DNA of 64,000 nucleotides. Origin: Geothrix limicola (GTDB taxonomy: Bacteria > Acidobacteriota > Holophagae > Holophagales > Holophagaceae). The stretch spans positions 1,240,001 to 1,304,000 of the forward strand of contig NZ_BSDE01000001.1 in assembly GCF_030268085.1 (NCBI RefSeq). The letters are read 5' to 3'. Shown here piece by piece: positions 1 through 64,000 of this stretch. Each line of letters starts with the position of its first letter. The first letter of the stretch is position 1. The position numbers and the translations under genes were made by a program. The notes below the pieces were generated by a model. That model saw only the letters and a program-made list of their open reading frames with translations. It made no database searches and was not told the origin of the DNA.

Positions 1-1
1 G

Positions 2-865
2 GCCTTCAGCTTCGCGGGTTCCCTGGACCTGGGCCGCACCGTGGGCGAGATGTGCGGCCGCAACCTGATCCTGCCCAGCCTGGATCTGGCGGGCAAGGGC
101 GCCATGCTGGTGATGCCCGATGCGGACCTCCAGCAGGCCGCCGCGGATGCCATCGAGGCCGCCTTCGGCCAGGCAGGCCAGCGCCTGATCGGCCTCGCCA
201 ACCTCCTCGTGCACGAGGCCTGCGCGCCCGCCTTCAAGCAGATCCTGATGGACCGCGTTTCCCGCCTGGATGTGGGCAACCCGATGACGGATCCCGACGT
301 GGCCTACGGCCCCATGATCAACGCCCGCGCGGCCACCGCCTTCCGCGAACACTGGGAGAAGGGCCTCGCCGCCGGCGCCGCGCTGCTTTCCGGGGGCGAC
401 CAGTGGACCGAGGCCAACCGCACGTCCCACGTCAAAGGGCACATCGGCCACGGCGTCTACATGCAGCCCTGCGTCTGGGAGGGCGTGACTCCCGACATGG
501 GCCTCTTCCGCAACCACGTCTCGGGCCCCGCCCTGAGTCTCTCCACCGTCCAGACCTTCGACGAGGCCATGGCCTTCGCGGAAGCGGCCTGCGGCCCCAC
601 GCTCAGCCTCTACACCCAGGACCACGCCCTCATCGCGCGCTTCCAGCGCGAGAACCGCGCGGACATCGCCACCATCAACGCCACGGCCGTGGATTCCGCG
701 GCCCTGCATCCCTTCGCGGGCCATGGCACCGCTTCGGGATGCCGCTCGGCCCTGGACGGCTTCATCCGCTGGCAGGCCTCGAACGCGCCCGGTAATGACG
801 CGCCGGATGCCGCAGCCACCCTGGCTCCTGCCGCGACCATTCACACCGATTGGGACAGCCTTTAA
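2..865 (+). CDS. Aldehyde dehydrogenase family protein, C-terminal part, catalytically degenerate
   Basis: The frame is open from the window edge, so the N-terminal part lies outside. The C-terminal half of the aldehyde dehydrogenase fold is clear: an FAGSLDLGR segment matching the usual FTGS..VGR, then LDLAGK, FGQAGQR and a GPALSLS segment. Known family enzymes use a Cys after GQ-x, a Glu in LELGGK and a Glu in the EEIFGP motif. Here these positions are Leu (CTG at 185-187), Asp (GAT at 83-85) and a non-acidic residue before GPAL. The protein may therefore bind ligand without being a dehydrogenase, or do different chemistry. The kinase gene begins at the base after its stop, so the two are probably co-transcribed. 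Confidence 0.75.
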   Translation, partial: AFSFAGSLDLGRTVGEMCGRNLILPSLDLAGKGAMLVMPDADLQQAAADAIEAAFGQAGQRLIGLANLLVHEACAPAFKQILMDRVSRLDVGNPMTDPDVAYGPMINARAATAFREHWEKGLAAGAALLSGGDQWTEANRTSHVKGHIGHGVYMQPCVWEGVTPDMGLFRNHVSGPALSLSTVQTFDEAMAFAEAACGPTLSLYTQDHALIARFQRENRADIATINATAVDSAALHPFAGHGTASGCRSALDGFIRWQASNAPGNDAPDAAATLAPAATIHTDWDSL

Positions 866-2263
<1,398 letters not shown>

Positions 2264-2275
2264 CAGCAGGCCTGA

Positions 2276-3055
2276 TTAGAAGCCCAGACTCGCCAGCGCG
2301 GAGCCCAGGTCCCCGGCCTCGCGGCCCAGCGCCAGGCGCATGAGGAATTCCGTGTTGCCTTCACCCCCCTTGATGGGGCTGACGGCAAGGGCCTGCGGCC
2401 GCAGTTCCGTGCCCGCGAAGAAAGCCCAGGTTTCCATCAGCACGCGGCGATGCACGGCCGCATCGCGCACGATGCCTCCGGCGCCCACGTCCTCGCGCCC
2501 CGCCTCGAACTGGGGCTTCACCAAGAGCACCGCTTCGGCACGGGGCAACAGGCTCGGCAGCACCGGGGGAATGGCCAGGCGTAGCGAGATGAAGCTCAGG
2601 TCCGCCACCAGCAGGGCGCAGCGTTCAGGGATGGCCGCCGGATCCCAGGTGCGCAGGTTCATCTGCTCCATGGACACCACCCGCGGATCGCTGCGGAGCT
2701 TCCAGTGAAGCTGGTTGGTGCCCACGTCCACCGCGTAGACCTTGGCCGCGCCCCGCTGCAGCAGGCAGTCCGTGAACCCGCCGGTGCTCGATCCCGCGTC
2801 GAAGCACACGAGGCCCGTCGGATCCATGGCCCACAGATCCAGGGCCCCGGCCAGTTTCAGGCCGCCGCGGCTGACGAAGGGCAGCGCCTCGCCCCGCAGG
2901 CGGATGACGGCGTGTTCATCGACGGCAGTGCCCGCCTTGGTGACGGGACGATCCTCCACCAGCACATCGCCTGCCAGGATGCGCGCCTGGGCCTTGGCCC
3001 GGGTGTCGCAAAGGCCGAGCTTCACCAGCAGCAGGTCCAGCCGCAGCTTAGCCAC
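2276..3055 (-). CDS. tlyA: TlyA-type rRNA 2'-O-methyltransferase (S4 plus FtsJ domains)
   Basis: Predicted SAM-dependent ribose methyltransferase of the TlyA/hemolysin A family, which modifies 16S and 23S rRNA cytidines in characterised members. An N-terminal S4 RNA-binding domain (about residues 1-60, RLDLLLVKLGL) is followed by an FtsJ-like Rossmann fold with DAGSSTGGFTDCLLQ as the SAM-binding loop. I prefer the GTG at 3055, which overlaps the mltG stop by 8 bases and begins right at the S4 domain (259 residues), over the ATG at 3103, which adds a basic stretch not typical of the family. It is the downstream gene of a mltG-tlyA pair. Confidence 0.88.
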   Translation of the reverse strand: MAKLRLDLLLVKLGLCDTRAKAQARILAGDVLVEDRPVTKAGTAVDEHAVIRLRGEALPFVSRGGLKLAGALDLWAMDPTGLVCFDAGSSTGGFTDCLLQRGAAKVYAVDVGTNQLHWKLRSDPRVVSMEQMNLRTWDPAAIPERCALLVADLSFISLRLAIPPVLPSLLPRAEAVLLVKPQFEAGREDVGAGGIVRDAAVHRRVLMETWAFFAGTELRPQALAVSPIKGGEGNTEFLMRLALGREAGDLGSALASLGF

Positions 3056-4064
3056 GGGCGGCCCGTCTCTGCCGGGCGATCTCTTTCCGGTAGGCGCCCA
3101 CATTCCGGTTGTGGTCCTTCAGGCTGGGCGCGAAGGTATGCCCGCCCCGCCCCGTCGCCACGAAGTAGAGATCCTTCCCTTCCAGCGGCTCCTTCGCAGC
3201 CTCGATGGCGGTGGCGCTGGGGATGGCGATGGGGGTGGGCGGCAGGCCGCTCACCGAGTAGGTGTTGAAGCGGTGGACGCGCCGGATGTCCTCGGGCACC
3301 GGCGCGGTGAAGCGCAGGTCACCCGTGAGCCAGCGGGCGTAGAGGCTGGTGGGGTCGCACTGCAGGCGCATGCCGATGTCGAGCCGGTGCTTGTAGACGC
3401 CCGCCACCTTGGGCTGCTCCTCCACCATGTGGGTCTCTTTCTCCACGAGGCTGGCCAGGATCAGCGTGTCGTAGGGGGACAGCACGCCCCCGTCGAGCCT
3501 GGGCCGCACGTGGTCGTGGAAGGCCTCCACCAGCATGAGCATGATCTCCTCGGGCTCCATGGCATGGTGCAGCTTGTAGGTGGCTGGCGCCACCAGGCCT
3601 TCGAGATCTTCGGCTTCTTCGAAGCCGGCGGTCTTGGCCAGCCGCGGACTCTTCCAAAGCGTCCAGAACACGTCCTCCGGCACGAAATCCTTCAGGCGCC
3701 GCTGCACGGCCCAGGCGTGGGCGCCCTCGGGGATCGACACGGTCGTGTAGTGGATCTCGGCGCGCCGCAGCTTGCCCGCCACGTCCGACAGGCTGGCCTG
3801 AGCCGTGAAGGTATATTCGCCGCGGATGAGCTGGAGCTTGCGGGCCCGGGCCCAGAGGCGGAACAGGGAGGCCGAGCGGATGACGCCATCCCGTTCGAGC
3901 TGGTCGGCCACCTGGTTGATGTTCATGCCCTTCTTGACGAGGACAGTGGCCTCCCGCTGAAGGGGGCCCTGCCCCTTCCAGGCCCACCAGCCACCAAGGG
4001 CCGGGAGGATGGCCAGAAGGGCAATGGCCACGAAGAGCCGAAGGGAGACCGAGGAACGCGCCAT
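3048..4064 (-). CDS. mltG: Endolytic murein transglycosylase MltG
   Basis: Inner-membrane lytic transglycosylase that cleaves nascent glycan strands. The 338-residue product starts with one membrane helix (about residues 8-28), then a LysM-like region with the VKKGMNINQVADQL stretch, then the YceG catalytic domain. The catalytic Glu lies in LASLVEKET, and the C-terminal region holds the usual TPIAIPS and FAPSLKDHN segments. The ATG at 4064 was chosen because it puts the transmembrane helix at the N-terminus; a longer frame to 4121 would overlap the divergent permease start. Confidence 0.92.
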   Translation of the reverse strand: MARSSVSLRLFVAIALLAILPALGGWWAWKGQGPLQREATVLVKKGMNINQVADQLERDGVIRSASLFRLWARARKLQLIRGEYTFTAQASLSDVAGKLRRAEIHYTTVSIPEGAHAWAVQRRLKDFVPEDVFWTLWKSPRLAKTAGFEEAEDLEGLVAPATYKLHHAMEPEEIMLMLVEAFHDHVRPRLDGGVLSPYDTLILASLVEKETHMVEEQPKVAGVYKHRLDIGMRLQCDPTSLYARWLTGDLRFTAPVPEDIRRVHRFNTYSVSGLPPTPIAIPSATAIEAAKEPLEGKDLYFVATGRGGHTFAPSLKDHNRNVGAYRKEIARQRRAARG

Positions 4065-4111
4065 GACTCCAGAATGCCGTGGTAGCGTGGATCCATCTAC
4101 CCAGAGGAACG

Positions 4112-5539
4112 ATGACTGCACCCGGCTACCGTCGCCACGTCGGCCTGTTCTCCGCCACCATGCTCATCGCCGGCTCCATGATCGGCAGCGGCGTTTTTAT
4201 TGTCGCGGCCGACATGATACGCACCGGCCATTCCGGGGCCTTCCTCCTGGCGGCCTGGGGGCTCACGGCGGTGCTCACCCTCTTCGCGGCCCTCAGCTAC
4301 GGCGAACTGGCGGGACTCTTCCCCCAGGCGGGCGGCCAATACACCTACCTCCGCGAGATCTACGGCGCCGCCACGGGCTTCCTCTACGGCTGGACCTTCT
4401 TCGTCGTCATCGAATGCGGCACCATCGCCGCCGTGGCCGTGGGTTTCGGAAAGTATTTGGGCACCTTCTTCCCCGCCATCACGGACACGGCCTGGATCGG
4501 CCCCCATCTGGACGTGCCCCTGATGAAGGTCAATCACGCCATCAGCGTGGGCCCCTACCACCTGGGCCTGACGCCCTCTCGCCTCTCGGGCGTCGCCGTC
4601 GTCGTCTTCCTCAGCATGGTGAACCTCTACGGCGTGAAGCTCGGTGCGCGGATCCAAAACCTCTTCACCGTCGCCAAGATCGGCGGCCTCGCGGCCCTCG
4701 TGCTGCTGGGCCTGTTGCTGAAACCCCCGGTGGCCGCGGCCCAGGCGCCCTTCCTGCCCGCGGACGGTTCGCCCTTCCTGCCCTTCCTCACGGCCCTCCT
4801 CGTCGTGCAGACCGGCAGCATGTTCTCGGCGGACGCCTGGAATTCCATCACCTTCATCGCGGGCGAAGTGAAGGAACCCAAGCGCACCATCCCATACTCC
4901 CTGCTCATCGGCACCACCCTCGTCTGCGGGCTCTACGTGCTGGCCAACCTGGCCTACCTCAAGGTGCTCGGCCCCGCGGGCATCGCCAACGCGCCCCAGG
5001 ACCGGGTCGGCAGCGCGGCCCTGCAGGCCCTGCTGGGCTCGGGCGGCGGCCTCATCATGGCGGGCAGCATCCTCATCTCCATGTTCGGCTGCCTGAACGG
5101 ACTGGTGCTCTCCGGCGCGCGGGTCTACCAGCGCATGGCCGAGGACGGCCTCTTCTACCCCAGCGCGGCTTCTCTCAACGAGCACGGCGTGCCCGCCTTC
5201 GGGCTCTGGATCCAGGCCCTCTGGACCTGCCTGCTCACGCTGACGGGAACCTACGGCCAGCTGCTGGATTTCGTCATGCTGCCCACGATCCTCTTCTACA
5301 TCTTCACGGTGGGCGGCGTCTTCCTCCTGCGCTGGCGCCAGCCGGATCTGCAGCGTCCCGTACGTGTCTGGGGCTATCCGCTGGTGCCCGCCCTCTACAT
5401 CCTCGGGGCCACGGCCATCGTGGGCGCGCTGTTCCTCTACCGGCCCAGCTATTCCTGGCCCGGTCTGGTGCTCGTGGCGCTGGGACTTCCCGTCTACCTC
5501 GCGGTGAGACCCCGCGTCGCCCTCAGGAGTGAGCCATGA
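4112..5539 (+). CDS. APC-family amino-acid permease
   Basis: Polytopic inner-membrane transporter (475 residues, about 12-13 hydrophobic helices) of the amino acid-polyamine-organocation superfamily. Helix 1 has the family signature GSMIGSGVFI, and a second conserved stretch, YGELAGLFPQAGGQYTYL, follows helix 2. Start ATG 4112 has the Shine-Dalgarno sequence AGAGGA at 4103-4108. The next gene starts inside this stop codon (ATGA), which strongly suggests one operon. Since that gene resembles lysine/saccharopine dehydrogenases, a cationic or related amino acid is a reasonable guess for the substrate, but nothing in the sequence fixes it. Confidence 0.88.
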   Translation: MTAPGYRRHVGLFSATMLIAGSMIGSGVFIVAADMIRTGHSGAFLLAAWGLTAVLTLFAALSYGELAGLFPQAGGQYTYLREIYGAATGFLYGWTFFVVIECGTIAAVAVGFGKYLGTFFPAITDTAWIGPHLDVPLMKVNHAISVGPYHLGLTPSRLSGVAVVVFLSMVNLYGVKLGARIQNLFTVAKIGGLAALVLLGLLLKPPVAAAQAPFLPADGSPFLPFLTALLVVQTGSMFSADAWNSITFIAGEVKEPKRTIPYSLLIGTTLVCGLYVLANLAYLKVLGPAGIANAPQDRVGSAALQALLGSGGGLIMAGSILISMFGCLNGLVLSGARVYQRMAEDGLFYPSAASLNEHGVPAFGLWIQALWTCLLTLTGTYGQLLDFVMLPTILFYIFTVGGVFLLRWRQPDLQRPVRVWGYPLVPALYILGATAIVGALFLYRPSYSWPGLVLVALGLPVYLAVRPRVALRSEP

Positions 5540-6657
5540 CCCATGTCGTCGTTCTCGGTGCCGGCCGCGTGGGCGGCGCCATGGCCAGGGATCTGGCCAC
5601 GGATTTCAAGGTCACGGTCGCGGACCGCTCCGAGGCCGCCCTGGCGCGCATGCGCGAGGTGGGCCTGGACACGCGCGCCGCCGACCTTTCGAAGCCTGAC
5701 GGGGTAAAGGCCGCCGTGGCGGACGCCGATCTCGTCGTAGGTGCCGTGCCGGGATTCATGGGCTTCGCCACCGCCAAGGCCGTGCTGGAGGCCGGAAAAC
5801 CGCTGGTCGACATCTCGTTTTTCGACGAGGACTGCTTCGAGCTGGACGCGCTGGCCAAGCGACAGAACCTCACGGCCATCGTGGATTGCGGCGTGGCACC
5901 GGGCTGCCACAACATGATCCTCGGCGATGTCTCCCGGCAGTGGGACCGCATCACCGCCTTCGAATGCCTGGTGGGCGGCCTGCCCGTGATCCGCACCTGG
6001 CCCTACGAATACAAGGCCGGCTTCAGCCCCATCGACGTCATCGAGGAATACACGCGCCCGACCCGCTACGTGAAGGATGGCAAGGTCGTGGTCTTCCCCG
6101 CGCTCTCCGAGCCCGAACTGCTCGACTTCCCGGGCCTCGGCACCCTCGAATCCTTCAACACGGACGGCCTCCGAAGCCTCATCAAGACCTTCCCCCAGGT
6201 GCCGGACATGAAGGAGAAGACCCTCCGCTACCCCGGCCACATCGAGAAGATGCGGATGCTCCGTGAATCCGGCTTCTTCTCCAAGGAGAAGATCCAGGTG
6301 GGCGGCGTGGCCGTCAGCCCCCTCGACCTGACGACGGCCCTGCTCTTCCCCATGTGGTTCATGGAGGAGGGCGATGAGGACTTCACCGTCATGCGCGTCA
6401 CCGTCGAAGGCGAAAAGGGCGGCCAGCGCATGCGCAAGGAGCTGAACCTCCTGGACCGCTACGACCGCGCGACGAAGACCACCTCCATGGCGCGCTCCAC
6501 GGGCTACACCTGCACGGCCACCGTGCGCCTGCTGGCCAAGGGCGGCTACTCCCGCAAGGGCATCAGCCCGCCGGAATTCGTGGGCCAGCAGCCCGGCGCC
6601 TGGGACTTCATCCGCGAGGATCTCGCCCGGCACGGCGTGGTGTTCACCGAAGGCTAA
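5536..6657 (+). CDS. Saccharopine dehydrogenase family protein, lysine 6-dehydrogenase-like
   Basis: NAD(P)-dependent oxidoreductase of 373 residues. The N-terminal Rossmann fold has VVVLGAGRVGGAMARDL, and the VDCGVAPG and central EYKAGFSPIDVIEEYTRP regions match the saccharopine dehydrogenase/lysine dehydrogenase family. Members act on lysine, saccharopine or carboxynorspermidine, so the exact substrate is open. The ATG overlaps the permease stop by four bases, so uptake and oxidation of the same amino acid is a plausible pairing. Two hairpins follow the stop. Confidence 0.82.
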   Translation: MTHVVVLGAGRVGGAMARDLATDFKVTVADRSEAALARMREVGLDTRAADLSKPDGVKAAVADADLVVGAVPGFMGFATAKAVLEAGKPLVDISFFDEDCFELDALAKRQNLTAIVDCGVAPGCHNMILGDVSRQWDRITAFECLVGGLPVIRTWPYEYKAGFSPIDVIEEYTRPTRYVKDGKVVVFPALSEPELLDFPGLGTLESFNTDGLRSLIKTFPQVPDMKEKTLRYPGHIEKMRMLRESGFFSKEKIQVGGVAVSPLDLTTALLFPMWFMEEGDEDFTVMRVTVEGEKGGQRMRKELNLLDRYDRATKTTSMARSTGYTCTATVRLLAKGGYSRKGISPPEFVGQQPGAWDFIREDLARHGVVFTEG

Positions 6658-6662
6658 GCAGA

Positions 6663-6693
6663 CGAGGTGTCCCGGCTTCGCCGGGACACCTCG
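6663..6693 (+). terminator. Hairpin after the dehydrogenase gene
   Basis: Perfect 13-bp stem (6663-6675 with 6681-6693) and a CTTCG loop, six bases after the stop. No T-run follows, so it may act as a stability or weak termination element. Confidence 0.6.
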
Positions 6694-6701
6694 CGGGGAG
6701 C

Positions 6702-6748
6702 ACGAGGGGGACGCAGAGGGAGCGAAGCGAACGGGCGGTCCCCCTCGT
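6702..6748. terminator. Second inverted repeat between convergent genes
   Basis: An exact 11-bp inverted repeat (6702-6712 with 6738-6748) with a 25-base loop lies just before the end of the minus-strand rapZ gene. It probably serves as a terminator for rapZ or for both directions. Confidence 0.5.
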
Positions 6749-6753
6749 TCGTA

Positions 6754-7605
6754 TTACCCCTCCAGTTCGCGGTGCCGGATGGTCAGGGCGGCCACATCGT
6801 TCCGAAGCCGGTGAGCCAGCATCTCCACCAGCGCCACGGAGCGATGCTGGCCGCCCGTGCAGCCGATGGCGAGGGTGTGATAGGCGCGGCCCTCCTGCTG
6901 TACCAGCGGCAGGGACCAGCGCAGCCAGGATTCGGCCCGTTCCAGGAATTCGCGGTACTCGTGCGATTCAAGCAGGTACTCCTGCACGGGCCAGTCCCGC
7001 CCCGTGAGCGGCTTCAAGGCTTCCACGTAGAAGGGATTGGGCAGGAAGCGGGCATCGAGCACCACGTCCGCATCCGCGGGCACGCCGCGCTTGAAGCCAA
7101 AGCTCAACAGCCGCACGGCCGTATTGCGGGCCGGCAGCTGGGGCACCAGGGCCGCGATGCGAAGGCGAAGCTCGGACAGGCTCAGGTGGCTCGTGTCGAG
7201 GATCGTGGTGGCCAGGGCGCGGATGGGTGCGAGTAGTTCCCGCTCGCGCTGGATGCCCTCGCCGGCGGTCCCCAGCAGGGCCAGGTGGTGCGGGCGGCGG
7301 GTTTCGGAAAAGCGGCGGAGCAGCACATCTTCTGCGGCTTCGACGAAGACCACCTGGACGCGGACACTGCTGCCCTGCACCCGCTCCATCAACGGCCCGA
7401 ACTCCTGGACGAACTCAGGCTGGCGCATGTCCATGCCCACCACCAGGCGCTCATGGCCCGGCTGCAGCTTGGATTCCAGTTCCAACAAGGGTTCGAGCAG
7501 CCGCGGCGGCACGTTGTCCAGGGCCGTGCACCCGCTGTCTTCAAGCGCACCCAGCACTGAATGGCGGCCAGCCCCAGAGAGTCCCGTCACGACGATTAGT
7601 TCCAT
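6754..7605 (-). CDS. rapZ: RapZ/YvcJ-family nucleotide-binding protein with altered Walker A
   Basis: Member of the RapZ/YvcJ family (283 residues). E. coli RapZ binds GlmZ RNA and controls glucosamine-6-phosphate synthesis; Bacillus YvcJ hydrolyses nucleotides. The N-terminal P-loop reads GLSGAGRHS (residues 8-16), so the usual Walker A Lys is Arg14 and the next residue is His. The C-terminal RNA-binding/signalling half is well conserved, with LSFGFKRGVP, DARFLPNPF and IGCTGGQHRSV. It lies alone between two strong hairpins downstream of secA. The neighbourhood lacks the rpoN/ptsN genes often found beside it elsewhere. Confidence 0.9.
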   Translation of the reverse strand: MELIVVTGLSGAGRHSVLGALEDSGCTALDNVPPRLLEPLLELESKLQPGHERLVVGMDMRQPEFVQEFGPLMERVQGSSVRVQVVFVEAAEDVLLRRFSETRRPHHLALLGTAGEGIQRERELLAPIRALATTILDTSHLSLSELRLRIAALVPQLPARNTAVRLLSFGFKRGVPADADVVLDARFLPNPFYVEALKPLTGRDWPVQEYLLESHEYREFLERAESWLRWSLPLVQQEGRAYHTLAIGCTGGQHRSVALVEMLAHRLRNDVAALTIRHRELEG

Positions 7606-7642
7606 GGGTCTAGTTTGTATCAGGGGCCCAGGCCCTGCCCAA

Positions 7643-7680
7643 GAAAATCGTGGGGGGCCGCTTGGCCCCCCACGATTTTC
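7643..7680 (-). terminator. Strong hairpin after secA
   Basis: Perfect 17-bp stem (7643-7659 with 7664-7680) and a GCTT loop between the secA stop and the rapZ start. On the minus strand the downstream arm ends in GATTTTC, so it looks like the secA terminator. Confidence 0.75.
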
Positions 7681-7704
7681 TCGGATGGAACGATAGAAGG
7701 CGAA

Positions 7705-10323
<2,619 letters not shown>

Positions 10324-10462
10324 GCAGCCGTCCAGTCACGTAAACCGTTGATTGTAGCGTGATGGATCCCCTTTTCCCAGCACTGGAGGCGGCCTCCAAG
10401 GGTCCGTGGTTGTGAAAGTTACCGGTCCAAGGCACACTAATTGTTTGGATTCTGGAGGAATC

Positions 10463-10882
<420 letters not shown>

Positions 10883-10901
10883 TTTTTTGGGCGTAGCCCC
10901 C

Positions 10902-10934
10902 ATGAAAATCGGCGCCCATGGCGCCGATTTTCAT
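10902..10934. terminator. Bidirectional hairpin between ndk and convergent gene
   Basis: Perfect 15-bp stem (10902-10916 with 10920-10934) with a three-base loop and AT-rich outer arms on both sides, placed between convergent stops. Confidence 0.75.
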
Positions 10935-10955
10935 TTGTAGGGAAAGTTCGGAACC

Positions 10956-11429
10956 TCAGCCCTCCATCACTGCCTGCAGGGCAGACTGGCAGAGGCGGCG
11001 GACGCCGGGAAGCAGGTCGGCATTCTGCAGGCCCTTTTCGCTGAACCACTGACCGCCCGGAGGAGGCGGCGGCAGCATGTCCTCGGGTGCCTTGGTGCGC
11101 AGCAGGTGGCTCAGGTAGAGGCGCTGCTGGCCTTCCAGACCCTCGAGGCGCAGCAGCCAGGGGGTCGGCAGGCGGCTCGTGCGCTCGTCGAAAACCACCG
11201 GCAGCACCGACGAGTCCACGAAGCGGAAGGGCATGCCCCAGGCCGCCTCGATCTGGGCGTTGAGCAGGGAGGTCGGCAGGAAGCCCGGCGACCAGGGGAT
11301 CTGGGCGGGCATGAGCAGGCCGCGGTGGGGGCTGTGGGGCGAGGGCACGAGCAGGACGAAGGGCGTCTGCTGGCCATGGACCAGCACCCCTTCGATGAAG
11401 GTGGTGAGGTGGACCCGGCCTTCGGCCAT
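10956..11429 (-). CDS. Protein of unknown function, proS-linked
   Basis: A 157-residue protein that I do not recognise. It has no signal peptide or membrane segment. Visible features are a hydrophobic first third, a Pro-rich stretch (LPPPPPGG) near residue 123 and a Leu-rich helix at the C-terminus. The ATG shares one base with the proS stop (TGATG), so it is probably made by translational coupling with prolyl-tRNA synthetase, and it ends at a strong hairpin. Coding is supported by this coupling and by GC-rich third positions. Confidence 0.7.
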   Translation of the reverse strand: MAEGRVHLTTFIEGVLVHGQQTPFVLLVPSPHSPHRGLLMPAQIPWSPGFLPTSLLNAQIEAAWGMPFRFVDSSVLPVVFDERTSRLPTPWLLRLEGLEGQQRLYLSHLLRTKAPEDMLPPPPPGGQWFSEKGLQNADLLPGVRRLCQSALQAVMEG

Positions 11430-13267
11430 CAGCGACCTCCCGCGGTTTCCAGCGCCTGCATGATGCGATCCCGGGCTGCGGAGACTTCGGCCACGGCGGC
11501 CTCGGGCTTGAGCTTGACGACTTCCTTCGTGCGGCGGTCGCGCAGTTCGACGATGCCATCCTTGAGGCCCTTGGCGCCCACGGTCAGGCGCAGGGGGAAG
11601 CCCAGCAGGTCGGCATCCTTGAACTTGGCGCCGGGGCTGAGGCCTTCACGATCGTCGTGCAGCACCTCGAAACCCGCGCCTTCGAGATCCTTCTCCACCT
11701 GGGAGGCGACGCCTGAAACCTCGGGGCTGGCCGGATCCAGGCACACGATGTGCACCTGGTAGGGCGCGATGGGCCAGGGCCAGATGATGCCGTCGGTGTC
11801 GTAGTTCTGCTCGACGGCTGCCGCCACCGTGCGGGTGATGCCGATGCCGTAGCAGCCCATCACCATGGGGTTCTCCTTGCCCTGCTCGTCGAGGAAGGTG
11901 CAGGACATGGAGGTGGAATACTTGAGGCCCAACTTGAAGACCTGGCCCACTTCGATCCCGCGGAAGGCCTGGTAGTGGCCCTTGCCGCAGCGGGTGCAGG
12001 TGTCGTGCTCGGCGGCCATCCGCAGGTCCGTGAAGGTGCAGCCCGGCAGATCGCGGGCTGGGCTCAGACCGAAGTGATGGTAGTCGCTACGGTTCGCGCC
12101 GCAGGTGAGGTTCACCGCGCCTTCCAGGCTGCGGTCCACGAGGATCGCCACGTCCTTGAGGCCCACGGGACCCATGAAGCCGGTCTTGGCGCCGGTGAAG
12201 GCTTCGGCCTCGTCGAGAGGCATCAGTTCCATCTCGGCGGCGCCGACATGGTTCTTCACCTTCACGGGGTTGATCTCGTGATCGCCCCGCAGCACGGCGC
12301 CCACCAGCTTCGTGGTGCCGTCCGCGAAGGTGGCCCGGTAGAGGAAGAACTTGCTGGTCTGGGCGATGGGCATGCCGTCATGCTCGGCGTCCTTCATGGC
12401 CGCCACCTGCTCGACCTGACCGACGATGCCCGGCGTGCAGAAATGATCCCGCTTCAGTTCGAAGGCCGCGCCGTGATCACCCGCGGGCAAGGCCGGAGCC
12501 TCGGTCTTCTCGATGTTCGAGGTGTAGTCACAGGCGTCGCAGCTGAGGATGGCGTCCTCGCCGCTGCCCGCCAGCACGTGGAATTCGTGGGTGAAGCTGC
12601 CGCCGATGGCGCCGCTGTCGGCTTCCACGGGCCGGAACTTCACGCCGAGGCGGGAGAAGATCCGCTTGTAAGCATTGAACATGGCCCAGTACTCGCGGTC
12701 GGCGCAGGCGTCATCCACGTGGAAGGAGTAGGCGTCCTTCATGGTGAACTCGCGGCCCCGCATGAGGCCGAAGCGGGGACGGCGCTCGTCGCGGAACTTG
12801 GTCTGGATCTGGAAAAGGTTCATGGGCAGCTGCTTGTAGCTGCGGACATTCCTGCGGACGATGTCCGTGATCACTTCCTCGTGGGTGGGGCCCAGGCAGA
12901 AGTTGTAGAACTCGCGCTCATCGGGCTTCTCGCCCTTGGCGCGGCGCTCGGCCACCTCGGCCTTGGCCTTGCGGTCGCAGAAGCGCAGCAGCTCATCGCC
13001 GTAGAACTTCCAGCGGCCGCTCTCCTGCCACAGCTCCGCGGGCAGCACCGCGGGCATGAGCAGCTCCTGGCAGCCGTCCTTCGCCAGCTCCTCGCGGACG
13101 ATCTCCTCGAACTTGCGGATGCTCCGGTAGGCCAGCGGCAGGTAGCTGTAGATGCCCGCGGCCACCTTCTGAATCATGCCGGCGCGCATCATGAGCTGCT
13201 GGCTCACCACGTCGGCATCGCGCGGAGTCTCGCGCAGGGTCTGGATCAGGAGCTTGGATTGCTTCAT
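11429..13267 (-). CDS. proS: Prolyl-tRNA synthetase, bacterial type
   Basis: Class II synthetase that charges tRNA-Pro. The 612-residue length and the large insertion (about residues 230-400) show the bacterial form with the editing domain. Conserved parts include the N-terminal QLMMRAGMIQKVAAGIYSYLPL, motif 2 with FRDERRPRFGLMRGREFTMKDAYSF, and motif 3 in the VMGCYGIGITRTVAA region. ATG at 13267 is preceded by a GAGG-like site. It overlaps the next gene by one base. Confidence 0.97.
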   Translation of the reverse strand: MKQSKLLIQTLRETPRDADVVSQQLMMRAGMIQKVAAGIYSYLPLAYRSIRKFEEIVREELAKDGCQELLMPAVLPAELWQESGRWKFYGDELLRFCDRKAKAEVAERRAKGEKPDEREFYNFCLGPTHEEVITDIVRRNVRSYKQLPMNLFQIQTKFRDERRPRFGLMRGREFTMKDAYSFHVDDACADREYWAMFNAYKRIFSRLGVKFRPVEADSGAIGGSFTHEFHVLAGSGEDAILSCDACDYTSNIEKTEAPALPAGDHGAAFELKRDHFCTPGIVGQVEQVAAMKDAEHDGMPIAQTSKFFLYRATFADGTTKLVGAVLRGDHEINPVKVKNHVGAAEMELMPLDEAEAFTGAKTGFMGPVGLKDVAILVDRSLEGAVNLTCGANRSDYHHFGLSPARDLPGCTFTDLRMAAEHDTCTRCGKGHYQAFRGIEVGQVFKLGLKYSTSMSCTFLDEQGKENPMVMGCYGIGITRTVAAAVEQNYDTDGIIWPWPIAPYQVHIVCLDPASPEVSGVASQVEKDLEGAGFEVLHDDREGLSPGAKFKDADLLGFPLRLTVGAKGLKDGIVELRDRRTKEVVKLKPEAAVAEVSAARDRIMQALETAGGR

Positions 13268-13332
13268 CGGGGCCTCGAACCTTCAAGTCTAACCTAGGCC
13301 AGGACCTAGATCTTCTGGCGTGAAAAGCGAAT

Positions 13333-13399
13333 CGCGGATGACGCGAATCGCCCTCCGGGCGCGCAAATGGGATATTCGCGCCCATTCGCGTCATTCGCG
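13333..13399. repeat. Long imperfect palindrome between yqeY and proS
   Basis: Outer arms 13333-13348 and 13384-13399 are complementary at 15 of 16 positions, and inner arms 13358-13364 and 13377-13383 pair perfectly (7 bp). It may be the yqeY terminator or a dispersed palindromic repeat; no T-run follows. Confidence 0.55.
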
Positions 13400-13414
13400 G
13401 TTTCACTTGCGGTT

Positions 13415-13864
13415 TTAGTTCAGCAGGCTCTGCACCAGGGCGCTGGCGGCCTTGCCGTCGATGGCGCCGCCATGGGCAGCCTGGAGGGCCTTCATGACCA
13501 GGCCCATGTCCTTTTTGGAGGTGGCCCCGCTCTGGGCGATGGCGGCCTTCACGGCCGCTTCCAGGGCCGGGCCCTCGATCATGGCCGGGAGGTAGGGCTT
13601 CAGCATTTCGATTTCTGCCCGCTCCTGGGCGGCCCGGTCCGCCTGGCCGACCTTTTCGAACTGGGCGACGCTGTCCTCCCGGGACTTCACCAGGCGCTTG
13701 AAGACGGCCAGGGCCTCGGCCTCCGGCAGGACCCCCTGGGGGCCCAGTCCCTTGGCCACGGCCTCGTTCTTGTAGGCGGCCAGCGCCATGCGCAGCACCT
13801 GGGTGCGGGCGGCATCCTTGGCCAACATGGCGGTTTTCAGATCGGCCTGAAGGCGGGTGAGCAT
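13415..13864 (-). CDS. yqeY: GatB/YqeY domain protein
   Basis: Small cytoplasmic protein (149 residues) made of the YqeY/GatB C-terminal tail domain, a helical tRNA-contacting module. The family is recognised from LQADLKTAMLAKDAARTQVLR at the N-terminus and the NEAVAKGLGP, YLPAMIEGPALE and MGLVMKAL segments. The function of stand-alone YqeY proteins is not settled. Start ATG 13864 has an upstream GGAG; the longer frame to 13927 reads into the divergent cheX leader. Confidence 0.88.
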   Translation of the reverse strand: MLTRLQADLKTAMLAKDAARTQVLRMALAAYKNEAVAKGLGPQGVLPEAEALAVFKRLVKSREDSVAQFEKVGQADRAAQERAEIEMLKPYLPAMIEGPALEAAVKAAIAQSGATSKKDMGLVMKALQAAHGGAIDGKAASALVQSLLN

Positions 13865-13979
13865 GGGCAACTCCGGGAATCCTCCATGGTGACCCCAGTG
13901 CCCATCCCCCTCAATGCCAGAAGTCATGCCCCCCGAAACCTTGACCGAAACAAGGGAAAGTCAAACCGACCGGGGCCCC

Positions 13980-14441
13980 ATGAACGTCGCCTTCATCAAT
14001 CCCTTCATCGAATCCACCCTTCGCAGCCTGGAGATGATGGCCAGCATCACGGCCGAAAAAGCGGGCCTGTCGGTGAAAGAAGACCTCATCACGACCTATG
14101 ACATCTCCGCGATCATCGGCATCACGGGGGACACCTCGGGCTCCATCATCCTCAGCTTCCCCGTGAGCCTGGCCTGCCGCATCGCCAGCAACATGCTCAT
14201 GGAGGAGATCACCACCCTGGACAAGAGCGTCGAGGACGCGGTGGGCGAGATCGGCAACATCGTCGTGGGCGACGCCCGGCGCCTGCTCATCCAGGATGGC
14301 TTCAGCCTCTCCATTTCCGTGCCCACCGTGGTCGTCGGCAAGGGCCACAAGATCAGCCGCAGCGGCGACGTCCCCTGCATCGCCATCCCCTTCAGCACCG
14401 AACACGGCGAATTCGAAGTGAACGTGGGCCTCAAGGATTAG
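13980..14441 (+). CDS. cheX: CheX-type chemotaxis phosphatase
   Basis: CheX/CheC-like protein of 153 residues. Characterised CheX dephosphorylates CheY-P using a Glu and an Asn in an ExxN helix, seen here in AVGEIGNIVVGDARR. The start MNVAFINPFIES matches the usual CheX beginning, so ATG 13980 is used rather than the upstream frame at 13914. No cheY or cheA lies nearby, so it may serve chemotaxis or a type IV pilus-linked pathway encoded elsewhere. A terminator hairpin follows. Confidence 0.88.
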   Translation: MNVAFINPFIESTLRSLEMMASITAEKAGLSVKEDLITTYDISAIIGITGDTSGSIILSFPVSLACRIASNMLMEEITTLDKSVEDAVGEIGNIVVGDARRLLIQDGFSLSISVPTVVVGKGHKISRSGDVPCIAIPFSTEHGEFEVNVGLKD

Positions 14442-14475
14442 GAGCCATTCCGGACTTCGAGTGCGGTAAAACGCA

Positions 14476-14501
14476 GAAAGGGCGCCCTTCGGCGCCCTTT
14501 C
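14476..14501 (+). terminator. Terminator hairpin after cheX
   Basis: Perfect 11-bp stem (14476-14486 with 14491-14501) with a CTTC loop; the plus-strand descending arm ends in CCCTTTC. Confidence 0.7.
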
Positions 14502-14505
14502 CGAC

Positions 14506-14528
14506 CTGAAACGGCCCTGCCGTTTCAG
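14506..14528 (-). terminator. Hairpin after the ferredoxin gene
   Basis: Perfect 10-bp stem (14506-14515 with 14519-14528) with a three-base loop, seven bases from the minus-strand ferredoxin stop. Confidence 0.6.
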
Positions 14529-14535
14529 CGATAAC

Positions 14536-14790
14536 TCAGGCCTTCTCGTACTTGATGACTTCCACGGGGCAGCCGGCGGCGGCGGCCTCGATGCTGGCTT
14601 CCAGATCCGTGCCGAAGCTGCCGGACAGGGCGCTCATCTCATCGCGGTTCTCAGAATCCACGCCGTCTTCGCGCACGGAGCCGTTGATGTTGCAGCTGGA
14701 ATCGGTGACGTGGAAGACGTCAGGGCACTCGGCTTCGCAGGCGTTGCACACGATGCAGCCTTCTTCGATCCAGACTTTGGTGATGGCCAT
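14536..14790 (-). CDS. 4Fe-4S ferredoxin
   Basis: Small electron carrier of 84 residues. The N-terminal motif CIVCNACEAECP (CxxCxxCxxxCP) and a single distal CP in AAAAGCPVEV give the ligands for one [4Fe-4S] cluster; the second CxxCxxC set of two-cluster ferredoxins is absent. A stretch of roughly 30 polar residues separates the two halves, longer than in compact one-cluster ferredoxins, and holds one more Cys. The ATG at 14790 has an upstream GGAG. Its redox partner is not evident from its neighbours. Confidence 0.88.
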   Translation of the reverse strand: MAITKVWIEEGCIVCNACEAECPDVFHVTDSSCNINGSVREDGVDSENRDEMSALSGSFGTDLEASIEAAAAGCPVEVIKYEKA

Positions 14791-14921
14791 GGTCGTCTCC
14801 TCGAGATTCAATTGGGGCCCGGCATGGGCGGACTAACCAACCTAGCATCCCCCACCGCCCGGGACCAAGCATCGCCTGGCCTCCGGGGCCGTGGGAGACT
14901 GGACTTGTGACGGAGGTCGCC

Positions 14922-15836
14922 ATGCGCTTGAAGGAGACGGGAATCCTGGCCCGGATCCGGGATCTGCTCCCCGGGGGCGGCGGCCTTATGGATGATTGCG
15001 GTGCCCTTCCGCCCACGCCGCCGGGTCAGACCCTGCTGGTGACCACGGACCTCATGGAATCCGGTCAGCATTTCCGCCTCGACTGGCATCCGCCGGATCT
15101 GCTGGCGAAGAAGCTCTTGGCCGTAAACCTCTCGGATCTGGACGCCTCCGGGGCCCGGCCCTTCGGCTACACCCTCACCCTGGCCCTGGGACCGGAAATC
15201 GACGGGGCCTGGCTCGAAGCCTTCATGCAGGGACTGGCCGAGGCCTCGCGCGCGTCCGGGGTGCAGGTGCTGGGTGGAGACACCGTGGGCCGACCCGCCG
15301 GCCTGGGCCTGGGCCTCACCGCCTTCGGGTTCGCCACGCGCTGGTTGAAACGGAATGGCCTGCAGCCCGGGGATCACCTCTTCGTGGATCAGCGGCCCGG
15401 CGCCAGCCTGCGGGGCCTGCGCAAGCTGCAGGCCGGACAGCGCTGGGATCCCTCGCATCCAGATCCCGATCTGCGGGCCCACCTTTCCCCAAGCCCCAAC
15501 CTGGGACTGGGGCCCCGTCTCGCGGCCCTGCCAGAAGTCCACGCCTGCCTGGATCTGTCTGACGGCCTCAGCCGTGACCTCCACAACCTCGCCGAGGCCT
15601 CGGGCCTCAGCATCATCGTGGATACGAGCCTCGACGAAGATGCCCTCCGAGGCGGGGAGGATTACGCGCGATGCTTCGGAAGCTCCCTATCCCAATCGGA
15701 ACTCGAAGCCCGGCTCGGTCAGGCGCTGATCCCCGTGGGCCGCGCCGTGGAGTCGGGCCCTGCGCCTCTGCTCGTCTATGATGGAAAAGCACCGCGCGCC
15801 CTGCCGGACCTCGGATTCGACCACTTCGCCCCATGA
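14922..15836 (+). CDS. thiL: Thiamine-monophosphate kinase
   Basis: ATP-dependent kinase that converts thiamine phosphate to the diphosphate cofactor. The 304-residue protein has the ThiL landmarks: MDDCGAL near the N-terminus, TTDLMESGQHF, LLAVNLSDLDASGARPFG, VLGGDTVG, CLDLSDGLSRDL and GGEDYARCF. The ATG at 14922 is preceded by GGAGG at 14912-14916; a GTG at 14907 is an alternative. I saw no TPP riboswitch upstream. It heads a run thiL-DUF2062-ybaB-recR. Confidence 0.93.
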   Translation: MRLKETGILARIRDLLPGGGGLMDDCGALPPTPPGQTLLVTTDLMESGQHFRLDWHPPDLLAKKLLAVNLSDLDASGARPFGYTLTLALGPEIDGAWLEAFMQGLAEASRASGVQVLGGDTVGRPAGLGLGLTAFGFATRWLKRNGLQPGDHLFVDQRPGASLRGLRKLQAGQRWDPSHPDPDLRAHLSPSPNLGLGPRLAALPEVHACLDLSDGLSRDLHNLAEASGLSIIVDTSLDEDALRGGEDYARCFGSSLSQSELEARLGQALIPVGRAVESGPAPLLVYDGKAPRALPDLGFDHFAP

Positions 15837-16408
15837 CCCAGCCCAACGATCAGCCGCAACCGAGCGCCCATCCTGCCCCGGCCAAGGGCCTTTGGAATGG
15901 CCTCAAGGCCCACATCCTCCACCCGGAGCTCAGCCCCGAGCAGGTGGCCTGGAGCTTCGCCCTGGGCCTTTCTATCGCCTGGAACCCGCTGCTGGGTCTC
16001 CACACGGCCATGGTCTTCCTGTTCTGCGTGATCTTCCGGCGCCTGCACCGGCCCCTGATGATCATGGCCATGCTCGTGAACAACCCGTGGACCACGGTGC
16101 CCATCGCCACGGCGACCACCTGGGTGGGGAACCTGGTGCGGGGCCACTTCACCCACGGGAACCTGGCCCGCGTGCAATGGCACGAGATCGGCTGGCGGAG
16201 CTTCCTGACCTGGAGCGGCTTCGAGGCCATGACGACCATGCTGCGGCCCATCCTGAAGTCCTACCTCATCGGCGGGGTCATCTGCACCGTCCTCGCGCTG
16301 CCCGTCGGCTACTTCTTCATGCTCTGGCTGGCCAAGCGGCTGCGGCGCATCCATTGGCCCCACCTGCACCACCACACCCTTCCCCAAGACATCCCACCCG
16401 GAGGTTGA
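15833..16408 (+). CDS. DUF2062 membrane protein
   Basis: Integral membrane protein (191 residues) of the DUF2062 family, whose function is unknown. The typical features are the amphipathic SPEQVAWSFALGLSIAWNPLLGLHT start, the hydrophobic helices at about 45-75 and 85-105, the LVNNPWTTVPI segment, and a last helix near 150-172 followed by a His-rich tail. The ATG overlaps the thiL stop (ATGA), so the two are coupled. Confidence 0.82.
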   Translation: MTQPNDQPQPSAHPAPAKGLWNGLKAHILHPELSPEQVAWSFALGLSIAWNPLLGLHTAMVFLFCVIFRRLHRPLMIMAMLVNNPWTTVPIATATTWVGNLVRGHFTHGNLARVQWHEIGWRSFLTWSGFEAMTTMLRPILKSYLIGGVICTVLALPVGYFFMLWLAKRLRRIHWPHLHHHTLPQDIPPGG

Positions 16409-16412
16409 TTCC

Positions 16413-16715
16413 ATGGACATGCGTTTCCTCATGAAACAGGCTCAGCAGATGCAGGCCAAGCTGGCGGAAGCCCAGGCCAACCTGCGCGTCGAAGGCACAG
16501 CCGGTGGCGAGCTCGTGAAGGTGACCCTCAACGGCTCCAAGGAACTGATGGGCCTCTCCATCGCCAAGGACGCCATGGATCCCGAGGATCCCTCCATGCT
16601 CGAAGACCTGCTGCTGGCGGCCTTCCGCGATGCGGCCACCAAGACCGACGAAGCCATGAAGAAGCAGATGGGCGGCATGGGCGCCGGCCTCAACCTGCCC
16701 GGCCTCGGACTCTGA
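16413..16715 (+). CDS. ybaB: YbaB/EbfC nucleoid-associated protein
   Basis: Small DNA-binding protein of 100 residues. MRFLMKQAQQMQAKLAEAQ at the N-terminus, GGELVKVTLNGSKELMGLSI in the middle and MKKQMGGMGAGLNLPGL at the end are typical of the family. GGAGG at 16400-16404 precedes the ATG. It usually neighbours recR, as it does here, although a 145-base gap with a large palindromic repeat separates them. Confidence 0.93.
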   Translation: MDMRFLMKQAQQMQAKLAEAQANLRVEGTAGGELVKVTLNGSKELMGLSIAKDAMDPEDPSMLEDLLLAAFRDAATKTDEAMKKQMGGMGAGLNLPGLGL

Positions 16716-16727
16716 GATTTCACATGG

Positions 16728-16835
16728 GATTCACCACGAAGACACTGAGGACACGGAGAAGAAACTCGGAGAATAGGCAGAAGGCCCTTTCATCTCCGTG
16801 TGGCCTCAGTGCTCTCCGTGCCCCCGTGGTGAATC
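16728..16835. repeat. Nested palindromic intergenic repeat
   Basis: Three paired blocks fold this gap into one long hairpin: 16728-16738 with 16825-16835 (11 bp), 16743-16750 with 16804-16811 (8 bp) and 16751-16759 with 16793-16801 (9 bp), all perfect. The wording (CACCACGAAGACACTGAGGA) resembles the ACCACAGAGACACAGAG-type palindromes known as dispersed repeats in many environmental bacteria. It looks like a mobile or formerly mobile repeat rather than a simple terminator. Confidence 0.75.
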
Positions 16836-16860
16836 TTTTCGCCCGAACGGGGACCCGCCG

Positions 16861-17460
16861 ATGAAACTGCCGCCGCCCCTCGAGGCCGTGGTCGAAAGCC
16901 TCCAGAAGCTGCCGGGTGTGGGCGCCAAGTCCGCCCAGCGCATGGCCCTGCACCTGCTGAAGGAAGGGCCGGAGGCCATGGCTCACCTGGCTCACCAGCT
17001 GCAGCAGGCCGCCGAGAAGGTGGGCTTCTGCCAGGTCTGCGGCGCTTTCACCGACCAGCCCACCTGCCCCATCTGCCTGGATCCGCGGCGGGATCCCGGC
17101 AGCCTCGTCATCGTGGCCGAGGCCTCCAACGTGCTCAGCTTCGAACGCAGCGGTCACTTCCGGGGCCGCTACCACGTGCTTGGCGGGCTCATCTCACCCC
17201 TGCGCGGCGTGGGCCCCGATCAGCTGCGCATCCGTGAGCTGCTCAAGCGCCTGGAGGATCACGCCATCCAGGAGGTCATCCTGGCCACCAACCCTACGGT
17301 AGATGGCGAGGCCACGGCCAGCTGGCTGGCCCGCATGCTCGAACCCATCGGCATCCGCACCACGCGCATCGGCCTTGGATTGCCGATCGGCAGCGACCTC
17401 GAATACGCCGACGAGCTCACCCTGGACCGGGCCATGGAGGGCCGGCGGCCCGTCGGTTAG
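16861..17460 (+). CDS. recR: Recombination mediator RecR
   Basis: Ring-forming DNA-binding protein (199 residues) that works with RecO and RecF to load RecA. The N-terminal helix-hairpin-helix (LPGVGAKSAQRMALHLL) is followed by a four-Cys zinc finger (CQVCGAFTDQPTCPIC) and a Toprim domain with VVAEASN and ATNPTVDGEATASWL. The ATG at 16861 starts directly at the family N-terminus. Confidence 0.95.
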   Translation: MKLPPPLEAVVESLQKLPGVGAKSAQRMALHLLKEGPEAMAHLAHQLQQAAEKVGFCQVCGAFTDQPTCPICLDPRRDPGSLVIVAEASNVLSFERSGHFRGRYHVLGGLISPLRGVGPDQLRIRELLKRLEDHAIQEVILATNPTVDGEATASWLARMLEPIGIRTTRIGLGLPIGSDLEYADELTLDRAMEGRRPVG

Positions 17461-17473
17461 CTATTACGGTTAG

Positions 17474-17755
17474 CTAGTACTTCACCGTCACATCGCCCCG
17501 GGCCCAGGTCTGGCAGGCCAGGCGCTGATCGGGGTTCGCCTTCAGGGCCTGGAGGACGCGGGTTTCCGCGCCGCCCATCTCGCTGAGGTGCTCGGCGCCT
17601 TCGACCACCGTCACCAGGCAGGTGCCGCAGCGGGCATGGCCGCCGCAGCGGTGGTTCAGGGGCACCGAGGCCTTGGTGCTGGCCGCAAGCAGCGCCGTCT
17701 CCCGGTCGCATTCCGCCACGCCCGGGGTCTTGCCATCGAATCGAACCGTATGCAT
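17474..17755 (-). CDS. 2Fe-2S ferredoxin
   Basis: Plant-type ferredoxin of 93 residues. The cluster ligands are in CGGHARCGTC (C-x5-C-x2-C) plus a distal Cys in RLACQTW. The C-terminal half of the beta-grasp fold is clear. It lies 59 bases after the photolyase gene on the same strand; the gap is AT-rich compared with its surroundings and could hold a promoter. Whether the carrier serves the photolyase or another enzyme cannot be told from sequence. Confidence 0.9.
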   Translation of the reverse strand: MHTVRFDGKTPGVAECDRETALLAASTKASVPLNHRCGGHARCGTCLVTVVEGAEHLSEMGGAETRVLQALKANPDQRLACQTWARGDVTVKY

Positions 17756-17814
17756 GAGTTACCCATAAGTCATTAAAAGCAGAAGAAATAGAAACGCACT
17801 CCAACTCCACTCTA

Positions 17815-19218
17815 TCAGGACCTGACCCGGCCCAGATGGCCTTTCGCCGTGGACAGGAAGCGCTCCCGGGCCCAGGCGTGGGGCACGATGGGCTCCGGAT
17901 AACCGGAACCGCCCCGCTGGGCCGAGGACCACTTCCAGGGTTCGTGGATGAAGGCGGCCGGGCATTCAGCCAATTCGGGCACCCAGCGTTTCACGTAGGC
18001 CCCGTCCGGATCGAATTTCTGGCCCTGCGAAACCGGGTTGAAGATCCGGAACCAGGGCTGCGCGTCGCATCCGCAACCCGCGCTCCACTGCCACCCGGCG
18101 TTGTTCTGGGCCCAATCGCCATCCGTCAGCCAGTGCAGGTAGTGGGATTCCCCCCGCCGGTAATCCAGCAGCAGGTGCTTGGTCAGGAAGCTCGCCGTCA
18201 CCATGCGGGCCCGGTTGTGCACGAAGCCTTCGGCCCTAAGCTGCCGCGCCGCGGCGTCCACCACGGGATAACCCGTCCGGCCCTCGGCCCAGGCCTGCCA
18301 GGCCGATTCATCGTCGCGCCAGGGGAAGCTTACGAATTCGGGGCGGAAGGGGCGCTCCAACAGCCCGGGCCACTCCCACAGCAGGTGATGACTGAATTCG
18401 CGCCAGAGCAGCTCGTTGAGGAAGCTCTGCGCGCTGGCACCCGCCTCGGCGGCGATCCGCCACACCGTCCGCACGGAGAGCGTCCCGAACTTCAGGTCGG
18501 CGCTGAGGCGCGAGGTGCCCGGCCGATCCATGCGATCGCGGTCCACCGCGTAGGATGCGATCGGCCCTCCGGCGAAGGCCGCCAGGCGGGCCTGCCCGGC
18601 CCGTTCACCACCGGCCTGGAGTCGGGGGTTCCCCACCATGCCCAGCCCTTCCATCGTCGGGACGGGCACCTCCTCGGCCTCGATGTCCCCCGGCAAGGGT
18701 GGGAGCGAGCGCGGCGCGGGCAGCGCCGGTCCCAGGTCCAGCCTCGCCTGGCAGGCCCGCCCGAAGGGCGTGAACACCCGGAACATGCCGCCCTGCCCGT
18801 TCCGCAAGCTCCCGGGCACCAGCAGGGTTTCGCCTTCGAACAGCTTGAGGGCCCGGCCCTCACACGCCAGGGCTTCGGCCACGCGCCGGTCCCGCTCGCG
18901 CCCGAAGGGCTCCACCCAGCGGTGGGCCAGGACGCGATCCGCCTTCCACCGGGCCGCCAGGGCGGGCACCACCTCCACGCTGCGCCCGGGAACCACCAGC
19001 AGGCGCGAGCCCAGGCCCATCAGGTTGGCTTCCAGTTCCCTCAGCGATTCCAGCAGGAACTGCATGCGATGCGGCAGGTCCCGGGCCCGTTCCGGCGCGA
19101 AGAAGTGGGGATCCAGCACGAACAGCGGAATCACGTCGCCCGCAGCCGCGGCCTCGGTCAGCGGCCCGTGATCGGCCGCCCGCAGGTCCTTGCCTCGGAA
19201 CCACACGATGCTGCGCAT
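17815..19218 (-). CDS. phr: Deoxyribodipyrimidine photolyase
   Basis: Light-driven DNA repair flavoprotein that splits pyrimidine dimers, 467 residues. The N-terminal alpha/beta antenna-binding domain starts IVWFRGKDLRAADH, and the C-terminal FAD domain contains the signature WAQNNAGWQWSAGCG followed by FRIFNPVSQGQKFDPDG. These match class I CPD photolyases; a cryptochrome-like role is less likely given the conserved repair-type FAD region. The start codon at 19218 is 20 bases after the stop of yqgE on the same strand, so the two may form an operon. Confidence 0.93.
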   Translation of the reverse strand: MRSIVWFRGKDLRAADHGPLTEAAAAGDVIPLFVLDPHFFAPERARDLPHRMQFLLESLRELEANLMGLGSRLLVVPGRSVEVVPALAARWKADRVLAHRWVEPFGRERDRRVAEALACEGRALKLFEGETLLVPGSLRNGQGGMFRVFTPFGRACQARLDLGPALPAPRSLPPLPGDIEAEEVPVPTMEGLGMVGNPRLQAGGERAGQARLAAFAGGPIASYAVDRDRMDRPGTSRLSADLKFGTLSVRTVWRIAAEAGASAQSFLNELLWREFSHHLLWEWPGLLERPFRPEFVSFPWRDDESAWQAWAEGRTGYPVVDAAARQLRAEGFVHNRARMVTASFLTKHLLLDYRRGESHYLHWLTDGDWAQNNAGWQWSAGCGCDAQPWFRIFNPVSQGQKFDPDGAYVKRWVPELAECPAAFIHEPWKWSSAQRGGSGYPEPIVPHAWARERFLSTAKGHLGRVRS

Positions 19219-19238
19219 GCGGCGAACCCGCCTTCAGA

Positions 19239-19751
19239 TCAGTCCCCGGTTTCGCTGCCCAGGGCCACCTGCCAGAGGCCCGTGGGATCGGGATGCAGCA
19301 GCCATTCGGAGACGACGGGCCGGCGGGTCCAGGCACCCAACTCCAGCTCCTGGTCCAGCTGACCGGGACTCCAGCCCGCGTAGCCGAGGAAGAGGCGGTA
19401 GCGGGCCACGGGATCGCCCAGCAGCGCCTCCAGCAGATCCTTGCGATGGCTGACGAAGTGGGTGAGATCCACCACCGTGTCCTCTTCTTCGGGCAGGCCG
19501 CCCTGGACGAGGAGGATGCCCCGCTGGGGATCCACGGGCCCGCCCCGCCAGGCGATGGCCTCCTCGGAGCCGTGATAGACCATGCCGCCCTCCTCGCTCA
19601 CCTGGGCCAGAGCCAGGGGCAGCGGCCGGTTGAGGATCAGTCCCAGGGCGCCCTCCTCGTCGTGTTCCACCACCAGCACCACGCTGTGGAGGAAGTTGGG
19701 GTCCAGGAGCGCAGGGCTGGCCACCAGGAGGCAGGGGGTCTCGTACACCAT
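19239..19751 (-). CDS. yqgE: YqgE/AlgH family protein
   Basis: UPF0301 family protein of about 170 residues; the molecular function is not established. Typical segments are CLLVASPALLDPNFLHSVVL, EGALGLILNRPL, GGPVDPQRGILLV and LGYAGWSPGQLDQEL. The start at 19751 (MVYETPCLL) matches family length; an ATG at 19778 would add nine residues. It is upstream of the photolyase gene and divergent from the next membrane protein, whose start is 43 bases away. Confidence 0.88.
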   Translation of the reverse strand: MVYETPCLLVASPALLDPNFLHSVVLVVEHDEEGALGLILNRPLPLALAQVSEEGGMVYHGSEEAIAWRGGPVDPQRGILLVQGGLPEEEDTVVDLTHFVSHRKDLLEALLGDPVARYRLFLGYAGWSPGQLDQELELGAWTRRPVVSEWLLHPDPTGLWQVALGSETGD

Positions 19752-19794
19752 GATGTCGATGATGATAGCCCAGCGCACCAGCTAGGCTGGGAGG

Positions 19795-20550
19795 ATGCGT
19801 ACGCCCCTGCCCTCCCACCTCGGCGCCCTCCGCGAAGGCTTCACCCTGCTCCGTCGCCACCCGGTCCTGGCCCTCGCCCTCGCCCTGTTGGCCATGGGCC
19901 TGGCCCAACTCGGGCCCGCCCTGGAATTGGCCGCGGGCGCAGGCCCCAACCCGCTGCTCCAGCCCATCCTGGGCTTCGCGGGCCTGTTGCCGCTGGAGAT
20001 GTATTTCATCCCGCGCCTCCAGGCCCAGTTGGACGCCGAGGGGCTCAACGCGCCCAGCAATCCGGCCCAGCAGTGGCACGAGACTTTCGACGGCCGCTGG
20101 CTGCGGACCTTCCTCGCACGCCTGGGCCTGAGCATCGCCATCGGCCTCGGGATCCTCGTTTTCGTCGTGCCCGGAGTCCTGATCATGACGGTGTTCGGAT
20201 GGGCGCCCCTGCGCATGCTCCTGCGCGGAGATGGCCTGCTGCCGGCGCTGAAGTGGAGCCAGGCCGCCATGGCGCGCCACTGGCCCAGGATCGTCCAGGC
20301 CGTGCTCGCCATGATGCTCGTGGGTCTGGTCTACCTGTTTGGCGTCACGTGGGCCGTGGGCCATTTCCTGCCCACGCTGGACCCGGACCAGATCCCGCCC
20401 GCCATGCTGCGCCTGAAGCATCCGGCTTTCTGGATCTCCAACCTGACCACCGGCCTGTTGAACCTCTGGTTCAGCTGCACCCTGCTGGCACTGTACCAGC
20501 GCCTCGAAGCCCTCGTCCAACCCGGCCAGAAGGTTGATTCAGAGGCCTGA
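19795..20550 (+). CDS. Integral membrane protein of unknown function
   Basis: A 251-residue protein with about five or six hydrophobic helices (roughly residues 23-45, 55-72, 108-133, 165-188 and 215-235). An amphipathic N-terminus (LGALREGFTLLRRHPVLALAL) and the arrangement around VVPGVLIMTVFGWAPLRML resemble the loose group of bacterial multi-helix proteins that includes UPF0259/DUF975-type families, but I cannot assign it firmly. GGGAGG sits directly before the ATG, a rather short spacing. It is convergent with the next gene, with one base between the stops. Confidence 0.7.
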   Translation: MRTPLPSHLGALREGFTLLRRHPVLALALALLAMGLAQLGPALELAAGAGPNPLLQPILGFAGLLPLEMYFIPRLQAQLDAEGLNAPSNPAQQWHETFDGRWLRTFLARLGLSIAIGLGILVFVVPGVLIMTVFGWAPLRMLLRGDGLLPALKWSQAAMARHWPRIVQAVLAMMLVGLVYLFGVTWAVGHFLPTLDPDQIPPAMLRLKHPAFWISNLTTGLLNLWFSCTLLALYQRLEALVQPGQKVDSEA

Positions 20551-20551
20551 T

Positions 20552-21613
20552 TCAGCAGCCGCAGTGCGAGCCCGCGAGCTTACCCTGAACGCAGACTTCG
20601 CAGACACGAATGGCCTGCCCGATGCCGAGGAACTCGACGTCGGGGCTAAGGAAGCCCTCCTTTACGGGCTCTTCCTTCATGAGGTCGGTGGACAGGTACT
20701 TCTTATTGCTGTCGCTGAAGACGGTCACCACCACCGCATCCGAACCCAGCCGATCCTGGGCTTGCAGGGCCGCCAGGAAGTTGGCGCCGCTGCTGATGCC
20801 CACGCCCAGGCCCCGGCTGGCCAGCTTCTGGGCCATGAGGATGGCGTCGCCGTCGTCCACGGAAAGGATCTCGTCCAGCTGGTCGAGCTTTACGATGGCG
20901 GGAATGAATTCGTCGGAGATGCCCTGGATGCGGTGCTTCCCGACCTTGTGGCCCGTGTGCAGGGTGGGCGAATTGGAGGGTTCGACGGGATGCACCTGGA
21001 TGGTGCGGTCCATGCCCTTGAGGAACTGTGCCGCACCCATCACCGTGCCGCCGGTGCCGACGCCGGCCACGAAGGCTTGGGGCTTCAGGCCCTCGGAGGC
21101 CAGCTGCGCCCAGATCTCGGGCCCGGTCGTCGTGGCGTGGGCTTCCACATTGGCCTCGTTGGCGAACTGCCGGGGCAGGAAAGCGCCGGGCGTTTCCGCG
21201 GCCCAGGCCTCGCTCAGCCGGATGGAGCCGAGGAAGCCGCCCTCGGCGGCGCTCACCAGGCGCACCTGGGCGCCGAAGGAGCGGATCAGATCCTTGCGCT
21301 CCTGGCTCATCCAGTCCGGCATGAAGATCGTGACGGGATGGCCCAGGGCCCGGCCCAGGGCGGCGAAGGAGATGCCCGTGTTGCCGCTGGTGGCTTCGGC
21401 GATGGGCGCGCCGGGGCTGAGCACGCCACTCAGGTGCGCCTTCCGCAGGATGTGCAGGGCCATGCGGTCCTTGATGCTGCCCGTGAAATTGGAGCACTCG
21501 TTCTTGGCGTAGATGCGGCGGGCCTGACCCCTGTAGCGGATGTCGATGGCCAAGAGCGGGGTGTACCCGACCAGGCGGTTCAGGGTGCGAAGGTTCGAGA
21601 GGATATCGGTCAT
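20552..21613 (-). CDS. Cysteine synthase-family PLP enzyme with Cys-rich tail
   Basis: PLP-dependent beta-replacement enzyme of the cysteine synthase/cystathionine beta-synthase fold, 353 residues. The Schiff-base Lys is in FTGSIKDR (about residue 48), the substrate loop is ATSGNTG, and the phosphate-binding loop is GVGTGGTV. The C-terminus ends in a short tail with VCEVC and SHCGC, four to five Cys that are not part of the usual fold and could bind metal or take part in sulfur transfer. O-acetylserine sulfhydrylase activity is likely but O-phosphoserine or other substrates are possible. Confidence 0.85.
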
Positions 21614-21661
21614 GGAAGTGCCTCGTCAGCCGCGGTATTCAACCTTCTCATGGCTGGGATC

Positions 21662-21683
21662 CATCGGACCATTACGTCCGATG
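21662..21683 (-). terminator. Small hairpin between two minus-strand genes
   Basis: Perfect 8-bp inverted repeat (21662-21669 with 21676-21683) with a six-base loop, after the 71-residue gene and before the cysteine synthase-like gene. Confidence 0.4.
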
Positions 21684-21697
21684 ACCGGCCGATCCGT

Positions 21698-21913
21698 TTA
21701 CGTTTCGTCAGGAAAGTAGCCTGGGTCCTCGATCTCCACCAGCTCCCCGGCCTGCAGCTGCGCCCTTTGCCCGGGCGTCAGCTCCGTCTCCAGCCATCTC
21801 GGGTCGCTGCGGCCATTGAGAAAATGGGCCGAAGGCTCTGCCGCCTCGAAATCCTCGCGGCGGAGCCAGAGATGCACCCAGCCCACGTGATTGATCCGGG
21901 CCCAGACCTTCAT
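21698..21913 (-). CDS. Small protein of unknown function
   Basis: A 71-residue, acidic, soluble-looking protein that I do not recognise. It begins MKVWARINHVGWVHLWLRRED and ends EDPGYFPDET. Its ATG overlaps the stop of the preceding molybdopterin gene (ATGA), which makes real translation likely and is the reason for choosing this start over a longer basic N-terminus to 21979. Confidence 0.65.
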   Translation of the reverse strand: MKVWARINHVGWVHLWLRREDFEAAEPSAHFLNGRSDPRWLETELTPGQRAQLQAGELVEIEDPGYFPDET

Positions 21914-22395
21914 GTGCAGGGCCCTCCGGCCTCGCCTTCCTTGCGGAGGACGGCGACGGCATGCGCCAGCAGCGGCCATGCGAGCTGGATCTGCTCCAGG
22001 GCCGCGGCGGGACGGCCGGAGAGGTTGAGGATCACCGTGTGGCCGGCGATCCCGCAGACTGACCGGCTGGCGAAGGCCAGAGGATGTCCGCCCTTGGCGC
22101 GGATCAGCTCACAGATGCCCGGAGCCTCCCGCTCGATGACGCGCCGTGTGGCCTCGGGCGTGGTGTCCCGGGTTCCGAACCCCGTGCCCCCGCAGGTGAG
22201 CACGAGGGGCATGCCCGCTTCGACCGCGTTGCGGAGGTCCGCCTCCAGCAGGCTGGGTTCATCCGGCATCAGATCCGAGGTCACCGTCTTCACCCCCTGG
22301 CTCTTCAGCCAGGAGGTGAGCAGCGGCGTGGACTGATCCTGGTACTCACCGCGGGAGGCGCGATCCGACAGGGTGATGAGGTGTACTCGTTCCAT
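21910..22395 (-). CDS. moaB: Molybdenum cofactor biosynthesis protein, MoaB/MogA type
   Basis: Molybdopterin-binding domain protein of 161 residues. HLITLSDRASRGEYQDQSTPLL and VLTCGGTGFGTRDTTPEAT are the conserved MPT-binding motifs; AGHTVILNLSGRPAA follows. MogA adenylylates molybdopterin before metal insertion, while MoaB proteins are close relatives, and sequence alone does not separate them here. No other moa or moe gene is in the window. It is coupled to the small gene downstream. Confidence 0.85.
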   Translation of the reverse strand: MERVHLITLSDRASRGEYQDQSTPLLTSWLKSQGVKTVTSDLMPDEPSLLEADLRNAVEAGMPLVLTCGGTGFGTRDTTPEATRRVIEREAPGICELIRAKGGHPLAFASRSVCGIAGHTVILNLSGRPAAALEQIQLAWPLLAHAVAVLRKEGEAGGPCT

Positions 22396-22436
22396 CAGGA
22401 GGGCTCCCGGGGGAGGGTAACGCGGGGCGGGACGCT

Positions 22437-22934
22437 TTAGGGCATGACCAGATCGTCGTCCTTGAGGGCCTTTTCCACCTGGGCCTCGCGGAAGGCCAGG
22501 TAGCGCTCGCGGATGCCGGTGTCACCCAGGGACAGGATCGACGTGGCCAGCAGGGCGGCATTGATGGCGCCGGCCTTGCCGATGGCCAGGGTGCCGACGG
22601 GAATGCCCGAGGGCATCTGGACGGTCGACAGCAGCGAATCCATGCCTTCGGTGGCCCAGCCCTTCATCGGCACGCCCAGCACGGGAAGATGCGTCTTGCT
22701 CGCGCACACGCCCGCCAGATGGGCCGCTCCGCCCGCAGCGGCGATGATCACCTTCATGCCCCGCCCTTCGGCGCCCTTGCAGAACTCCACCACCTTTTCA
22801 GGTGTGCGGTGGGCGCTGGCGACGTGGGCCTCGTAGGGAATGCCCAGGCTCTTCAGGGTCAGGGCTGTGTGTTGCATGGTCTCCCAGTCGGACTTGGAAC
22901 CCATCAGGATGCCTACCAGGGGATGTGACGTCAT
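22437..22934 (-). CDS. purE: N5-carboxyaminoimidazole ribonucleotide mutase
   Basis: PurE class I enzyme (165 residues) of purine synthesis, converting N5-CAIR to CAIR. The N-terminal [13 protein letters not shown] binds the phosphate, SAHRTPE is the conserved AH-R loop, and [12 protein letters not shown] and [13 protein letters not shown] are standard for the family. No purK is next to it. It is 41 bases upstream of the molybdopterin gene on the same strand. Confidence 0.95.
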
Positions 22935-23020
22935 GAATGCCTCTTCGAATGGGCCCGTGGGGCCGGATAAGGAAGGGCCATTCTAGCCGAGTGGGCCCCC
23001 TGCGGCACTGGATCGACGCA

Positions 23021-23440
23021 TCAGTGCCGGGCCCAACTCAGGGCCCACAGCACCCCCAGGACGGCCAGGGCATCGCGTTCTTCTGGGTCCATGCGCTCGT
23101 TGCGGCGGGCGAGCGCCTCAGGTCCCGGGCCCCGCACGACGATCCGGTGGACCTCCCGGGCGGGATCCTCCAGCAGCACTCAGTCCGGCGCCGTGCGCCC
23201 GACGACCGCCGCCCCGATGCGCAGAGGTCCCGCGCCTGGTTTCCAGCGGACGTCCAGCGGCTCCCAGAGCCCCGCGTTCATCAGGTGCCAGTTCCCTTCG
23301 GCGGGAGCAGCCGCCAGATCCAGGACCGCATCGCGATCCAGGAAGCGCACGATGAGCCGCGCCTGAGGTGGCGTCTGGGTGGTCGGCCTCCGGCAGGCGA
23401 AGCCCGAAAGCAGCAGCAGCACGGCCACCAGGTACCGCAT
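23021..23440 (-). pseudogene. Putative lipoprotein gene with an in-frame TGA
   Basis: The frame starts at ATG 23440 with a lipoprotein signal peptide (lipobox LSGFAC) and reads 86 codons to a TGA at 23180-23182. The same frame then stays open for 52 more codons to 23021, with strongly GC-rich third positions and plausible protein content (for example PAREVHRIVV), which is what coding sequence looks like here. This suggests one gene of about 139 codons broken by a nonsense change or a sequencing error. Readthrough is possible; I could not see a convincing SECIS element. Alternatively the downstream part is a separate GTG-started small gene. It follows the amidase gene by 18 bases. Confidence 0.6.
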
Positions 23441-23458
23441 CGGGCCTCCGGCGAAGTT

Positions 23459-25126
23459 CTACTTCCGATAATACGCCCGGATGGCGTTCACCACGGCCGC
23501 CGCGTAGCGCTCACGGAACTCGGGGTCGCGCAGGCTGGCGGCATCCTCCTCGTTCGTGAGGTTGGCCACCTCGATGAGGGCCTTGGTGGCGCTCGTGCTG
23601 TAGCGGATCACGGCCGGCACCCACTTGCCGCCGCCGCGGTAGATCACGTTGCGGATGGGGCGGTTGGCGTGGACGGGGATGTGTTCCTTCTGCAGCGCCT
23701 TCAGCAGGGTTTCGGAGAACTGGCGGCTGCGGGCTTCGCCCTGGAGCTTCTCCCGGCCCGTGAACGCTACCCGGGCCGACCGCCTGCCCTCGGCCACGTG
23801 GCCCGTCTTGGCGGCTCCCAGCGCGAAGGTGCTGGGCACCAGGGCCGCGCCGGGAACATAGACCATCGAGCCCCGGGCCGAAGGATGCAGGCTGTCGGCG
23901 TGGAAGCTGAGGAACAGGGTCTTCTGCGCGTCCCCCTTGGTCTTGCGGAAGGCGCTGAAGAGATCGTTGGCCAGCACCCAGCGCAGGTGGACGCTGACGG
24001 CCGTGGGGCTTTCGCCATCCACGGCGAAGGGCGGCGAGGTGAGGATCTCGGCGATGCCGTTGGGCACGCGGATCGCCTCGCGGCTCTTGAAGCCGAGGCC
24101 GGGATACCGGATGGTGCTGCTCACCTGCGCCTCGGTCTCCTGCTCGAGGAGCCGCCGCACGCGCATGGCGATGTCGTAGACAAAATCCGATTCCCAGAGG
24201 CCATTGGCCCGGGCGCCGGGATCCACGCCGCCATGGCCCGCGTCGAGCACGATGCGGACGCCCTTGAGCTTTGGACCCGCCTCCACACGCACGGTGCGGC
24301 GCACTTCCGCGCGGATCTCGCGCTCCTCGGCCAGGGCCGAACTGCCCTCGGATTGGAAGGGGTCGGCCAGGAACGCAACGGGGATCTTGATGAGCTGGCC
24401 GGGTTGGATGCCCCGCACATCGGTGATGCCGCTGCGTTTCGCGATGCGGTCGGCCAATTCGTTCACGCCCTTCGGATCGACGCGGTCTGTGTAGCGGATG
24501 ACGACGCTGGAGTACAGGGCCTCGCCCTTGCGCATGCGGTAGGCCGCGAACTTGCCCTGGGCATCCTCGTCGAAGGACAGCAGGCTGCGATAGGCCGCCA
24601 CCCGCGCTTCGTCATCCAGATCATCTTCAGGCTTGGAGCGGTCCGGCCCGCGGCCCGAACCGCCCAGATCGGCGGACAGAAGGCCGCGTGGGATGCGCCA
24701 GGTATCACCCTCTCTCAGCTTTTCAGGCAGGTCGGGATTCTCCGCCATGAGCCGGTCGTAGTTCTGCCCGTGCCCCGTGAAGAGCGAAGCGAGGGTCCAG
24801 ACCGATTCCACCTCGGGATGGCGCACCGTATGGCGCACGTCATCCTGCCGCCATTGATCCTCGGGGAAGAGCGCCGCCAGGGCCCAGCGCTTGCCTTCGG
24901 GGCTGAGGTTTTCGAAGGCGACCCAGCCGCTAGCATCGGTGCCCTTGAGCAGGAACGCCTTTGGAAGGGCCTTCCCTTCGACGCTGAGGCCCTTCTTGAA
25001 CTGGAGCCGAAGGATGAGGGCCCGGCCCTCCGGCGTGCGGGCATGCACCAGCACGGGCGCGGGCTCCTGCGCGGCCGCGACGGTGAACGCCGCGGGGACG
25101 AACAGGAAGCCCAGTCCCGTCTTCAT
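23459..25126 (-). CDS. N-acetylmuramoyl-L-alanine amidase (Amidase_3) with LysM-like repeats
   Basis: Exported peptidoglycan amidase, 555 residues, cutting the bond between MurNAc and L-Ala in the periplasm. A signal peptide (about residues 1-20) is followed by a region with two LysM-like stretches, one near YDRLMAENPDLPEKLREGDTW and one ending IQPGQLIKIP. The zinc-dependent catalytic domain has DAGHGGVDPGA, a Glu in LWESDFVYDIA, FLSFHADS and the late Glu in ALIEVANLTNEEDA, so the ligand and catalytic set looks complete. ATG 25126 gives a good signal peptide. Confidence 0.88.
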   Translation of the reverse strand: MKTGLGFLFVPAAFTVAAAQEPAPVLVHARTPEGRALILRLQFKKGLSVEGKALPKAFLLKGTDASGWVAFENLSPEGKRWALAALFPEDQWRQDDVRHTVRHPEVESVWTLASLFTGHGQNYDRLMAENPDLPEKLREGDTWRIPRGLLSADLGGSGRGPDRSKPEDDLDDEARVAAYRSLLSFDEDAQGKFAAYRMRKGEALYSSVVIRYTDRVDPKGVNELADRIAKRSGITDVRGIQPGQLIKIPVAFLADPFQSEGSSALAEEREIRAEVRRTVRVEAGPKLKGVRIVLDAGHGGVDPGARANGLWESDFVYDIAMRVRRLLEQETEAQVSSTIRYPGLGFKSREAIRVPNGIAEILTSPPFAVDGESPTAVSVHLRWVLANDLFSAFRKTKGDAQKTLFLSFHADSLHPSARGSMVYVPGAALVPSTFALGAAKTGHVAEGRRSARVAFTGREKLQGEARSRQFSETLLKALQKEHIPVHANRPIRNVIYRGGGKWVPAVIRYSTSATKALIEVANLTNEEDAASLRDPEFRERYAAAVVNAIRAYYRK

Positions 25127-25134
25127 GGAAAGGC

Positions 25135-25683
25135 TCAGGCCTCCCAAGGCACCTCGCCCGTGGCGAGCACCTCGCCGGTGCGTCCTGCGCGAACCCAGGC
25201 GCGCATGGCTTCCTGCATGCCTTCGGGATCCTCGGCGCGGGTGCGGAGGAAGAGCTTCAGGCGCCGTTCCAGGTGACCGGCGCCTTCTTCCAGCAGGAAG
25301 ATGCGGTCGTGGAGCCGTTCATGGGGTGCCTTGCCGGTGCTGGGGGGCAGCTTGAGCGTGCCCATGTCCAGCGTGGCGGCATTGAGCGTGAACACCCATT
25401 CCAGATCGCCCGAAAGAATGCGCAGCTTCATCTTCGCGGGCCGCATGCCGCGGCTGAGGGCCTCGAAGGCCTCGCGGCTTTCCGAGGGGTTGCCCTTGCG
25501 CAGCGAGATCTCCTTCACTTCGCCGCGCTCGGAAGCCAACTGGATGGCATCGTCGACGAAGCAGCCGGAGCCGTCGCCGTCTTCGCCGCTGGCACCACCT
25601 TCGGTCATGCTGCGCATCCAGAGCCACAACAGAAATTCCTCACCGAGGAATCGGCCCTGCTCCATGAGTTCAAGAGGCTTCAC
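25135..25683 (-). CDS. Protein of unknown function, paired with RdgC-like gene
   Basis: A 182-residue cytoplasmic-looking protein that I do not recognise. It begins with a GTG one base after the RdgC-like stop, indicating tight coupling. Visible features are EEFLLWLWMRSM near the N-terminus, a central beta-rich part (KLRILSGDLEWVFTLNAATL) and a long amphipathic helix toward the C-terminus. The EFLLWLWM stretch is reminiscent of proteins that accompany RdgC-like genes, but that is a recollection and not a proof. Confidence 0.65.
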   Translation of the reverse strand: MKPLELMEQGRFLGEEFLLWLWMRSMTEGGASGEDGDGSGCFVDDAIQLASERGEVKEISLRKGNPSESREAFEALSRGMRPAKMKLRILSGDLEWVFTLNAATLDMGTLKLPPSTGKAPHERLHDRIFLLEEGAGHLERRLKLFLRTRAEDPEGMQEAMRAWVRAGRTGEVLATGEVPWEA

Positions 25684-25684
25684 C

Positions 25685-26296
25685 TCAGGCCTCCTCTAGT
25701 TCGAGATCCAGCGGATCCAATGCCATCAACGCTTCCACGGACATGTCGGGGCAGAGTCTTCCCGACAGCACCAGGGGCGCCAGCGGGTGGATCTCACAAC
25801 CGAAGGATTTGATGAAAAGGGTCGTCAGGGCGCCCTGTGTCTTGCTCGACGAGGCCGTGGTCCAGAGGATGCCGTTCTTGAGATCCCAGGCCACCTCCAC
25901 CACCTTGGGCGTGGGCAACACCTTGCGCAGCAGTTCGACCTTCACTTCGTCGGCAAGGGAGATGCGGGCCTCCTTGCCGATGAAGGCCAGATCCTTCTCC
26001 TTCTGGAGGGTCTGCAGGCGCAGATCCACGTGGGCCTTCAGCAGCGAGGGCGGCACGCGGCGCGTATCGATGCGCAAGCCGAAGACGGCGAAGCGTTCCT
26101 GGCTGACCCAGTTCTCATCGGGCGGCGTGATGAGCGGATTCCGCCAGTCGCACCAGCCCATGCGCTCCTCCTCCAGCCCATCCTGGAAGGGACGGAACTG
26201 ATCCTGCTCCAGACCGGTTTGAAGGTCCTTCTCATCGGGCACGGGGCCCAGCACCAGGAATCGTTTGAGGGACACGGTCCCTTGCAGCATGCTCAT
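25685..26296 (-). CDS. RdgC-like protein
   Basis: A 203-residue protein resembling the recombination-associated RdgC family, a toroidal DNA-binding protein in E. coli. The similarity lies in FRPFQDGLEEERMGWCDW, VDLRLQTLQKEKDLAFIGKE and the WDLKNGILWTTASSSK segment, which parallels the RdgC end of repeat. It is shorter than E. coli RdgC (about 300 residues), so it may be a divergent form. The ATG overlaps the PP2C stop (ATGA). The assignment is moderate because only general segments match. Confidence 0.6.
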   Translation of the reverse strand: MSMLQGTVSLKRFLVLGPVPDEKDLQTGLEQDQFRPFQDGLEEERMGWCDWRNPLITPPDENWVSQERFAVFGLRIDTRRVPPSLLKAHVDLRLQTLQKEKDLAFIGKEARISLADEVKVELLRKVLPTPKVVEVAWDLKNGILWTTASSSKTQGALTTLFIKSFGCEIHPLAPLVLSGRLCPDMSVEALMALDPLDLELEEA

Positions 26297-27213
26297 GAGG
26301 CACTGCCTCCAAAAAGCCCTTGGAACCATCCCCGGATTCCCCTGCGGCGGGTGAGCGCATCGGGATGAATCAGGTCGAGGGCCTCCCCAGGCGTCGGCAG
26401 GGGCAGACCAGGATCGTTCAGGGAAAGGATCACGCCGGTGATGTTGTCGCGGCCCCCGTGGGCCAGGGCTTCATCAACCAGCAGTTCGAGGCTGCGCCGG
26501 GGGCTCAGCCCCTGGTTCAGCACCTCTTGGATGCGCGCATCGGACACCTCGCCGTGAAGGCCGTCGGAACAGCAGAGCAGGCGGTCCCCCCGTCGCAAGG
26601 AGAGGCGCAGCAGGACCACGCGCAGGGGCTGGGGCGATCCGAGGGCCTGGGTGATCATGTTGCGCTGGGGATGGGTGCGGGCCTGCTCTCGCGTGAGGCT
26701 GCCCTGAGCCACGAGATCGTTGACGAGGGTCTGATCTTCGGTGATCTGGTGCAGCAGGCCCTGCCTCAGCAGGTAGGCCCTGGAATCCCCGATCTGTGCG
26801 ATGTACGCGCAGCCCTTCCAGATGATGGCCGACGTCAGGGTGGAACCCATGCCCCTGGCCGTGCGGTCGTCGTCGGAATAGCGCAGCACCGCGTCGCTGG
26901 CCTGCTCGACGGCGATCTCCAGCGCCTTGTGCAGCTCGGATTCCAACGCCTTGGCGCCGGTCAGGCGGCCCCAGTGGCCGAAGAGAAATAGCGCCAAAGC
27001 CGCGAGCCCTTCCCGGCTGGCCACCTCGCCTGCGGCGGCGCCGCCCATGCCATCGGCCACCGCCACCAGCAGCCCGGCGTCTCCAACCTTCAGGGACCTA
27101 GCGGGGCCGTTGATGATGGGCTCCTCGCCATCCAGCGCGCTCAGCAGGTAGGCATCTTCATTGTTCTTCCGGACCTTGCCCGGATGCGTGATGGCGGCGT
27201 AATCGATAAGCAT
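26293..27213 (-). CDS. PP2C-type Ser/Thr protein phosphatase
   Basis: Metal-dependent protein phosphatase of about 306 residues. The Asp ligands are in RKNNEDAYLL, VADGMGGAAAGE, CSDGLHGEV and GGRDNITGV. A Ser/Pro-rich tail of about 55 residues follows the catalytic domain. Start ATG 27213 places the family N-terminus (YAAITHPGKVRKNNED) at residue 4; another ATG at 27282 would add 23 residues and has no better ribosome site. It heads the minus-strand operon that continues with the RdgC-like gene. No protein kinase is nearby. Confidence 0.88.
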   Translation of the reverse strand: MLIDYAAITHPGKVRKNNEDAYLLSALDGEEPIINGPARSLKVGDAGLLVAVADGMGGAAAGEVASREGLAALALFLFGHWGRLTGAKALESELHKALEIAVEQASDAVLRYSDDDRTARGMGSTLTSAIIWKGCAYIAQIGDSRAYLLRQGLLHQITEDQTLVNDLVAQGSLTREQARTHPQRNMITQALGSPQPLRVVLLRLSLRRGDRLLCCSDGLHGEVSDARIQEVLNQGLSPRRSLELLVDEALAHGGRDNITGVILSLNDPGLPLPTPGEALDLIHPDALTRRRGIRGWFQGLFGGSAS

Positions 27214-27368
27214 GAGGACAGATGGCCCGGCGGGGTTGGGCTGGGTTGCGGTGACGTACGGGAGGCCCTTTCCGTTCATCATAGCGGGTGGAGGCTCGAA
27301 ACCATGATCGAAGAGCCCTTAAAAACGGAACTTTCCCATCGGCCCAGTCTGGGAGCCGGGGCGCGGTC

Positions 27369-28235
27369 TTGAGCGGACCTCTGGCCATCCTCGGCCCGGG
27401 GACCCTGGGCCTGTCCGCGGCTCAGTGGGCCGCGGAATGCGGCTTGGAAACGCGGCTGCTGGGACGGGACCTGGACCACGCGGAGGCCGGCCTTCAGGAG
27501 ATTCACCGTCGTTGGGACCGGGCCTGCGCCAAGGGGCGCCTCAGTGCCGAGGCGCGAGACCAAGCCATGCATAGCCTTAGCGCCGCCGCCTTCGGTCCCA
27601 TGGCTCTAGAAGGCATCTCGTCCCTGCTGGAGGCTCTCCCGGAAGATATGGCCCTCAAGGCTTCCGCCCTGGCTCCGCTGAGCCTGCCTGAACACGCGGA
27701 CCTCCTGGTGCTGTCCGGAACCTCCGCGCTCCCCATCTCCGACCTCGCCGCCAGATCCGGCCTGGAAGGGCGCCTGGTGGGATTCCATCTGTTCGTGCCC
27801 GTTCCTAAAATGGCGGTGGTCGAAATGGCCGTGGCGCCGGGTACGCCGCAAGCGCAGGTCGACCGCACCAGAACTCTCGGCTTGGCATTGCGCAAACGGG
27901 TCGTGCAGGTGCGGGACCAGCCGGGCTTCGCGGCGGCCCGAATGGCCCTGGCCCAGGGCCTGGAGGCCATGCGCCTCTTGGAGTCCGGCGTGGCTTCAGC
28001 CGAGGACCTGGACGCGCTCATGACCCTCGGATACGGACACCCCATCGGCCCCCTGGAACTCTCCGACCGGGTGGGATTGGACCTCCGGTTGCGGATCGCC
28101 GAAGGATTGGCTGCCTCTGGGGAAACCCGGTTCACACCCCCCTCGAACTTGAAGACCCTCGTTGCCGAGGGCGCTTCAGGCCGTAAGGCCCGTCGGGGTT
28201 TCTACCACTGGGATTCGGAAGGAAACCGGGCATGA
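27369..28235 (+). CDS. 3-Hydroxyacyl-CoA dehydrogenase
   Basis: NAD-dependent enzyme of fatty acid oxidation or butanoate-type metabolism, about 288 residues. The N-terminal Rossmann motif is LAILGPGTLGLSAAQWAAECG, and GTSALPISDLA, GFHLFVPVPKMAVVEM and TLGYGHPIGPLELSDRVGL are standard family stretches; HPIGPL holds the C-terminal domain signature. The usual GxGxxG glycines read GPGTLG. The start is taken as TTG 27369; a GTG frame start at 27288 is possible but adds a basic tail. The next small gene overlaps the stop by four bases. Confidence 0.82.
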   Translation: MSGPLAILGPGTLGLSAAQWAAECGLETRLLGRDLDHAEAGLQEIHRRWDRACAKGRLSAEARDQAMHSLSAAAFGPMALEGISSLLEALPEDMALKASALAPLSLPEHADLLVLSGTSALPISDLAARSGLEGRLVGFHLFVPVPKMAVVEMAVAPGTPQAQVDRTRTLGLALRKRVVQVRDQPGFAAARMALAQGLEAMRLLESGVASAEDLDALMTLGYGHPIGPLELSDRVGLDLRLRIAEGLAASGETRFTPPSNLKTLVAEGASGRKARRGFYHWDSEGNRA

Positions 28236-28384
28236 CCACCACGATCCTCATCCTCGGCGCCCTGGCAACACTCTTCGTGATCTATGTCGCATATCAGATC
28301 GGCAAGGTGTTATTGCGGGTCTTCGTCGGTCTGGCCGCACTGGCTCTGCTAAGCTGGGGGCTCTGGAAATTCTTTCATTCCTGA
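28232..28384 (+). CDS. Very small single-helix membrane protein
   Basis: A 50-residue protein that is nearly all hydrophobic: one long stretch of about 20 residues near the start (LILGALATLFVIYVAYQIG) and another near residues 28-44. The ATG overlaps the hydroxyacyl-CoA dehydrogenase stop (ATGA), which supports translation. I do not recognise it. Being short, it would be missed by length filters. Confidence 0.5.
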   Translation: MTTTILILGALATLFVIYVAYQIGKVLLRVFVGLAALALLSWGLWKFFHS

Positions 28385-28409
28385 ATCCAAGCCTTACCGA
28401 GGAGCAAGC

Positions 28410-28610
28410 ATGGCCGCCATTTCCTGCACCCATTGCGGCGCCGATCTGACCGCCCCCCAGAGCGTGCGCATTGCCGAGTACCAGTTCGGTCGTCTCGAAA
28501 AAATTGATGAAGATCCCGGGTTCAAATACCACTTCGAACAGCCGGACAACTTCACCATCCTCTGCAACAGCTGCAAGCGCCTCGTCCGCACGCTGCCCAT
28601 CGCGAAATAG
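28410..28610 (+). CDS. Small zinc-ribbon-like protein
   Basis: A 66-residue protein with CTHC near the start and CNSC near the end, spaced by about 45 residues, a pattern that fits a zinc ribbon. AGGAG lies just before the ATG. The function is not known. It ends at a strong bidirectional hairpin facing pilQ. Confidence 0.7.
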   Translation: MAAISCTHCGADLTAPQSVRIAEYQFGRLEKIDEDPGFKYHFEQPDNFTILCNSCKRLVRTLPIAK

Positions 28611-28631
28611 GTTTCTTCTTTTATCGGTCTA

Positions 28632-28665
28632 ATGAGAAACGGCCCCGTTCGGGGCCGTTTCTCAT
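28632..28665. terminator. Bidirectional hairpin before pilQ end
   Basis: Perfect 15-bp stem (28632-28646 with 28651-28665) and GTTC loop between convergent genes, with AT-rich outer ends. Confidence 0.75.
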
Positions 28666-28681
28666 GGTTGGGAGGCACCGA

Positions 28682-30721
28682 CTACTGGCGCAGCACCCTC
28701 GGCGTGATGAAGATCAGCAATTCCTTGTTCTGTTCGGCGCGCGTGTTATTGCGGAAGAGGAACCCGATCACCGGGATCTTCGACAGGAAGGGAACGCTGG
28801 TGCTGCCCGTGGTGGAATTGGTGACATAGACGCCACCCAGCACAGCCGTGCCGCCGTCCCGCACCAGTACCTGGGTCTCGATGGACTTGCGGGTGATGGT
28901 CGGTGTTCCGTTGACCTGGCGGGTGAAGTCGGCCTCGGCCTTCTCCACTTTCAGGTCCATGATGATCGTGCCTTCGCTCGTGATCTGGGGCGTGACATCC
29001 AGCTGCAGGTTCGCATCGATGAAGGCGACCGTGATGGCGCCTCCCGAGGCACCGCCCTGTTGAGTCGGGTAGGGGATCTTCTCGCCGCTCAGGATGGTCG
29101 CCTTCTTGTTGTTCTGGGTGACCACCTTGGGGGACGACACGATCTTGAGGGTGCCGTTCTGTTCCATGGCCTGAAGGACGGCGTTGATGCTGAAGCGGTT
29201 GCTGAGGAAGGACAGCCACAACTCGCCCGCGGGGGCCGCAATGGAGGTGGAACCATCCTTGCCGGGCGACCAAGCGATCGCGCCAAGCTGGCCCGATACG
29301 GGACGCTCTAAGCCCGTGGTGCCGTTCCAGAAGGGGGAGGTGCTGCCGACCCAGGGTGTGGACCCCGAACCCGTACCACCGCCTCCGGTGATCGCGACAT
29401 CCCCTTTGTTGGACTGGGGCCACTTGACACCGAATTCGCGCTGCCAGTTCTTGTTGGCCTCGACCACGCGCGCCTCGATCTGCACCTGCTGGATCTGGAC
29501 GTCCAGGGTCTGGATCAGGTCGTCGATGATGGAGATGTTGCGGGGCAGATCGGTGATGATCAACGTGTTGGTGCGCTCATCCAGGATGGCGCTGCCACGC
29601 TTGGTGAGCATGTCCTTGAGGATCTTCTGGACATCGGCGACCTTCGCGTAGGAGAGCGGCTTCGTGATGGTCTGAAGCTCACCGGCGAGGGCTTTGATCT
29701 CGTCGAGCTTCTTGCGCTCCTCTTCTTCCTTCTGCAGCTTGTCGATCTTGGCAACGCGCAGTACGCCGTTTTGGATCTCCTTGCCCAGGCCGGCATTCTT
29801 CAGCACCACGTCCAGGACCTGGTCCCAGGGTGTGTCCGTGAACCGGAATCCGAAGGTGCCTGTGACATCGGGATCCATGACCAGATTCAACTTGCCGGTA
29901 TCGGCGAGGATCTGCAGGAACTCACGGATATCCGTATTCGACAGGGCGATGGTGATCTTGGAACCCGTGTACTTGGTGCGCCCCTCACCCAGGGTGCGGG
30001 TAGCCCCGTAGGGCGCGGGTTGCGCGTGAGGCTTCTCGGCTTCGGGGGCCTGCGCCGCTTCAGGGGCGACAGCCGTCAGGGCTGTGGGGAGGGCAATCTG
30101 GGGAAGGGACTGGAAAGCCCCGCCCATGGCGGGAAGCGGGCTCAGGTTGGCGATGGTCTTGGGAGCGGCTGCTGGGGGCGGAACAGACACAGCGACAACG
30201 GGCGCCGCGGAGGCCATTTCGACCGCCAGGGGTTGGACGGCCTGGGGGCGCATGGTCGCATCGATGCGAGCCGAGACGCGGCCCTCTCCCGGAGAAAGCA
30301 GGAGCTGGACACCATCAAGCGTGGATCCAACCAGAACCTGGGTTCCAGGCACGACTTCCAGCACCAGGCGCGTCACGGGCTTCGGTCCCGTCACGAACTG
30401 GGCCAGCCGGGCCTTCTGGATCAATGGGTGAGCCAGTTGCGCCAGATCCTTGCGCGTAACCGCTGTACCTCGGTCCACTCCGGGCAGGTCCAACACCACA
30501 CGATGGGGATTGGAGAGGACCTGTACGCCAGGCTGGGCCTCCATCCCCGGAACGCGGAGGAACACCTTGGCCCCGGTTCCATTGGATTCAAGGGAGGTCG
30601 ATAGAAGGGTGGCTTTGTGCGAGGCCGCTTCAATGGCAGGCGACGCCAGGAGGGATCCCGTGTGGATCCCCGCCAGGACCACGCCCCCTGCGACCAGCAA
30701 GGAACTCAGGCGAGCATTCAT
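28682..30721 (-). CDS. pilQ: Type IV pilus secretin PilQ
   Basis: Outer-membrane secretin through which the pilus passes, 679 residues. A signal peptide (about residues 1-27) is followed by an AMIN domain (peptidoglycan binding, about 40-150), a Pro/Ala-rich linker, an STN-like and secretin-N region (ITIALSNTDIREFLQILADTG, about 250-410) and the secretin domain with VEARVVEANKNWQREFGV, IVSSPKVVTQNNKKATI and VPFLSKIPVIGFLFRN. ATG overlaps the pilP stop. It is the last gene of the pilMNOPQ operon and ends at a strong hairpin. Confidence 0.95.
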   Translation of the reverse strand: MNARLSSLLVAGGVVLAGIHTGSLLASPAIEAASHKATLLSTSLESNGTGAKVFLRVPGMEAQPGVQVLSNPHRVVLDLPGVDRGTAVTRKDLAQLAHPLIQKARLAQFVTGPKPVTRLVLEVVPGTQVLVGSTLDGVQLLLSPGEGRVSARIDATMRPQAVQPLAVEMASAAPVVAVSVPPPAAAPKTIANLSPLPAMGGAFQSLPQIALPTALTAVAPEAAQAPEAEKPHAQPAPYGATRTLGEGRTKYTGSKITIALSNTDIREFLQILADTGKLNLVMDPDVTGTFGFRFTDTPWDQVLDVVLKNAGLGKEIQNGVLRVAKIDKLQKEEEERKKLDEIKALAGELQTITKPLSYAKVADVQKILKDMLTKRGSAILDERTNTLIITDLPRNISIIDDLIQTLDVQIQQVQIEARVVEANKNWQREFGVKWPQSNKGDVAITGGGGTGSGSTPWVGSTSPFWNGTTGLERPVSGQLGAIAWSPGKDGSTSIAAPAGELWLSFLSNRFSINAVLQAMEQNGTLKIVSSPKVVTQNNKKATILSGEKIPYPTQQGGASGGAITVAFIDANLQLDVTPQITSEGTIIMDLKVEKAEADFTRQVNGTPTITRKSIETQVLVRDGGTAVLGGVYVTNSTTGSTSVPFLSKIPVIGFLFRNNTRAEQNKELLIFITPRVLRQ

Positions 30722-31158
30722 CGTTTACCCTCCTCACGCTTAAACGTCTTCGTGATGGTTCGGAATGTGGAACGGTTGGTGGTATTCAACTCCCACTGGT
30801 GGAAAACCACGGTCTTATCAGTGATGGCGGTGATTTCACCATCCTTGAACCGGTGACCAACGGGCAGCCAGCGAACATTTCCTCGGCTATCGGAGACGAT
30901 GGCGAAATTCTTGCCATCTTTTCGGATCATGCCCTTAACGGCGATGTCATCCAGCAGGTCCAGGGCATCCGAAGCCCGTTCGTCCCTTGGAGCGGAGAAG
31001 GGGTCCCGCTGGATGGTGGGTTTGTAGGGCGTGGCCTTGATGATGGCCACATCTTCAGCCGGTGCGGCCGTTGGTGCAGGCTGCGCCGGTTTTTCCGGCG
31101 CCTGTGCCAGCAGGGCCGTCCCGAGAAGCAGAGTGAATGGAAGGGTTCGTCGGATCAT
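30718..31158 (-). CDS. pilP: Type IV pilus assembly lipoprotein-like PilP
   Basis: Periplasmic protein of about 146 residues that links the PilNO complex to the PilQ secretin. A signal peptide (about residues 1-20, no clear lipobox Cys) is followed by a Pro/Ala-rich linker and a small beta domain with QRDPFSAP, VKGMIRKDGKNFAIVSDSRG and WLPVGHRFKDGEITAI, which match PilP. The ATG at 31158 has GAGG just upstream; a TTG at 31170 is the alternative. Its stop overlaps pilQ. Confidence 0.85.
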   Translation of the reverse strand: MIRRTLPFTLLLGTALLAQAPEKPAQPAPTAAPAEDVAIIKATPYKPTIQRDPFSAPRDERASDALDLLDDIAVKGMIRKDGKNFAIVSDSRGNVRWLPVGHRFKDGEITAITDKTVVFHQWELNTTNRSTFRTITKTFKREEGKR

Positions 31159-31166
31159 GAAGGACC

Positions 31167-31775
31167 TCAATCCTCTTTGGCGCCCGCCTTGGGGGCGGCG
31201 GCGGCCGGCTTCTTCGCGGGTTCAGCCGGAGGAGGCTCGGGATTGTAGACGAAAGCGCTGATGATGCACTTGGCCGCGGCCGGATAGGTGCTGCGGGGGT
31301 CTATTTTTTGAGTAAATTCGATGTTCGAGATGTTGATGATCTTGTCATATCCGGAAATGAGCGAAGCGAACTGGCCGAAGGAATGGAATCCCACCCGGAA
31401 TTCAAATTCCACGGGTTTTTCCGTGTAGTAGGTGTCCTTCCGTTCGGGTTTGAGCGAGAAAGAAACCTGGTCGATGCCCGCATCGTCGGCGATCTTCTTG
31501 ATCCGGTAGGGGATTTCGCCGTAGTCCGTATCCGAAGGCATGATCTTGATCAGCTCTTCGATCCGCTTGTCCTGCTTGGCCACCTCTTCCCGGAGCTTTT
31601 CGTAACTCGCCTTCAGGAGCTTGCCCTTGTCCACGTCCGCCTGAAGCGTCTTCACTTCAGCATTGACGGATTCCAGGTCGGCCCGCTTGCCTCCCAGAAG
31701 GAAGTAAACCAGCCCGGCGAGGATAATGCCGGCCAATGCGCCCACACCGATCTGTTTCTGAAGTTGGGGATTCAT
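31167..31775 (-). CDS. pilO: Type IV pilus alignment protein PilO
   Basis: Bitopic inner-membrane protein, 202 residues: short cytoplasmic N-terminus, one helix (about 10-30), a coiled coil of about 50 residues, then a ferredoxin-like periplasmic domain (YGEIPYRIKKIADDAGI, FEFRVGFHSFGQFASLISGY). The C-terminus is Pro/Ala-rich. It forms the PilN-PilO heterodimer in the alignment complex. It is between pilN and pilP in the expected order. Confidence 0.9.
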   Translation of the reverse strand: MNPQLQKQIGVGALAGIILAGLVYFLLGGKRADLESVNAEVKTLQADVDKGKLLKASYEKLREEVAKQDKRIEELIKIMPSDTDYGEIPYRIKKIADDAGIDQVSFSLKPERKDTYYTEKPVEFEFRVGFHSFGQFASLISGYDKIINISNIEFTQKIDPRSTYPAAAKCIISAFVYNPEPPPAEPAKKPAAAAPKAGAKED

Positions 31776-31783
31776 GGCCGGCC

Positions 31784-32383
31784 TCAGACAGCGTTCTGGA
31801 GTTCGAAGGAGATGGTGAATTCAAAAGCGCCGGACGTGCCTCGCTTGGCACCCGGATAGTTGATCTTCTTGAACCAACGGGTGCGGGACTGAAGGTTCCC
31901 GTAGAAAGCATTGATGGATTCGAAGTTCCGTCCTTCACCCTCAATGGTGATGGTCATGCCTTTCTGGGTGACTTTCTTGAACCACACGTCGTCTGGCAGG
32001 CTGTTGGCCAGTTCCTCCATGAAGTGCACCGGCAGGGACTGCTGGCGCTTCAAGGTCGTCATGACCTCTTCCTTCTTCTGGAGGGCATCCTTCTTTTCGC
32101 GGAATTTCTTCTCAAGGGCGATGTAGGGTTCGTACTGCTTCTTGTCCCGTTCCAGGTCGGCCTTCCGATGTTCAGCCTTGGTGAATTCATTGTTCAGCCA
32201 AAGGTAGTAGACCCCTCCAAGCGCGGCGAACACGAGGCCCACGACGACGCCGGCGATGGGAAGGCTGGAGCGGCTGCCGCCCTCTCCGGTGTAGACCTGG
32301 ACCGGCTCGGCCGAAGCCTTCTCGCCGCCCTTCTTGGCACCGGCCTGGGCAAGTGCGTCACCGAGCAGGTTGATCTTGATCAT
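31784..32383 (-). CDS. pilN: Type IV pilus assembly protein PilN
   Basis: Inner-membrane protein of 199 residues. The N-terminal MIKINLLGD is the short motif that docks into a groove of PilM. One helix (about 45-68), a coiled coil and a periplasmic ferredoxin-like domain follow. The gene begins within the pilM stop (ATGA) and ends eight bases before pilO. Confidence 0.9.
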   Translation of the reverse strand: MIKINLLGDALAQAGAKKGGEKASAEPVQVYTGEGGSRSSLPIAGVVVGLVFAALGGVYYLWLNNEFTKAEHRKADLERDKKQYEPYIALEKKFREKKDALQKKEEVMTTLKRQQSLPVHFMEELANSLPDDVWFKKVTQKGMTITIEGEGRNFESINAFYGNLQSRTRWFKKINYPGAKRGTSGAFEFTISFELQNAV

Positions 32384-33462
32384 CGGTCCCCCACTTGGCG
32401 CAAGGCCAGCCCGACGACGACGGCGGCGCCGCCGCCGATCTCGCGGACCGTCACGGGATCTTCGGTGCGGCCATCGACTTCGATGAGCTGGAAGGGATTG
32501 AAACGATCCACGGACACACGGAGGCGGTCACTCAGCACATCCATCAGGCCATGGATCATCGAGCCCCCACCGCAAACCAGCACCCGGTCCAGGCGGTCCA
32601 CCTTGAAGCTGCTCTTGAAGAAATCCAGAGTCCTGGCCAACTCATCGGCGAAGGCATCTGAAACAGCGTTGATGGAAGGCTGGATTTCTTCAGGTTCACG
32701 GCCTTCGGCGGCCTGATTGCGCTTCAAGGCTTCCGCCGATTCGCGGCTCAGACCCCAATCTTCCATGAGCTTTTCAGAATATCGGCCGCTTCCCCAGGCC
32801 ATGTCGCGCCAGAACACGGACTTGCCGCCCACCATCATGGTCAGGTTCGTGAAGGTCGCGCCCATGTTCACCAGCGCGACCACCTCATCGCGCCCGCCAC
32901 CCATGGTGTTGACCTCGTAGGCGTTCTGGACTGCAAACACGTCCACATCCACGATCTTGGGGCTGCAGCCGGCCTGGGCCACGCAGCTGACGTAGGCCTC
33001 CAGCTTGTCCTTGCGGCAGGCCACGAGGACCACATCCATGTTTCCTTCGCCAGCACGCTCCTCAATGAGGTAGTAGTCCAGCGCATAGGAGTCCAAGCCC
33101 TGTCCTGCCGGGAAGAAGCTTTCGGCCTCCCAGCGCACCGACTCCGCTAATTCGGCCTGGCTCATCAGGGGAAATGTCACTTTTTTGACCATCACCTGCT
33201 GACCTGACAACGAGATGGCCACTTCTTTGGCTTTGATTTTCTGTTCTGCCAGGACCTGGCGGATAGCCGACGCCACAGCGTTGCTATCCATGATGTCCCC
33301 GTCGACGATGGCGTCGGCCGGGAGGGATACCTGCCCCAACTTCTGAAGGCGGTAGCGGATGTTGCTACCTTTTCCCATCTGCTGAAGTTCGCAGACTTTT
33401 ACAGAGCTTGAGCCGATATCCAAGCCGACAAGACTTTTGGTTTTGCTTCCGAAAAGACCCAC
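32380..33462 (-). CDS. pilM: Type IV pilus actin-like ATPase PilM
   Basis: Cytoplasmic actin-like protein (360 residues) that binds the N-terminus of PilN. Actin-fold signatures are VGLDIGSSSVKVCEL (phosphate 1), VALVNMGATFTNLTMM (phosphate 2) and VLVCGGGSMIHGL (adenosine motif). The start is a GTG at 33462 with GAGG a few bases upstream. It heads the pilMNOPQ operon; the gap before it holds a promoter candidate. Confidence 0.93.
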   Translation of the reverse strand: MGLFGSKTKSLVGLDIGSSSVKVCELQQMGKGSNIRYRLQKLGQVSLPADAIVDGDIMDSNAVASAIRQVLAEQKIKAKEVAISLSGQQVMVKKVTFPLMSQAELAESVRWEAESFFPAGQGLDSYALDYYLIEERAGEGNMDVVLVACRKDKLEAYVSCVAQAGCSPKIVDVDVFAVQNAYEVNTMGGGRDEVVALVNMGATFTNLTMMVGGKSVFWRDMAWGSGRYSEKLMEDWGLSRESAEALKRNQAAEGREPEEIQPSINAVSDAFADELARTLDFFKSSFKVDRLDRVLVCGGGSMIHGLMDVLSDRLRVSVDRFNPFQLIEVDGRTEDPVTVREIGGGAAVVVGLALRQVGDR

Positions 33463-33496
33463 CGGATGCCTCGCTTGGAGAATTTAGGTAAGAGAA

Positions 33497-33524
33497 AGGT
33501 TACCGCCGGAATGGATTAGGTCAA
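33497..33524 (-). promoter_or_regulatory. Candidate sigma-70-type promoter for pilMNOPQ
   Basis: On the minus strand TTGACC (33524-33519) and TAACCT (33502-33497) are separated by 16 bases in the only AT-rich stretch before pilM. The fit is fair; no experimental support. Confidence 0.35.
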
Positions 33525-33547
33525 GGTTAACTGCGCTTGCGTTAGAT

Positions 33548-34309
33548 TTATTCCGATTCCCAATCAACCAGAACGGCGGTGATATTATCCTCCCCACCAT
33601 GCTCTCTGGCTTTGGAAATCAATGATTCGACTGCATGTTGGATATCGTCTGATTGCGTAACGATATCCCAGATCTGTTTGTCGCCGATCATTCCTGACAG
33701 GCCATCGGAGCAAAGCAAGAGTCGCTCCGATTTAGAAAGTTCTAGCGCCTGAATCTCAACATCCAGGTCCCCGCCATTGCCAAGGGCCTGGGTGATGACA
33801 TTCCGGAAGGGGTGAACCCGCGCCTCGGAAGGCGTCAAAATCCCATTCGCCACCTGCTCCGCCACCCAGCTGTGATCTCGGGTCACCTGGCGGATGCCAT
33901 CGGGGCTGAGAATGTAGGCCCGGCTGTCGCCCACATGCGCCAGCGTGAGGTTCCGACCGTGGAAGAGGCCGGCCACGACGGTAGAGCCCATGGTTTCGCG
34001 TTCCGGATTACGCCGGATATCTTCCGCGATGGCCTGATCCGAAAGCAGCACCGCCACCTTCAACCGATTTCCGTCATAGGAGATGGAAGGATCGTACTCC
34101 ACGGGCCAGGTGCGATCCTTTTCCAGGGTCTCGCCCACGAAACGGGCGATGGTGTCGACCACGATCTGGCTAGCCACTTCGCCGGCCGCATGGCCACCGA
34201 GGCCGTCCGCGACCACGAACAAGCCCAGCTCGGCATCCGCGAGGTAGCTGTCCTCATTTTGTTTCCGGACGCAACCCACATCGGTCATGCCCGCGGCTCG
34301 GATCCCCAT
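33548..34309 (-). CDS. PP2C-type Ser/Thr protein phosphatase, second copy
   Basis: A 253-residue PP2C phosphatase with all metal-binding motifs: RKQNEDSYLAD, VADGLGGHAAGE, CSDGLSGMIGD and GGEDNITAV. It is only distantly like the copy at 26-27 kb and lacks its tail. The ATG at 34309 is two bases after the DnaJ-TPR stop, so the pair is co-translated or at least co-transcribed. It stands just upstream of pilM on the same strand. No Ser/Thr kinase is encoded here. Confidence 0.9.
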   Translation of the reverse strand: MGIRAAGMTDVGCVRKQNEDSYLADAELGLFVVADGLGGHAAGEVASQIVVDTIARFVGETLEKDRTWPVEYDPSISYDGNRLKVAVLLSDQAIAEDIRRNPERETMGSTVVAGLFHGRNLTLAHVGDSRAYILSPDGIRQVTRDHSWVAEQVANGILTPSEARVHPFRNVITQALGNGGDLDVEIQALELSKSERLLLCSDGLSGMIGDKQIWDIVTQSDDIQHAVESLISKAREHGGEDNITAVLVDWESE

Positions 34310-34311
34310 GA

Positions 34312-35031
34312 TCAACCCTTTCCCGTCAATCGGCCCCACAGGTCCTTCAGTTGATCCAGGAGCCCTGCCGGCGCAGCGGAAGGCTTTCCCTTCGGTCCAA
34401 GTGCTGCCCGGCTCTTCGGTCCAGAGGCGTGCTTGGGTGAGTTGACGCGAAGCTTGGGATGGTTGGGAGCGATCTCCCGGGCCGTCTGAAGATGCCGCTG
34501 GGCCCGGGCCGCCATGCCGAGCGTCGTGAAATGCGTCGCCAGCTTGATGTGGCTTTCCACGTCGCGCGGAGCCAGCCGCACGGCCGACTCCAGCGCCTTC
34601 ACCACTGCGCGGAGATCCCCGCCTTCCTTCTCCAGGATGGCGGCCAGCAGCGCGTGGTAGGAGGCCTTTTCTTCATCCAGTCGGATCGCGTAGTGGATGA
34701 GCGCGCGGGCCTGGTCGGTGTTGCCTTCCTCGAAGGCGGCCTTGGCCATCGCCGCCCAGTCCTCTGGCGTGCGTTCCTGCGGGGATTCGATGTCTCGGTC
34801 GGCCATACCGGGTTGGGGCTTCGGCATCTGCTGCTGCAGGGACAACCGCTTGGCCGGATCCTTCAGCACGCTGAACGCCTCGGCCAGCTCACGGAATTTG
34901 GATTCGGCCTCGACCTTTTCCGCCCCCGTGAACCGGTCCGGATGCCAGCGCTTGGCCAACCGGTGGTACGCGGCCTTGATGTCCTCGGGCGAGGCATCCG
35001 GCGGAATTTCCAGCACATTGAATGGGTTCAT
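34312..35031 (-). CDS. DnaJ-domain protein with TPR-like C-terminus
   Basis: J-domain co-chaperone-like protein of about 239 residues. The J domain (about residues 1-65) starts with NPFNVLEIPPDASPEDIKAAY and has the HPD motif in RWHPDRF. The following part contains helical TPR-like repeats (for example GNTDQARALIHYAIRLDEEKA, then a unit around LAPRDVESHIKLATHF) and ends in a basic, Pro/Gly/Ser-rich tail. The start ATG 35031 sits at the J domain; an ATG at 35115 would add a stretch covering an inverted repeat and is less likely. No GrpE or Hsp70 gene is nearby. Confidence 0.82.
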   Translation of the reverse strand: MNPFNVLEIPPDASPEDIKAAYHRLAKRWHPDRFTGAEKVEAESKFRELAEAFSVLKDPAKRLSLQQQMPKPQPGMADRDIESPQERTPEDWAAMAKAAFEEGNTDQARALIHYAIRLDEEKASYHALLAAILEKEGGDLRAVVKALESAVRLAPRDVESHIKLATHFTTLGMAARAQRHLQTAREIAPNHPKLRVNSPKHASGPKSRAALGPKGKPSAAPAGLLDQLKDLWGRLTGKG

Positions 35032-35079
35032 GACATTCCAGGAAGCGCCCTCGACCGGCACATCGAACGGGATGGAAGG

Positions 35080-35133
35080 ACAGGGCTTGAGCAGAGGATG
35101 GTAGCCTATTTCCATCCTGAGTGCAGGCCCTGT
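35080..35133. promoter_or_regulatory. Dyad element between divergent dnaJ-like gene and gatA
   Basis: Arms 35080-35101 and 35112-35133 are complementary at 17 of 22 positions, including perfect 7-bp ends on both sides, around a 10-base AT-rich centre. The place and shape fit an operator or a leader hairpin. The rest of the 210-base gap shows only the gatA ribosome site (GGAGG). Confidence 0.4.
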
Positions 35134-35241
35134 GCTTCCGAACAACGCTGATTCCGTTCTGAAGGCACTCCGGGAGACCGAGACCGAGACTGGAAGAAAT
35201 CGCGGCGGAATGTCACAGTAGAGGGCTCTGGAGGCGCAGGC

Positions 35242-36696
35242 ATGGCGGTTGGCACGGCGGTGGGGTGGCGGGAGGGCCTGGATGCAGGCGACCTGTCCTC
35301 CGAAGCCCTCGTCCGAAGTGCTTTCGACCGCATCAAGCGTCTGGATGGCCAGCTTTGCGCGATCCTGGCCACCGACGAGGACCAGAGCCTTCGCCTCGCC
35401 AGGAAGGCCGACGCGCGGCTGCGAGCCGGAGAACGCTCCCCCGTGCTCGGCCTGCCCATCGTCATCAAGGACAACCTGAACTGGACCGGTCTCCCGGTCT
35501 CCTGCGGATCCAGGATCCAGGAGGGCTATCGCGCCCCCTACAACGCCACCGTGGTGGAGCGCCTGATCGCAGCAGGGGCGGTGCCCCTGGCCAAGGCCAA
35601 CATGGATGAGTTCGCCATGGGCTCCAGCGGCGAATACAGCGCCTTCAAGCCCACGCGGAACCCATGGGACACGTCCCTCGTGCCCGGCGGCAGCAGCAGC
35701 GGCTCCGTGGTCGCGGTATCCGCGGGCTACGCCCCGTTCTCGCTTGGCAGCGACACGGGCGGGTCGGTCCGCCTTCCGGCGGGCTTCTGCGGCGTGACCG
35801 CCCTGCGCCCCACCTATGGCGCTCTCAGCCGGTACGGCTTGACCGCCATGGCCTCCAGTCTCGACCAGGTGGGACCCATCGCCACCACCGCGGCGGACAT
35901 CGCCCTGGCCTTGCAGGTCATGGCCGGCCGGGACCCCATGGATAGCACCTCCACCGACCTGCCTCGTCAGGATGGTCTGGTTCCCCTGCGCCCCCGGAAC
36001 CTCAAAGGGTTGCGCATCGGCCTGCCCACCGAGTACTTCGCAGATGGACTTGAATCCGGTTCAAGAAGCCTTCTCGAAGCGGCCCTTCAGGTCTTTGCGG
36101 ATCAGGGCGCCGAGATCCGGAATGTCAGTCTCCCCCATACTCGCTACGCCATCGATACCTACTACCTGCTTTGCACCAGCGAGGTTTCCAGCAACCTCAG
36201 CCGTTTCGACGGAGTCCGTTACGGCCATCGCGCCGGGGCACCCAGCCTGCCCGACATGATCGCCGAGACGCGTGACCAGGGACTGGGGCCCGAGGTCAAA
36301 CGCCGGATCCTGCTCGGGACCTTCTGCCTCTCCAAGGGCTACTACGACGCCTTCTACCAGAAGGCCATGAAGGCGCGAACCCTCATCGCCAGGGATTTTG
36401 AACGGGCCTTCGAATCCGTAGACATCCTTGCCACGCCCGTGAGTCCGGGCCCCGCCTTCCCCTTCGGCGCCAAGACGAACGACCCGCTGGCCATGTACCT
36501 GGCGGACGTCTTCACGGTCACGGCACCTCTGGCGGGCCTGCCCTGCCTTTCCATGCCGGCCGGTCTGTGCGGAGGCCTTCCCGTCGGCATCCAACTCATC
36601 GGACCGGCCTTTTCGGATGTCATGCTGCTGGAGACGGCCCACGCCTTCCAGTCGCTCACCTCTCACCACCTCGAAACTCCACCTCTTTCCGCATAG
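35242..36696 (+). CDS. gatA: Asp/Glu-tRNA amidotransferase subunit A
   Basis: Amidase-signature enzyme (484 residues) that supplies ammonia for transamidation of misacylated Glu-tRNA-Gln or Asp-tRNA-Asn. The Ser-Ser-Lys triad is visible: Lys in IVIKDNLNW, Ser in PGGSSSGS, and Ser in GSDTGGSVRLPAGF. Length and the SRYGLTAMASSLDQVGP stretch match GatA rather than general amidases. GGAGG precedes the ATG. gatB and gatC are not here. The next gene's ribosome site overlaps this stop codon. Confidence 0.9.
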   Translation: MAVGTAVGWREGLDAGDLSSEALVRSAFDRIKRLDGQLCAILATDEDQSLRLARKADARLRAGERSPVLGLPIVIKDNLNWTGLPVSCGSRIQEGYRAPYNATVVERLIAAGAVPLAKANMDEFAMGSSGEYSAFKPTRNPWDTSLVPGGSSSGSVVAVSAGYAPFSLGSDTGGSVRLPAGFCGVTALRPTYGALSRYGLTAMASSLDQVGPIATTAADIALALQVMAGRDPMDSTSTDLPRQDGLVPLRPRNLKGLRIGLPTEYFADGLESGSRSLLEAALQVFADQGAEIRNVSLPHTRYAIDTYYLLCTSEVSSNLSRFDGVRYGHRAGAPSLPDMIAETRDQGLGPEVKRRILLGTFCLSKGYYDAFYQKAMKARTLIARDFERAFESVDILATPVSPGPAFPFGAKTNDPLAMYLADVFTVTAPLAGLPCLSMPAGLCGGLPVGIQLIGPAFSDVMLLETAHAFQSLTSHHLETPPLSA

Positions 36697-36706
36697 GAGC
36701 GAAATC

Positions 36707-38047
36707 ATGGCCTTTGACGTCGTCATGCCCCAGATGGGCGAAAGCATCGCTGAAGCCACCGTGCTCAAGTGGCACAAGCAGGTGGGTGATGTGATCGCCA
36801 AAGACGACACCCTCTACGAGATCAGCACCGACAAGGTGGACGCGGAGATCCCCGCGCCCGCCGCCGGAACCCTGCTGGAAATTCTCGTGGACGTGAACGT
36901 CACGGTTCCCGTGGGCACCGTGGTGGCTCGCATCGGCAGCGCATCGGAAAAGCCCGCGGGCGCCCCGGCTCCCGCGGCCGCCGCGACCCCGGCCCCGGCT
37001 GCGGCTGCGACCGCTCCCGTGGCGGTGGTGCCCGTCGTCCTCGAGGATGACAACAGCCTGGAAGGCCGCCTGAAATCCAAGAGCAGCCCCCTGGTGCGCG
37101 AAATGGCCAAGCAGCACGGCATCGACCTCGCCAAGGTCCAAGGTTCGGGCCAGGCCGGCCGCGTGACCAAGGAAGATCTGGAGGCCTACCTCGCCAAGGG
37201 CCCGGCACCCAGCGCCCCCGCGGCCGCGAGCATCGCCCCTGCCCTGCCCGCCGTTCACGATCCTTCTGCACCCACCATGGGCCTCACGCCCGCCCTGTCC
37301 GTGGCGCCTGCCCCCGCCATGCCCGCCTTCGCGGCCGGCGAGCGGGTGAAGGTCGAACCCATGAGCCGCATGCGCAAGATCATCGCGGACGGCATGGTGG
37401 CCAGCCGCCGCACCTCGGCCCACGTCTACACGGTCTTTGAGATCGACATGACCCACGTGGCCCAGCTGCGCAACAAGCACAAGAAGGCCTTCGAGGCCCA
37501 GTTCGGCACCAAGCTGAGCTTCATGCCCTTCATCATGATGGCGGCCTGCAAGGCCCTGCGCGCCTATCCCGTGGCCAACGCCTCGGTGGACGGCGACAAC
37601 ATCGTCTACAAGCAGGACATCAACCTCGGCATCGCCGTGAGTCTGGACTGGGGCCTCATCGTCCCCGTCGTGAAAAACGCCGACATGATGAACCTCGGCG
37701 GCCTGGCCCGCAGCATGAACGACCTGGCCGAGCGCGCTCGTTCCAAGCAGCTCAAGCCCGACGAAATCAGCGGCGGCACCTTCACCATCACCAACCCCGG
37801 TGTCTACGGCGACACCTTCGGCCTGCCCATCATCAACCAGCCCCAGGTGGCCATCCAGGGCGTGGGCGCCATCGTGAAGCGCCCCGTCGTCATCACCGGC
37901 CCTGACGGCACCGACTTCATCGCCATCCGCCAGATGATGTTCAGCAGCCTCGGCTTCGATCACCGCATCATCGACGGTGCCACCGGCGATCTCTTCATGG
38001 CCTTCGTCAAGAAGGAGCTGGAGACGTCGACCTTCGGGCTGGAGTAG
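36707..38047 (+). CDS. Dihydrolipoamide acyltransferase (E2) of a 2-oxo acid dehydrogenase
   Basis: Core acyltransferase (446 residues) of a 2-oxo acid dehydrogenase complex. One lipoyl domain (residues about 2-78, lipoyl Lys in STDKVDAE) is joined by an Ala/Pro-rich linker to an E3-binding domain (SSPLVREMAKQHGIDLAKVQG) and a second linker to the catalytic domain with FDHRIIDGA, where His and Asp are catalytic. Substrate class (pyruvate, 2-oxoglutarate or branched-chain) is not fixed by sequence. AGGAG at 36695-36699, overlapping the gatA stop, gives the start. E1 and E3 genes are absent from the window. A classical terminator follows. Confidence 0.92.
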   Translation: MAFDVVMPQMGESIAEATVLKWHKQVGDVIAKDDTLYEISTDKVDAEIPAPAAGTLLEILVDVNVTVPVGTVVARIGSASEKPAGAPAPAAAATPAPAAAATAPVAVVPVVLEDDNSLEGRLKSKSSPLVREMAKQHGIDLAKVQGSGQAGRVTKEDLEAYLAKGPAPSAPAAASIAPALPAVHDPSAPTMGLTPALSVAPAPAMPAFAAGERVKVEPMSRMRKIIADGMVASRRTSAHVYTVFEIDMTHVAQLRNKHKKAFEAQFGTKLSFMPFIMMAACKALRAYPVANASVDGDNIVYKQDINLGIAVSLDWGLIVPVVKNADMMNLGGLARSMNDLAERARSKQLKPDEISGGTFTITNPGVYGDTFGLPIINQPQVAIQGVGAIVKRPVVITGPDGTDFIAIRQMMFSSLGFDHRIIDGATGDLFMAFVKKELETSTFGLE

Positions 38048-38063
38048 TCGCCATCTCGAATCG

Positions 38064-38092
38064 AAAAGGGGCTCCGATTGGAGCCCCTTTTT
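38064..38092 (+). terminator. Rho-independent terminator after the E2 gene
   Basis: Perfect 12-bp stem (38064-38075 with 38080-38091), GATT loop, with five T residues ending the descending arm (38088-38092). Confidence 0.85.
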
Positions 38093-38107
38093 GTCATTGA
38101 GTCATTC

Positions 38108-39481
38108 CTAGTAGGGGCTGGTCTCCCGCACCAGTTCGCGGTACATCGCGTACTCGCCCTGGAAGTGGAGCGGGATGATGGCCGTGGGGCCGTTGCGGTG
38201 CTTGGCGACGATCAGTTCAGCCGAGGAGAGATCCGCATCGCCGTCAGTGGTAGCCACCATCTTGCGGTGAATGAAGGCCACCATGTCCGCGTCCTGCTCG
38301 ATGGCACCGGAATCGCGCAGGTCACTGAGCTGGGGGCGGCCACCCGTGCGGTGTTCCACCTCACGGTTCAACTGGGAGAGCACCACCACGGGAATGCCGA
38401 AATCCTTGGCCATGATCTTGAGGCCACGGCTGATTTCGCCGATGCGGACCGCCTCGTTCTGCTTGGCACCGCGGCTTCCCTCCGGGCTGCTGAGGAGCTG
38501 CAGGTAGTCGATGATGACGAACTCGATCTTCCGGTTGCTCTGGCTGCCCTGCTTCACCACCATGTTGCGGATCTGAGGCACGGTGATCGAGGCCAGGTCT
38601 GAGATGAACAGCGGCATCTGGGCCAGCTCGTCCCGGGTCTTCAGCACGTGGTCCATCCGTCCGCTGGCTTTGCCCGATTGGAAGTCCTTCATGTTCGTCT
38701 GGCTTTTCGCCGAGAGCAGGCGCATGAAGACTTCCTCGTGGCTCATTTCGAGGCTGAAGAAGGCACCGCAGTGACCGGGCCTTCCGTCGCGATCCTGAGC
38801 CGCGCGGAGGATCCAGTTGAGGGCCAGCGCGGTCTTACCGATGCCGGGGCGGGCGGCAAGCACGATGAGGTTGCCGGGCTGGAAGCCCTGGGTCAGTTCG
38901 TCGAAGCGACTGAACCCGACGCGGATGCCCGGGGAAAGCCGGCCTTCCATTCGATCGGCGAGGCGCTCCATGGCCTCATCCGCGACGGCCTCGATGGACA
39001 GCAGCCCCTTGGCTTTGGCGTCCCCCTGGGCCAGATGGAAGAGGCTCTGGGCGGTCTGATCCACCAGGAGCTCGGGTGCCTCTTCCTCTTCGGCAGCCTG
39101 GCGCACGAGCTGGGCGCCCAGGTGCACGAGGCGGCGCAGCTTGGCCTTGCGACGGATCACGTCAGCCAGGACCTGGGGACGCTCTACGTCCTCGCCAGCC
39201 AGCAGCTCCACGAGGCCCGGATAGCCGCCCACCTTGTTGAGGCTGTCGTCCTGATCCAGCGCGTCCTTCAAGGTCAAGGAACTGACCTCGACCTGGGCTT
39301 CGATGAGGGTCTTCAGAGCCCGGAACACGGCCCGGTGGGCCGGGTGCACGAAATCGTCCTCGGACAGCATGAACACGGCTTCGCTGGCGACGAAGCCTGC
39401 CCCCGGCGCACAGCAGGTCGCCAGGAAGGATCGCTCCGCATCGATATCCTCCGGAAGCCGCTCCGGAAGCCAGTCAGCCAT
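38108..39481 (-). CDS. dnaB: Replicative DNA helicase DnaB
   Basis: Hexameric fork helicase of 457 residues. The N-terminal helical domain (about 15-115) starts with ERLPEDIDAERSFLATC. The RecA-like domain has the Walker A AARPGIGKTALALN, the FFSLEMS motif, VIIDYLQLL (Walker B) and SQLNREVEHR. No intein is present. The ATG at 39481 has GGGAG upstream with good spacing. Confidence 0.96.
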   Translation of the reverse strand: MADWLPERLPEDIDAERSFLATCCAPGAGFVASEAVFMLSEDDFVHPAHRAVFRALKTLIEAQVEVSSLTLKDALDQDDSLNKVGGYPGLVELLAGEDVERPQVLADVIRRKAKLRRLVHLGAQLVRQAAEEEEAPELLVDQTAQSLFHLAQGDAKAKGLLSIEAVADEAMERLADRMEGRLSPGIRVGFSRFDELTQGFQPGNLIVLAARPGIGKTALALNWILRAAQDRDGRPGHCGAFFSLEMSHEEVFMRLLSAKSQTNMKDFQSGKASGRMDHVLKTRDELAQMPLFISDLASITVPQIRNMVVKQGSQSNRKIEFVIIDYLQLLSSPEGSRGAKQNEAVRIGEISRGLKIMAKDFGIPVVVLSQLNREVEHRTGGRPQLSDLRDSGAIEQDADMVAFIHRKMVATTDGDADLSSAELIVAKHRNGPTAIIPLHFQGEYAMYRELVRETSPY

Positions 39482-39498
39482 CACCACTCCCGTCTAAA

Positions 39499-42400
39499 TC
39501 AGAGTCCAGGAGGAGTGTAGCCCCCGCCATTCACATCCACAAAGATCGGGTTGGTGATGGCGATGGGATAGATGCCCTTCATGATCTTGTTCCAGGGACT
39601 TCCATCATTCTTGCCGGGGGCCGACTCGCCCTTGTACGGGCCCGTCTGCGTGCGGGACACGCCGGCTTCGACCACGAACCAGGCGTCCTTGCCTGCGGGC
39701 ATGGGCACCGTCACGGTGGCCGTCCGCAGACGGGGATCGCTCGCCGAAGCCGCAAAGCTCGCCATCGGCACCTGGATGGGGGCGGCGCCGTTCACGACCA
39801 CCCTGACTTCATCCACGGGAACCCAATCCGGCGCGACCAGCGAGATGCTGACATCCACACTGGAAACCGGACCGGCCACCAGGCCGCCAGGGCCGACACC
39901 ACCCACGGAAACGTCCAGCATGGGGCCCGTCGAAGCCACCGCGGCGCCGCTGCGGAGGGCCGTCAGCACGGGGGTGAGGGTGTCCTGCGTCAGAGGCGTG
40001 GTGCCCACCTTCAGGTAGGTCCGGGCCAGACCCACGGGGGTATCCAGGCTGTAGCGCGCCGCGGAAAGCCCCAGTCCCTTGGTGAAGGCCGTGGGAGTCT
40101 GCTGGTTCAGGAGGGCGAACCAGTCGTCCCGGACCGTAGAAAACTCCGCGTACCAGGCCGTGGGATCGGCCGGATTGCAACCTTCGGCTCGCAACAATTC
40201 GAGGGCGTCGAAATCGCCCACATGCTTGCCGAGGGAGGCAGGACCTGTTGCGGTCCACCAGCTGTTCACCCCCGTGCCCAGCGGCACGGTCCGGTCAAAT
40301 CCCCGCACGGTGAACAGGCCCTTGGCGCTCCTGGGCTGATGGATGATCGTGTAGCCACCCTCGGCCTGGGTGATGAACTCCGCCAGGTTCCAGCCCTTGG
40401 AAGGCCGGGCGCCGCCGTTGCGGTCCGATGTCGGAGCGGGTGTGAACAAGGCGGTCACGAATCCATCGCTGAGGGTGGCGCTGCGGGCGCCCACCACGAA
40501 GGGATCGTTCCCCAGGGGGGCCCGTTGTGCATCCGTCACTTGCGGAATATCGATTTCGGCACGGAACTCCGTGCGGAGGGCCGTGGGATCCGTCAGCACA
40601 TCTTCTTCCGTGCGCGCCACCACCTGGACGCCCTCGGCCGTCGCGGAACTGAGCATTTCGCCCGGATTCAAGCCGCCCGTGGTGGCCTGAGTGGGAGAGG
40701 GAAGGTCGAAGCTCGTCCAACCGGCGGGCAACACGGGCTTGGTCACCACGAATTCATGACTCACCGCCGTCTGCCCGTCGAACACCGCCACCGGCAGGGT
40801 ATCCAGGTGCGACAAAGGACCACGGGTGCCATAGACCACGTAGTTGCCAGGCTGGAAGGACATTGTCGCTGAGGCAGCGGCCCCGAAAGCGGTACCGAAG
40901 ATCTGATTGCCTGCTGTGTAGTGGTAGGCGCCGTAGTTTTGGCCTACTGGCAGCTTCGCCTTGACAACTTCATTGAAGAGACTGGACAGCCGACGCGCCC
41001 GCTGCACGTTCGGGTCCGGGGCGTTGATCCCCTGGAAGGTCATGCGCAGAGGGTTCAAGCCGCCGGATTCCATGGTTCCGGCCTCACGAGTCGTAAAGAA
41101 CTGTGAGCGCTGCTTCCAATGAATGACGTTGCCCGCGGTATCAATCACTTCGTCGCGCTCGGGAGCCAGCGATTCCGTCAAGTGCCAGGCCTGCGTCTTG
41201 GAAAGCGTGATGGGGGTAACCAGGTAGGGACGCGTCGTATCGAATGCGTTCATCCCCTGGTAGAGCGGCGCGCCCTGCTGGAGGGCATTTCGCACACTGA
41301 TCCTGTAGGGGAGGGTAAATCCAGGATGAGACGAGTCCGGAATCGCAGGAAGAAGCAGTCCGACCGACCCCCCGATTGAACTCAAAGCAACCGGTTCCCG
41401 CCACTCCACCCGCTCCAGCTGCCAGTTTTCAGGCTGGTAGGCCGGATTGGCGGGATCCGTAAGATCCCACTTGATCGGCCCCTGATAGGTGTACCGCTCG
41501 AAACGGAATTCCGTTTGAAGCGGGCCGCCGGGCGCCGCCGTGCCAAATGAGTCAAAGGACAGGTACCCCAGATCCTGCCCACGCAGGAGCGCCCGAGCTT
41601 GATTCATTTGGTTGAACGCGGTCGTAGCCTGGGCTGGAAGGGACGCAGAAGAGCTCGGCCCGCCGGTGACGTACAACCGGCGGCGATAGGTGATGGATTG
41701 GCCGCTGGATAGGCTGGCCGGCGGAAGGCTTCCCACCACCAGGCGGCCAGGCACAACGGGGCGATTTTCCGTCAGGCTGTGCTGCGGATCCGAGGCCACC
41801 AGCACCGCATCCACATCCACGGGGAGGATGCCGAGGGAGGTATGGGAATCCAGCGTGCTGCCCGCGGATTCCGCGCCCATGAGCCCCACCATGGGGGCCT
41901 GCACGCTGTTGAGCAGGGGCTGCGCGAAATCGGTACCTGGAATCTCGACACCCCAGGCATTGGCGGGAAGCGCCGAGCCGTTGAGGTCCGAGACCGCGGG
42001 CACCGCGAAACGGAAGCCGCCCCCGTGCTGGGAAAGGTAGTCGCCCACGCTGGTCACGGGAAGGGTGGATCCGCTCGCGGGGGTGAGGGTTGTTTCCAGC
42101 GTGTAGAAGGATTCGCCCTTGCCGAGCGTGATCTTGTGGACCACCGAAACGCCCGTCACGCGCCCCTGGGCGTCGGTGGCCACGCCCAGTTTGCCCTTGG
42201 GATCCAGGAGATATCCCTGCATCTCCAGGAAGACCCCATTGACCTGGGTGCCAGGAGTGAAGCGGTCGAACACCAGGGGCAGATCCGGATCCTGATTGGC
42301 CACAGGACCCAGGCGTTCCAGCATGTCCGAGGGCATGGAGACGCGGTGGAAGCTCTGGTCGAGGGCGATGGATCCGATGTCGAGGATGGCACCACCCGAG

Positions 42401-42723
42401 GCCGCGCCGAACTGGCCGTCCCGATCGCCAAACACCGCGCCGTCCACCGCAAGCTGCACGGAGTCGTTGCCCAGGAAGTAATCGCCGGGACCGGCCGTCG
42501 CCTTCAAACCGAGGATGCGGTCACCCCCGGTCGCCGGAATCTCTTCCACGGCCACGGCAGGCCGGGAGACGCCCGTGGCCCGGAAGCACCCCATGCCGCC
42601 GGCCGCCAGGGCCAGCGCGAGAGGGGCCAGCATCCGGAGATGGCCGGGGAGGGTGCTCCGGAAGGTGGCGATGGAATCAGGGCTCATGTTCATCAAGTGA
42701 TCTCGCAGGAAGCGGAGGTCCAT
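39499..42723 (-). CDS. Very large lipoprotein with a degenerate PHP/CehA-like C-terminal part
   Basis: Predicted exported lipoprotein of about 1074 residues (the start may be one of several ATGs between 42633 and 42723). The signal region LAPLALALAAGGMGC has a lipobox-like GGMGC. The body is beta-rich. The end has segments typical of CehA/McbA-type PHP metallohydrolases, such as VASTGPMLDVSVGG and ITNPIFVDVNGGGYTPPG. The metal-binding HxH and SDSH motifs of those enzymes are not visible; the DSH position reads as GLSAARYSLDTP. It may be a structural or binding protein derived from such an enzyme. It is followed by the dnaB gene 17 bases downstream. Confidence 0.7.
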   Translation of the reverse strand: MDLRFLRDHLMNMSPDSIATFRSTLPGHLRMLAPLALALAAGGMGCFRATGVSRPAVAVEEIPATGGDRILGLKATAGPGDYFLGNDSVQLAVDGAVFGDRDGQFGAASGGAILDIGSIALDQSFHRVSMPSDMLERLGPVANQDPDLPLVFDRFTPGTQVNGVFLEMQGYLLDPKGKLGVATDAQGRVTGVSVVHKITLGKGESFYTLETTLTPASGSTLPVTSVGDYLSQHGGGFRFAVPAVSDLNGSALPANAWGVEIPGTDFAQPLLNSVQAPMVGLMGAESAGSTLDSHTSLGILPVDVDAVLVASDPQHSLTENRPVVPGRLVVGSLPPASLSSGQSITYRRRLYVTGGPSSSASLPAQATTAFNQMNQARALLRGQDLGYLSFDSFGTAAPGGPLQTEFRFERYTYQGPIKWDLTDPANPAYQPENWQLERVEWREPVALSSIGGSVGLLLPAIPDSSHPGFTLPYRISVRNALQQGAPLYQGMNAFDTTRPYLVTPITLSKTQAWHLTESLAPERDEVIDTAGNVIHWKQRSQFFTTREAGTMESGGLNPLRMTFQGINAPDPNVQRARRLSSLFNEVVKAKLPVGQNYGAYHYTAGNQIFGTAFGAAASATMSFQPGNYVVYGTRGPLSHLDTLPVAVFDGQTAVSHEFVVTKPVLPAGWTSFDLPSPTQATTGGLNPGEMLSSATAEGVQVVARTEEDVLTDPTALRTEFRAEIDIPQVTDAQRAPLGNDPFVVGARSATLSDGFVTALFTPAPTSDRNGGARPSKGWNLAEFITQAEGGYTIIHQPRSAKGLFTVRGFDRTVPLGTGVNSWWTATGPASLGKHVGDFDALELLRAEGCNPADPTAWYAEFSTVRDDWFALLNQQTPTAFTKGLGLSAARYSLDTPVGLARTYLKVGTTPLTQDTLTPVLTALRSGAAVASTGPMLDVSVGGVGPGGLVAGPVSSVDVSISLVAPDWVPVDEVRVVVNGAAPIQVPMASFAASASDPRLRTATVTVPMPAGKDAWFVVEAGVSRTQTGPYKGESAPGKNDGSPWNKIMKGIYPIAITNPIFVDVNGGGYTPPGL

Positions 42724-42759
42724 GGGTCTGGGCGGACGAAAGGTCTATGCTAACTCACG

Positions 42760-43443
42760 ATGCCGATCTCCGCCTTCCTTCATCGCTGCTGGCAACACCG
42801 GTGGCCCCTGATCCTGGTCCCGACGCTGGCCCTCCTGGGAGATTTGCTCTGGACCCTGGGAAGGTTCCCCGCCATGCATCACCTCCAGATCTTCGAGGCC
42901 GACCGCCTCCCTCCCGTCGGTGGGGCGGTGCTGGTGCTGGGTGCAGGTGTCTACAGCGACGGAGAACCCACGTCCATTCTCGGGGGAAGGCTGAGGACGG
43001 CCCTGGAGCTCTACCGAAGCGGCAAGGTCCGGTGGTTCCTCGTCTCCGGCGACAACCGGCATCCCACGTACAACGAACCCCAGGCCATGCGCCGCTGGCT
43101 GATCCGGCAGGGCGTGCCGCCTATCCACATCGTCAGCGACTATGCCGGCAACCGCACCTGGGACAGCCTCCGGCGCGCCCAGGCCGTGTTCGGCCAGCGC
43201 CAGATCGTGATCGTGACCTCGGATTTTCACCTGCCCAGGGCCCTGTACTTGGCGGATCGCATGGGCCTGATGGCCTGGGGTGTCCCCGCCCGGACCGATG
43301 ATCGGCCCTGGACCTCGAAGGCGCGGTTCTGGGCCCGCGAATACGTCGCGCGGCACCTGGCCCTCTGGGACGCCTGGTTCCCGCCGGATGCCCGGCTCGG
43401 CCCCCGTGAACCCACACCGGACGATTGGAACCCCGCACGATGA
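42760..43443 (+). CDS. SanA/YdcF family (DUF218) membrane-anchored protein
   Basis: A 227-residue protein with an N-terminal membrane helix (about 13-33) and a DUF218 domain (about 55-190) marked by AVLVLGAGVYSDGEPTSILG, TALELYRSGKVRWFLVSGDN and VTSDFHLPRALYLADRMG. SanA, ElyC and YdcF are the known members, with envelope integrity roles in E. coli. The start is 36 bases from the divergent lipoprotein gene. The stop overlaps the thiolase ATG (ATGA). Confidence 0.85.
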   Translation: MPISAFLHRCWQHRWPLILVPTLALLGDLLWTLGRFPAMHHLQIFEADRLPPVGGAVLVLGAGVYSDGEPTSILGGRLRTALELYRSGKVRWFLVSGDNRHPTYNEPQAMRRWLIRQGVPPIHIVSDYAGNRTWDSLRRAQAVFGQRQIVIVTSDFHLPRALYLADRMGLMAWGVPARTDDRPWTSKARFWAREYVARHLALWDAWFPPDARLGPREPTPDDWNPAR

Positions 43444-44579
43444 AGCAAGCTCAAGATCCGGTGATCCTCGCAGCCCGGCGACTGCCCCAGGGGCGCTATG
43501 GCGGCAGCCTGGCGGGCCAGGGCGCCGTCGGCCTGGGCCTTTCCGTGGTGGAGGATCTGCTCGGTGACCCCGCCCTGCCCCGCCCCGGCAGCCTGTTGTG
43601 GGGCATGGCCCGCAGCCACACTCAGGGCATGAACCCGGCCCGCACCCTGGCCCTGAAGGCCGGCCTCCCGCACGACACCCCCGCCTTCACCGTCAACATG
43701 GCTTGCGGATCCAGCCTGCAGGCCCTCATCCTCGCAGCCCAGCGGCTAAGGGAGGCCGAGGCGCCCGTCCTCATCGGGGGCAGCGAGGCCATGTCCGATA
43801 CGCCCCATTTGGTGCCGGGCCTGCGCTGGGGCTTCCGCATGGGTCATCGCCAGGTGCCCGACGTCATGCATCAGGATGGCCTGCGCTGTCCCGTCACGGG
43901 CCTCCTGATGGGGGAGACCATCGAGCGGCTGGTGGCGAAGCGCGGCATCACGCGGCTCGAAGCCGATGCCTGGGCGGCGGAAGGCCATCGGCGGGCGGCG
44001 CAGGCGGACTTCCGCGCCGAACTCGTCCCTCATCCGAAGCTCGACCACGATGAGTCCATCCGTCCGGACCTGACGGAGGAATCCCTGGCCAGGCTCGCGC
44101 CGGTCTTCGATCCCCAGGGCCAGCTCACGGCGGGCAACGCTTCCGCCCTGTCCGACGGGGCGGCCAGCCTTCTCGTCGCGCGGCGCGACCAGGCGGGTGA
44201 TGCAAAGCCCCTGGCCCGCATCCTCGGCTGGAGCGAGGCCGGCGTGGACCCCATGGACATGGGCGAAGCTCCCGTGGCCGCGGTCCGGCGCCTGCTCGCC
44301 GCCCAGGGCCTGAGCTTGGCGGACGTCGACCTCTGGGAACTCAACGAAGCCTTCTCGGCCCAGCTGCTGGTCTGCCAGCGCCACCTGGAGATCCCCCCCG
44401 AACGACTGAACGTGGCGGGCGGCGGTGTGGCCCTGGGTCATCCCATCGGCGCCTCGGGCGCGCGCATCGTCTGCACCCTCGTCCACCAGCTGCGCCGGCG
44501 CGGCGGCGGTCTCGGCGTGGCCACCATCGGTATCGGAGGCGGCCTGGGCCTGGCGCTGCTGATCGAGACGGAAGTCTAG
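43440..44579 (+). CDS. Thiolase family protein lacking the second catalytic Cys
   Basis: Thiolase-fold protein of 379 residues. The nucleophilic Cys89 is in MACGSSLQAL, NEAFSAQ is the substrate-loop signature, and GGGVALGHPIGASGARI holds the catalytic His. In standard thiolases the acid/base Cys lies in a CIGGG motif near the end; here this segment is ATIGIGGGLG, so the Cys is Gly364 (GGT at 44529-44531). It might be a specialised thiolase using another residue, or a condensing relative. The ATG overlaps the preceding stop. It is convergent with the next gene and both use the palindromic CTAG as their stop region. Confidence 0.85.
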   Translation: MKQAQDPVILAARRLPQGRYGGSLAGQGAVGLGLSVVEDLLGDPALPRPGSLLWGMARSHTQGMNPARTLALKAGLPHDTPAFTVNMACGSSLQALILAAQRLREAEAPVLIGGSEAMSDTPHLVPGLRWGFRMGHRQVPDVMHQDGLRCPVTGLLMGETIERLVAKRGITRLEADAWAAEGHRRAAQADFRAELVPHPKLDHDESIRPDLTEESLARLAPVFDPQGQLTAGNASALSDGAASLLVARRDQAGDAKPLARILGWSEAGVDPMDMGEAPVAAVRRLLAAQGLSLADVDLWELNEAFSAQLLVCQRHLEIPPERLNVAGGGVALGHPIGASGARIVCTLVHQLRRRGGGLGVATIGIGGGLGLALLIETEV

Positions 44580-47218
44580 GTGTTGGCTTCGGCCAGCAGC
44601 GCCTTCAGGGCCCGGTAGTCGGTCTTGCCGGTCCCGAGGGTCGGGATCTGATCGATTTTGCGCACCACCCGGATGTTGTGCAGGGACGACAGGCCCGCCG
44701 CCCGGATGACCGCGTTGGCCTCGTCCCGCGCGATGCCTGCCACCGAAAACAGGATCAGATCAGGGTTCAGTTCCTCCACCGAGGATTCGACCGCCAGCAG
44801 GGGTTCCGTTTCATCCTCGGCCTGGAAGCGGCGCGAAAGCGCCTCCTCGATGGCCGGGAGCGAGACCATTTCGCCTCCCAGTTTCACGAAGCGTTTGAGG
44901 CGGCCCGAGAACACCAGCACGCCGCGGTCCTGATAGACCAGGTCACCCGTGCGGTACCACTGGCGGCCTTCGAAGGTCTCGAAGGGCGAATCCACGTCGG
45001 CGTTCAGGTAGCCGGAGAACACGCTGGGACCGCGGACGAGCAGCATGCCCGGCTGACCGGGCTCGACACGGCGTCCCTTCTCCATATCCACGATGGCCCA
45101 CTCCACCGACAGCAGCGGCTTGCCGATGCTGCCCATGCGCGGGTCCTCCTCCCGATTCACTGACACCACCGGCGAACATTCGGTGATGCCGTAGCCCTCG
45201 AGCACGGTCGTCTTCGGCCAGCGCTTGGCCAGCGTGGCGTAGATCGGTTCGGGGCACTTCTCCGCCCCGGAGACAACGATGCGCAGGGATTCCAGATGGC
45301 GATCCTCGGCCTGGCGGAGGATGCCGCCGAGGAATGTGGGCGTGCCCACCAGCAGCGTCGCGTGGTACGCCTCGATGATGCGGGCCAGCATCCGGCCCTC
45401 GGTGGGGTTGGGATGGTAGACGACGCGCAGTCCCAGCAGCAGCGGCAGGATGGTGGTGGTGGTCAGGCCGAAGGCGTGGAAGGGCGGCAGGCAGCCCATG
45501 ACCCGCTCATCCTCCCGGAAATGCAGGGCCTGTGCGGCATCGCGGATGTTCGCCAGGATGTTCCCGTGGGTCAGGGGCACGGCCTTGGGATGACTTTCGC
45601 TGCCGCTGGTGAAGAGCACCGCGGCGGTCTCCTGCGGCTTCGCCTCCAGCAGCGTGGTCCAGTTGAAGCGGGCCCGGAAGGCGGCCTTCAGCTTCGTGGC
45701 GAGGCCAATGGTCTTGCCCACCTCGTCCAGCAGCAGCAGGCGCGGCTTCACGGCCGACAGGTCCACCCCCTGCGCATCGAGACGATTGATCAGCGTGGAG
45801 ACGGTGATGACGTGCTTGACGTCGAGAAGATCCAGGCCATATCCCATGCTGCGGGATCCGGCCGTCCAGTTCACCAGCACCGGCGTCTTGCCCGCGAAGA
45901 GCAGGGCCAGGTAGAGGATGCTCGCGCCGCCTGAGGCAGGCAGCATCAAGCCCACATGCGTCCCCTCCAGGTTCTCGAAGAGGGGCTTCAGCACCAGGAT
46001 GGCGGTGAGGACATCGCGGTAGGTCTTCACGCCGCCAGTTTGATCCGCCAAGGCCACGCGCCTCGGATCGCGCTTGGCCTGCTTCAGGAACACCTCGAGG
46101 ATCGTGTCGCCTTCGGGCATGTGGATGGGCAGGTCCGTGCGGGAATGGAACCAGGCGTGGGGCACGGCCTTCAGTTCGCCCTGGCGCAGGGACACGGCGG
46201 CTCCGGTGGCCGCCAACTGCAGGTCGGCTACGGTCTGCAGGGCCGCCGGATCGCTGCAGGAATAGCCGTAGGCCCGCTGGATCCAGAGTTCCAGCTCCCG
46301 CAGGTCCATGGCATCCAGGTTCAGATCCTTCACGAGGGCCTGGGTTTCCTGGATGTCCGTGCGTCCCGTCACCGCCTGCAGGTGGCGGCGCACTGCCTCG
46401 CGCACCTGGGGAGGCACCGTGCGCGGGTTGCCCTCCACCCGGGGCCGCGGGGGCTCAGGCAGCGTGCGCGGCGCGTGATCCTTCCATACCAGGTAGGGCA
46501 CGAAGGTGCGTGGGGTGGCCCCCTCGTTCAGCCGGGTTTCCAGGGCTTGGTTCAGGGCCTGACGCCCCTCGTCGAGAGGCAGATCAGGGACTTCCTCCAG
46601 GCTGAGCCGAACCTCCCGGCGGGGCATGAAGAAGCCCAGGTTGGCGGCGAGGTAGACGAAACTCTTGAGCAGCTCAAGACCCAGGGCAGGACGCCGTCCT
46701 GAGGCCGCGCTGAAGCGGCTCCCCCAGAGTCCGTGCAAGCGCACGAGCACCACCCGGGTGCCCGGCGCCTGCCGGAGGAGGGTCTCCACCACGCTGTTGT
46801 CGGAAAGGTCTTCCGTCTTCTGACGCGCCAGGCGCCCGCCGGGGAACAGGATCAGGTTCCGCCCCAGGACCAGGGATCTTGAAAGGGACATCAATTCCGC
46901 GTGCAGCGCCTCGCGGCAGCGATCGCCGCCATTCGGGGGATAACCCGCCGGATCCGGGAGGGATCTTGCGCCCATCAACCTCCCCAGCCACCGGAGGGGG
47001 GCCGGGGCCGCATGATCCCGCCCCGCTACGAGGAGCGGCGCGAAGCGGGGCCGCAGTTCGGACATCAACAGGAAGGGATCGACCAGCGAAGGATGGGTGG
47101 CCAGAAAGAGGATGCCGCCCCCGCCCTTGGAGGGGGATGGCTCCTTCCCTTCCCGGTGGATTCGGTACCGCAGCCGCAACAGCGGCCGACCCAGGGCTTG
47201 GATCAAGAGTGCAATCAT
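44576..47218 (-). CDS. PlsC acyltransferase, carrier-like domain and AMP-dependent acyl ligase fusion
   Basis: An 880-residue three-part protein. Part 1 (about 1-250) is a 1-acyl-glycerophosphate acyltransferase domain with HPSLVD (HX4D; His42, Asp47) and ILFPGGRL. Part 2 (about 270-345) resembles an acyl carrier protein, but the Ser that carries phosphopantetheine is Ala303 (NLDAMDL). Part 3 (about 370-875) is an acyl-activating domain with VLFTSGSESHPKAVPLTHGN, EGYGITECSPV and YRTGDLVYQDRG. It resembles Aas-type lysophospholipid acyltransferase/acyl-ACP synthetases but with a built-in carrier. The product would use activated fatty acids for phospholipid remodelling. Confidence 0.82.
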   Translation of the reverse strand: MIALLIQALGRPLLRLRYRIHREGKEPSPSKGGGGILFLATHPSLVDPFLLMSELRPRFAPLLVAGRDHAAPAPLRWLGRLMGARSLPDPAGYPPNGGDRCREALHAELMSLSRSLVLGRNLILFPGGRLARQKTEDLSDNSVVETLLRQAPGTRVVLVRLHGLWGSRFSAASGRRPALGLELLKSFVYLAANLGFFMPRREVRLSLEEVPDLPLDEGRQALNQALETRLNEGATPRTFVPYLVWKDHAPRTLPEPPRPRVEGNPRTVPPQVREAVRRHLQAVTGRTDIQETQALVKDLNLDAMDLRELELWIQRAYGYSCSDPAALQTVADLQLAATGAAVSLRQGELKAVPHAWFHSRTDLPIHMPEGDTILEVFLKQAKRDPRRVALADQTGGVKTYRDVLTAILVLKPLFENLEGTHVGLMLPASGGASILYLALLFAGKTPVLVNWTAGSRSMGYGLDLLDVKHVITVSTLINRLDAQGVDLSAVKPRLLLLDEVGKTIGLATKLKAAFRARFNWTTLLEAKPQETAAVLFTSGSESHPKAVPLTHGNILANIRDAAQALHFREDERVMGCLPPFHAFGLTTTTILPLLLGLRVVYHPNPTEGRMLARIIEAYHATLLVGTPTFLGGILRQAEDRHLESLRIVVSGAEKCPEPIYATLAKRWPKTTVLEGYGITECSPVVSVNREEDPRMGSIGKPLLSVEWAIVDMEKGRRVEPGQPGMLLVRGPSVFSGYLNADVDSPFETFEGRQWYRTGDLVYQDRGVLVFSGRLKRFVKLGGEMVSLPAIEEALSRRFQAEDETEPLLAVESSVEELNPDLILFSVAGIARDEANAVIRAAGLSSLHNIRVVRKIDQIPTLGTGKTDYRALKALLAEANT

Positions 47219-47353
47219 CGGATATCTGAACCTGCCAATCGGGATGACGGGAGAATCCTGGATTGTACCGGGAATCCTTGGTCGGCCCTAAACCGGCCCG
47301 GTCACATCTGCGAAGATGGTTAGGGACCCTGCCGGGTTCCCTCAGAGGATTCC

Positions 47354-48085
47354 ATGACTGACGCTCCGCTGATCCGGCTCACCGACATCACCAAGATCTA
47401 CCAGATGGGCGACATGGAAGTGCGGGCCCTGGACGGCGTGTCCATGGAGATCGCCCGCGGCGAATACGTGGCCATCATGGGCCCTTCGGGTTCGGGCAAG
47501 TCCACGATGATGAACGTCATCGGCTGCCTGGACACCCCCACCACGGGCACCTACGAGCTGAACGGCAAGCTGGCTTCGGCCATGACCGATGACAACCTCG
47601 CCCAGATCCGCAACGAGGAAATCGGCTTCGTCTTTCAGACCTTCAACCTGCTGGCGCGCACCACCTCGCTGCAGAACGTGGAGCTGCCCCTGATCTATGC
47701 CGGGAAGAGCCCTGCCGACCGCCATCAGATGGCCATGAAGGCCCTGGAGAACGTGGGCCTGGGCACCCGCAGCGACCACATGCCCAACCAGCTTTCCGGC
47801 GGCCAGCGGCAGCGCGTCGCCATCGCCCGTGCTCTGGTGAACGAGCCCTCCATCCTGCTCGCGGACGAACCCACGGGCGCCCTGGATTCCAAGACCAGCA
47901 TCGAGATCATGGCCCTCTTCGAGGAGCTGTACCAGAAGGGCAACACCATCATCCTCGTCACCCACGAAGAAGACATCGCCCGCCACGCCCACCGCATCGT
48001 GAAGCTGCGCGACGGCAAGATCATCCATGACGAGCCGAACACGCCCATCACCTCCGAAGAGCACATGGCCCACTTGAGTCTCTGA
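47354..48085 (+). CDS. ABC transporter ATPase, MacB/LolD type
   Basis: ATP-binding subunit of 243 residues. Walker A (GPSGSGKST), Q-loop ([10 protein letters not shown]), signature ([16 protein letters not shown]), Walker B plus catalytic Glu (ILLADEP) and H-loop (THEED) are complete. The [11 protein letters not shown] and QLRNEE-like region groups it with MacB and LolD ATPases. The cognate permease gene is missing from the neighbourhood, so the partner is unknown. AGAGG precedes the ATG. The 135-base region before it has no other gene; a weak interrupted hairpin near 47318-47341 is visible. Confidence 0.9.
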
Positions 48086-48140
48086 TCGGGTCGATGATCG
48101 AGATTTCGGATCTGGCCCTGACCTCCGGTAGACTCGAAGC

Positions 48141-48809
48141 ATGCAGAAGCTCGTCCAAGGCATTCATCACTTCCAGACCCAGATCTTCAGCTCCCATCAG
48201 GGACTCTTCGAGCGACTCGGCAAGGACCAGGCGCCCGAAACCCTGTTCATCACCTGCTCGGATTCGCGCATCAGCCCGAACCTGATCACGCAGACCCAGC
48301 CCGGCGAGCTCTTCATTCTGCGCAATGTCGGCAACCTGGTGCCGCCCTACGAAAGCATGGGCGGGATGGCCGCCGGCATCGAATTCGCCGTGGCCAGCCT
48401 GCAGGTGAAGGACATCATCGTCTGCGGCCATTCCAACTGCGGCGCCATGAAGGCCCTGCTGGAACCCGAGCAGCTCGGGGAACTGCCTGCCACCAAGGCC
48501 TGGCTGGCCCATGCCCGCACGACCGAACGGATCATGTGGGAAAGCTACGGCCACCTGAAGGATCACGAGCTGCTGCACGCCACCGTCGAAGAGAACGTCC
48601 TCGTCCAGCTCGAAAACCTGCGCAGCCACCCGGCCGTGGCCAAGGCCATGTCGAACGGCATGCTGCACCTGCACGCCTGGGTCTACAAGATCGAGACCGG
48701 TGAGGTGTTCGCCTTCGATCCGGGCCGAGGCCAGTACACCTCCGTCACGGGCAAGGACGGGTTGGCCCCGCTGAACGCGGAGCACCGCGCCACGGACCTC
48801 TCCATCTAG
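48141..48809 (+). CDS. Beta-class carbonic anhydrase
   Basis: Zinc enzyme (222 residues) interconverting CO2 and bicarbonate in the cytoplasm. The zinc ligands appear as Cys in CSDSR, His in VCGHSNCG and Cys in the same motif, with Asp and Arg of CSDSR forming the catalytic dyad. GELFILRNVGNLVPP and GMAAGIEFAVASL are family stretches. It is convergent with era; the stops overlap by four bases. Confidence 0.95.
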   Translation: MQKLVQGIHHFQTQIFSSHQGLFERLGKDQAPETLFITCSDSRISPNLITQTQPGELFILRNVGNLVPPYESMGGMAAGIEFAVASLQVKDIIVCGHSNCGAMKALLEPEQLGELPATKAWLAHARTTERIMWESYGHLKDHELLHATVEENVLVQLENLRSHPAVAKAMSNGMLHLHAWVYKIETGEVFAFDPGRGQYTSVTGKDGLAPLNAEHRATDLSI

Positions 48810-49720
48810 ATCGACAACCGGTCCAGCCGCTCAGGCCGGTCCCGCCAGCCTTCGTCCACCTTCACGAACAGTTCGAGCCGCACGGGACGCTGGAGCAGCT
48901 TCTTCAGTTCGCGCTGGGCGCTCTGGCGGATGTCCTTGATCATCTCGCCGCCGCTGCCGAGCAGGATCTTGCGGTGGCCATCACGGTCCACCAGGATCTG
49001 CGCTGCGATGAAGACGCCTTCGGGGCCCAGGTCCTCGGGATAGTCGGCGTGACCGGGCTCCAGCCACTGCTCGATGAGCACGGCGATGCCGTGGGGCACT
49101 TCCTCCCGCGTCTTGCGGAGCACCTTCTCGCGGATGAATTCCGAGGCGAGGGACCGCTCGGTCTGGTCCGTGAAGACCTCCTCGTCGTGGAGCCAGCCGG
49201 GCTGGGTGGCGTCGCGCTCCAGAATCGTCCAGAGCGGATCCAGGTTCAGGCCCATCTTGGCGCCGATGGGGACGATCTCCTTGAAGGGGAGCAGATCCTT
49301 GTAGGTGGCGATCTTTTCCAGCAGGCGGCCCTTCGAGAGCAGGTCGATCTTGTTCAGCAGCAGGTAGGTGGGCCGGCCCAGCTTGCGCAGGCGCTTGGCC
49401 AGGGCGTGTTCGCCGGTGCCCAGGTAGTCGTCGGCGTCCACCACCCACAGCAGCAGATCAGCCTCTTCGAGGGCCTGCTCCACGTGGGCCATCATGCGCT
49501 CGTTGAGGGCGTGCTTGGGCAGGTGGATGCCCGGCGTATCGAGGAAGGCCAGCTGCACATCGCCGCGATCCACCACGCCCAGCACGCGGGTGCGCGTGGT
49601 CTGGGGGATCTGGCTGGTGGCCGCGAGCTTCTGCCCCAGCAGGGCGTTCAGCAGGGTTGACTTGCCGGCGTTGGGAAGGCCGATGATGGCGAGGGTGGCG
49701 TGGCGGCGGGTGTCGCTCAT
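48806..49720 (-). CDS. era: Ribosome biogenesis GTPase Era
   Basis: Essential GTPase for 16S rRNA maturation and 30S assembly, 304 residues. The G domain has GLPNAGKST (G1), DTPGIHLPKH (G3) and NKIDLL (G4), and the C-terminal KH domain contains ILVDRDGHRKILLGSGGEMIKDI. It is 27 bases after the lpxA stop on the same strand, in a fabZ-lpxA-era order. Confidence 0.95.
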   Translation of the reverse strand: MSDTRRHATLAIIGLPNAGKSTLLNALLGQKLAATSQIPQTTRTRVLGVVDRGDVQLAFLDTPGIHLPKHALNERMMAHVEQALEEADLLLWVVDADDYLGTGEHALAKRLRKLGRPTYLLLNKIDLLSKGRLLEKIATYKDLLPFKEIVPIGAKMGLNLDPLWTILERDATQPGWLHDEEVFTDQTERSLASEFIREKVLRKTREEVPHGIAVLIEQWLEPGHADYPEDLGPEGVFIAAQILVDRDGHRKILLGSGGEMIKDIRQSAQRELKKLLQRPVRLELFVKVDEGWRDRPERLDRLSI

Positions 49721-49747
49721 GAGAGGTCGCCCATTCCAGGCCAGGCC

Positions 49748-50533
49748 CTAACCACGGTGCACGCCCCGCTTCGCTTCGCGGATGAACTTCAGGAGGTAGG
49801 CCACCTCGGCGATGTGCCCCAGTTCGGCCTCAACCTGGGTCATGGCCGCGTCCCGCAGCAGGCCCGCGTGGAAGAGCAGCCGATGGGCCTTCTTCAGCCC
49901 TTCGATCACTTCCTCGGAGAAGCCCTTTCGCTGGAGCCCGATGTTGTTCACGCCGTAGCTCTTCGTGTCCCGGGCGCCCACGGTCTTCATGAAGGGCAGC
50001 ACGTCCTGGGTGGCCACGGTGAAGCCGCCCATGAAGGCGTGATCGCCCACGCGGCAGAACTGGTGGACGGCCGAGAAGGCGCCGATGTTGCAGCCGCTTC
50101 CCACCTCGACGTGGCCCGCCAGGGTCGCCGAATTGGCGAAGATGTTCTTGTTGCCCACGTGGCAGTCGTGGGCGACGTGCGAGCCGGTCATGAGGAAGTT
50201 GTCGTCGCCGACGGTCGTCAGGCCACCGCCGCCCTCGGTGCCGCGATGGAGGGTGCAGCCCTCGCGAAACACGTTGCGGTTCCCCACCTGAAGGCGGGTG
50301 GGCGCGCCCTTGAACTTGAGGTCCTGGGGGCCCATGCCCAGGGTGGCGTGGGGATAGATGTCGTTGTCCTCGCCCAGCTCGGTGTGGGGGCCGATGACCA
50401 CGTGGCTCCGCAGCAGGGTGCGAGCGCCGATGACGGCATTGCCTTCGATGACACAGAAGGGGCCCACCACCACGCCTTCGCCCAGGCGGGCTTCGGGACT
50501 GATGACGCTGCTCGGATGGATCTGCGCGCTCAT
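49748..50533 (-). CDS. lpxA: UDP-N-acetylglucosamine acyltransferase LpxA
   Basis: First enzyme of lipid A synthesis, 261 residues, trimeric left-handed beta-helix. Hexapeptide repeats run through the first 190 residues, with TLAGHVEVG and SAVHQFCRVG carrying the active-site His region. It starts within the fabZ stop (ATGA). With fabZ it shows that the outer membrane contains lipid A. Confidence 0.95.
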   Translation of the reverse strand: MSAQIHPSSVISPEARLGEGVVVGPFCVIEGNAVIGARTLLRSHVVIGPHTELGEDNDIYPHATLGMGPQDLKFKGAPTRLQVGNRNVFREGCTLHRGTEGGGGLTTVGDDNFLMTGSHVAHDCHVGNKNIFANSATLAGHVEVGSGCNIGAFSAVHQFCRVGDHAFMGGFTVATQDVLPFMKTVGARDTKSYGVNNIGLQRKGFSEEVIEGLKKAHRLLFHAGLLRDAAMTQVEAELGHIAEVAYLLKFIREAKRGVHRG

Positions 50534-51000
50534 TTTCCTTCTCCCTCCGCCAGGTCCATCAGCATGGACATGAATTCCGCCTCGGCGACCTTCTGACCGC
50601 CCACGAAGGCCTCGCCCCGCATCTTGCAGATGCGGCCTTTGAACTGGATGACCTTCACTTCCATGATCAGCTGATCGCCCGGCATCACGGGCTTGCGGAA
50701 CTTCACGGCATCGATGCCCATGAAATAGATCACCTTGCGGGCGCGGTCCTCATACTCCTGCATGAGCAGGCAGCCGCCGGTCTGGGCCATGGCCTCCACG
50801 ATGTAGACGCCCGGAAACACGGGTCGGCTGGGGAAATGGCCCTGGAAGATCGCCTCGTTGAAGCTGATGTTCTTCAGCCCCCGCACCCATTCCTTCGGCT
50901 CATAGTCGAGGATCCGATCCACCAGCAAAATGGGATAGCGGTGGGGCAGCAGGTCCATGATCCCCTGCAGATCGATCGTGCGTGGTTCCCGTTCAGACAT
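50530..51000 (-). CDS. fabZ: 3-Hydroxyacyl-ACP dehydratase FabZ
   Basis: Hot-dog fold dehydratase (156 residues) for fatty acid elongation. The catalytic His is in LLPHRYPILLVD and the Glu in PGVYIVEAMAQTGG. Family stretches such as FPSRPVFPG and KFRKPVMPGDQL are present. The ATG at 51000 has GGAG five bases upstream, preferred over the GTG at 51006. Coupled to lpxA. Confidence 0.95.
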   Translation of the reverse strand: MSEREPRTIDLQGIMDLLPHRYPILLVDRILDYEPKEWVRGLKNISFNEAIFQGHFPSRPVFPGVYIVEAMAQTGGCLLMQEYEDRARKVIYFMGIDAVKFRKPVMPGDQLIMEVKVIQFKGRICKMRGEAFVGGQKVAEAEFMSMLMDLAEGEGK

Positions 51001-51049
51001 GGACACTCCAATCCTCTAGCCTAACGTCTTCAGGTCCGGGCCTCCAGTC

Positions 51050-52762
51050 TCAGGAGCGGAGCGCCGTCCGTTCGAAGACCTTGGCTTCGATGAAGAGGTC
51101 CAGCAGGGGCCGGTCCAGGGCCCCGTCCCGGGCCTCCTCCTCCAGGATGGCCAGGCTCCGCTCCAGGGGCACGGCCCCCTTGTAGGGCCGATCCCGGGCC
51201 GTCAGGGCGTCGAACACGTCGGAGATGGCCATGGCCTTGCTCTGGACGGGAATTTCGAGGGCCCCCAGGCGGCGCGGATAGCCCTGGCCGCTGAGTCGTT
51301 CGTGGTGGGCATAGGCGATGTCGGGGATGCCCGCCAGGTCCCGGGTCCAGGGGATGCGCTCGAGGAACCGGAAGGTGTGCGTCACGTGACTTTCGATCTC
51401 CAGGCGCTCGCCCTCCGACAGGCTGCCCTTGCGGATCCTCAAACAGGCCAGGGAGTCGGGCTCCACCACCTCGCGTCGCTCGCCGCTCCAGTGCGAGAAG
51501 GTGAGGTTTTCCAGAAGGCCCAGCCCATCGGCCACGGCCTGGGGCAGTACCGTGGGTTCGTTGCTCTGGCGGACCAGGTGGATGAGCCGTTCCGTTTCCT
51601 GCTGGCGATCCCGGATCACCTGCTCCCAGCGGGATCCTTCGAAGGCTTCGCCTCCCCGCCAGGCGCGGGACAGCAATTCCAGGGCTTCCTCCAGCTCCCG
51701 TTGGCGGAGCCGCTGCAAGATGATCTCCAGCTGGCTGGGATCCAGCTTCTTGGCCTTCACCAGCACCTGTTCGCGCACGCCCACCTTGCCGAAATCGTGC
51801 AGCAGGCTCGCGTAGCGGATCTCACGCAGCTGGCGCTCCGTGAAGAGCAGGTCGCCGTAGGTGCCGTTGGGCGTGGCGTTCACCGCCTCCGCCAGCCCCA
51901 CCGTCAAATCGGCCACCCGGCCCGAATGGCCACTGGTGACGGGATCCCGGGCCTCAATGGCCGTTACAGAAGCCGCCACGAAGCCCTCGAAGAGCTGTTC
52001 GATTTCCAGGCGGAGCTGCGCGTTCTTCACGGCCACCGCGGCCTGCCCCGCGAGGCTCTGAGCCAGGCCCTGGTCCGCCGCCGAGAAGACCCCGGCCCCG
52101 CCGGTGTCTCCATCCAGGCGGTTGAGCAGTTGCAGGATGCCCAGCACCTGGCCCTCCGTATCCTGCATGGGCACCACCAGCACCGAGGCCGTGCGGTAGC
52201 CCGCCTGCCGATCGTAGCTGTCGTTGAAGCGGTAGGGCGCCTCCTCGGGGATCCGGTAGACGTCCTGGATGTTGAGGCTCTGGCCCGTCAGCGCCACGAA
52301 GCCCGCCAGGGTCTGGTGGGAGACCGGCATGACGATGCGGTGGAAGGGCAGCTTCACCTTGGCGTTCTGCGTGTGGGCGAAGAGCAGCTCCCGGCGGTCG
52401 TCCTCGCCGTTCAGCAGGTAGATCGAGCCCGCCTCGGCCTTGAGCAGCTCCCGGGCCTTGGTGAGTATCAGGTCCAGCAGGCGATCCAGGTTCTGCTCCG
52501 ACGCCAGAGCCCGGCCCACCTCGTGAAGCCGCTCCATGGACTGCCGGTCCTTCGAACGCTCCCATCCCGCCTTCATCAGGGCCAGGGCCGCGTCCGCGCC
52601 GGGCCAGATGCCGCAGGTGGCGAACAAGCCCTCCCCGGGCGACCCGACCACGACGTCCGCCGGGCCCTCGTCGACGAAATCCAGGGCTCGCCGCATCTCG
52701 CCGGCAACGCGATCCTGGAGGGTGCTACGGTGCTGTGGGGGGATGGCGACGGTGAATCGCAA
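51050..52762 (-). CDS. GAF plus HD-GYP protein with a large insertion
   Basis: Predicted cytoplasmic signalling protein of 570 residues. A GAF domain (about 90-250) is followed by an HD-GYP phosphodiesterase-type domain (about 265-560) that would cleave cyclic di-GMP. Its motifs are SGHSGRVADL, LLHDFGKVG and HHERLSGQGYPRRL, the last being the GYP motif. Roughly 110 extra residues lie between HDxGK and GYP compared with ordinary HD-GYP domains, including a Glu-rich helical part. The start is 28 bases from the divergent methyltransferase start. Confidence 0.85.
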   Translation of the reverse strand: MRFTVAIPPQHRSTLQDRVAGEMRRALDFVDEGPADVVVGSPGEGLFATCGIWPGADAALALMKAGWERSKDRQSMERLHEVGRALASEQNLDRLLDLILTKARELLKAEAGSIYLLNGEDDRRELLFAHTQNAKVKLPFHRIVMPVSHQTLAGFVALTGQSLNIQDVYRIPEEAPYRFNDSYDRQAGYRTASVLVVPMQDTEGQVLGILQLLNRLDGDTGGAGVFSAADQGLAQSLAGQAAVAVKNAQLRLEIEQLFEGFVAASVTAIEARDPVTSGHSGRVADLTVGLAEAVNATPNGTYGDLLFTERQLREIRYASLLHDFGKVGVREQVLVKAKKLDPSQLEIILQRLRQRELEEALELLSRAWRGGEAFEGSRWEQVIRDRQQETERLIHLVRQSNEPTVLPQAVADGLGLLENLTFSHWSGERREVVEPDSLACLRIRKGSLSEGERLEIESHVTHTFRFLERIPWTRDLAGIPDIAYAHHERLSGQGYPRRLGALEIPVQSKAMAISDVFDALTARDRPYKGAVPLERSLAILEEEARDGALDRPLLDLFIEAKVFERTALRS

Positions 52763-52790
52763 GACAGAATCAAGCTCCAGGAATCCAAAG

Positions 52791-54017
52791 GTGAAGCCAG
52801 CTTATCGGAATTCCCCGAACCGGACTGAAGGCTGGAAGGGCCCCATCGAGCGCCTCGCCTGGGGCGGCAAGGGCGTGGGCCGCTCCGAGGACGGCCGCCT
52901 GCTGCTGCTGGAAGCGCCCCTCGCCCTGTTCCCCGGCGAAGTCGTCGAGGCCCAGGTGATCTGGAAGCCCCGCCATGGCGAAGGCCGCGTCACCCGCTGG
53001 GTCACGCGCGATCCGCGCCGGACGCAGGCCGCCTGCCCCGTCGCCGAAGTCTGCGGCGGCTGCGAACTCTGGGAGGCGGGCCGCCATGCGGCCGAGCTCA
53101 AGCACCATATGGTCACGGACCTGCTGCGCCGCCAGCTCGGTGAAGACCAGCCCTGGACCTGGCATCCGGCTCCCGACTCGGCCCGCCGCCACCGCATCCA
53201 ACTGCATTGGGACGGCGCGGCCCTGGGCTACTTCCGCCGCCACAGCCACGCCCTCGTGCCCGTCACGGCCTGTCCCGCCGCCGCCGATCCCCTCTCTGCC
53301 GCCATCCCGCGCCTGCAGGCGGCGCTGGAAGGCCGCGCGGTGCCGGCGCGCCCGGGCCGCTGGGAACTCTGCACCAGCACGCCCGCCGACACGGTCTGGG
53401 CCACGGATGAGCGGGGACGCACATGGATCCTCGAGCCCGACGGCTGGCACCGCAATGAAGAACCCATCCGGCACCGCCTCGGCGAAGCCACCCTTCGCCA
53501 CGAGCCCGGCGCCTTCTTCCAGGTGAGCCCCGCCTGGGCCGCCGAGGCCTTCGGCGGACTCCTAGCCACATGGGATGTGAAGGGGCACACGCTCTACGAC
53601 CTCTACGGCGGCGTGGGCCTGTTCTCCGCCATGCTCGGCGGGCGCTTCCAGCACCGCGTCCTCGTGGAATCCGGCGAAACGGCCGTGGCCTGGGCCCGGC
53701 GCAACCTCGAGGCCGCGGGGCTTCCTGCGGAATGCGTAGTGGCCGATGTGGCGGCCTGGGTGCCCGAAGGCCTGGGCGAGCCCGCCGACGTCATCCTGCT
53801 GGACCCGCCCCGCGCGGGCCTGGAAGCCACTCTCTGCGACCGCCTCGCGACCGCCAAGGCCAATACCCTCGTGCTCGTGGGCTGCGACGGCGCCGCCTTC
53901 TGCCGCGACGTGAAGCGCCTGGGCGCCGCATGGCAACTCGACCAGCTGGCGGTGCTCGACCTCTTCCCCCTCACGAGCCATGTGGAATGCGTGGCCCTGA
54001 TGACGAGGCGCGCATGA
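52791..54017 (+). CDS. 23S rRNA (uracil-C5)-methyltransferase, RlmD/RumA family
   Basis: SAM-dependent RNA methyltransferase of 408 residues. A [4Fe-4S] cluster is suggested by CPVAEVCGGC and a later Cys. The Rossmann part has LYDLYGGVGLFSAML and DPPRAGLEATL, and the catalytic Cys is in HVECVAL near the end. Members methylate U1939 or U747 of 23S rRNA or U54 of tRNA; which one applies is uncertain. I chose the GTG at 52791 with AGGA upstream. The 3' end overlaps speD (ATGA). Confidence 0.88.
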   Translation: MKPAYRNSPNRTEGWKGPIERLAWGGKGVGRSEDGRLLLLEAPLALFPGEVVEAQVIWKPRHGEGRVTRWVTRDPRRTQAACPVAEVCGGCELWEAGRHAAELKHHMVTDLLRRQLGEDQPWTWHPAPDSARRHRIQLHWDGAALGYFRRHSHALVPVTACPAAADPLSAAIPRLQAALEGRAVPARPGRWELCTSTPADTVWATDERGRTWILEPDGWHRNEEPIRHRLGEATLRHEPGAFFQVSPAWAAEAFGGLLATWDVKGHTLYDLYGGVGLFSAMLGGRFQHRVLVESGETAVAWARRNLEAAGLPAECVVADVAAWVPEGLGEPADVILLDPPRAGLEATLCDRLATAKANTLVLVGCDGAAFCRDVKRLGAAWQLDQLAVLDLFPLTSHVECVALMTRRA

Positions 54018-54373
54018 CGGCCCTGGGGCGTCATCTGCTGGCGGAGTTCACCGGCTGCGACGCCGCGGCCCTGGCGGATCTGGACCTGGTCACCTCCGCC
54101 ATGCTCCGGGCCGCCGAAGCATCGGGCGCCACCATCGTCACCCACACCTTCCACCACTTCAGCCCCCACGGCGTCAGCGGAGCCGTGATCATCGCGGAAA
54201 GCCACCTGGCCATCCACACCTGGCCCGAGCACGGCTTCGCCGCCGTGGATTTCTTCTCCTGCGGCAAGGTGGACATGGATCGCGGCCTGGCCGTGCTGAG
54301 GACGGCCCTCGGCGCGAAGGATGAGATCCGGCTGGAGCTGGACCGCGGGCCCCTGCGGACCGTCAGTCCTTGA
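54014..54373 (+). CDS. speD: S-adenosylmethionine decarboxylase proenzyme
   Basis: Prokaryotic AdoMetDC (119 residues) that makes decarboxylated SAM for spermidine synthesis. The self-cleavage Ser that becomes the pyruvoyl group is in AESHLAIHTWPE, and HTFHHFSPHGVSG and DFFSCG are the usual partners. ATG overlaps the methyltransferase stop. It is convergent with, and overlaps by 11 bases, the next alkyltransferase gene. speE is not in the window. Confidence 0.94.
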   Translation: MTALGRHLLAEFTGCDAAALADLDLVTSAMLRAAEASGATIVTHTFHHFSPHGVSGAVIIAESHLAIHTWPEHGFAAVDFFSCGKVDMDRGLAVLRTALGAKDEIRLELDRGPLRTVSP

Positions 54374-54866
54374 TCGCCCCTTCCAGTCGCAACAAACGCT
54401 CCTTCAGCGCGAGCCCGCCCGCATAGCCCGTAAGCGAACCATTGGCGCCGACGAGGCGGTGGCAGGGCACCAGGATCGAAATGGGATTGGCGCCGTTGGC
54501 TCGGCCCACGGCCCGGCTCAGGGCGGAACCGCCCAGCTCCGCCGCGAGCTGCCCGTAGCTGCGGGTTTCACCGAAGGGGATCCGCTGAAGGGCCGCCCAC
54601 ACCCGCTGTTCGAAGGGGGTGCCGTGGAGGCGGAGGGGGATGTCGAAGGTCCTGCGCGTCCCGGCGGCGTATGCCTCCAGCTGTTCCTTCAGGCGCGCCA
54701 GGACACCCGCATCCGGATCCAGTGCCGTGGCCTGCCGGGCCACCTTCACCCGCAGCGATTCCCGGTACTCCCGGCCCGCGAAACCCAGGTAGATGAGGGC
54801 ACCCTCGGCATCGAAGGCCACCTGGAAGCGACCGAGCGACGTGCTGATCTCGTGGAAGCCGCTCAT
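54363..54866 (-). CDS. ogt: O6-methylguanine-DNA methyltransferase, copy 1
   Basis: Suicide DNA repair protein (167 residues) that takes the alkyl group from O6-alkylguanine onto its own Cys. The active-site motif is VPCHRLVG with Cys135. The helix with SYGQLA (Tyr) and the SRAVGRANGANP arginine-finger region are intact. It is the last of three tandem paralogues. Confidence 0.93.
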   Translation of the reverse strand: MSGFHEISTSLGRFQVAFDAEGALIYLGFAGREYRESLRVKVARQATALDPDAGVLARLKEQLEAYAAGTRRTFDIPLRLHGTPFEQRVWAALQRIPFGETRSYGQLAAELGGSALSRAVGRANGANPISILVPCHRLVGANGSLTGYAGGLALKERLLRLEGAIKD

Positions 54867-54873
54867 TCCCAGA

Positions 54874-55386
54874 TCATTCCCAAACCAGGGGCAACCGGGG
54901 CTGGGGCGGGGCCTTGGGCAGCACCCCTTCGAGGCGGAGCAGGTATTCCTTCATGTCCAGCCCACCCGCATAGCCCACGAGGGAGCCGTCCGATCCGATC
55001 ACGCGGTGGCAGGGGATGAGGATGCCGATGGGATTGGCGCCGCTGGCCCGGGCCGCGGCGCGGATGCACTTCTCGTCGCCCAGGCGCCGCGCCAGCTCCA
55101 GGTACGAGATGGCCTGACCGTAGGGGATCTTCAGCAGTTCCTTCCAGACGCGCTTCTGGAAATCCGTGCCATCGGCCTGCATGGGGATGTTGAAGTCCCG
55201 GAGGTTGCCCGAGAAGTAGGCCTCCAGCTGGCGCTTCAGGTAGGGCAGGCTCTTGGGCTCGGGGCCGCTGGCCAGCGGTCCTGGGGCGCCGTGGAAGCGC
55301 ACGAGCTGGACCAGCTTTCCTTCGTCATTGAAGGCCGCGCCCAGGTCCCCCGGGGGCGTGACGATCAGATGGAAGGCACCAGGCAT
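54874..55386 (-). CDS. O6-methylguanine-DNA methyltransferase, copy 2
   Basis: Second alkyltransferase paralogue, about 170 residues. It has the IPCHRVIG active-site motif with Cys126 (counted from ATG 55386), the SYLELARRLG helix and the RAAARASGANP region. GGGTGG lies just before this ATG; ATGs upstream to 55425 are possible. It is not a recent duplicate of copy 1, as the N-terminal domains differ widely. Confidence 0.9.
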   Translation of the reverse strand: MPGAFHLIVTPPGDLGAAFNDEGKLVQLVRFHGAPGPLASGPEPKSLPYLKRQLEAYFSGNLRDFNIPMQADGTDFQKRVWKELLKIPYGQAISYLELARRLGDEKCIRAAARASGANPIGILIPCHRVIGSDGSLVGYAGGLDMKEYLLRLEGVLPKAPPQPRLPLVWE

Positions 55387-55444
55387 GCCACCCAGCATGT
55401 CAGATCCGTGGTTTTTTTGGACCAAGGACTGACATCAAAACCCT

Positions 55445-55909
55445 TTAAGGCTTCCGCCACCCCAAACCCGACTCCAGGTCCCGAAGGGCCTTCGGCAGAG
55501 GCCCCTCCCCGGGCAGGATCACCCGGTGCGCGGGAATCAGCAGCACGATGGGATTCGCCACGCAGGCCATGACGATCACGTCCTCATCCAGCCCCAGCCA
55601 GGCGGCCAGATCGGCGGGGCGGCGGGTCTGGCCATAGGGGATGGTGCGCACCGTGTCCCAGATCCGCAGCTCTGTGGGCTTGCCCTGGGGATCCAGCGGC
55701 ACGGTGAAGGTGCGCAGGGTGCCGGCCAGGTAGGCCTCCACCTGGCGGTCCAGGAAGCGCTTGGCCTCCCGCTGCTCCCGCGGCGGCAGGGGGCTGGTCT
55801 GGCGGGGATCGAAACCCTCCAGGACGAGTTCCAGCAGCCTCCCCCGGCCGTCGAAGGCGGCGCGCATGAGACCCATCGGGGTGTTCAACTCGTAGTGCCA
55901 GAGGAGCAT
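55445..55909 (-). CDS. Alkyltransferase-like protein (ATL) with PAHR motif
   Basis: Third paralogue, 154 residues. The active-site segment reads LIPAHRVI, so the acceptor Cys is Ala127 (GCG, plus-strand 55529-55531). The Tyr of the SYxxLA helix and the arginine-finger stretch are also lost (RRPADLA and VMACVANP). Known ATL proteins bind O6-alkylguanine and flag it for nucleotide excision repair; most have PWHR, while a Thermus protein has Ala at the Cys position. This protein may be such a damage sensor. It differs from known ATLs in keeping the N-terminal domain. Confidence 0.85.
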   Translation of the reverse strand: MLLWHYELNTPMGLMRAAFDGRGRLLELVLEGFDPRQTSPLPPREQREAKRFLDRQVEAYLAGTLRTFTVPLDPQGKPTELRIWDTVRTIPYGQTRRPADLAAWLGLDEDVIVMACVANPIVLLIPAHRVILPGEGPLPKALRDLESGLGWRKP

Positions 55910-55936
55910 GGGGGAATCATCGCATAGACTGGGGGC

Positions 55937-56746
55937 ATGGATTCTGTCCCGTTCCGCCTATCCATCATCGACTACCTGAATGCCGCGCCGTTGAATCACG
56001 GCTTTAAGCACGGCCTGGGCTGGGAGCACTTCCACCTGAAGTTCCACTACCCTTCGGCCTGCGCGGACCGCCTGCGGGACGGCGAGGTGGACGCGGGCAT
56101 CGTCAGTTCCATCGAATACCTGCGGATCCCCGACCTCCGCATCGTGCCGGGGCTCTGCATCGCCTCCCCCAAGCGGGTGCGCAGCGTCGTCATCCTGTCC
56201 AAGGTGCCGCCCGAGCAGATCCGCAGCCTGGCGCTGGACACCTCCAGCCGCACCAGCGTGGTGCTGGCCCAGCTGCTGCTGCGCGAACGCTACGGTGTGA
56301 CCCCCGCGGTCACGGACATGGGCCCGGACCTGCCCGCCATGCTGGAGGCCCATGACGCGGCCCTGATGATCGGAGACGCCGCCATGCGCGCGCCCAAGCA
56401 GGGCCTCTTCGTCATGGACCTGGCTGAGGAGTGGCACAGCTGGACCGGCCTGCCCTTCGTCTTCGCCCTATGGCTCGTGCGCCAGGACGCGCCCGACCTG
56501 CCCGTGCCCGGCGGCGTCGCCCCCTTCTTCCACAAGAGCCTGGCCATTGGCATGGACCAGCTTCCCGCCATCGTGGAAGAAGCCCGGCGCACCATTGGCT
56601 GGACCAAGATCGAACTGCAGGAGTACCTGACCGAAAACATCAGCTACACCCTGGGCGAGGCCGAGCGGGAAAGCCTGGCGCTCTTCTTCGAAAAGGCCGT
56701 GCGGCACGGCTTCGCACCCCAGGAAAAACCGCTGCGTTTTCTATGA
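55937..56746 (+). CDS. mqnA: Chorismate dehydratase MqnA
   Basis: Enzyme of the futalosine menaquinone pathway, 269 residues. SIIDYLNAAPLNHGF at the start and DAGIVSSIEYLRI follow the family; the periplasmic-binding-protein-like fold is evident. Its presence indicates menaquinone made by the futalosine route. The other mqn genes are not in the window. It is divergent from the alkyltransferase cluster with a 27-base gap. Confidence 0.9.
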   Translation: MDSVPFRLSIIDYLNAAPLNHGFKHGLGWEHFHLKFHYPSACADRLRDGEVDAGIVSSIEYLRIPDLRIVPGLCIASPKRVRSVVILSKVPPEQIRSLALDTSSRTSVVLAQLLLRERYGVTPAVTDMGPDLPAMLEAHDAALMIGDAAMRAPKQGLFVMDLAEEWHSWTGLPFVFALWLVRQDAPDLPVPGGVAPFFHKSLAIGMDQLPAIVEEARRTIGWTKIELQEYLTENISYTLGEAERESLALFFEKAVRHGFAPQEKPLRFL

Positions 56747-56798
56747 CTTTCATAGAGGATCAACCTCTGACACCCTGATCCTTCACCAGGACGCTGCC

Positions 56799-58109
56799 AT
56801 GACCGATCTTTCCGCCCTCTTCCACGCCCACATCGCCGAACGCCAGCGCACCACGGCCGACGCATTGGTCCGCACCGGCTTCGAGGCCTTGGTGATCTCC
56901 AGCGGCAAGGTCTACACCCACTTCGCCGACGACCAGGACGCCCCCTTCCACCCCACGCCCCACTTCGCCCACTGGTGCCCCATGGCGGGCCCCCACCACA
57001 TCCTGGTGGTGCGCCCCGGGAAGCGCCCCCGCCTCATCCGCTACGCTCCCGAGGATTTCTGGTACGAGCAGTCCCCCCTCGGAAACCCCTTCTGGGCTTC
57101 GGAATTCGAGATCGAGGAAGTGGGCAACGTGGAGGAGGTCTGGAAGCGCCTCGGCGCCGTCAAGAAGGCCGCCTACATCGGCAACGAAACCGATCGCGCC
57201 GAAGCAGCCGGACTGGAGGCGAACCCCGCCCTGCTCACCGCCTACCTGGATTGGAACCGCACCACCAAATCCGCCTACGAGGTCGAATGCATCGAAGCCG
57301 CCACCGTCATCGCCGCGCGGGGCCATGTCGCCGCCCGGGCGGCCTTCATGGCCGGGGCCAGCGAGCTGGAAATCCACCACGCCTACATCCAGGCCGCCGG
57401 CGTCGTGGACCATGAACTGCCCTACGGCAGCATCGTCGCCCTCAACGAGAAGGGCGCCATCCTCCACTACGAGGGCAAGCGCACCCTCCGGAACGGGGCC
57501 GTGCTGCTCATCGACGCGGGCGCCCAGGTTCACGGCTACGCCTCGGACATCACCCGCACCATGGCCGCTCCCCAGTGCGACAGCCGCTTCGCGGCCCTCA
57601 TCAAGGGCATGGAGACCATCGAGCTGAAGCTCTGCGAGACCGTGAAACCCAAGATGCCCTACGGGGATCTCCACAACCAGGGCCACCTGCTCATCGCCGA
57701 TCTGCTGAAGGAGAGCGGCATCCTCAAGGCCGCGCCGCAGGAAGCCGTCGAGAAGGGGCTGACGCGCCCATTCTTCCCCCACGGACTCGGCCATCACCTG
57801 GGCATCCAGGTGCATGACGTGGCGGGCCGCCAGGGCACGCCCGAGGGCACGCCCGCGCCCCCGCCCCCGGAACACCCCGCCCTGCGCACCACCCGCGAGA
57901 TCGACACCGGCCAGGTGTTCACGGTGGAGCCCGGCCTCTACTTCATCCCCATGCTGCTCCGCCCCTTCCGCGACAACGAGCACAAGTCCTTCTTCAATTG
58001 GACACTCATTGACGAACTGACCCCCTGCGGCGGCATCCGCATCGAGGACAACCTGCTCGTGACCGAGACCGGCCACCGCAACCTCACGCGGCCGCATCTG
58101 CCGCAGTAG
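56799..58109 (+). CDS. pepQ: Xaa-Pro dipeptidase (M24 metallopeptidase)
   Basis: Dimetal prolidase of 436 residues. A creatinase-like N-terminal domain (about 1-165) is followed by the pita-bread catalytic domain. The metal ligands can be seen in VLLIDAGAQVHGYASDITRTM (Asp, Asp), FPHGLGHHLGIQVHD (His), FTVEPGLYF (Glu) and GGIRIEDNLLV (Glu). The overall form resembles E. coli PepQ. It ends before the 378-base gap. Confidence 0.9.
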   Translation: MTDLSALFHAHIAERQRTTADALVRTGFEALVISSGKVYTHFADDQDAPFHPTPHFAHWCPMAGPHHILVVRPGKRPRLIRYAPEDFWYEQSPLGNPFWASEFEIEEVGNVEEVWKRLGAVKKAAYIGNETDRAEAAGLEANPALLTAYLDWNRTTKSAYEVECIEAATVIAARGHVAARAAFMAGASELEIHHAYIQAAGVVDHELPYGSIVALNEKGAILHYEGKRTLRNGAVLLIDAGAQVHGYASDITRTMAAPQCDSRFAALIKGMETIELKLCETVKPKMPYGDLHNQGHLLIADLLKESGILKAAPQEAVEKGLTRPFFPHGLGHHLGIQVHDVAGRQGTPEGTPAPPPPEHPALRTTREIDTGQVFTVEPGLYFIPMLLRPFRDNEHKSFFNWTLIDELTPCGGIRIEDNLLVTETGHRNLTRPHLPQ

Positions 58110-58223
58110 ACAGGGATCCTCGAGCGCCTGCCAGCCGTTGGGACACTGCAAAGGGCCCTCCACCGCGAGGTGGGAGTGTGACTATCTATCGGGCCGTGGA
58201 CTTGAGTGGCAAGGGTTGATCGG

Positions 58224-58240
58224 CCCCGACAACATCGGGG
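58224..58240 (+). terminator. Weak hairpin in the gap after pepQ
   Basis: Perfect 6-bp stem (58224-58229 with 58235-58240) with a five-base loop, about 115 bases after the pepQ stop. No T-run follows. Confidence 0.3.
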
Positions 58241-58403
58241 GACTAGGTTATTCATTTGGGTGAAGTCCCTGAATCCAGCTTTTCTCTTGCCGAAATCATG
58301 TTCTGAGTGAACCTGGGCGCGCCCAAGCCCGATTGAGACAGGGAACCAACGTGGGATTGGGGCCACTTCTTTTGCGTTTCCTCAATCCACGCCCTGTTCC
58401 ATC

Positions 58404-58432
58404 TTGTGATTTGGAATGGCTTCGGGTGTGAT
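58404..58432 (+). promoter_or_regulatory. Candidate promoter of the NCPPxC locus
   Basis: TTGTGA (58404-58409) and TGTGAT (58427-58432) are 17 bases apart, each matching 4 of 6 consensus positions. The start would lie about 50 bases before the ATG at 58488. Weak evidence by itself. Confidence 0.3.
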
Positions 58433-58487
58433 TGGGGAATCCCGCATCCACCCGCCGCTCTCGCGGCTTGTTCCTCAGGAGCACTGC

Positions 58488-59246
58488 ATGTCTGAACCGA
58501 CCTTCGACATCCGGCGGGATCACCGCATCGATCGGAACGAGGCCGTGGATCTCGTCCACCGATACCAGGCCGCCATGCCCGCAGGTTCCCATCTCGCAAC
58601 GGCGTTCAACGCCTCAGCCTTCCGAACGTTGCTGAGCCAGCCGGGTTGCGAGGGCATTCGCATCTATCGTGCCCTTCACGAAGACGGCTCTCCGACGCTC
58701 GCCATGGTAGGGGTGGACGTGCAGGGACTGGATATCAAGCACGAGGAAAGCGCCTTCATGCAGGGCGGCCAGAACTGTCCTCCCGTTTGTTTCTGGGATT
58801 CCATTTTCCATCACCCCTCCGCCACCTGCGTGGTGCCGGGCCTGGTTAGCCATACCGTTGCATTTGATCCCAACCGCGTTCATTCCATCTCCAAATCGGA
58901 GATCACTCAGCTCGTGCGGGCCTTCCAAGTCCAGGCCGCGCCCGATGAGCTTCATTCCTCCATGTACCATCGCTCGGCCTTCGAGCATGTCCTGGATCAA
59001 CCCGACTGTGCCGGCATTCGCATCTACCTCGCCCGGCACAACGACGGGCAGGATTGCATGGTGTTTGTGGGCGTGACTGCCGTGGGTGATGATCTGACGG
59101 CCGAGCACGCCAAGTTCGCACAGGCGGGCCAGAACTGCCCCCCGTTCTGCTTCGATGCCTCCCTCGGATTCTCCCAGGCCGTGGTATGCCAAGCCGTAGG
59201 GCATATCCAGTCACCACAGGTCGAAGTCATCCCCGTCCAGCACTAG
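58488..59246 (+). CDS. Two-domain protein with NCPPxC motif, unknown family
   Basis: A 252-residue protein of two tandem copies of the same roughly 95-residue domain. The copies are exactly 120 residues apart: GIRIY at 56-60 and 176-180, GQNCPPVC ending at 101 and GQNCPPFC ending at 221. Each copy has a helical start (NEAVDLVHRYQ or SEITQLVRAFQ), a SAF..LL-QP segment, a beta part (GIRIY..., VGV) and the closing NCPPxC. No signal peptide or membrane helix is present, so it is probably cytoplasmic. I cannot name the family; small proteins with a similar closing CPP motif exist in Bacteroidetes, as far as I recall. AGGAG at 58477-58481 supports the start. The paired Cys may bind metal or act in redox. 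Confidence 0.85.
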   Translation: MSEPTFDIRRDHRIDRNEAVDLVHRYQAAMPAGSHLATAFNASAFRTLLSQPGCEGIRIYRALHEDGSPTLAMVGVDVQGLDIKHEESAFMQGGQNCPPVCFWDSIFHHPSATCVVPGLVSHTVAFDPNRVHSISKSEITQLVRAFQVQAAPDELHSSMYHRSAFEHVLDQPDCAGIRIYLARHNDGQDCMVFVGVTAVGDDLTAEHAKFAQAGQNCPPFCFDASLGFSQAVVCQAVGHIQSPQVEVIPVQH

Positions 59247-59321
59247 CTCGCGCCCACTTTCACCTTCTGGGCCACGCCATATCCAGCGTACCACGCGGCC
59301 CGGTTTTTCTCTGGAGCCTAC

Positions 59322-59642
59322 ATGTCTTCACTTCCCTTCGACCCGACCTTTGATCACACCATCTCGCGTGACGAGGCTACTGGGCTCATCCAGGCGTTCC
59401 GCTCCACAGCCGCGCCAGGAACCCACCTGTCCTCTGCCTTCAACCGCAGTGCCTTCGAAAAACTGCTGGCTCAACCGGGCGCCGCGGGCATCCGCATTCA
59501 CCAGGCGCAGGAGTCGGATGGGTCACCCACGATGGTGATGGTCGCTGTAGACAGCAAAGGTGCAGATATGAACGCCCCCACCAACCTCTGCATGCAGAAC
59601 AGCTCAAACTGCCCTCCCTACTGCCCCCAGCCTTGGGCTTGA
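59322..59642 (+). CDS. One-domain NCPPxC protein
   Basis: A 106-residue paralogue with a single copy of the domain found twice in the preceding gene. The register is identical: SAF at 43-45, GIRIH at 56-60 and NCPPYC at 96-101. The region between GIRIH and NCPP is shorter on conserved Gly-Gln but keeps DGSPT and the VAVDSKGAD stretch. GGAG precedes the ATG. The stop is followed by a TTG start seven bases on, with GAGGA overlapping the stop, so this and the next gene are coupled. Confidence 0.82.
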   Translation: MSSLPFDPTFDHTISRDEATGLIQAFRSTAAPGTHLSSAFNRSAFEKLLAQPGAAGIRIHQAQESDGSPTMVMVAVDSKGADMNAPTNLCMQNSSNCPPYCPQPWA

Positions 59643-59649
59643 GGAACCC

Positions 59650-60315
59650 TTGCACCCGTACCGAGGTCTCTACTGGTTCAGCCTGAGCACGAATTTCATC
59701 GCTCCGCTGGTACCTGTAACGGCTCTCATCATCCACTGGCGCTCTGGCCGATTCGCGTCACGCCTTTGGATGTCGCGGCTCACAGTGTTCCTGATCGTCA
59801 CCCTCGTAGAGAGCTGGTCCATGCTCGCCACGGCCATGGGTGGTATCCACAACACATGGCTCGCGAATCTCTGGACCATTCCAGAGTCTCTCGCGTTGCT
59901 TTGGGCCCTGGCAGGAGCCGGAGACCGGCCAATTCCGCCTGCCGTCTCCAGCTTTCTAGGGGCCCTCCTCCTGCTGCCCATGTGCTGGGATGCCGTCTCC
60001 CTGGGCCTTGGAGCCCGCTGGCTCCTCTCAGGCACCTTCGCCAGTCTCGTGCTTCTTGGCATCTGCGTGCGCCAGCTGTTCGTGCTTTTCACTCAGCCAG
60101 TGACCCGCAAGGCTTGGCACGAACCCCTCTATTGGTTTCTGGCCAGCGCCTCGTTATCCCTGGCCATCGAACTGACCTTCTATCCCCTATTCAACTTGTT
60201 CCTGCGAACCCTATCGCGAGACTGGATCCTCGTGCCCTGGACTGCAAAATCGCTGGCCTTCCTTGTGCTGAACGCGGGCTTAGCCCGGACCTACCTATGT
60301 CCGAATCCCAGCTAG
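59650..60315 (+). CDS. Seven-helix membrane protein, kinase partner candidate
   Basis: A 221-residue protein with seven hydrophobic helices (about residues 8-28, 40-62, 68-88, 98-118, 125-147, 155-178 and 192-212) and short loops. There are no recognisable enzyme motifs. It starts with TTG, with GAGGA immediately upstream. Its last 19 bases overlap the start of a histidine kinase that has no sensor domain of its own, so it may be the membrane sensor for that kinase. The family is unknown to me. Confidence 0.75.
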   Translation: MHPYRGLYWFSLSTNFIAPLVPVTALIIHWRSGRFASRLWMSRLTVFLIVTLVESWSMLATAMGGIHNTWLANLWTIPESLALLWALAGAGDRPIPPAVSSFLGALLLLPMCWDAVSLGLGARWLLSGTFASLVLLGICVRQLFVLFTQPVTRKAWHEPLYWFLASASLSLAIELTFYPLFNLFLRTLSRDWILVPWTAKSLAFLVLNAGLARTYLCPNPS

Positions 60316-61136
60316 TCCTGAGCTACCTCCTCGGCGTTGTCGCCCTGCTTGCCTTCGGCGGCCTGGCTCTCTACGCCCTCGCCCACGCCAAGAACCGCAT
60401 CATCCGAGAACAGCGCCGCTCCCTGGAAGCCGAGCAGCGGCTGCGCCGGGCGGAGGAATCCTTCACGGACAACGCGCACCATGAACTGCGCACGCCCTTG
60501 CAGATCCTCACGGGCCACCTGCAGATGCTGCAGGATTTCGATCCCCGGGAGGACCAGGTCGAGATCCTCAACCGCGCGCAGTGCACGGCGCTGCACTTGA
60601 GCCAGCTCGTGCAGGGCCTCCTCGACCTCTCCAGCCTCACCCACCGCACCCTCGCCCTCAACCTGGCGCTGACGGACCTGGGCCCGCACCTCGCCCGCCT
60701 GGCTCGAACCTTCGAGCCCCCGGCCACGGACAAGGGCCTGACCTTCCGCCCCAGCCTGGACCCCCTGCCCCAGCCCCTCATGTGCGACGCGACGCGCATC
60801 TGCCAGATCCTGACGGTGCTGCTGGACAACGCCATCGGCTTCAGCGGACACGGCACCATCGATTTCCGGATGTCGGCCCGGCCGGAGGGCCGCCACTGGC
60901 ACCTGCGTTTCGAGGTCGAGGACCAGGGCCCGGGCCTGCCGCCGGACTGGGAGCGCCTCCTGCGCCCCTTCGAGCAGGAAGAGCAAGGCTTCCGCCGGCA
61001 GCGCGGCGGTCTGGGCATCGGGCTGCCGGTGGCCGCAGGCCTCACCGATCTGATGGGCGGGCGCCTGGGCCTGACCCCGCTCGCCACCGGCACCTTGGCC
61101 TGGGTGGAACTCGCGCTTGAAGAAGGCGGGCGCTAA
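60297..61136 (+). CDS. Histidine kinase without a sensor domain
   Basis: Membrane-anchored kinase of 279 residues. One N-terminal helix (about 6-29) is followed by a short coiled coil and a HisKA domain with [10 protein letters not shown] (phosphoacceptor His62). The HATPase domain has [10 protein letters not shown] (N box), DQGPGLP (G1) and [13 protein letters not shown] (G2). The gene overlaps the 7-TM gene by 19 bases. No response regulator gene is nearby. The 3' end overlaps the convergent chemoreceptor gene. Confidence 0.88.
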
Positions 61137-62725
61137 AGCTTGAAGGTTCCCGCGAGGGCGCGCAGGCCTTCCGCCACCTGGGCGAGATCCTCGGAGGTCT
61201 TGGCAATCTCCTTCACCGTGGCCGCCAGTTCGTGCGTGGCCGTGGCGTTCTGCGCGAGGCCCTGGCTGGTCTGTTCCATCATGCGCGTCACTTCGCCGCT
61301 GGTACCCGCCTGCCCCTGGGCGAAGGTGCCGATCTGGGAGACCCGGCTGGCCACCTGCTGGATGCGTTCGCGGATGGCCCCCAGGCTCTGCATGGTGTCC
61401 TGCACGCTGGTGACGCCGCCCGCCACCGCTTCCTGGGCGCGCTCGATGAACGCTTCGATCTCCTTGGCCGACGTGCGGCTGCGCTCGGCGAGCTTGCGCA
61501 CCTCCTCGGCCACCACGGCGAAGCCCTTGCCCATGGAGCCGGCCTTGGCCGCCTCGATGGCCGCATTCAGGCTGAGCAGGTTGGTCTGCCGCGCGATCTC
61601 CTGGATCACGCGCACCGCCTGGACAATCTGGGCCGTCGCTCCCTGGATTTCCCCCATGCCTGCCACGGCGGCCTCGCCGGCCTCGGCGCTGCGCACGGTT
61701 TCTTCCACGGCGGCGGCGCCTTCGCGACCGCCCTCCTGGCTGTGCTGGACCACCAGGCCCGATTCCCGGGAGAGTCCCGCCATGGCCTGGGCCACACGTT
61801 CTCCGGCCTGTTTCAGCTCCTCGCTGACCTTGGCGATATCGTCCACGGCGCGGGCCATCTCCTCCGAACTGGCGGCCAGTTCCGTGCTGCCCGAGGCCAC
61901 GCGATCCGCGTACCCAGAGACATCGACGATCCGTCCCCGCAGGCCGGCGTTGTAGACATTGAAGGCCCGCGCCGCCTCGCCGATCTCATCCTGGCTGTCG
62001 ATGCGAATCTCGCGGGTGAGGTCGCTGCGGCGGAGACCGTCCACCAGGTCCGCCAGCGGCCGGGTCATCCGCCGCGCCACGCCCCGCACCACGAAGAAGA
62101 GCAGCGCCGACAAGGCCAGCAAGCCGCCGAGAATGGACCAGGTGTAGAGCCGCACCTGGGCCTGGAGATCATCGATGTAGACGCCGGTGCCGATGTTCCA
62201 GCCCCAGGGTTCGTACAGCTTCACGTAGTTCAGCTTGGGGAACACGCCCTCCACACCGGGCTTGCCGAACCAGAGGCGAAGGTAGCCGCCCTCCGGCTGC
62301 CGGCCCAGGCGGGCCAGTTCGAGGTAGATGTGGGTGCCCTGCTTGTCCGTGTAGTCGTCGACCTTCTTGCCTTCCATCTCCGGGCGGATGGGCACGGTGA
62401 CGATCCTGGGTTCGGGCGTGAACACGTAGAAGTAGTTGCCACCCTCATAGCGGATCGCCTTGATCTGCGCCAGGGCCCTCTGCTGGGCCTCTTCGCGTGT
62501 GATGGCGCCCGAGGCGGCCTGGGCCTCCTGGGCCGCGAGCATGCCCAGGGCCGTTTCCGTCAGGTTCCGGATGGCATCCTTGCGGGCCTTCAGGAAGCCG
62601 TTCTCCACCGCCGGCACGAGCACCAGCCAGGACACCAGGAACACGATGGCCAGCGGGCCCAGGGCCACCATGAGAATTTTCCCCGCGAGAAACCGGGGCG
62701 TGAGTCGTTCCAGCCATGTGGACAT
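61133..62725 (-). CDS. Methyl-accepting chemotaxis protein with Cache sensor
   Basis: Chemoreceptor of 530 residues. Helix 1 (about 16-38), a periplasmic single Cache domain (about 40-200, with [12 protein letters not shown] and [13 protein letters not shown]), helix 2 (about 200-222), a HAMP domain and a cytoplasmic signalling hairpin with the tip [20 protein letters not shown]. The Cache domain type binds small organic acids in known members; the ligand here is unknown. ATG 62725 has AGAGG upstream. It is divergent from the peptidase gene, with a 125-base gap that includes an AT-rich stretch. Confidence 0.93.
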
Positions 62726-62850
62726 GGGACCTCTTCTGAATAGCAATCGGTGACTTCTCTTCGGGATAAGCGATCCGCACCTCGATTTTTGGACCGCATC
62801 CTCAAGAACCTCGTCTTGCGATATACATAAGGTCGTCTTTCGGAGCCCGC

Positions 62851-64000
62851 ATGTTCCTTCGCACCAGCCTGGCTTGCCTCGTCCTCGCTTCCGGCCTCTG
62901 GGGCCAGGGGCAGGAGCGCCTCAGCCTCGAAGCCCTCGCTCATCCGACACTCAAGAAGGCCTTCGTCGGCATGCCCACCACGCGGCTCGAATGGCTGCCG
63001 GACGGGGCCCTGCTGCAGGTCAAGCGCGAGAAGGACCAGGTCACCCTGCTGCGCGTGGATCCCGCCACCTGGGAGGCCAAACCGCTGCTGGAGGCCGCCC
63101 GCCTGCAGGCCGCCCTGGTGGCCGCGGGTGCGGCGGAAGCCGACGCCAAGGCCGCGCTCGGTCGCGGTGCCTTCACCTGGAACGAGGGGCGCGGCGCGTT
63201 CCTCGTGGATGTGAAGGATCAACTCTTCCTCGTGGATGTGAAGGCCGCCACAGCCAAGCGCCTGGCCGAGGGCCATCCCGACGAACCTTCCTTCAGCCCC
63301 GATGGCACCCAGGTGGCCTACCTCCGCGGCAACGACCTCTACTGCGTGAACGTGGCCACGGCGAAGGAGACGCGACTGACCACGGGCGGCAGCGAGACGG
63401 TGTTCAACGGGCGGCTGGATTGGGTCTACCAGGAAGAGGTCTACGGCCGGGGCCGCTTCGGCGCTTTCTGGTGGAGTCCCGATTCCAAGCGGCTCGCCTA
63501 TCTCTCCTTCGATGAAACCAAGGTGCCCGTGTTCACCCTGGCCGACGACCGCAGCCAGCCCCAGAAACTGCTGCAGGCCCGTTATCCCAAGGTCGGCGAT
63601 CCCAACCCCATCGCCCGCCTGGGTGTCGTCGACCTTGAGGGCCACACCATCTGGACCCCCGAGGCCCATCCCGGCCAGGAGACCCTCATCACCCGCGTGA
63701 TGTGGGATCCCAAGGGCCGCCTCATCGCCAACCTGACGGACCGGGCCCAGACCTGGCTGGAACTGCGCCGCTTCGAGGGTGCCGGATCCACGGTTCTGCT
63801 CAAGGAGCAGGGCCGCGCCTGGGTGGACGCCGAAAGGCAGGAGCTTCCCATCTTCCTGAAGGACGGCAGCTTCCTCTGGCAGTCCAGCCGCACGGGCTAC
63901 CAGCACATCTACCGCTACGATGCCGAGGGTCATCTGAAGCAGGCCGTCACCAGCGGGACCTGGGACGTGCGCCACGTGCACGGCCTGGATGCGGCGAAGG
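62851..64000 (+). CDS. DPP-IV-type S9 peptidase, N-terminal part, runs off the window
   Basis: Open frame of at least 383 codons to the window edge. A signal peptide (about residues 1-19) precedes a beta-propeller of the dipeptidyl peptidase IV N-terminal domain, with [32 protein letters not shown] (the double-Glu motif that binds the peptide N-terminus) and [18 protein letters not shown]. The catalytic Ser-Asp-His domain lies beyond the window. GGAG at 62842-62845 supports the ATG. AT-rich bases at 62822-62830 may hold its -10 element. Confidence 0.9.

Follow-up and report, generated by a model that had tools for sequence, protein, structure and literature searches.

What does a histidine kinase that lacks a sensor domain respond to, when its gene directly follows that of a membrane protein with seven predicted helices, and what do the cysteine-motif proteins encoded just upstream contribute? 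These questions are raised by a four-gene locus in the 64,000-nucleotide stretch of Geothrix limicola DNA analysed here (the window). As the initial annotation had it, open reading frames for two NCPPxC proteins, a seven-transmembrane (7TM) protein and a HisKA kinase were all found, each on the + strand. The first gene (58488..59246; ATG after AGGAG; 252 codons including the last residue before the stop) encodes a double-domain NCPPxC protein; the longest frame starts at 58416, as compared to the ATG chosen at 58488. It is followed by the frame of a single-domain NCPPxC protein of 106 amino acids (59322..59642), the gene of a 221-residue 7TM receptor-like protein of the W subtype described below (59650..60315; TTG start), and that of a 279-residue kinase (60297..61136) comprising one N-terminal transmembrane helix, HisKA (residues 54-116; 3.4e-13) and HATPase_c (residues 164-275; 5.5e-16).

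The starts are coupled as previously described, in that the GAGGA of the 7TM gene overlaps the preceding TGA, and the 7TM and kinase genes overlap by 19 bases. The promoter-like site that had been assigned to the locus was not recovered: a consensus scan of positions 57000-63000 found no sigma-70-like site (0.6 expected; other promoter types are possible) and three terminator-like sites (3.2 expected).

Three components, namely the small protein with its CPxxC tail, the 7TM protein and the kinase devoid of an extracytoplasmic sensor, are inherited together. All three are present in the same 21 of 47 Geothrix genomes (kinase called at E <= 1e-60, a cut-off of our choice) and absent from the other 26, and the cassette occurs in 17 of the 30 genomes with at least 90% completeness and at most 5% contamination. 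Random placement of the NCPPxC genes relative to the kinase gene, the pattern named beforehand as speaking against a joint function, is contradicted by their adjacency, in the order NCPPxC-7TM-kinase, in 21/21 carriers. One further hit (L022 in G318; E 2e-4) was discarded before counting, being a 612-residue frame of DUF1800 type by eye.

The cassette occurs in two bacterial phyla, since it was found not only in Holophagae but also in Bacteroidota, where the gene order is small protein (C), 7TM protein (T), kinase (K) and response regulator. In 31 Bacteroidota loci anchored on C, the 7TM gene came next in 31, the kinase was present in 30 and a separate regulator in 26; the 7TM, kinase and regulator profiles were built from these loci, so that their matches there only restate the neighbour readings. 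Eighteen held-out loci were collected with an improved C profile alone, one of them cut by a contig end; both kinase and regulator were present in 17/17, and the 7TM protein was matched by profile in 16/17, the remaining locus having a 232-residue membrane protein that scores 20 bits. When loci were located via 7TM matches, the kinase adjoined in 19/20 and the regulator occurred in 18/20, and with the 7TM alone as the guide a small protein lay upstream in 17/20 (7 by profile, 10 by eye). By comparison, none of 69 same-strand neighbour pairs outside cassettes led on to a 170-275-residue protein with at least four transmembrane segments. The view that these genes form one unit is thus backed by both co-inheritance within the genus and synteny in Bacteroidota (30/31 loci, and the held-out loci).

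The first C search yielded genuine carriers in 24 of 26 Bacteroidota genomes, after dropping two spurious loci (L101 in G744 and L102 in G760) which are M28-type peptidases by eye and have no 7TM, kinase or regulator match. The 7TM profile matches at least 79 of 395 sampled Bacteroidota genomes, at up to seven places per genome; with few candidates scored in each genome, this number is a minimum. Departures from the standard layout include C-T-C-T-K arrays (L074, L086), C-T-T(-T)-K arrays (L073, L092, L094, L118), C and 7TM without a kinase (L100), 7TM and regulator without a kinase (L140), and three loci in which the small protein was not seen (L132, L134, L140).

The seven helices anticipated for the membrane protein were predicted by AlphaFold2 (mean pLDDT 88.5), with an N-out/C-in topology according to the positive-inside rule. 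Holophagae and Bacteroidota 7TMs belong together (hhalign E 9.8e-22 across 207 columns): a profile built from Bacteroidota sequences only matches 23/23 Holophagae 7TMs at 33.8-90.7 bits, the window's protein scoring 33.8 bits (E 4.9e-11), whereas the best unrelated control reached -1.1 bits. The controls were 13 other polytopic proteins, several of them near-copies; a fourteenth, L121_4984, was dropped because it is itself a cassette 7TM, and the duplicate cassette loci L043-L072 were left out. No convincing match to the 7TM protein was found in Pfam, NCBIfam, PHROGs or PADLOC. The library scans of 38 members returned one-member rows only (E 0.0077-0.0084), and the sole Pfam row at E <= 0.01 was DUF2569 (one member, E 0.008). 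Pfam holds several families of membrane input domains, namely 7TMR-DISM, 5TMR-LYT and HisKA_7TM; membership of such a family was rejected, as none of the 38 members matched such a profile. Against solved structures the 7TM profile gave weak matches, the best being a CMP-sialic acid transporter (E 0.0034; positions 63-170 of 218).

The predicted 7TM fold resembles rhodopsins and GPCRs, in a match that does not reach significance. The top Foldseek rows are rhodopsins with TM-scores of 0.50-0.62 (E >= 0.036, none <= 0.001), the best VIA Z is 12.1, below the value of about 13 that helical bundles can attain by arrangement alone, and GPCRs and rhodopsins are among the matches listed by the two programs. 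A retinal photoreceptor was ruled out by the lack of a helix-7 lysine: no mid-helix-7 column with a conserved lysine occurs in 14 or 38 aligned 7TMs, in which the commonest lysine columns sit at the end of that helix.

The description of the kinase as sensorless holds for the window, where it has one helix and no matched sensor domain, but it is weakened for Bacteroidota, where 6 of the 10 kinases scanned (a set that included deliberately chosen unusual ones) carry PAS domains, so that certain kinases own a cytoplasmic input. All ten are HisKA or HisKA_3 kinases, with L042 and L081 just under the curated cut-off. A crude hydropathy count gave two hydrophobic segments in 7/30 first-set and 1/17 held-out Bacteroidota kinases. 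Since the kinase changes class, and some have PAS, the small protein and the 7TM protein are the constant part of the cassette. The Bacteroidota kinase gene is usually followed by that of a response regulator bearing a LuxR-type HTH (Response_reg and GerE in 3/3 scanned); a profile of these regulators found no NarL-type regulator in the whole window.

Does the 7TM protein act on the kinase? In the 23 Holophagae loci, near-identical ones included, the 7TMs split into two subtypes, W and S (100/100 support), and three lines of evidence are worth considering. First, the nearest neighbour follows the 7TM subtype in 23/23 cases for the C tail and 23/23 for kinase residues 1-45, as compared to 17/23 for the kinase body; the C core follows it in 22/23 and has a correlation of 0.59 with T. 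Second, the partial Mantel correlation between T and the kinase transmembrane region, given the kinase body, is 0.78 (reached by 0/2000 permutations), whereas that between T and the kinase body, given the transmembrane region, is 0.17 (186/2000). Third, the correlation between T and the C tail, given the C core, is 0.76 (0/2000). It should be kept in mind that the C tail and the kinase helix are encoded next to the 7TM gene, and that recombination of one linked stretch could mimic this co-variation without contact.

From these data we propose that the locus probably represents, in its Holophagae version, a two-component cassette with a split receptor, in which the 7TM protein senses and the small protein serves as its partner. 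The 7TM protein would be a membrane sensor or receptor that was split off from the kinase, and its state may reach the kinase through contacts with the kinase transmembrane helix, as in a fused 7TM input domain. The small protein would be dedicated to the 7TM protein as a co-sensor, a regulatory subunit or a ligand, and may touch it with a flexible C-terminal tail. The kinase presumably phosphorylates the neighbouring regulator, which in the window's genome would have to be encoded elsewhere. Sensing by the 7TM protein on behalf of the kinase, as suggested earlier, is favoured indirectly by the receptor-like predicted fold and by the kinase helix, not the body, tracking the 7TM subtype, the latter being also explicable by linkage. 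A more specific version, which we regard as doubtful, is a GPCR-like bacterial receptor: the 7TM protein would have a rhodopsin/GPCR fold, the CPxxC-tail protein would be a ligand or tethered agonist outside the inner membrane, the kinase would be switched via its transmembrane helix, and the subtypes would be swapped as cassettes between related genomes.

The small protein itself could be read differently. In the window, the double-domain protein comprises residues ~1-101 and ~123-225, each 45-48% identical to the single-domain protein, which is the counterpart of the lone copy in most other Holophagae cassettes; no signal peptide was seen in either protein. The single-domain model (pLDDT 64.8) shows a pair of helices and a beta hairpin, together with a CPPxC tail modelled at low confidence. 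Nothing better than E 0.1 was found for the NCPPxC protein in Pfam, NCBIfam, PHROGs and PADLOC, no fold match at E <= 0.001, and weak rows only for the C profile against solved structures (best E 0.12; 1.4 in a further search); when 34 small proteins were scanned against the libraries, each row came from a single member, the best being TIGR01212 (E 3e-4) and Recombinase (0.0055). The cysteines might sense oxidation or bind a metal, and signal via the 7TM protein to the kinase. Such a redox or metal sensor agrees with the invariance of CPPxC across 21 Holophagae sequences, with C-x3-C close to the C-terminus as the commonest Bacteroidota feature, and with the missing export signal in the window. 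We nevertheless judge it unlikely, because 9 of 49 Bacteroidota small proteins (33 plus 16 held-out) have no such pair, four of them (L108-L111) keeping only CPP, while a tenth has C-x5-C. Furthermore, the small proteins of certain lineages bear export signals (most, as in the window, do not), and members of lipoprotein-like or signal-anchored appearance would sit in a different redox setting.

Alternatively, the small protein might be made by the circuit as an output or for feedback and be merely co-transcribed with it, as is LiaIH with LiaFSR. Its gene stands first in the cassettes read and is sometimes duplicated or fused, as could be expected on this account, to which we also give little probability: the small protein is upstream in most loci found by the 7TM alone, it doubles along with the 7TM (L074, L086), and its tail co-varies with it. 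The initial annotation had left open whether the NCPPxC proteins are outputs or modulators; the tandem arrays and the co-variation favour a 7TM partner. An Agr-like circuit, in which the 7TM protein would process or export a C-terminal peptide of the small protein for the kinase to sense, recalls the agr order of precursor, membrane protein, kinase and regulator, and fits a motif near the C-terminus (exactly 8 residues from the end in 18/49 Bacteroidota small proteins) in a tail of low model confidence that co-varies with the 7TM subtype, but it is very unlikely given that the Holophagae N-terminal domain is better conserved than the tail (mean identity 0.67 vs 0.55), that fused small proteins carry an internal motif (P0001, the double-domain protein of the window; L080, degraded in the first copy), that the 38 7TMs share no invariant residue and the Holophagae-invariant C217 lies in the gene overlap, that the kinase has no receptor domain, and that no exporter gene was noticed by eye among the cassette neighbours.

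How does the proposed split-receptor cassette compare with known systems? Sensory rhodopsins are separate seven-helix proteins that signal through the transmembrane helices of a partner transducer, much as we propose, whereas the cassette 7TM has no helix-7 retinal lysine and its partner is the kinase itself. LiaFSR and VraTSR combine an accessory membrane protein with a kinase of the HisKA_3 class and a regulator of NarL type, like the Bacteroidota cassette, but their membrane protein is of another size, they are not known to include a CPxxC-tail protein, and the cassettes also use HisKA. SaeS has two transmembrane helices, as compared to one in the Geothrix kinase. Judging from its description, SaePQRS of Staphylococcus aureus, a four-gene operon in which a lipoprotein and a small membrane protein accompany the kinase and the regulator, resembles the cassette in layout (accessory protein, membrane protein, kinase, regulator), but SaeQ has four predicted helices instead of seven, the order P-Q-R-S differs, and that description mentions no CPxxC tail (PMC5083920). 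BtsS-type kinases (LytS family) possess a seven-helix input domain with the N-terminus outside that controls a histidine kinase, as proposed here, but it is fused into a LytS-type kinase, whereas the cassette 7TM is separate and accompanied by a HisKA/HisKA_3 kinase and a small partner (PMC10653868).

A known defence system was rejected (no PADLOC match), and so was a phage family already described, since PHROGs offered nothing better than E 0.1 for three of the proteins; the cassette had no match at E <= 0.001 in a viral structure library, and none in plasmids. That no system of this make-up has been described agrees with both the library searches and our literature searches of open-licence papers, and two protein families, the small protein and the 7TM protein, are without an entry in the libraries searched. 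If the proposal is true, many kinases annotated as sensorless would gain an assigned sensor, and the cassette would offer a clean setting in which to study how a separate seven-helix receptor controls a kinase via its transmembrane helix.

The initial annotation placed four open reading frames at this locus of the window (contig 1, 1240001-1304000), and all were located there on the forward strand: a double-domain NCPPxC protein (58488-59246), a single-domain NCPPxC protein (59322-59642), a membrane protein with a TTG start (7TM; 59650-60315) and a histidine kinase (60297-61136), which matched HisKA and HATPase_c. The coupling of the starts was verified as well, with GAGGA over the stop ahead of the TTG of the 7TM gene and the kinase start 19 bases within that gene. 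The locus observation was thus confirmed overall, with the exception of the promoter-like site attributed to it: a consensus scan of the window from 57000 to 63000 yielded zero sigma-70-like sites (0.6 expected). For both NCPPxC proteins and the 7TM, searches of Pfam, NCBIfam, PHROGs and PADLOC gave no match below E 0.1.

Several neighbours were read by eye. A methyl-accepting-chemotaxis-type protein (61133-62746, reverse strand) is convergent with the kinase gene, and gene lists of other Holophagae loci (the window's genus and its relatives) show variable genes downstream of the cassette. An aminopeptidase-P-like gene lies upstream of the cassette in the window, L004, L005, L006, L009, L018, L020 and L021, and is absent beside it in L008 and L017; this common neighbour indicates that, these two exceptions aside, the Holophagae cassette mostly occupies a single inherited site. 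The window also holds two tandem alkyltransferase-like frames of the Ogt/ATL type on the reverse strand; the first (54874-55425) has a PCHR-type site, and the second (55445-55909) reads PAHR and may therefore be a non-catalytic ATL-type protein.

With the single-domain NCPPxC protein as query, 20 of 396 genomes matched in a scan of the phylum; the match in G318 was spurious and was removed. The remaining 19 genomes (17 from the window's genus, two from its family) carry the genes in the order NCPPxC, 7TM, kinase; in three loci the 7TM had diverged beyond the reach of tblastn, and was recovered by the later 7TM profile scan or the comparison of 7TM subtypes. Across the genus, three separate profiles (kinase cut-off, E <= 1e-60) found the three genes in the identical 21 of 47 genomes and none of them in the other 26; within the 30 genomes that reach 90% completeness with no more than 5% contamination, the full trio is present in 17 and none of its genes in 13. 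The initial annotation named random placement of the NCPPxC genes relative to the kinase as a result that would refute it; instead, the three genes are adjacent in 21/21 positive genomes. The 7TM profile matched 16 of 267 genomes of the phylum, every one within the window's family. One genome of another genus of that family, G158, has a 7TM and a HisKA-type kinase (L148, 974-3349) with no NCPPxC match in the phylum scan; the protein ahead of its 7TM is 159 aa long, begins like a signal peptide and lacks CPPxC. In L024 (G308, approximately 1000-2330), the intact cassette is adjoined by a second kinase, ahead of which a 7TM is represented by its C-terminal half alone, and a double NCPPxC gene lies on the opposite strand; these extra genes are a decayed duplicate.

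Genome contigs were also scanned with peptide patterns; these came from Holophagae and are therefore blind to most of the distant forms. The scan returned 16 loci of Geothrix, Holophagaceae or Acidobacteria and one of Flavobacteriales (L042), which encodes in order a CPPTC protein, a seven-helix protein, a kinase and a response regulator. Among 395 genomes of the phylum of L042, taken as Bacteroidota, a profile search matched 26, two of them spuriously (L101 and L102, discarded), and the 32 further stretches minus these two, plus L042, make up a first set of 31 loci. The 7TM directly follows the small protein in 31/31, the kinase comes next in 30/31 (L100 lacks it), and a separate regulator gene is present in 26/31 (not in L073, L074, L076, L081 and L100); in L076, a receiver domain sits within the kinase. 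The 7TM, kinase and regulator profiles were built from these loci, where their counts only restate the direct reading. A profile rebuilt from the Bacteroidota small proteins matched 37/395 genomes and added 18 places, of which 13 lie in genomes without an earlier match. All 18 were taken as a held-out set, of which 17 are testable, L106 running into a contig edge: kinase and regulator were found in 17/17 and the 7TM, at E <= 1e-5, in 16/17, while L121 has in the 7TM position a 232-aa membrane protein scoring 20 bits. As a background outside the cassettes, 0/69 same-strand neighbour pairs then have a protein of 170-275 aa with at least four TM segments. Immediately upstream of the cassettes in L104, L106, L108, L112 and L113 lie phage-tail-collar/microcystin-dependent-like genes (by eye), which are possible targets of the regulator.

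Starting from the 7TM, the profile matched at least 79/395 Bacteroidota genomes at E <= 1e-5, with a maximum of at least seven places in one genome, both counts being lower bounds since up to seven candidates per genome were scored. Among the best 20 places away from known small-protein genes, a kinase follows the 7TM in 19 (exception, L140) and a regulator is present in 18 (exceptions, L125 and L126). A small protein was found upstream in seven of these loci by profile and in ten more by eye, of which seven carry a motif of the CPP or CPN type close to the end, in some cases with a single cysteine, and three are lipoprotein-like without the motif (L137, L141 and L142); neither approach found one in L132, L134 and L140. 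Extra 7TM, kinase or regulator-like genes within the same few kilobases of L089, L093, L103 and L134 suggest that several cassettes are clustered there.

The families of the two phyla align with each other. First, hhalign gave E 7.6e-30 for the small-protein profiles and E 9.8e-22 over 207 columns for the 7TM profiles. Second, a 7TM HMM built from Bacteroidota only retrieved 23/23 Holophagae 7TMs at 33.8-90.7 bits (window, 33.8 bits, E 4.9e-11), as compared with -1.1 bits for the highest-scoring among 13 other multi-pass proteins. Pfam and NCBIfam scans of 34 small proteins and 38 7TMs returned one-member rows only, so that neither family is covered there. The kinases belong to more than one class: of ten from Bacteroidota, HisKA occurs in L073, L076 and, below the cut-off, L081, and HisKA_3 in the other seven (L042 at 0.8 bits under the cut-off); six have PAS domains (L073, L074, L076, L077, L080 and L081). 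By a crude hydropathy count, one hydrophobic segment occurs in 23/30 first-set and 16/17 held-out kinases, and two in 7/30 of the first set. The constant part is therefore the small protein, the 7TM and a kinase without visible extracytoplasmic domain.

AlphaFold2, run on 14 sequences, predicts seven TM helices for the 7TM (mean pLDDT 88.5, pTM 0.85), and the charge distribution in both phyla indicates an N-out/C-in orientation. Among solved folds, those of microbial rhodopsins (TM-score 0.50-0.62, E >= 0.036) and of GPCRs (VIA Z at most 12.1) come closest; because Z values below about 13 can come from a common helical-bundle arrangement, we regard the model as receptor-like in arrangement and make no claim of homology. 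The aligned 7TMs show no conserved lysine in mid-helix 7, making retinal unlikely. The NCPPxC model is weak (pLDDT 64.8): it shows two helices and a beta hairpin, the pLDDT of its CPPxC tail is under 50, and its fold search returned nothing at E <= 0.001. Among 49 Bacteroidota small proteins (33 plus 16 held-out), the cysteine pair is missing in nine, four of which retain CPP, a tenth has C-x5-C, and the motif ends exactly eight residues from the C-terminus in 18. Most small proteins, including the window's, have no N-terminal signal or anchor; a simple hydrophobicity rule assigned one to 6/33 and 4/23 members, some of them showing a lipobox, whether found by rule or by eye, and in those lineages the domain probably lies outside the inner membrane.

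We propose that the cassette is a split receptor kinase, in which the 7TM would be the sensor, the kinase helix would read its state, the small protein would be a regulatory partner or ligand of the 7TM, and the regulator would be the output. The profile of Bacteroidota regulators, which other regulator types could escape, found none in the 64-kb window; of the 16 other Holophagae loci, L026 and L028 each have a single match, on the opposite strand 3-4 kb upstream. Two or three 7TM copies precede one kinase in L073, L092, L094 and L118, and small protein and 7TM are doubled as a pair ahead of one kinase in L074 and L086. The 23 Holophagae loci fall with full support into two 7TM subtypes, eight W (the window's) and 15 S, and a tryptophan occurs in the small-protein tail of 8/8 W and 0/15 S. 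By nearest neighbour, in counts raised by near-copies among these loci, the subtype is tracked by the tail and by the first 45 kinase residues in 23/23, by the small-protein core in 22/23 and by the kinase body in 17/23, the identity of the body being 0.64 both within and between subtypes. In partial Mantel tests, the 7TM correlated with the kinase N-terminus given the body (0.78, 0/2000 permutations) and with the tail given the core (0.76, 0/2000), as compared with 0.17 (186/2000) for the body given the N-terminus and 0.23 (23/2000) for the core given the tail. This co-variation fits contacts of the 7TM with the tail and the kinase helix. It is also consistent with the recombination of a single linked DNA stretch, because tail and kinase helix flank the 7TM gene, and so supports such contacts without proving them.

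No description of the cassette was found in the open-licence literature that we searched. The nearest described layout is SaePQRS, which comprises a lipoprotein, a membrane protein, a kinase and a regulator and in which SaePQS form a ternary complex (PMC5083920). BtsS shows that a kinase can be controlled by a 7TM input domain that is fused to it and has its N-terminus outside (PMC10653868), whereas the cassette 7TM is a separate protein. Together, these data establish the cassette as a real unit, spread far more widely than the sequence alone could show; two-component systems that include accessory membrane proteins are a known kind; neither the two protein families nor the split 7TM design appears to have been described.
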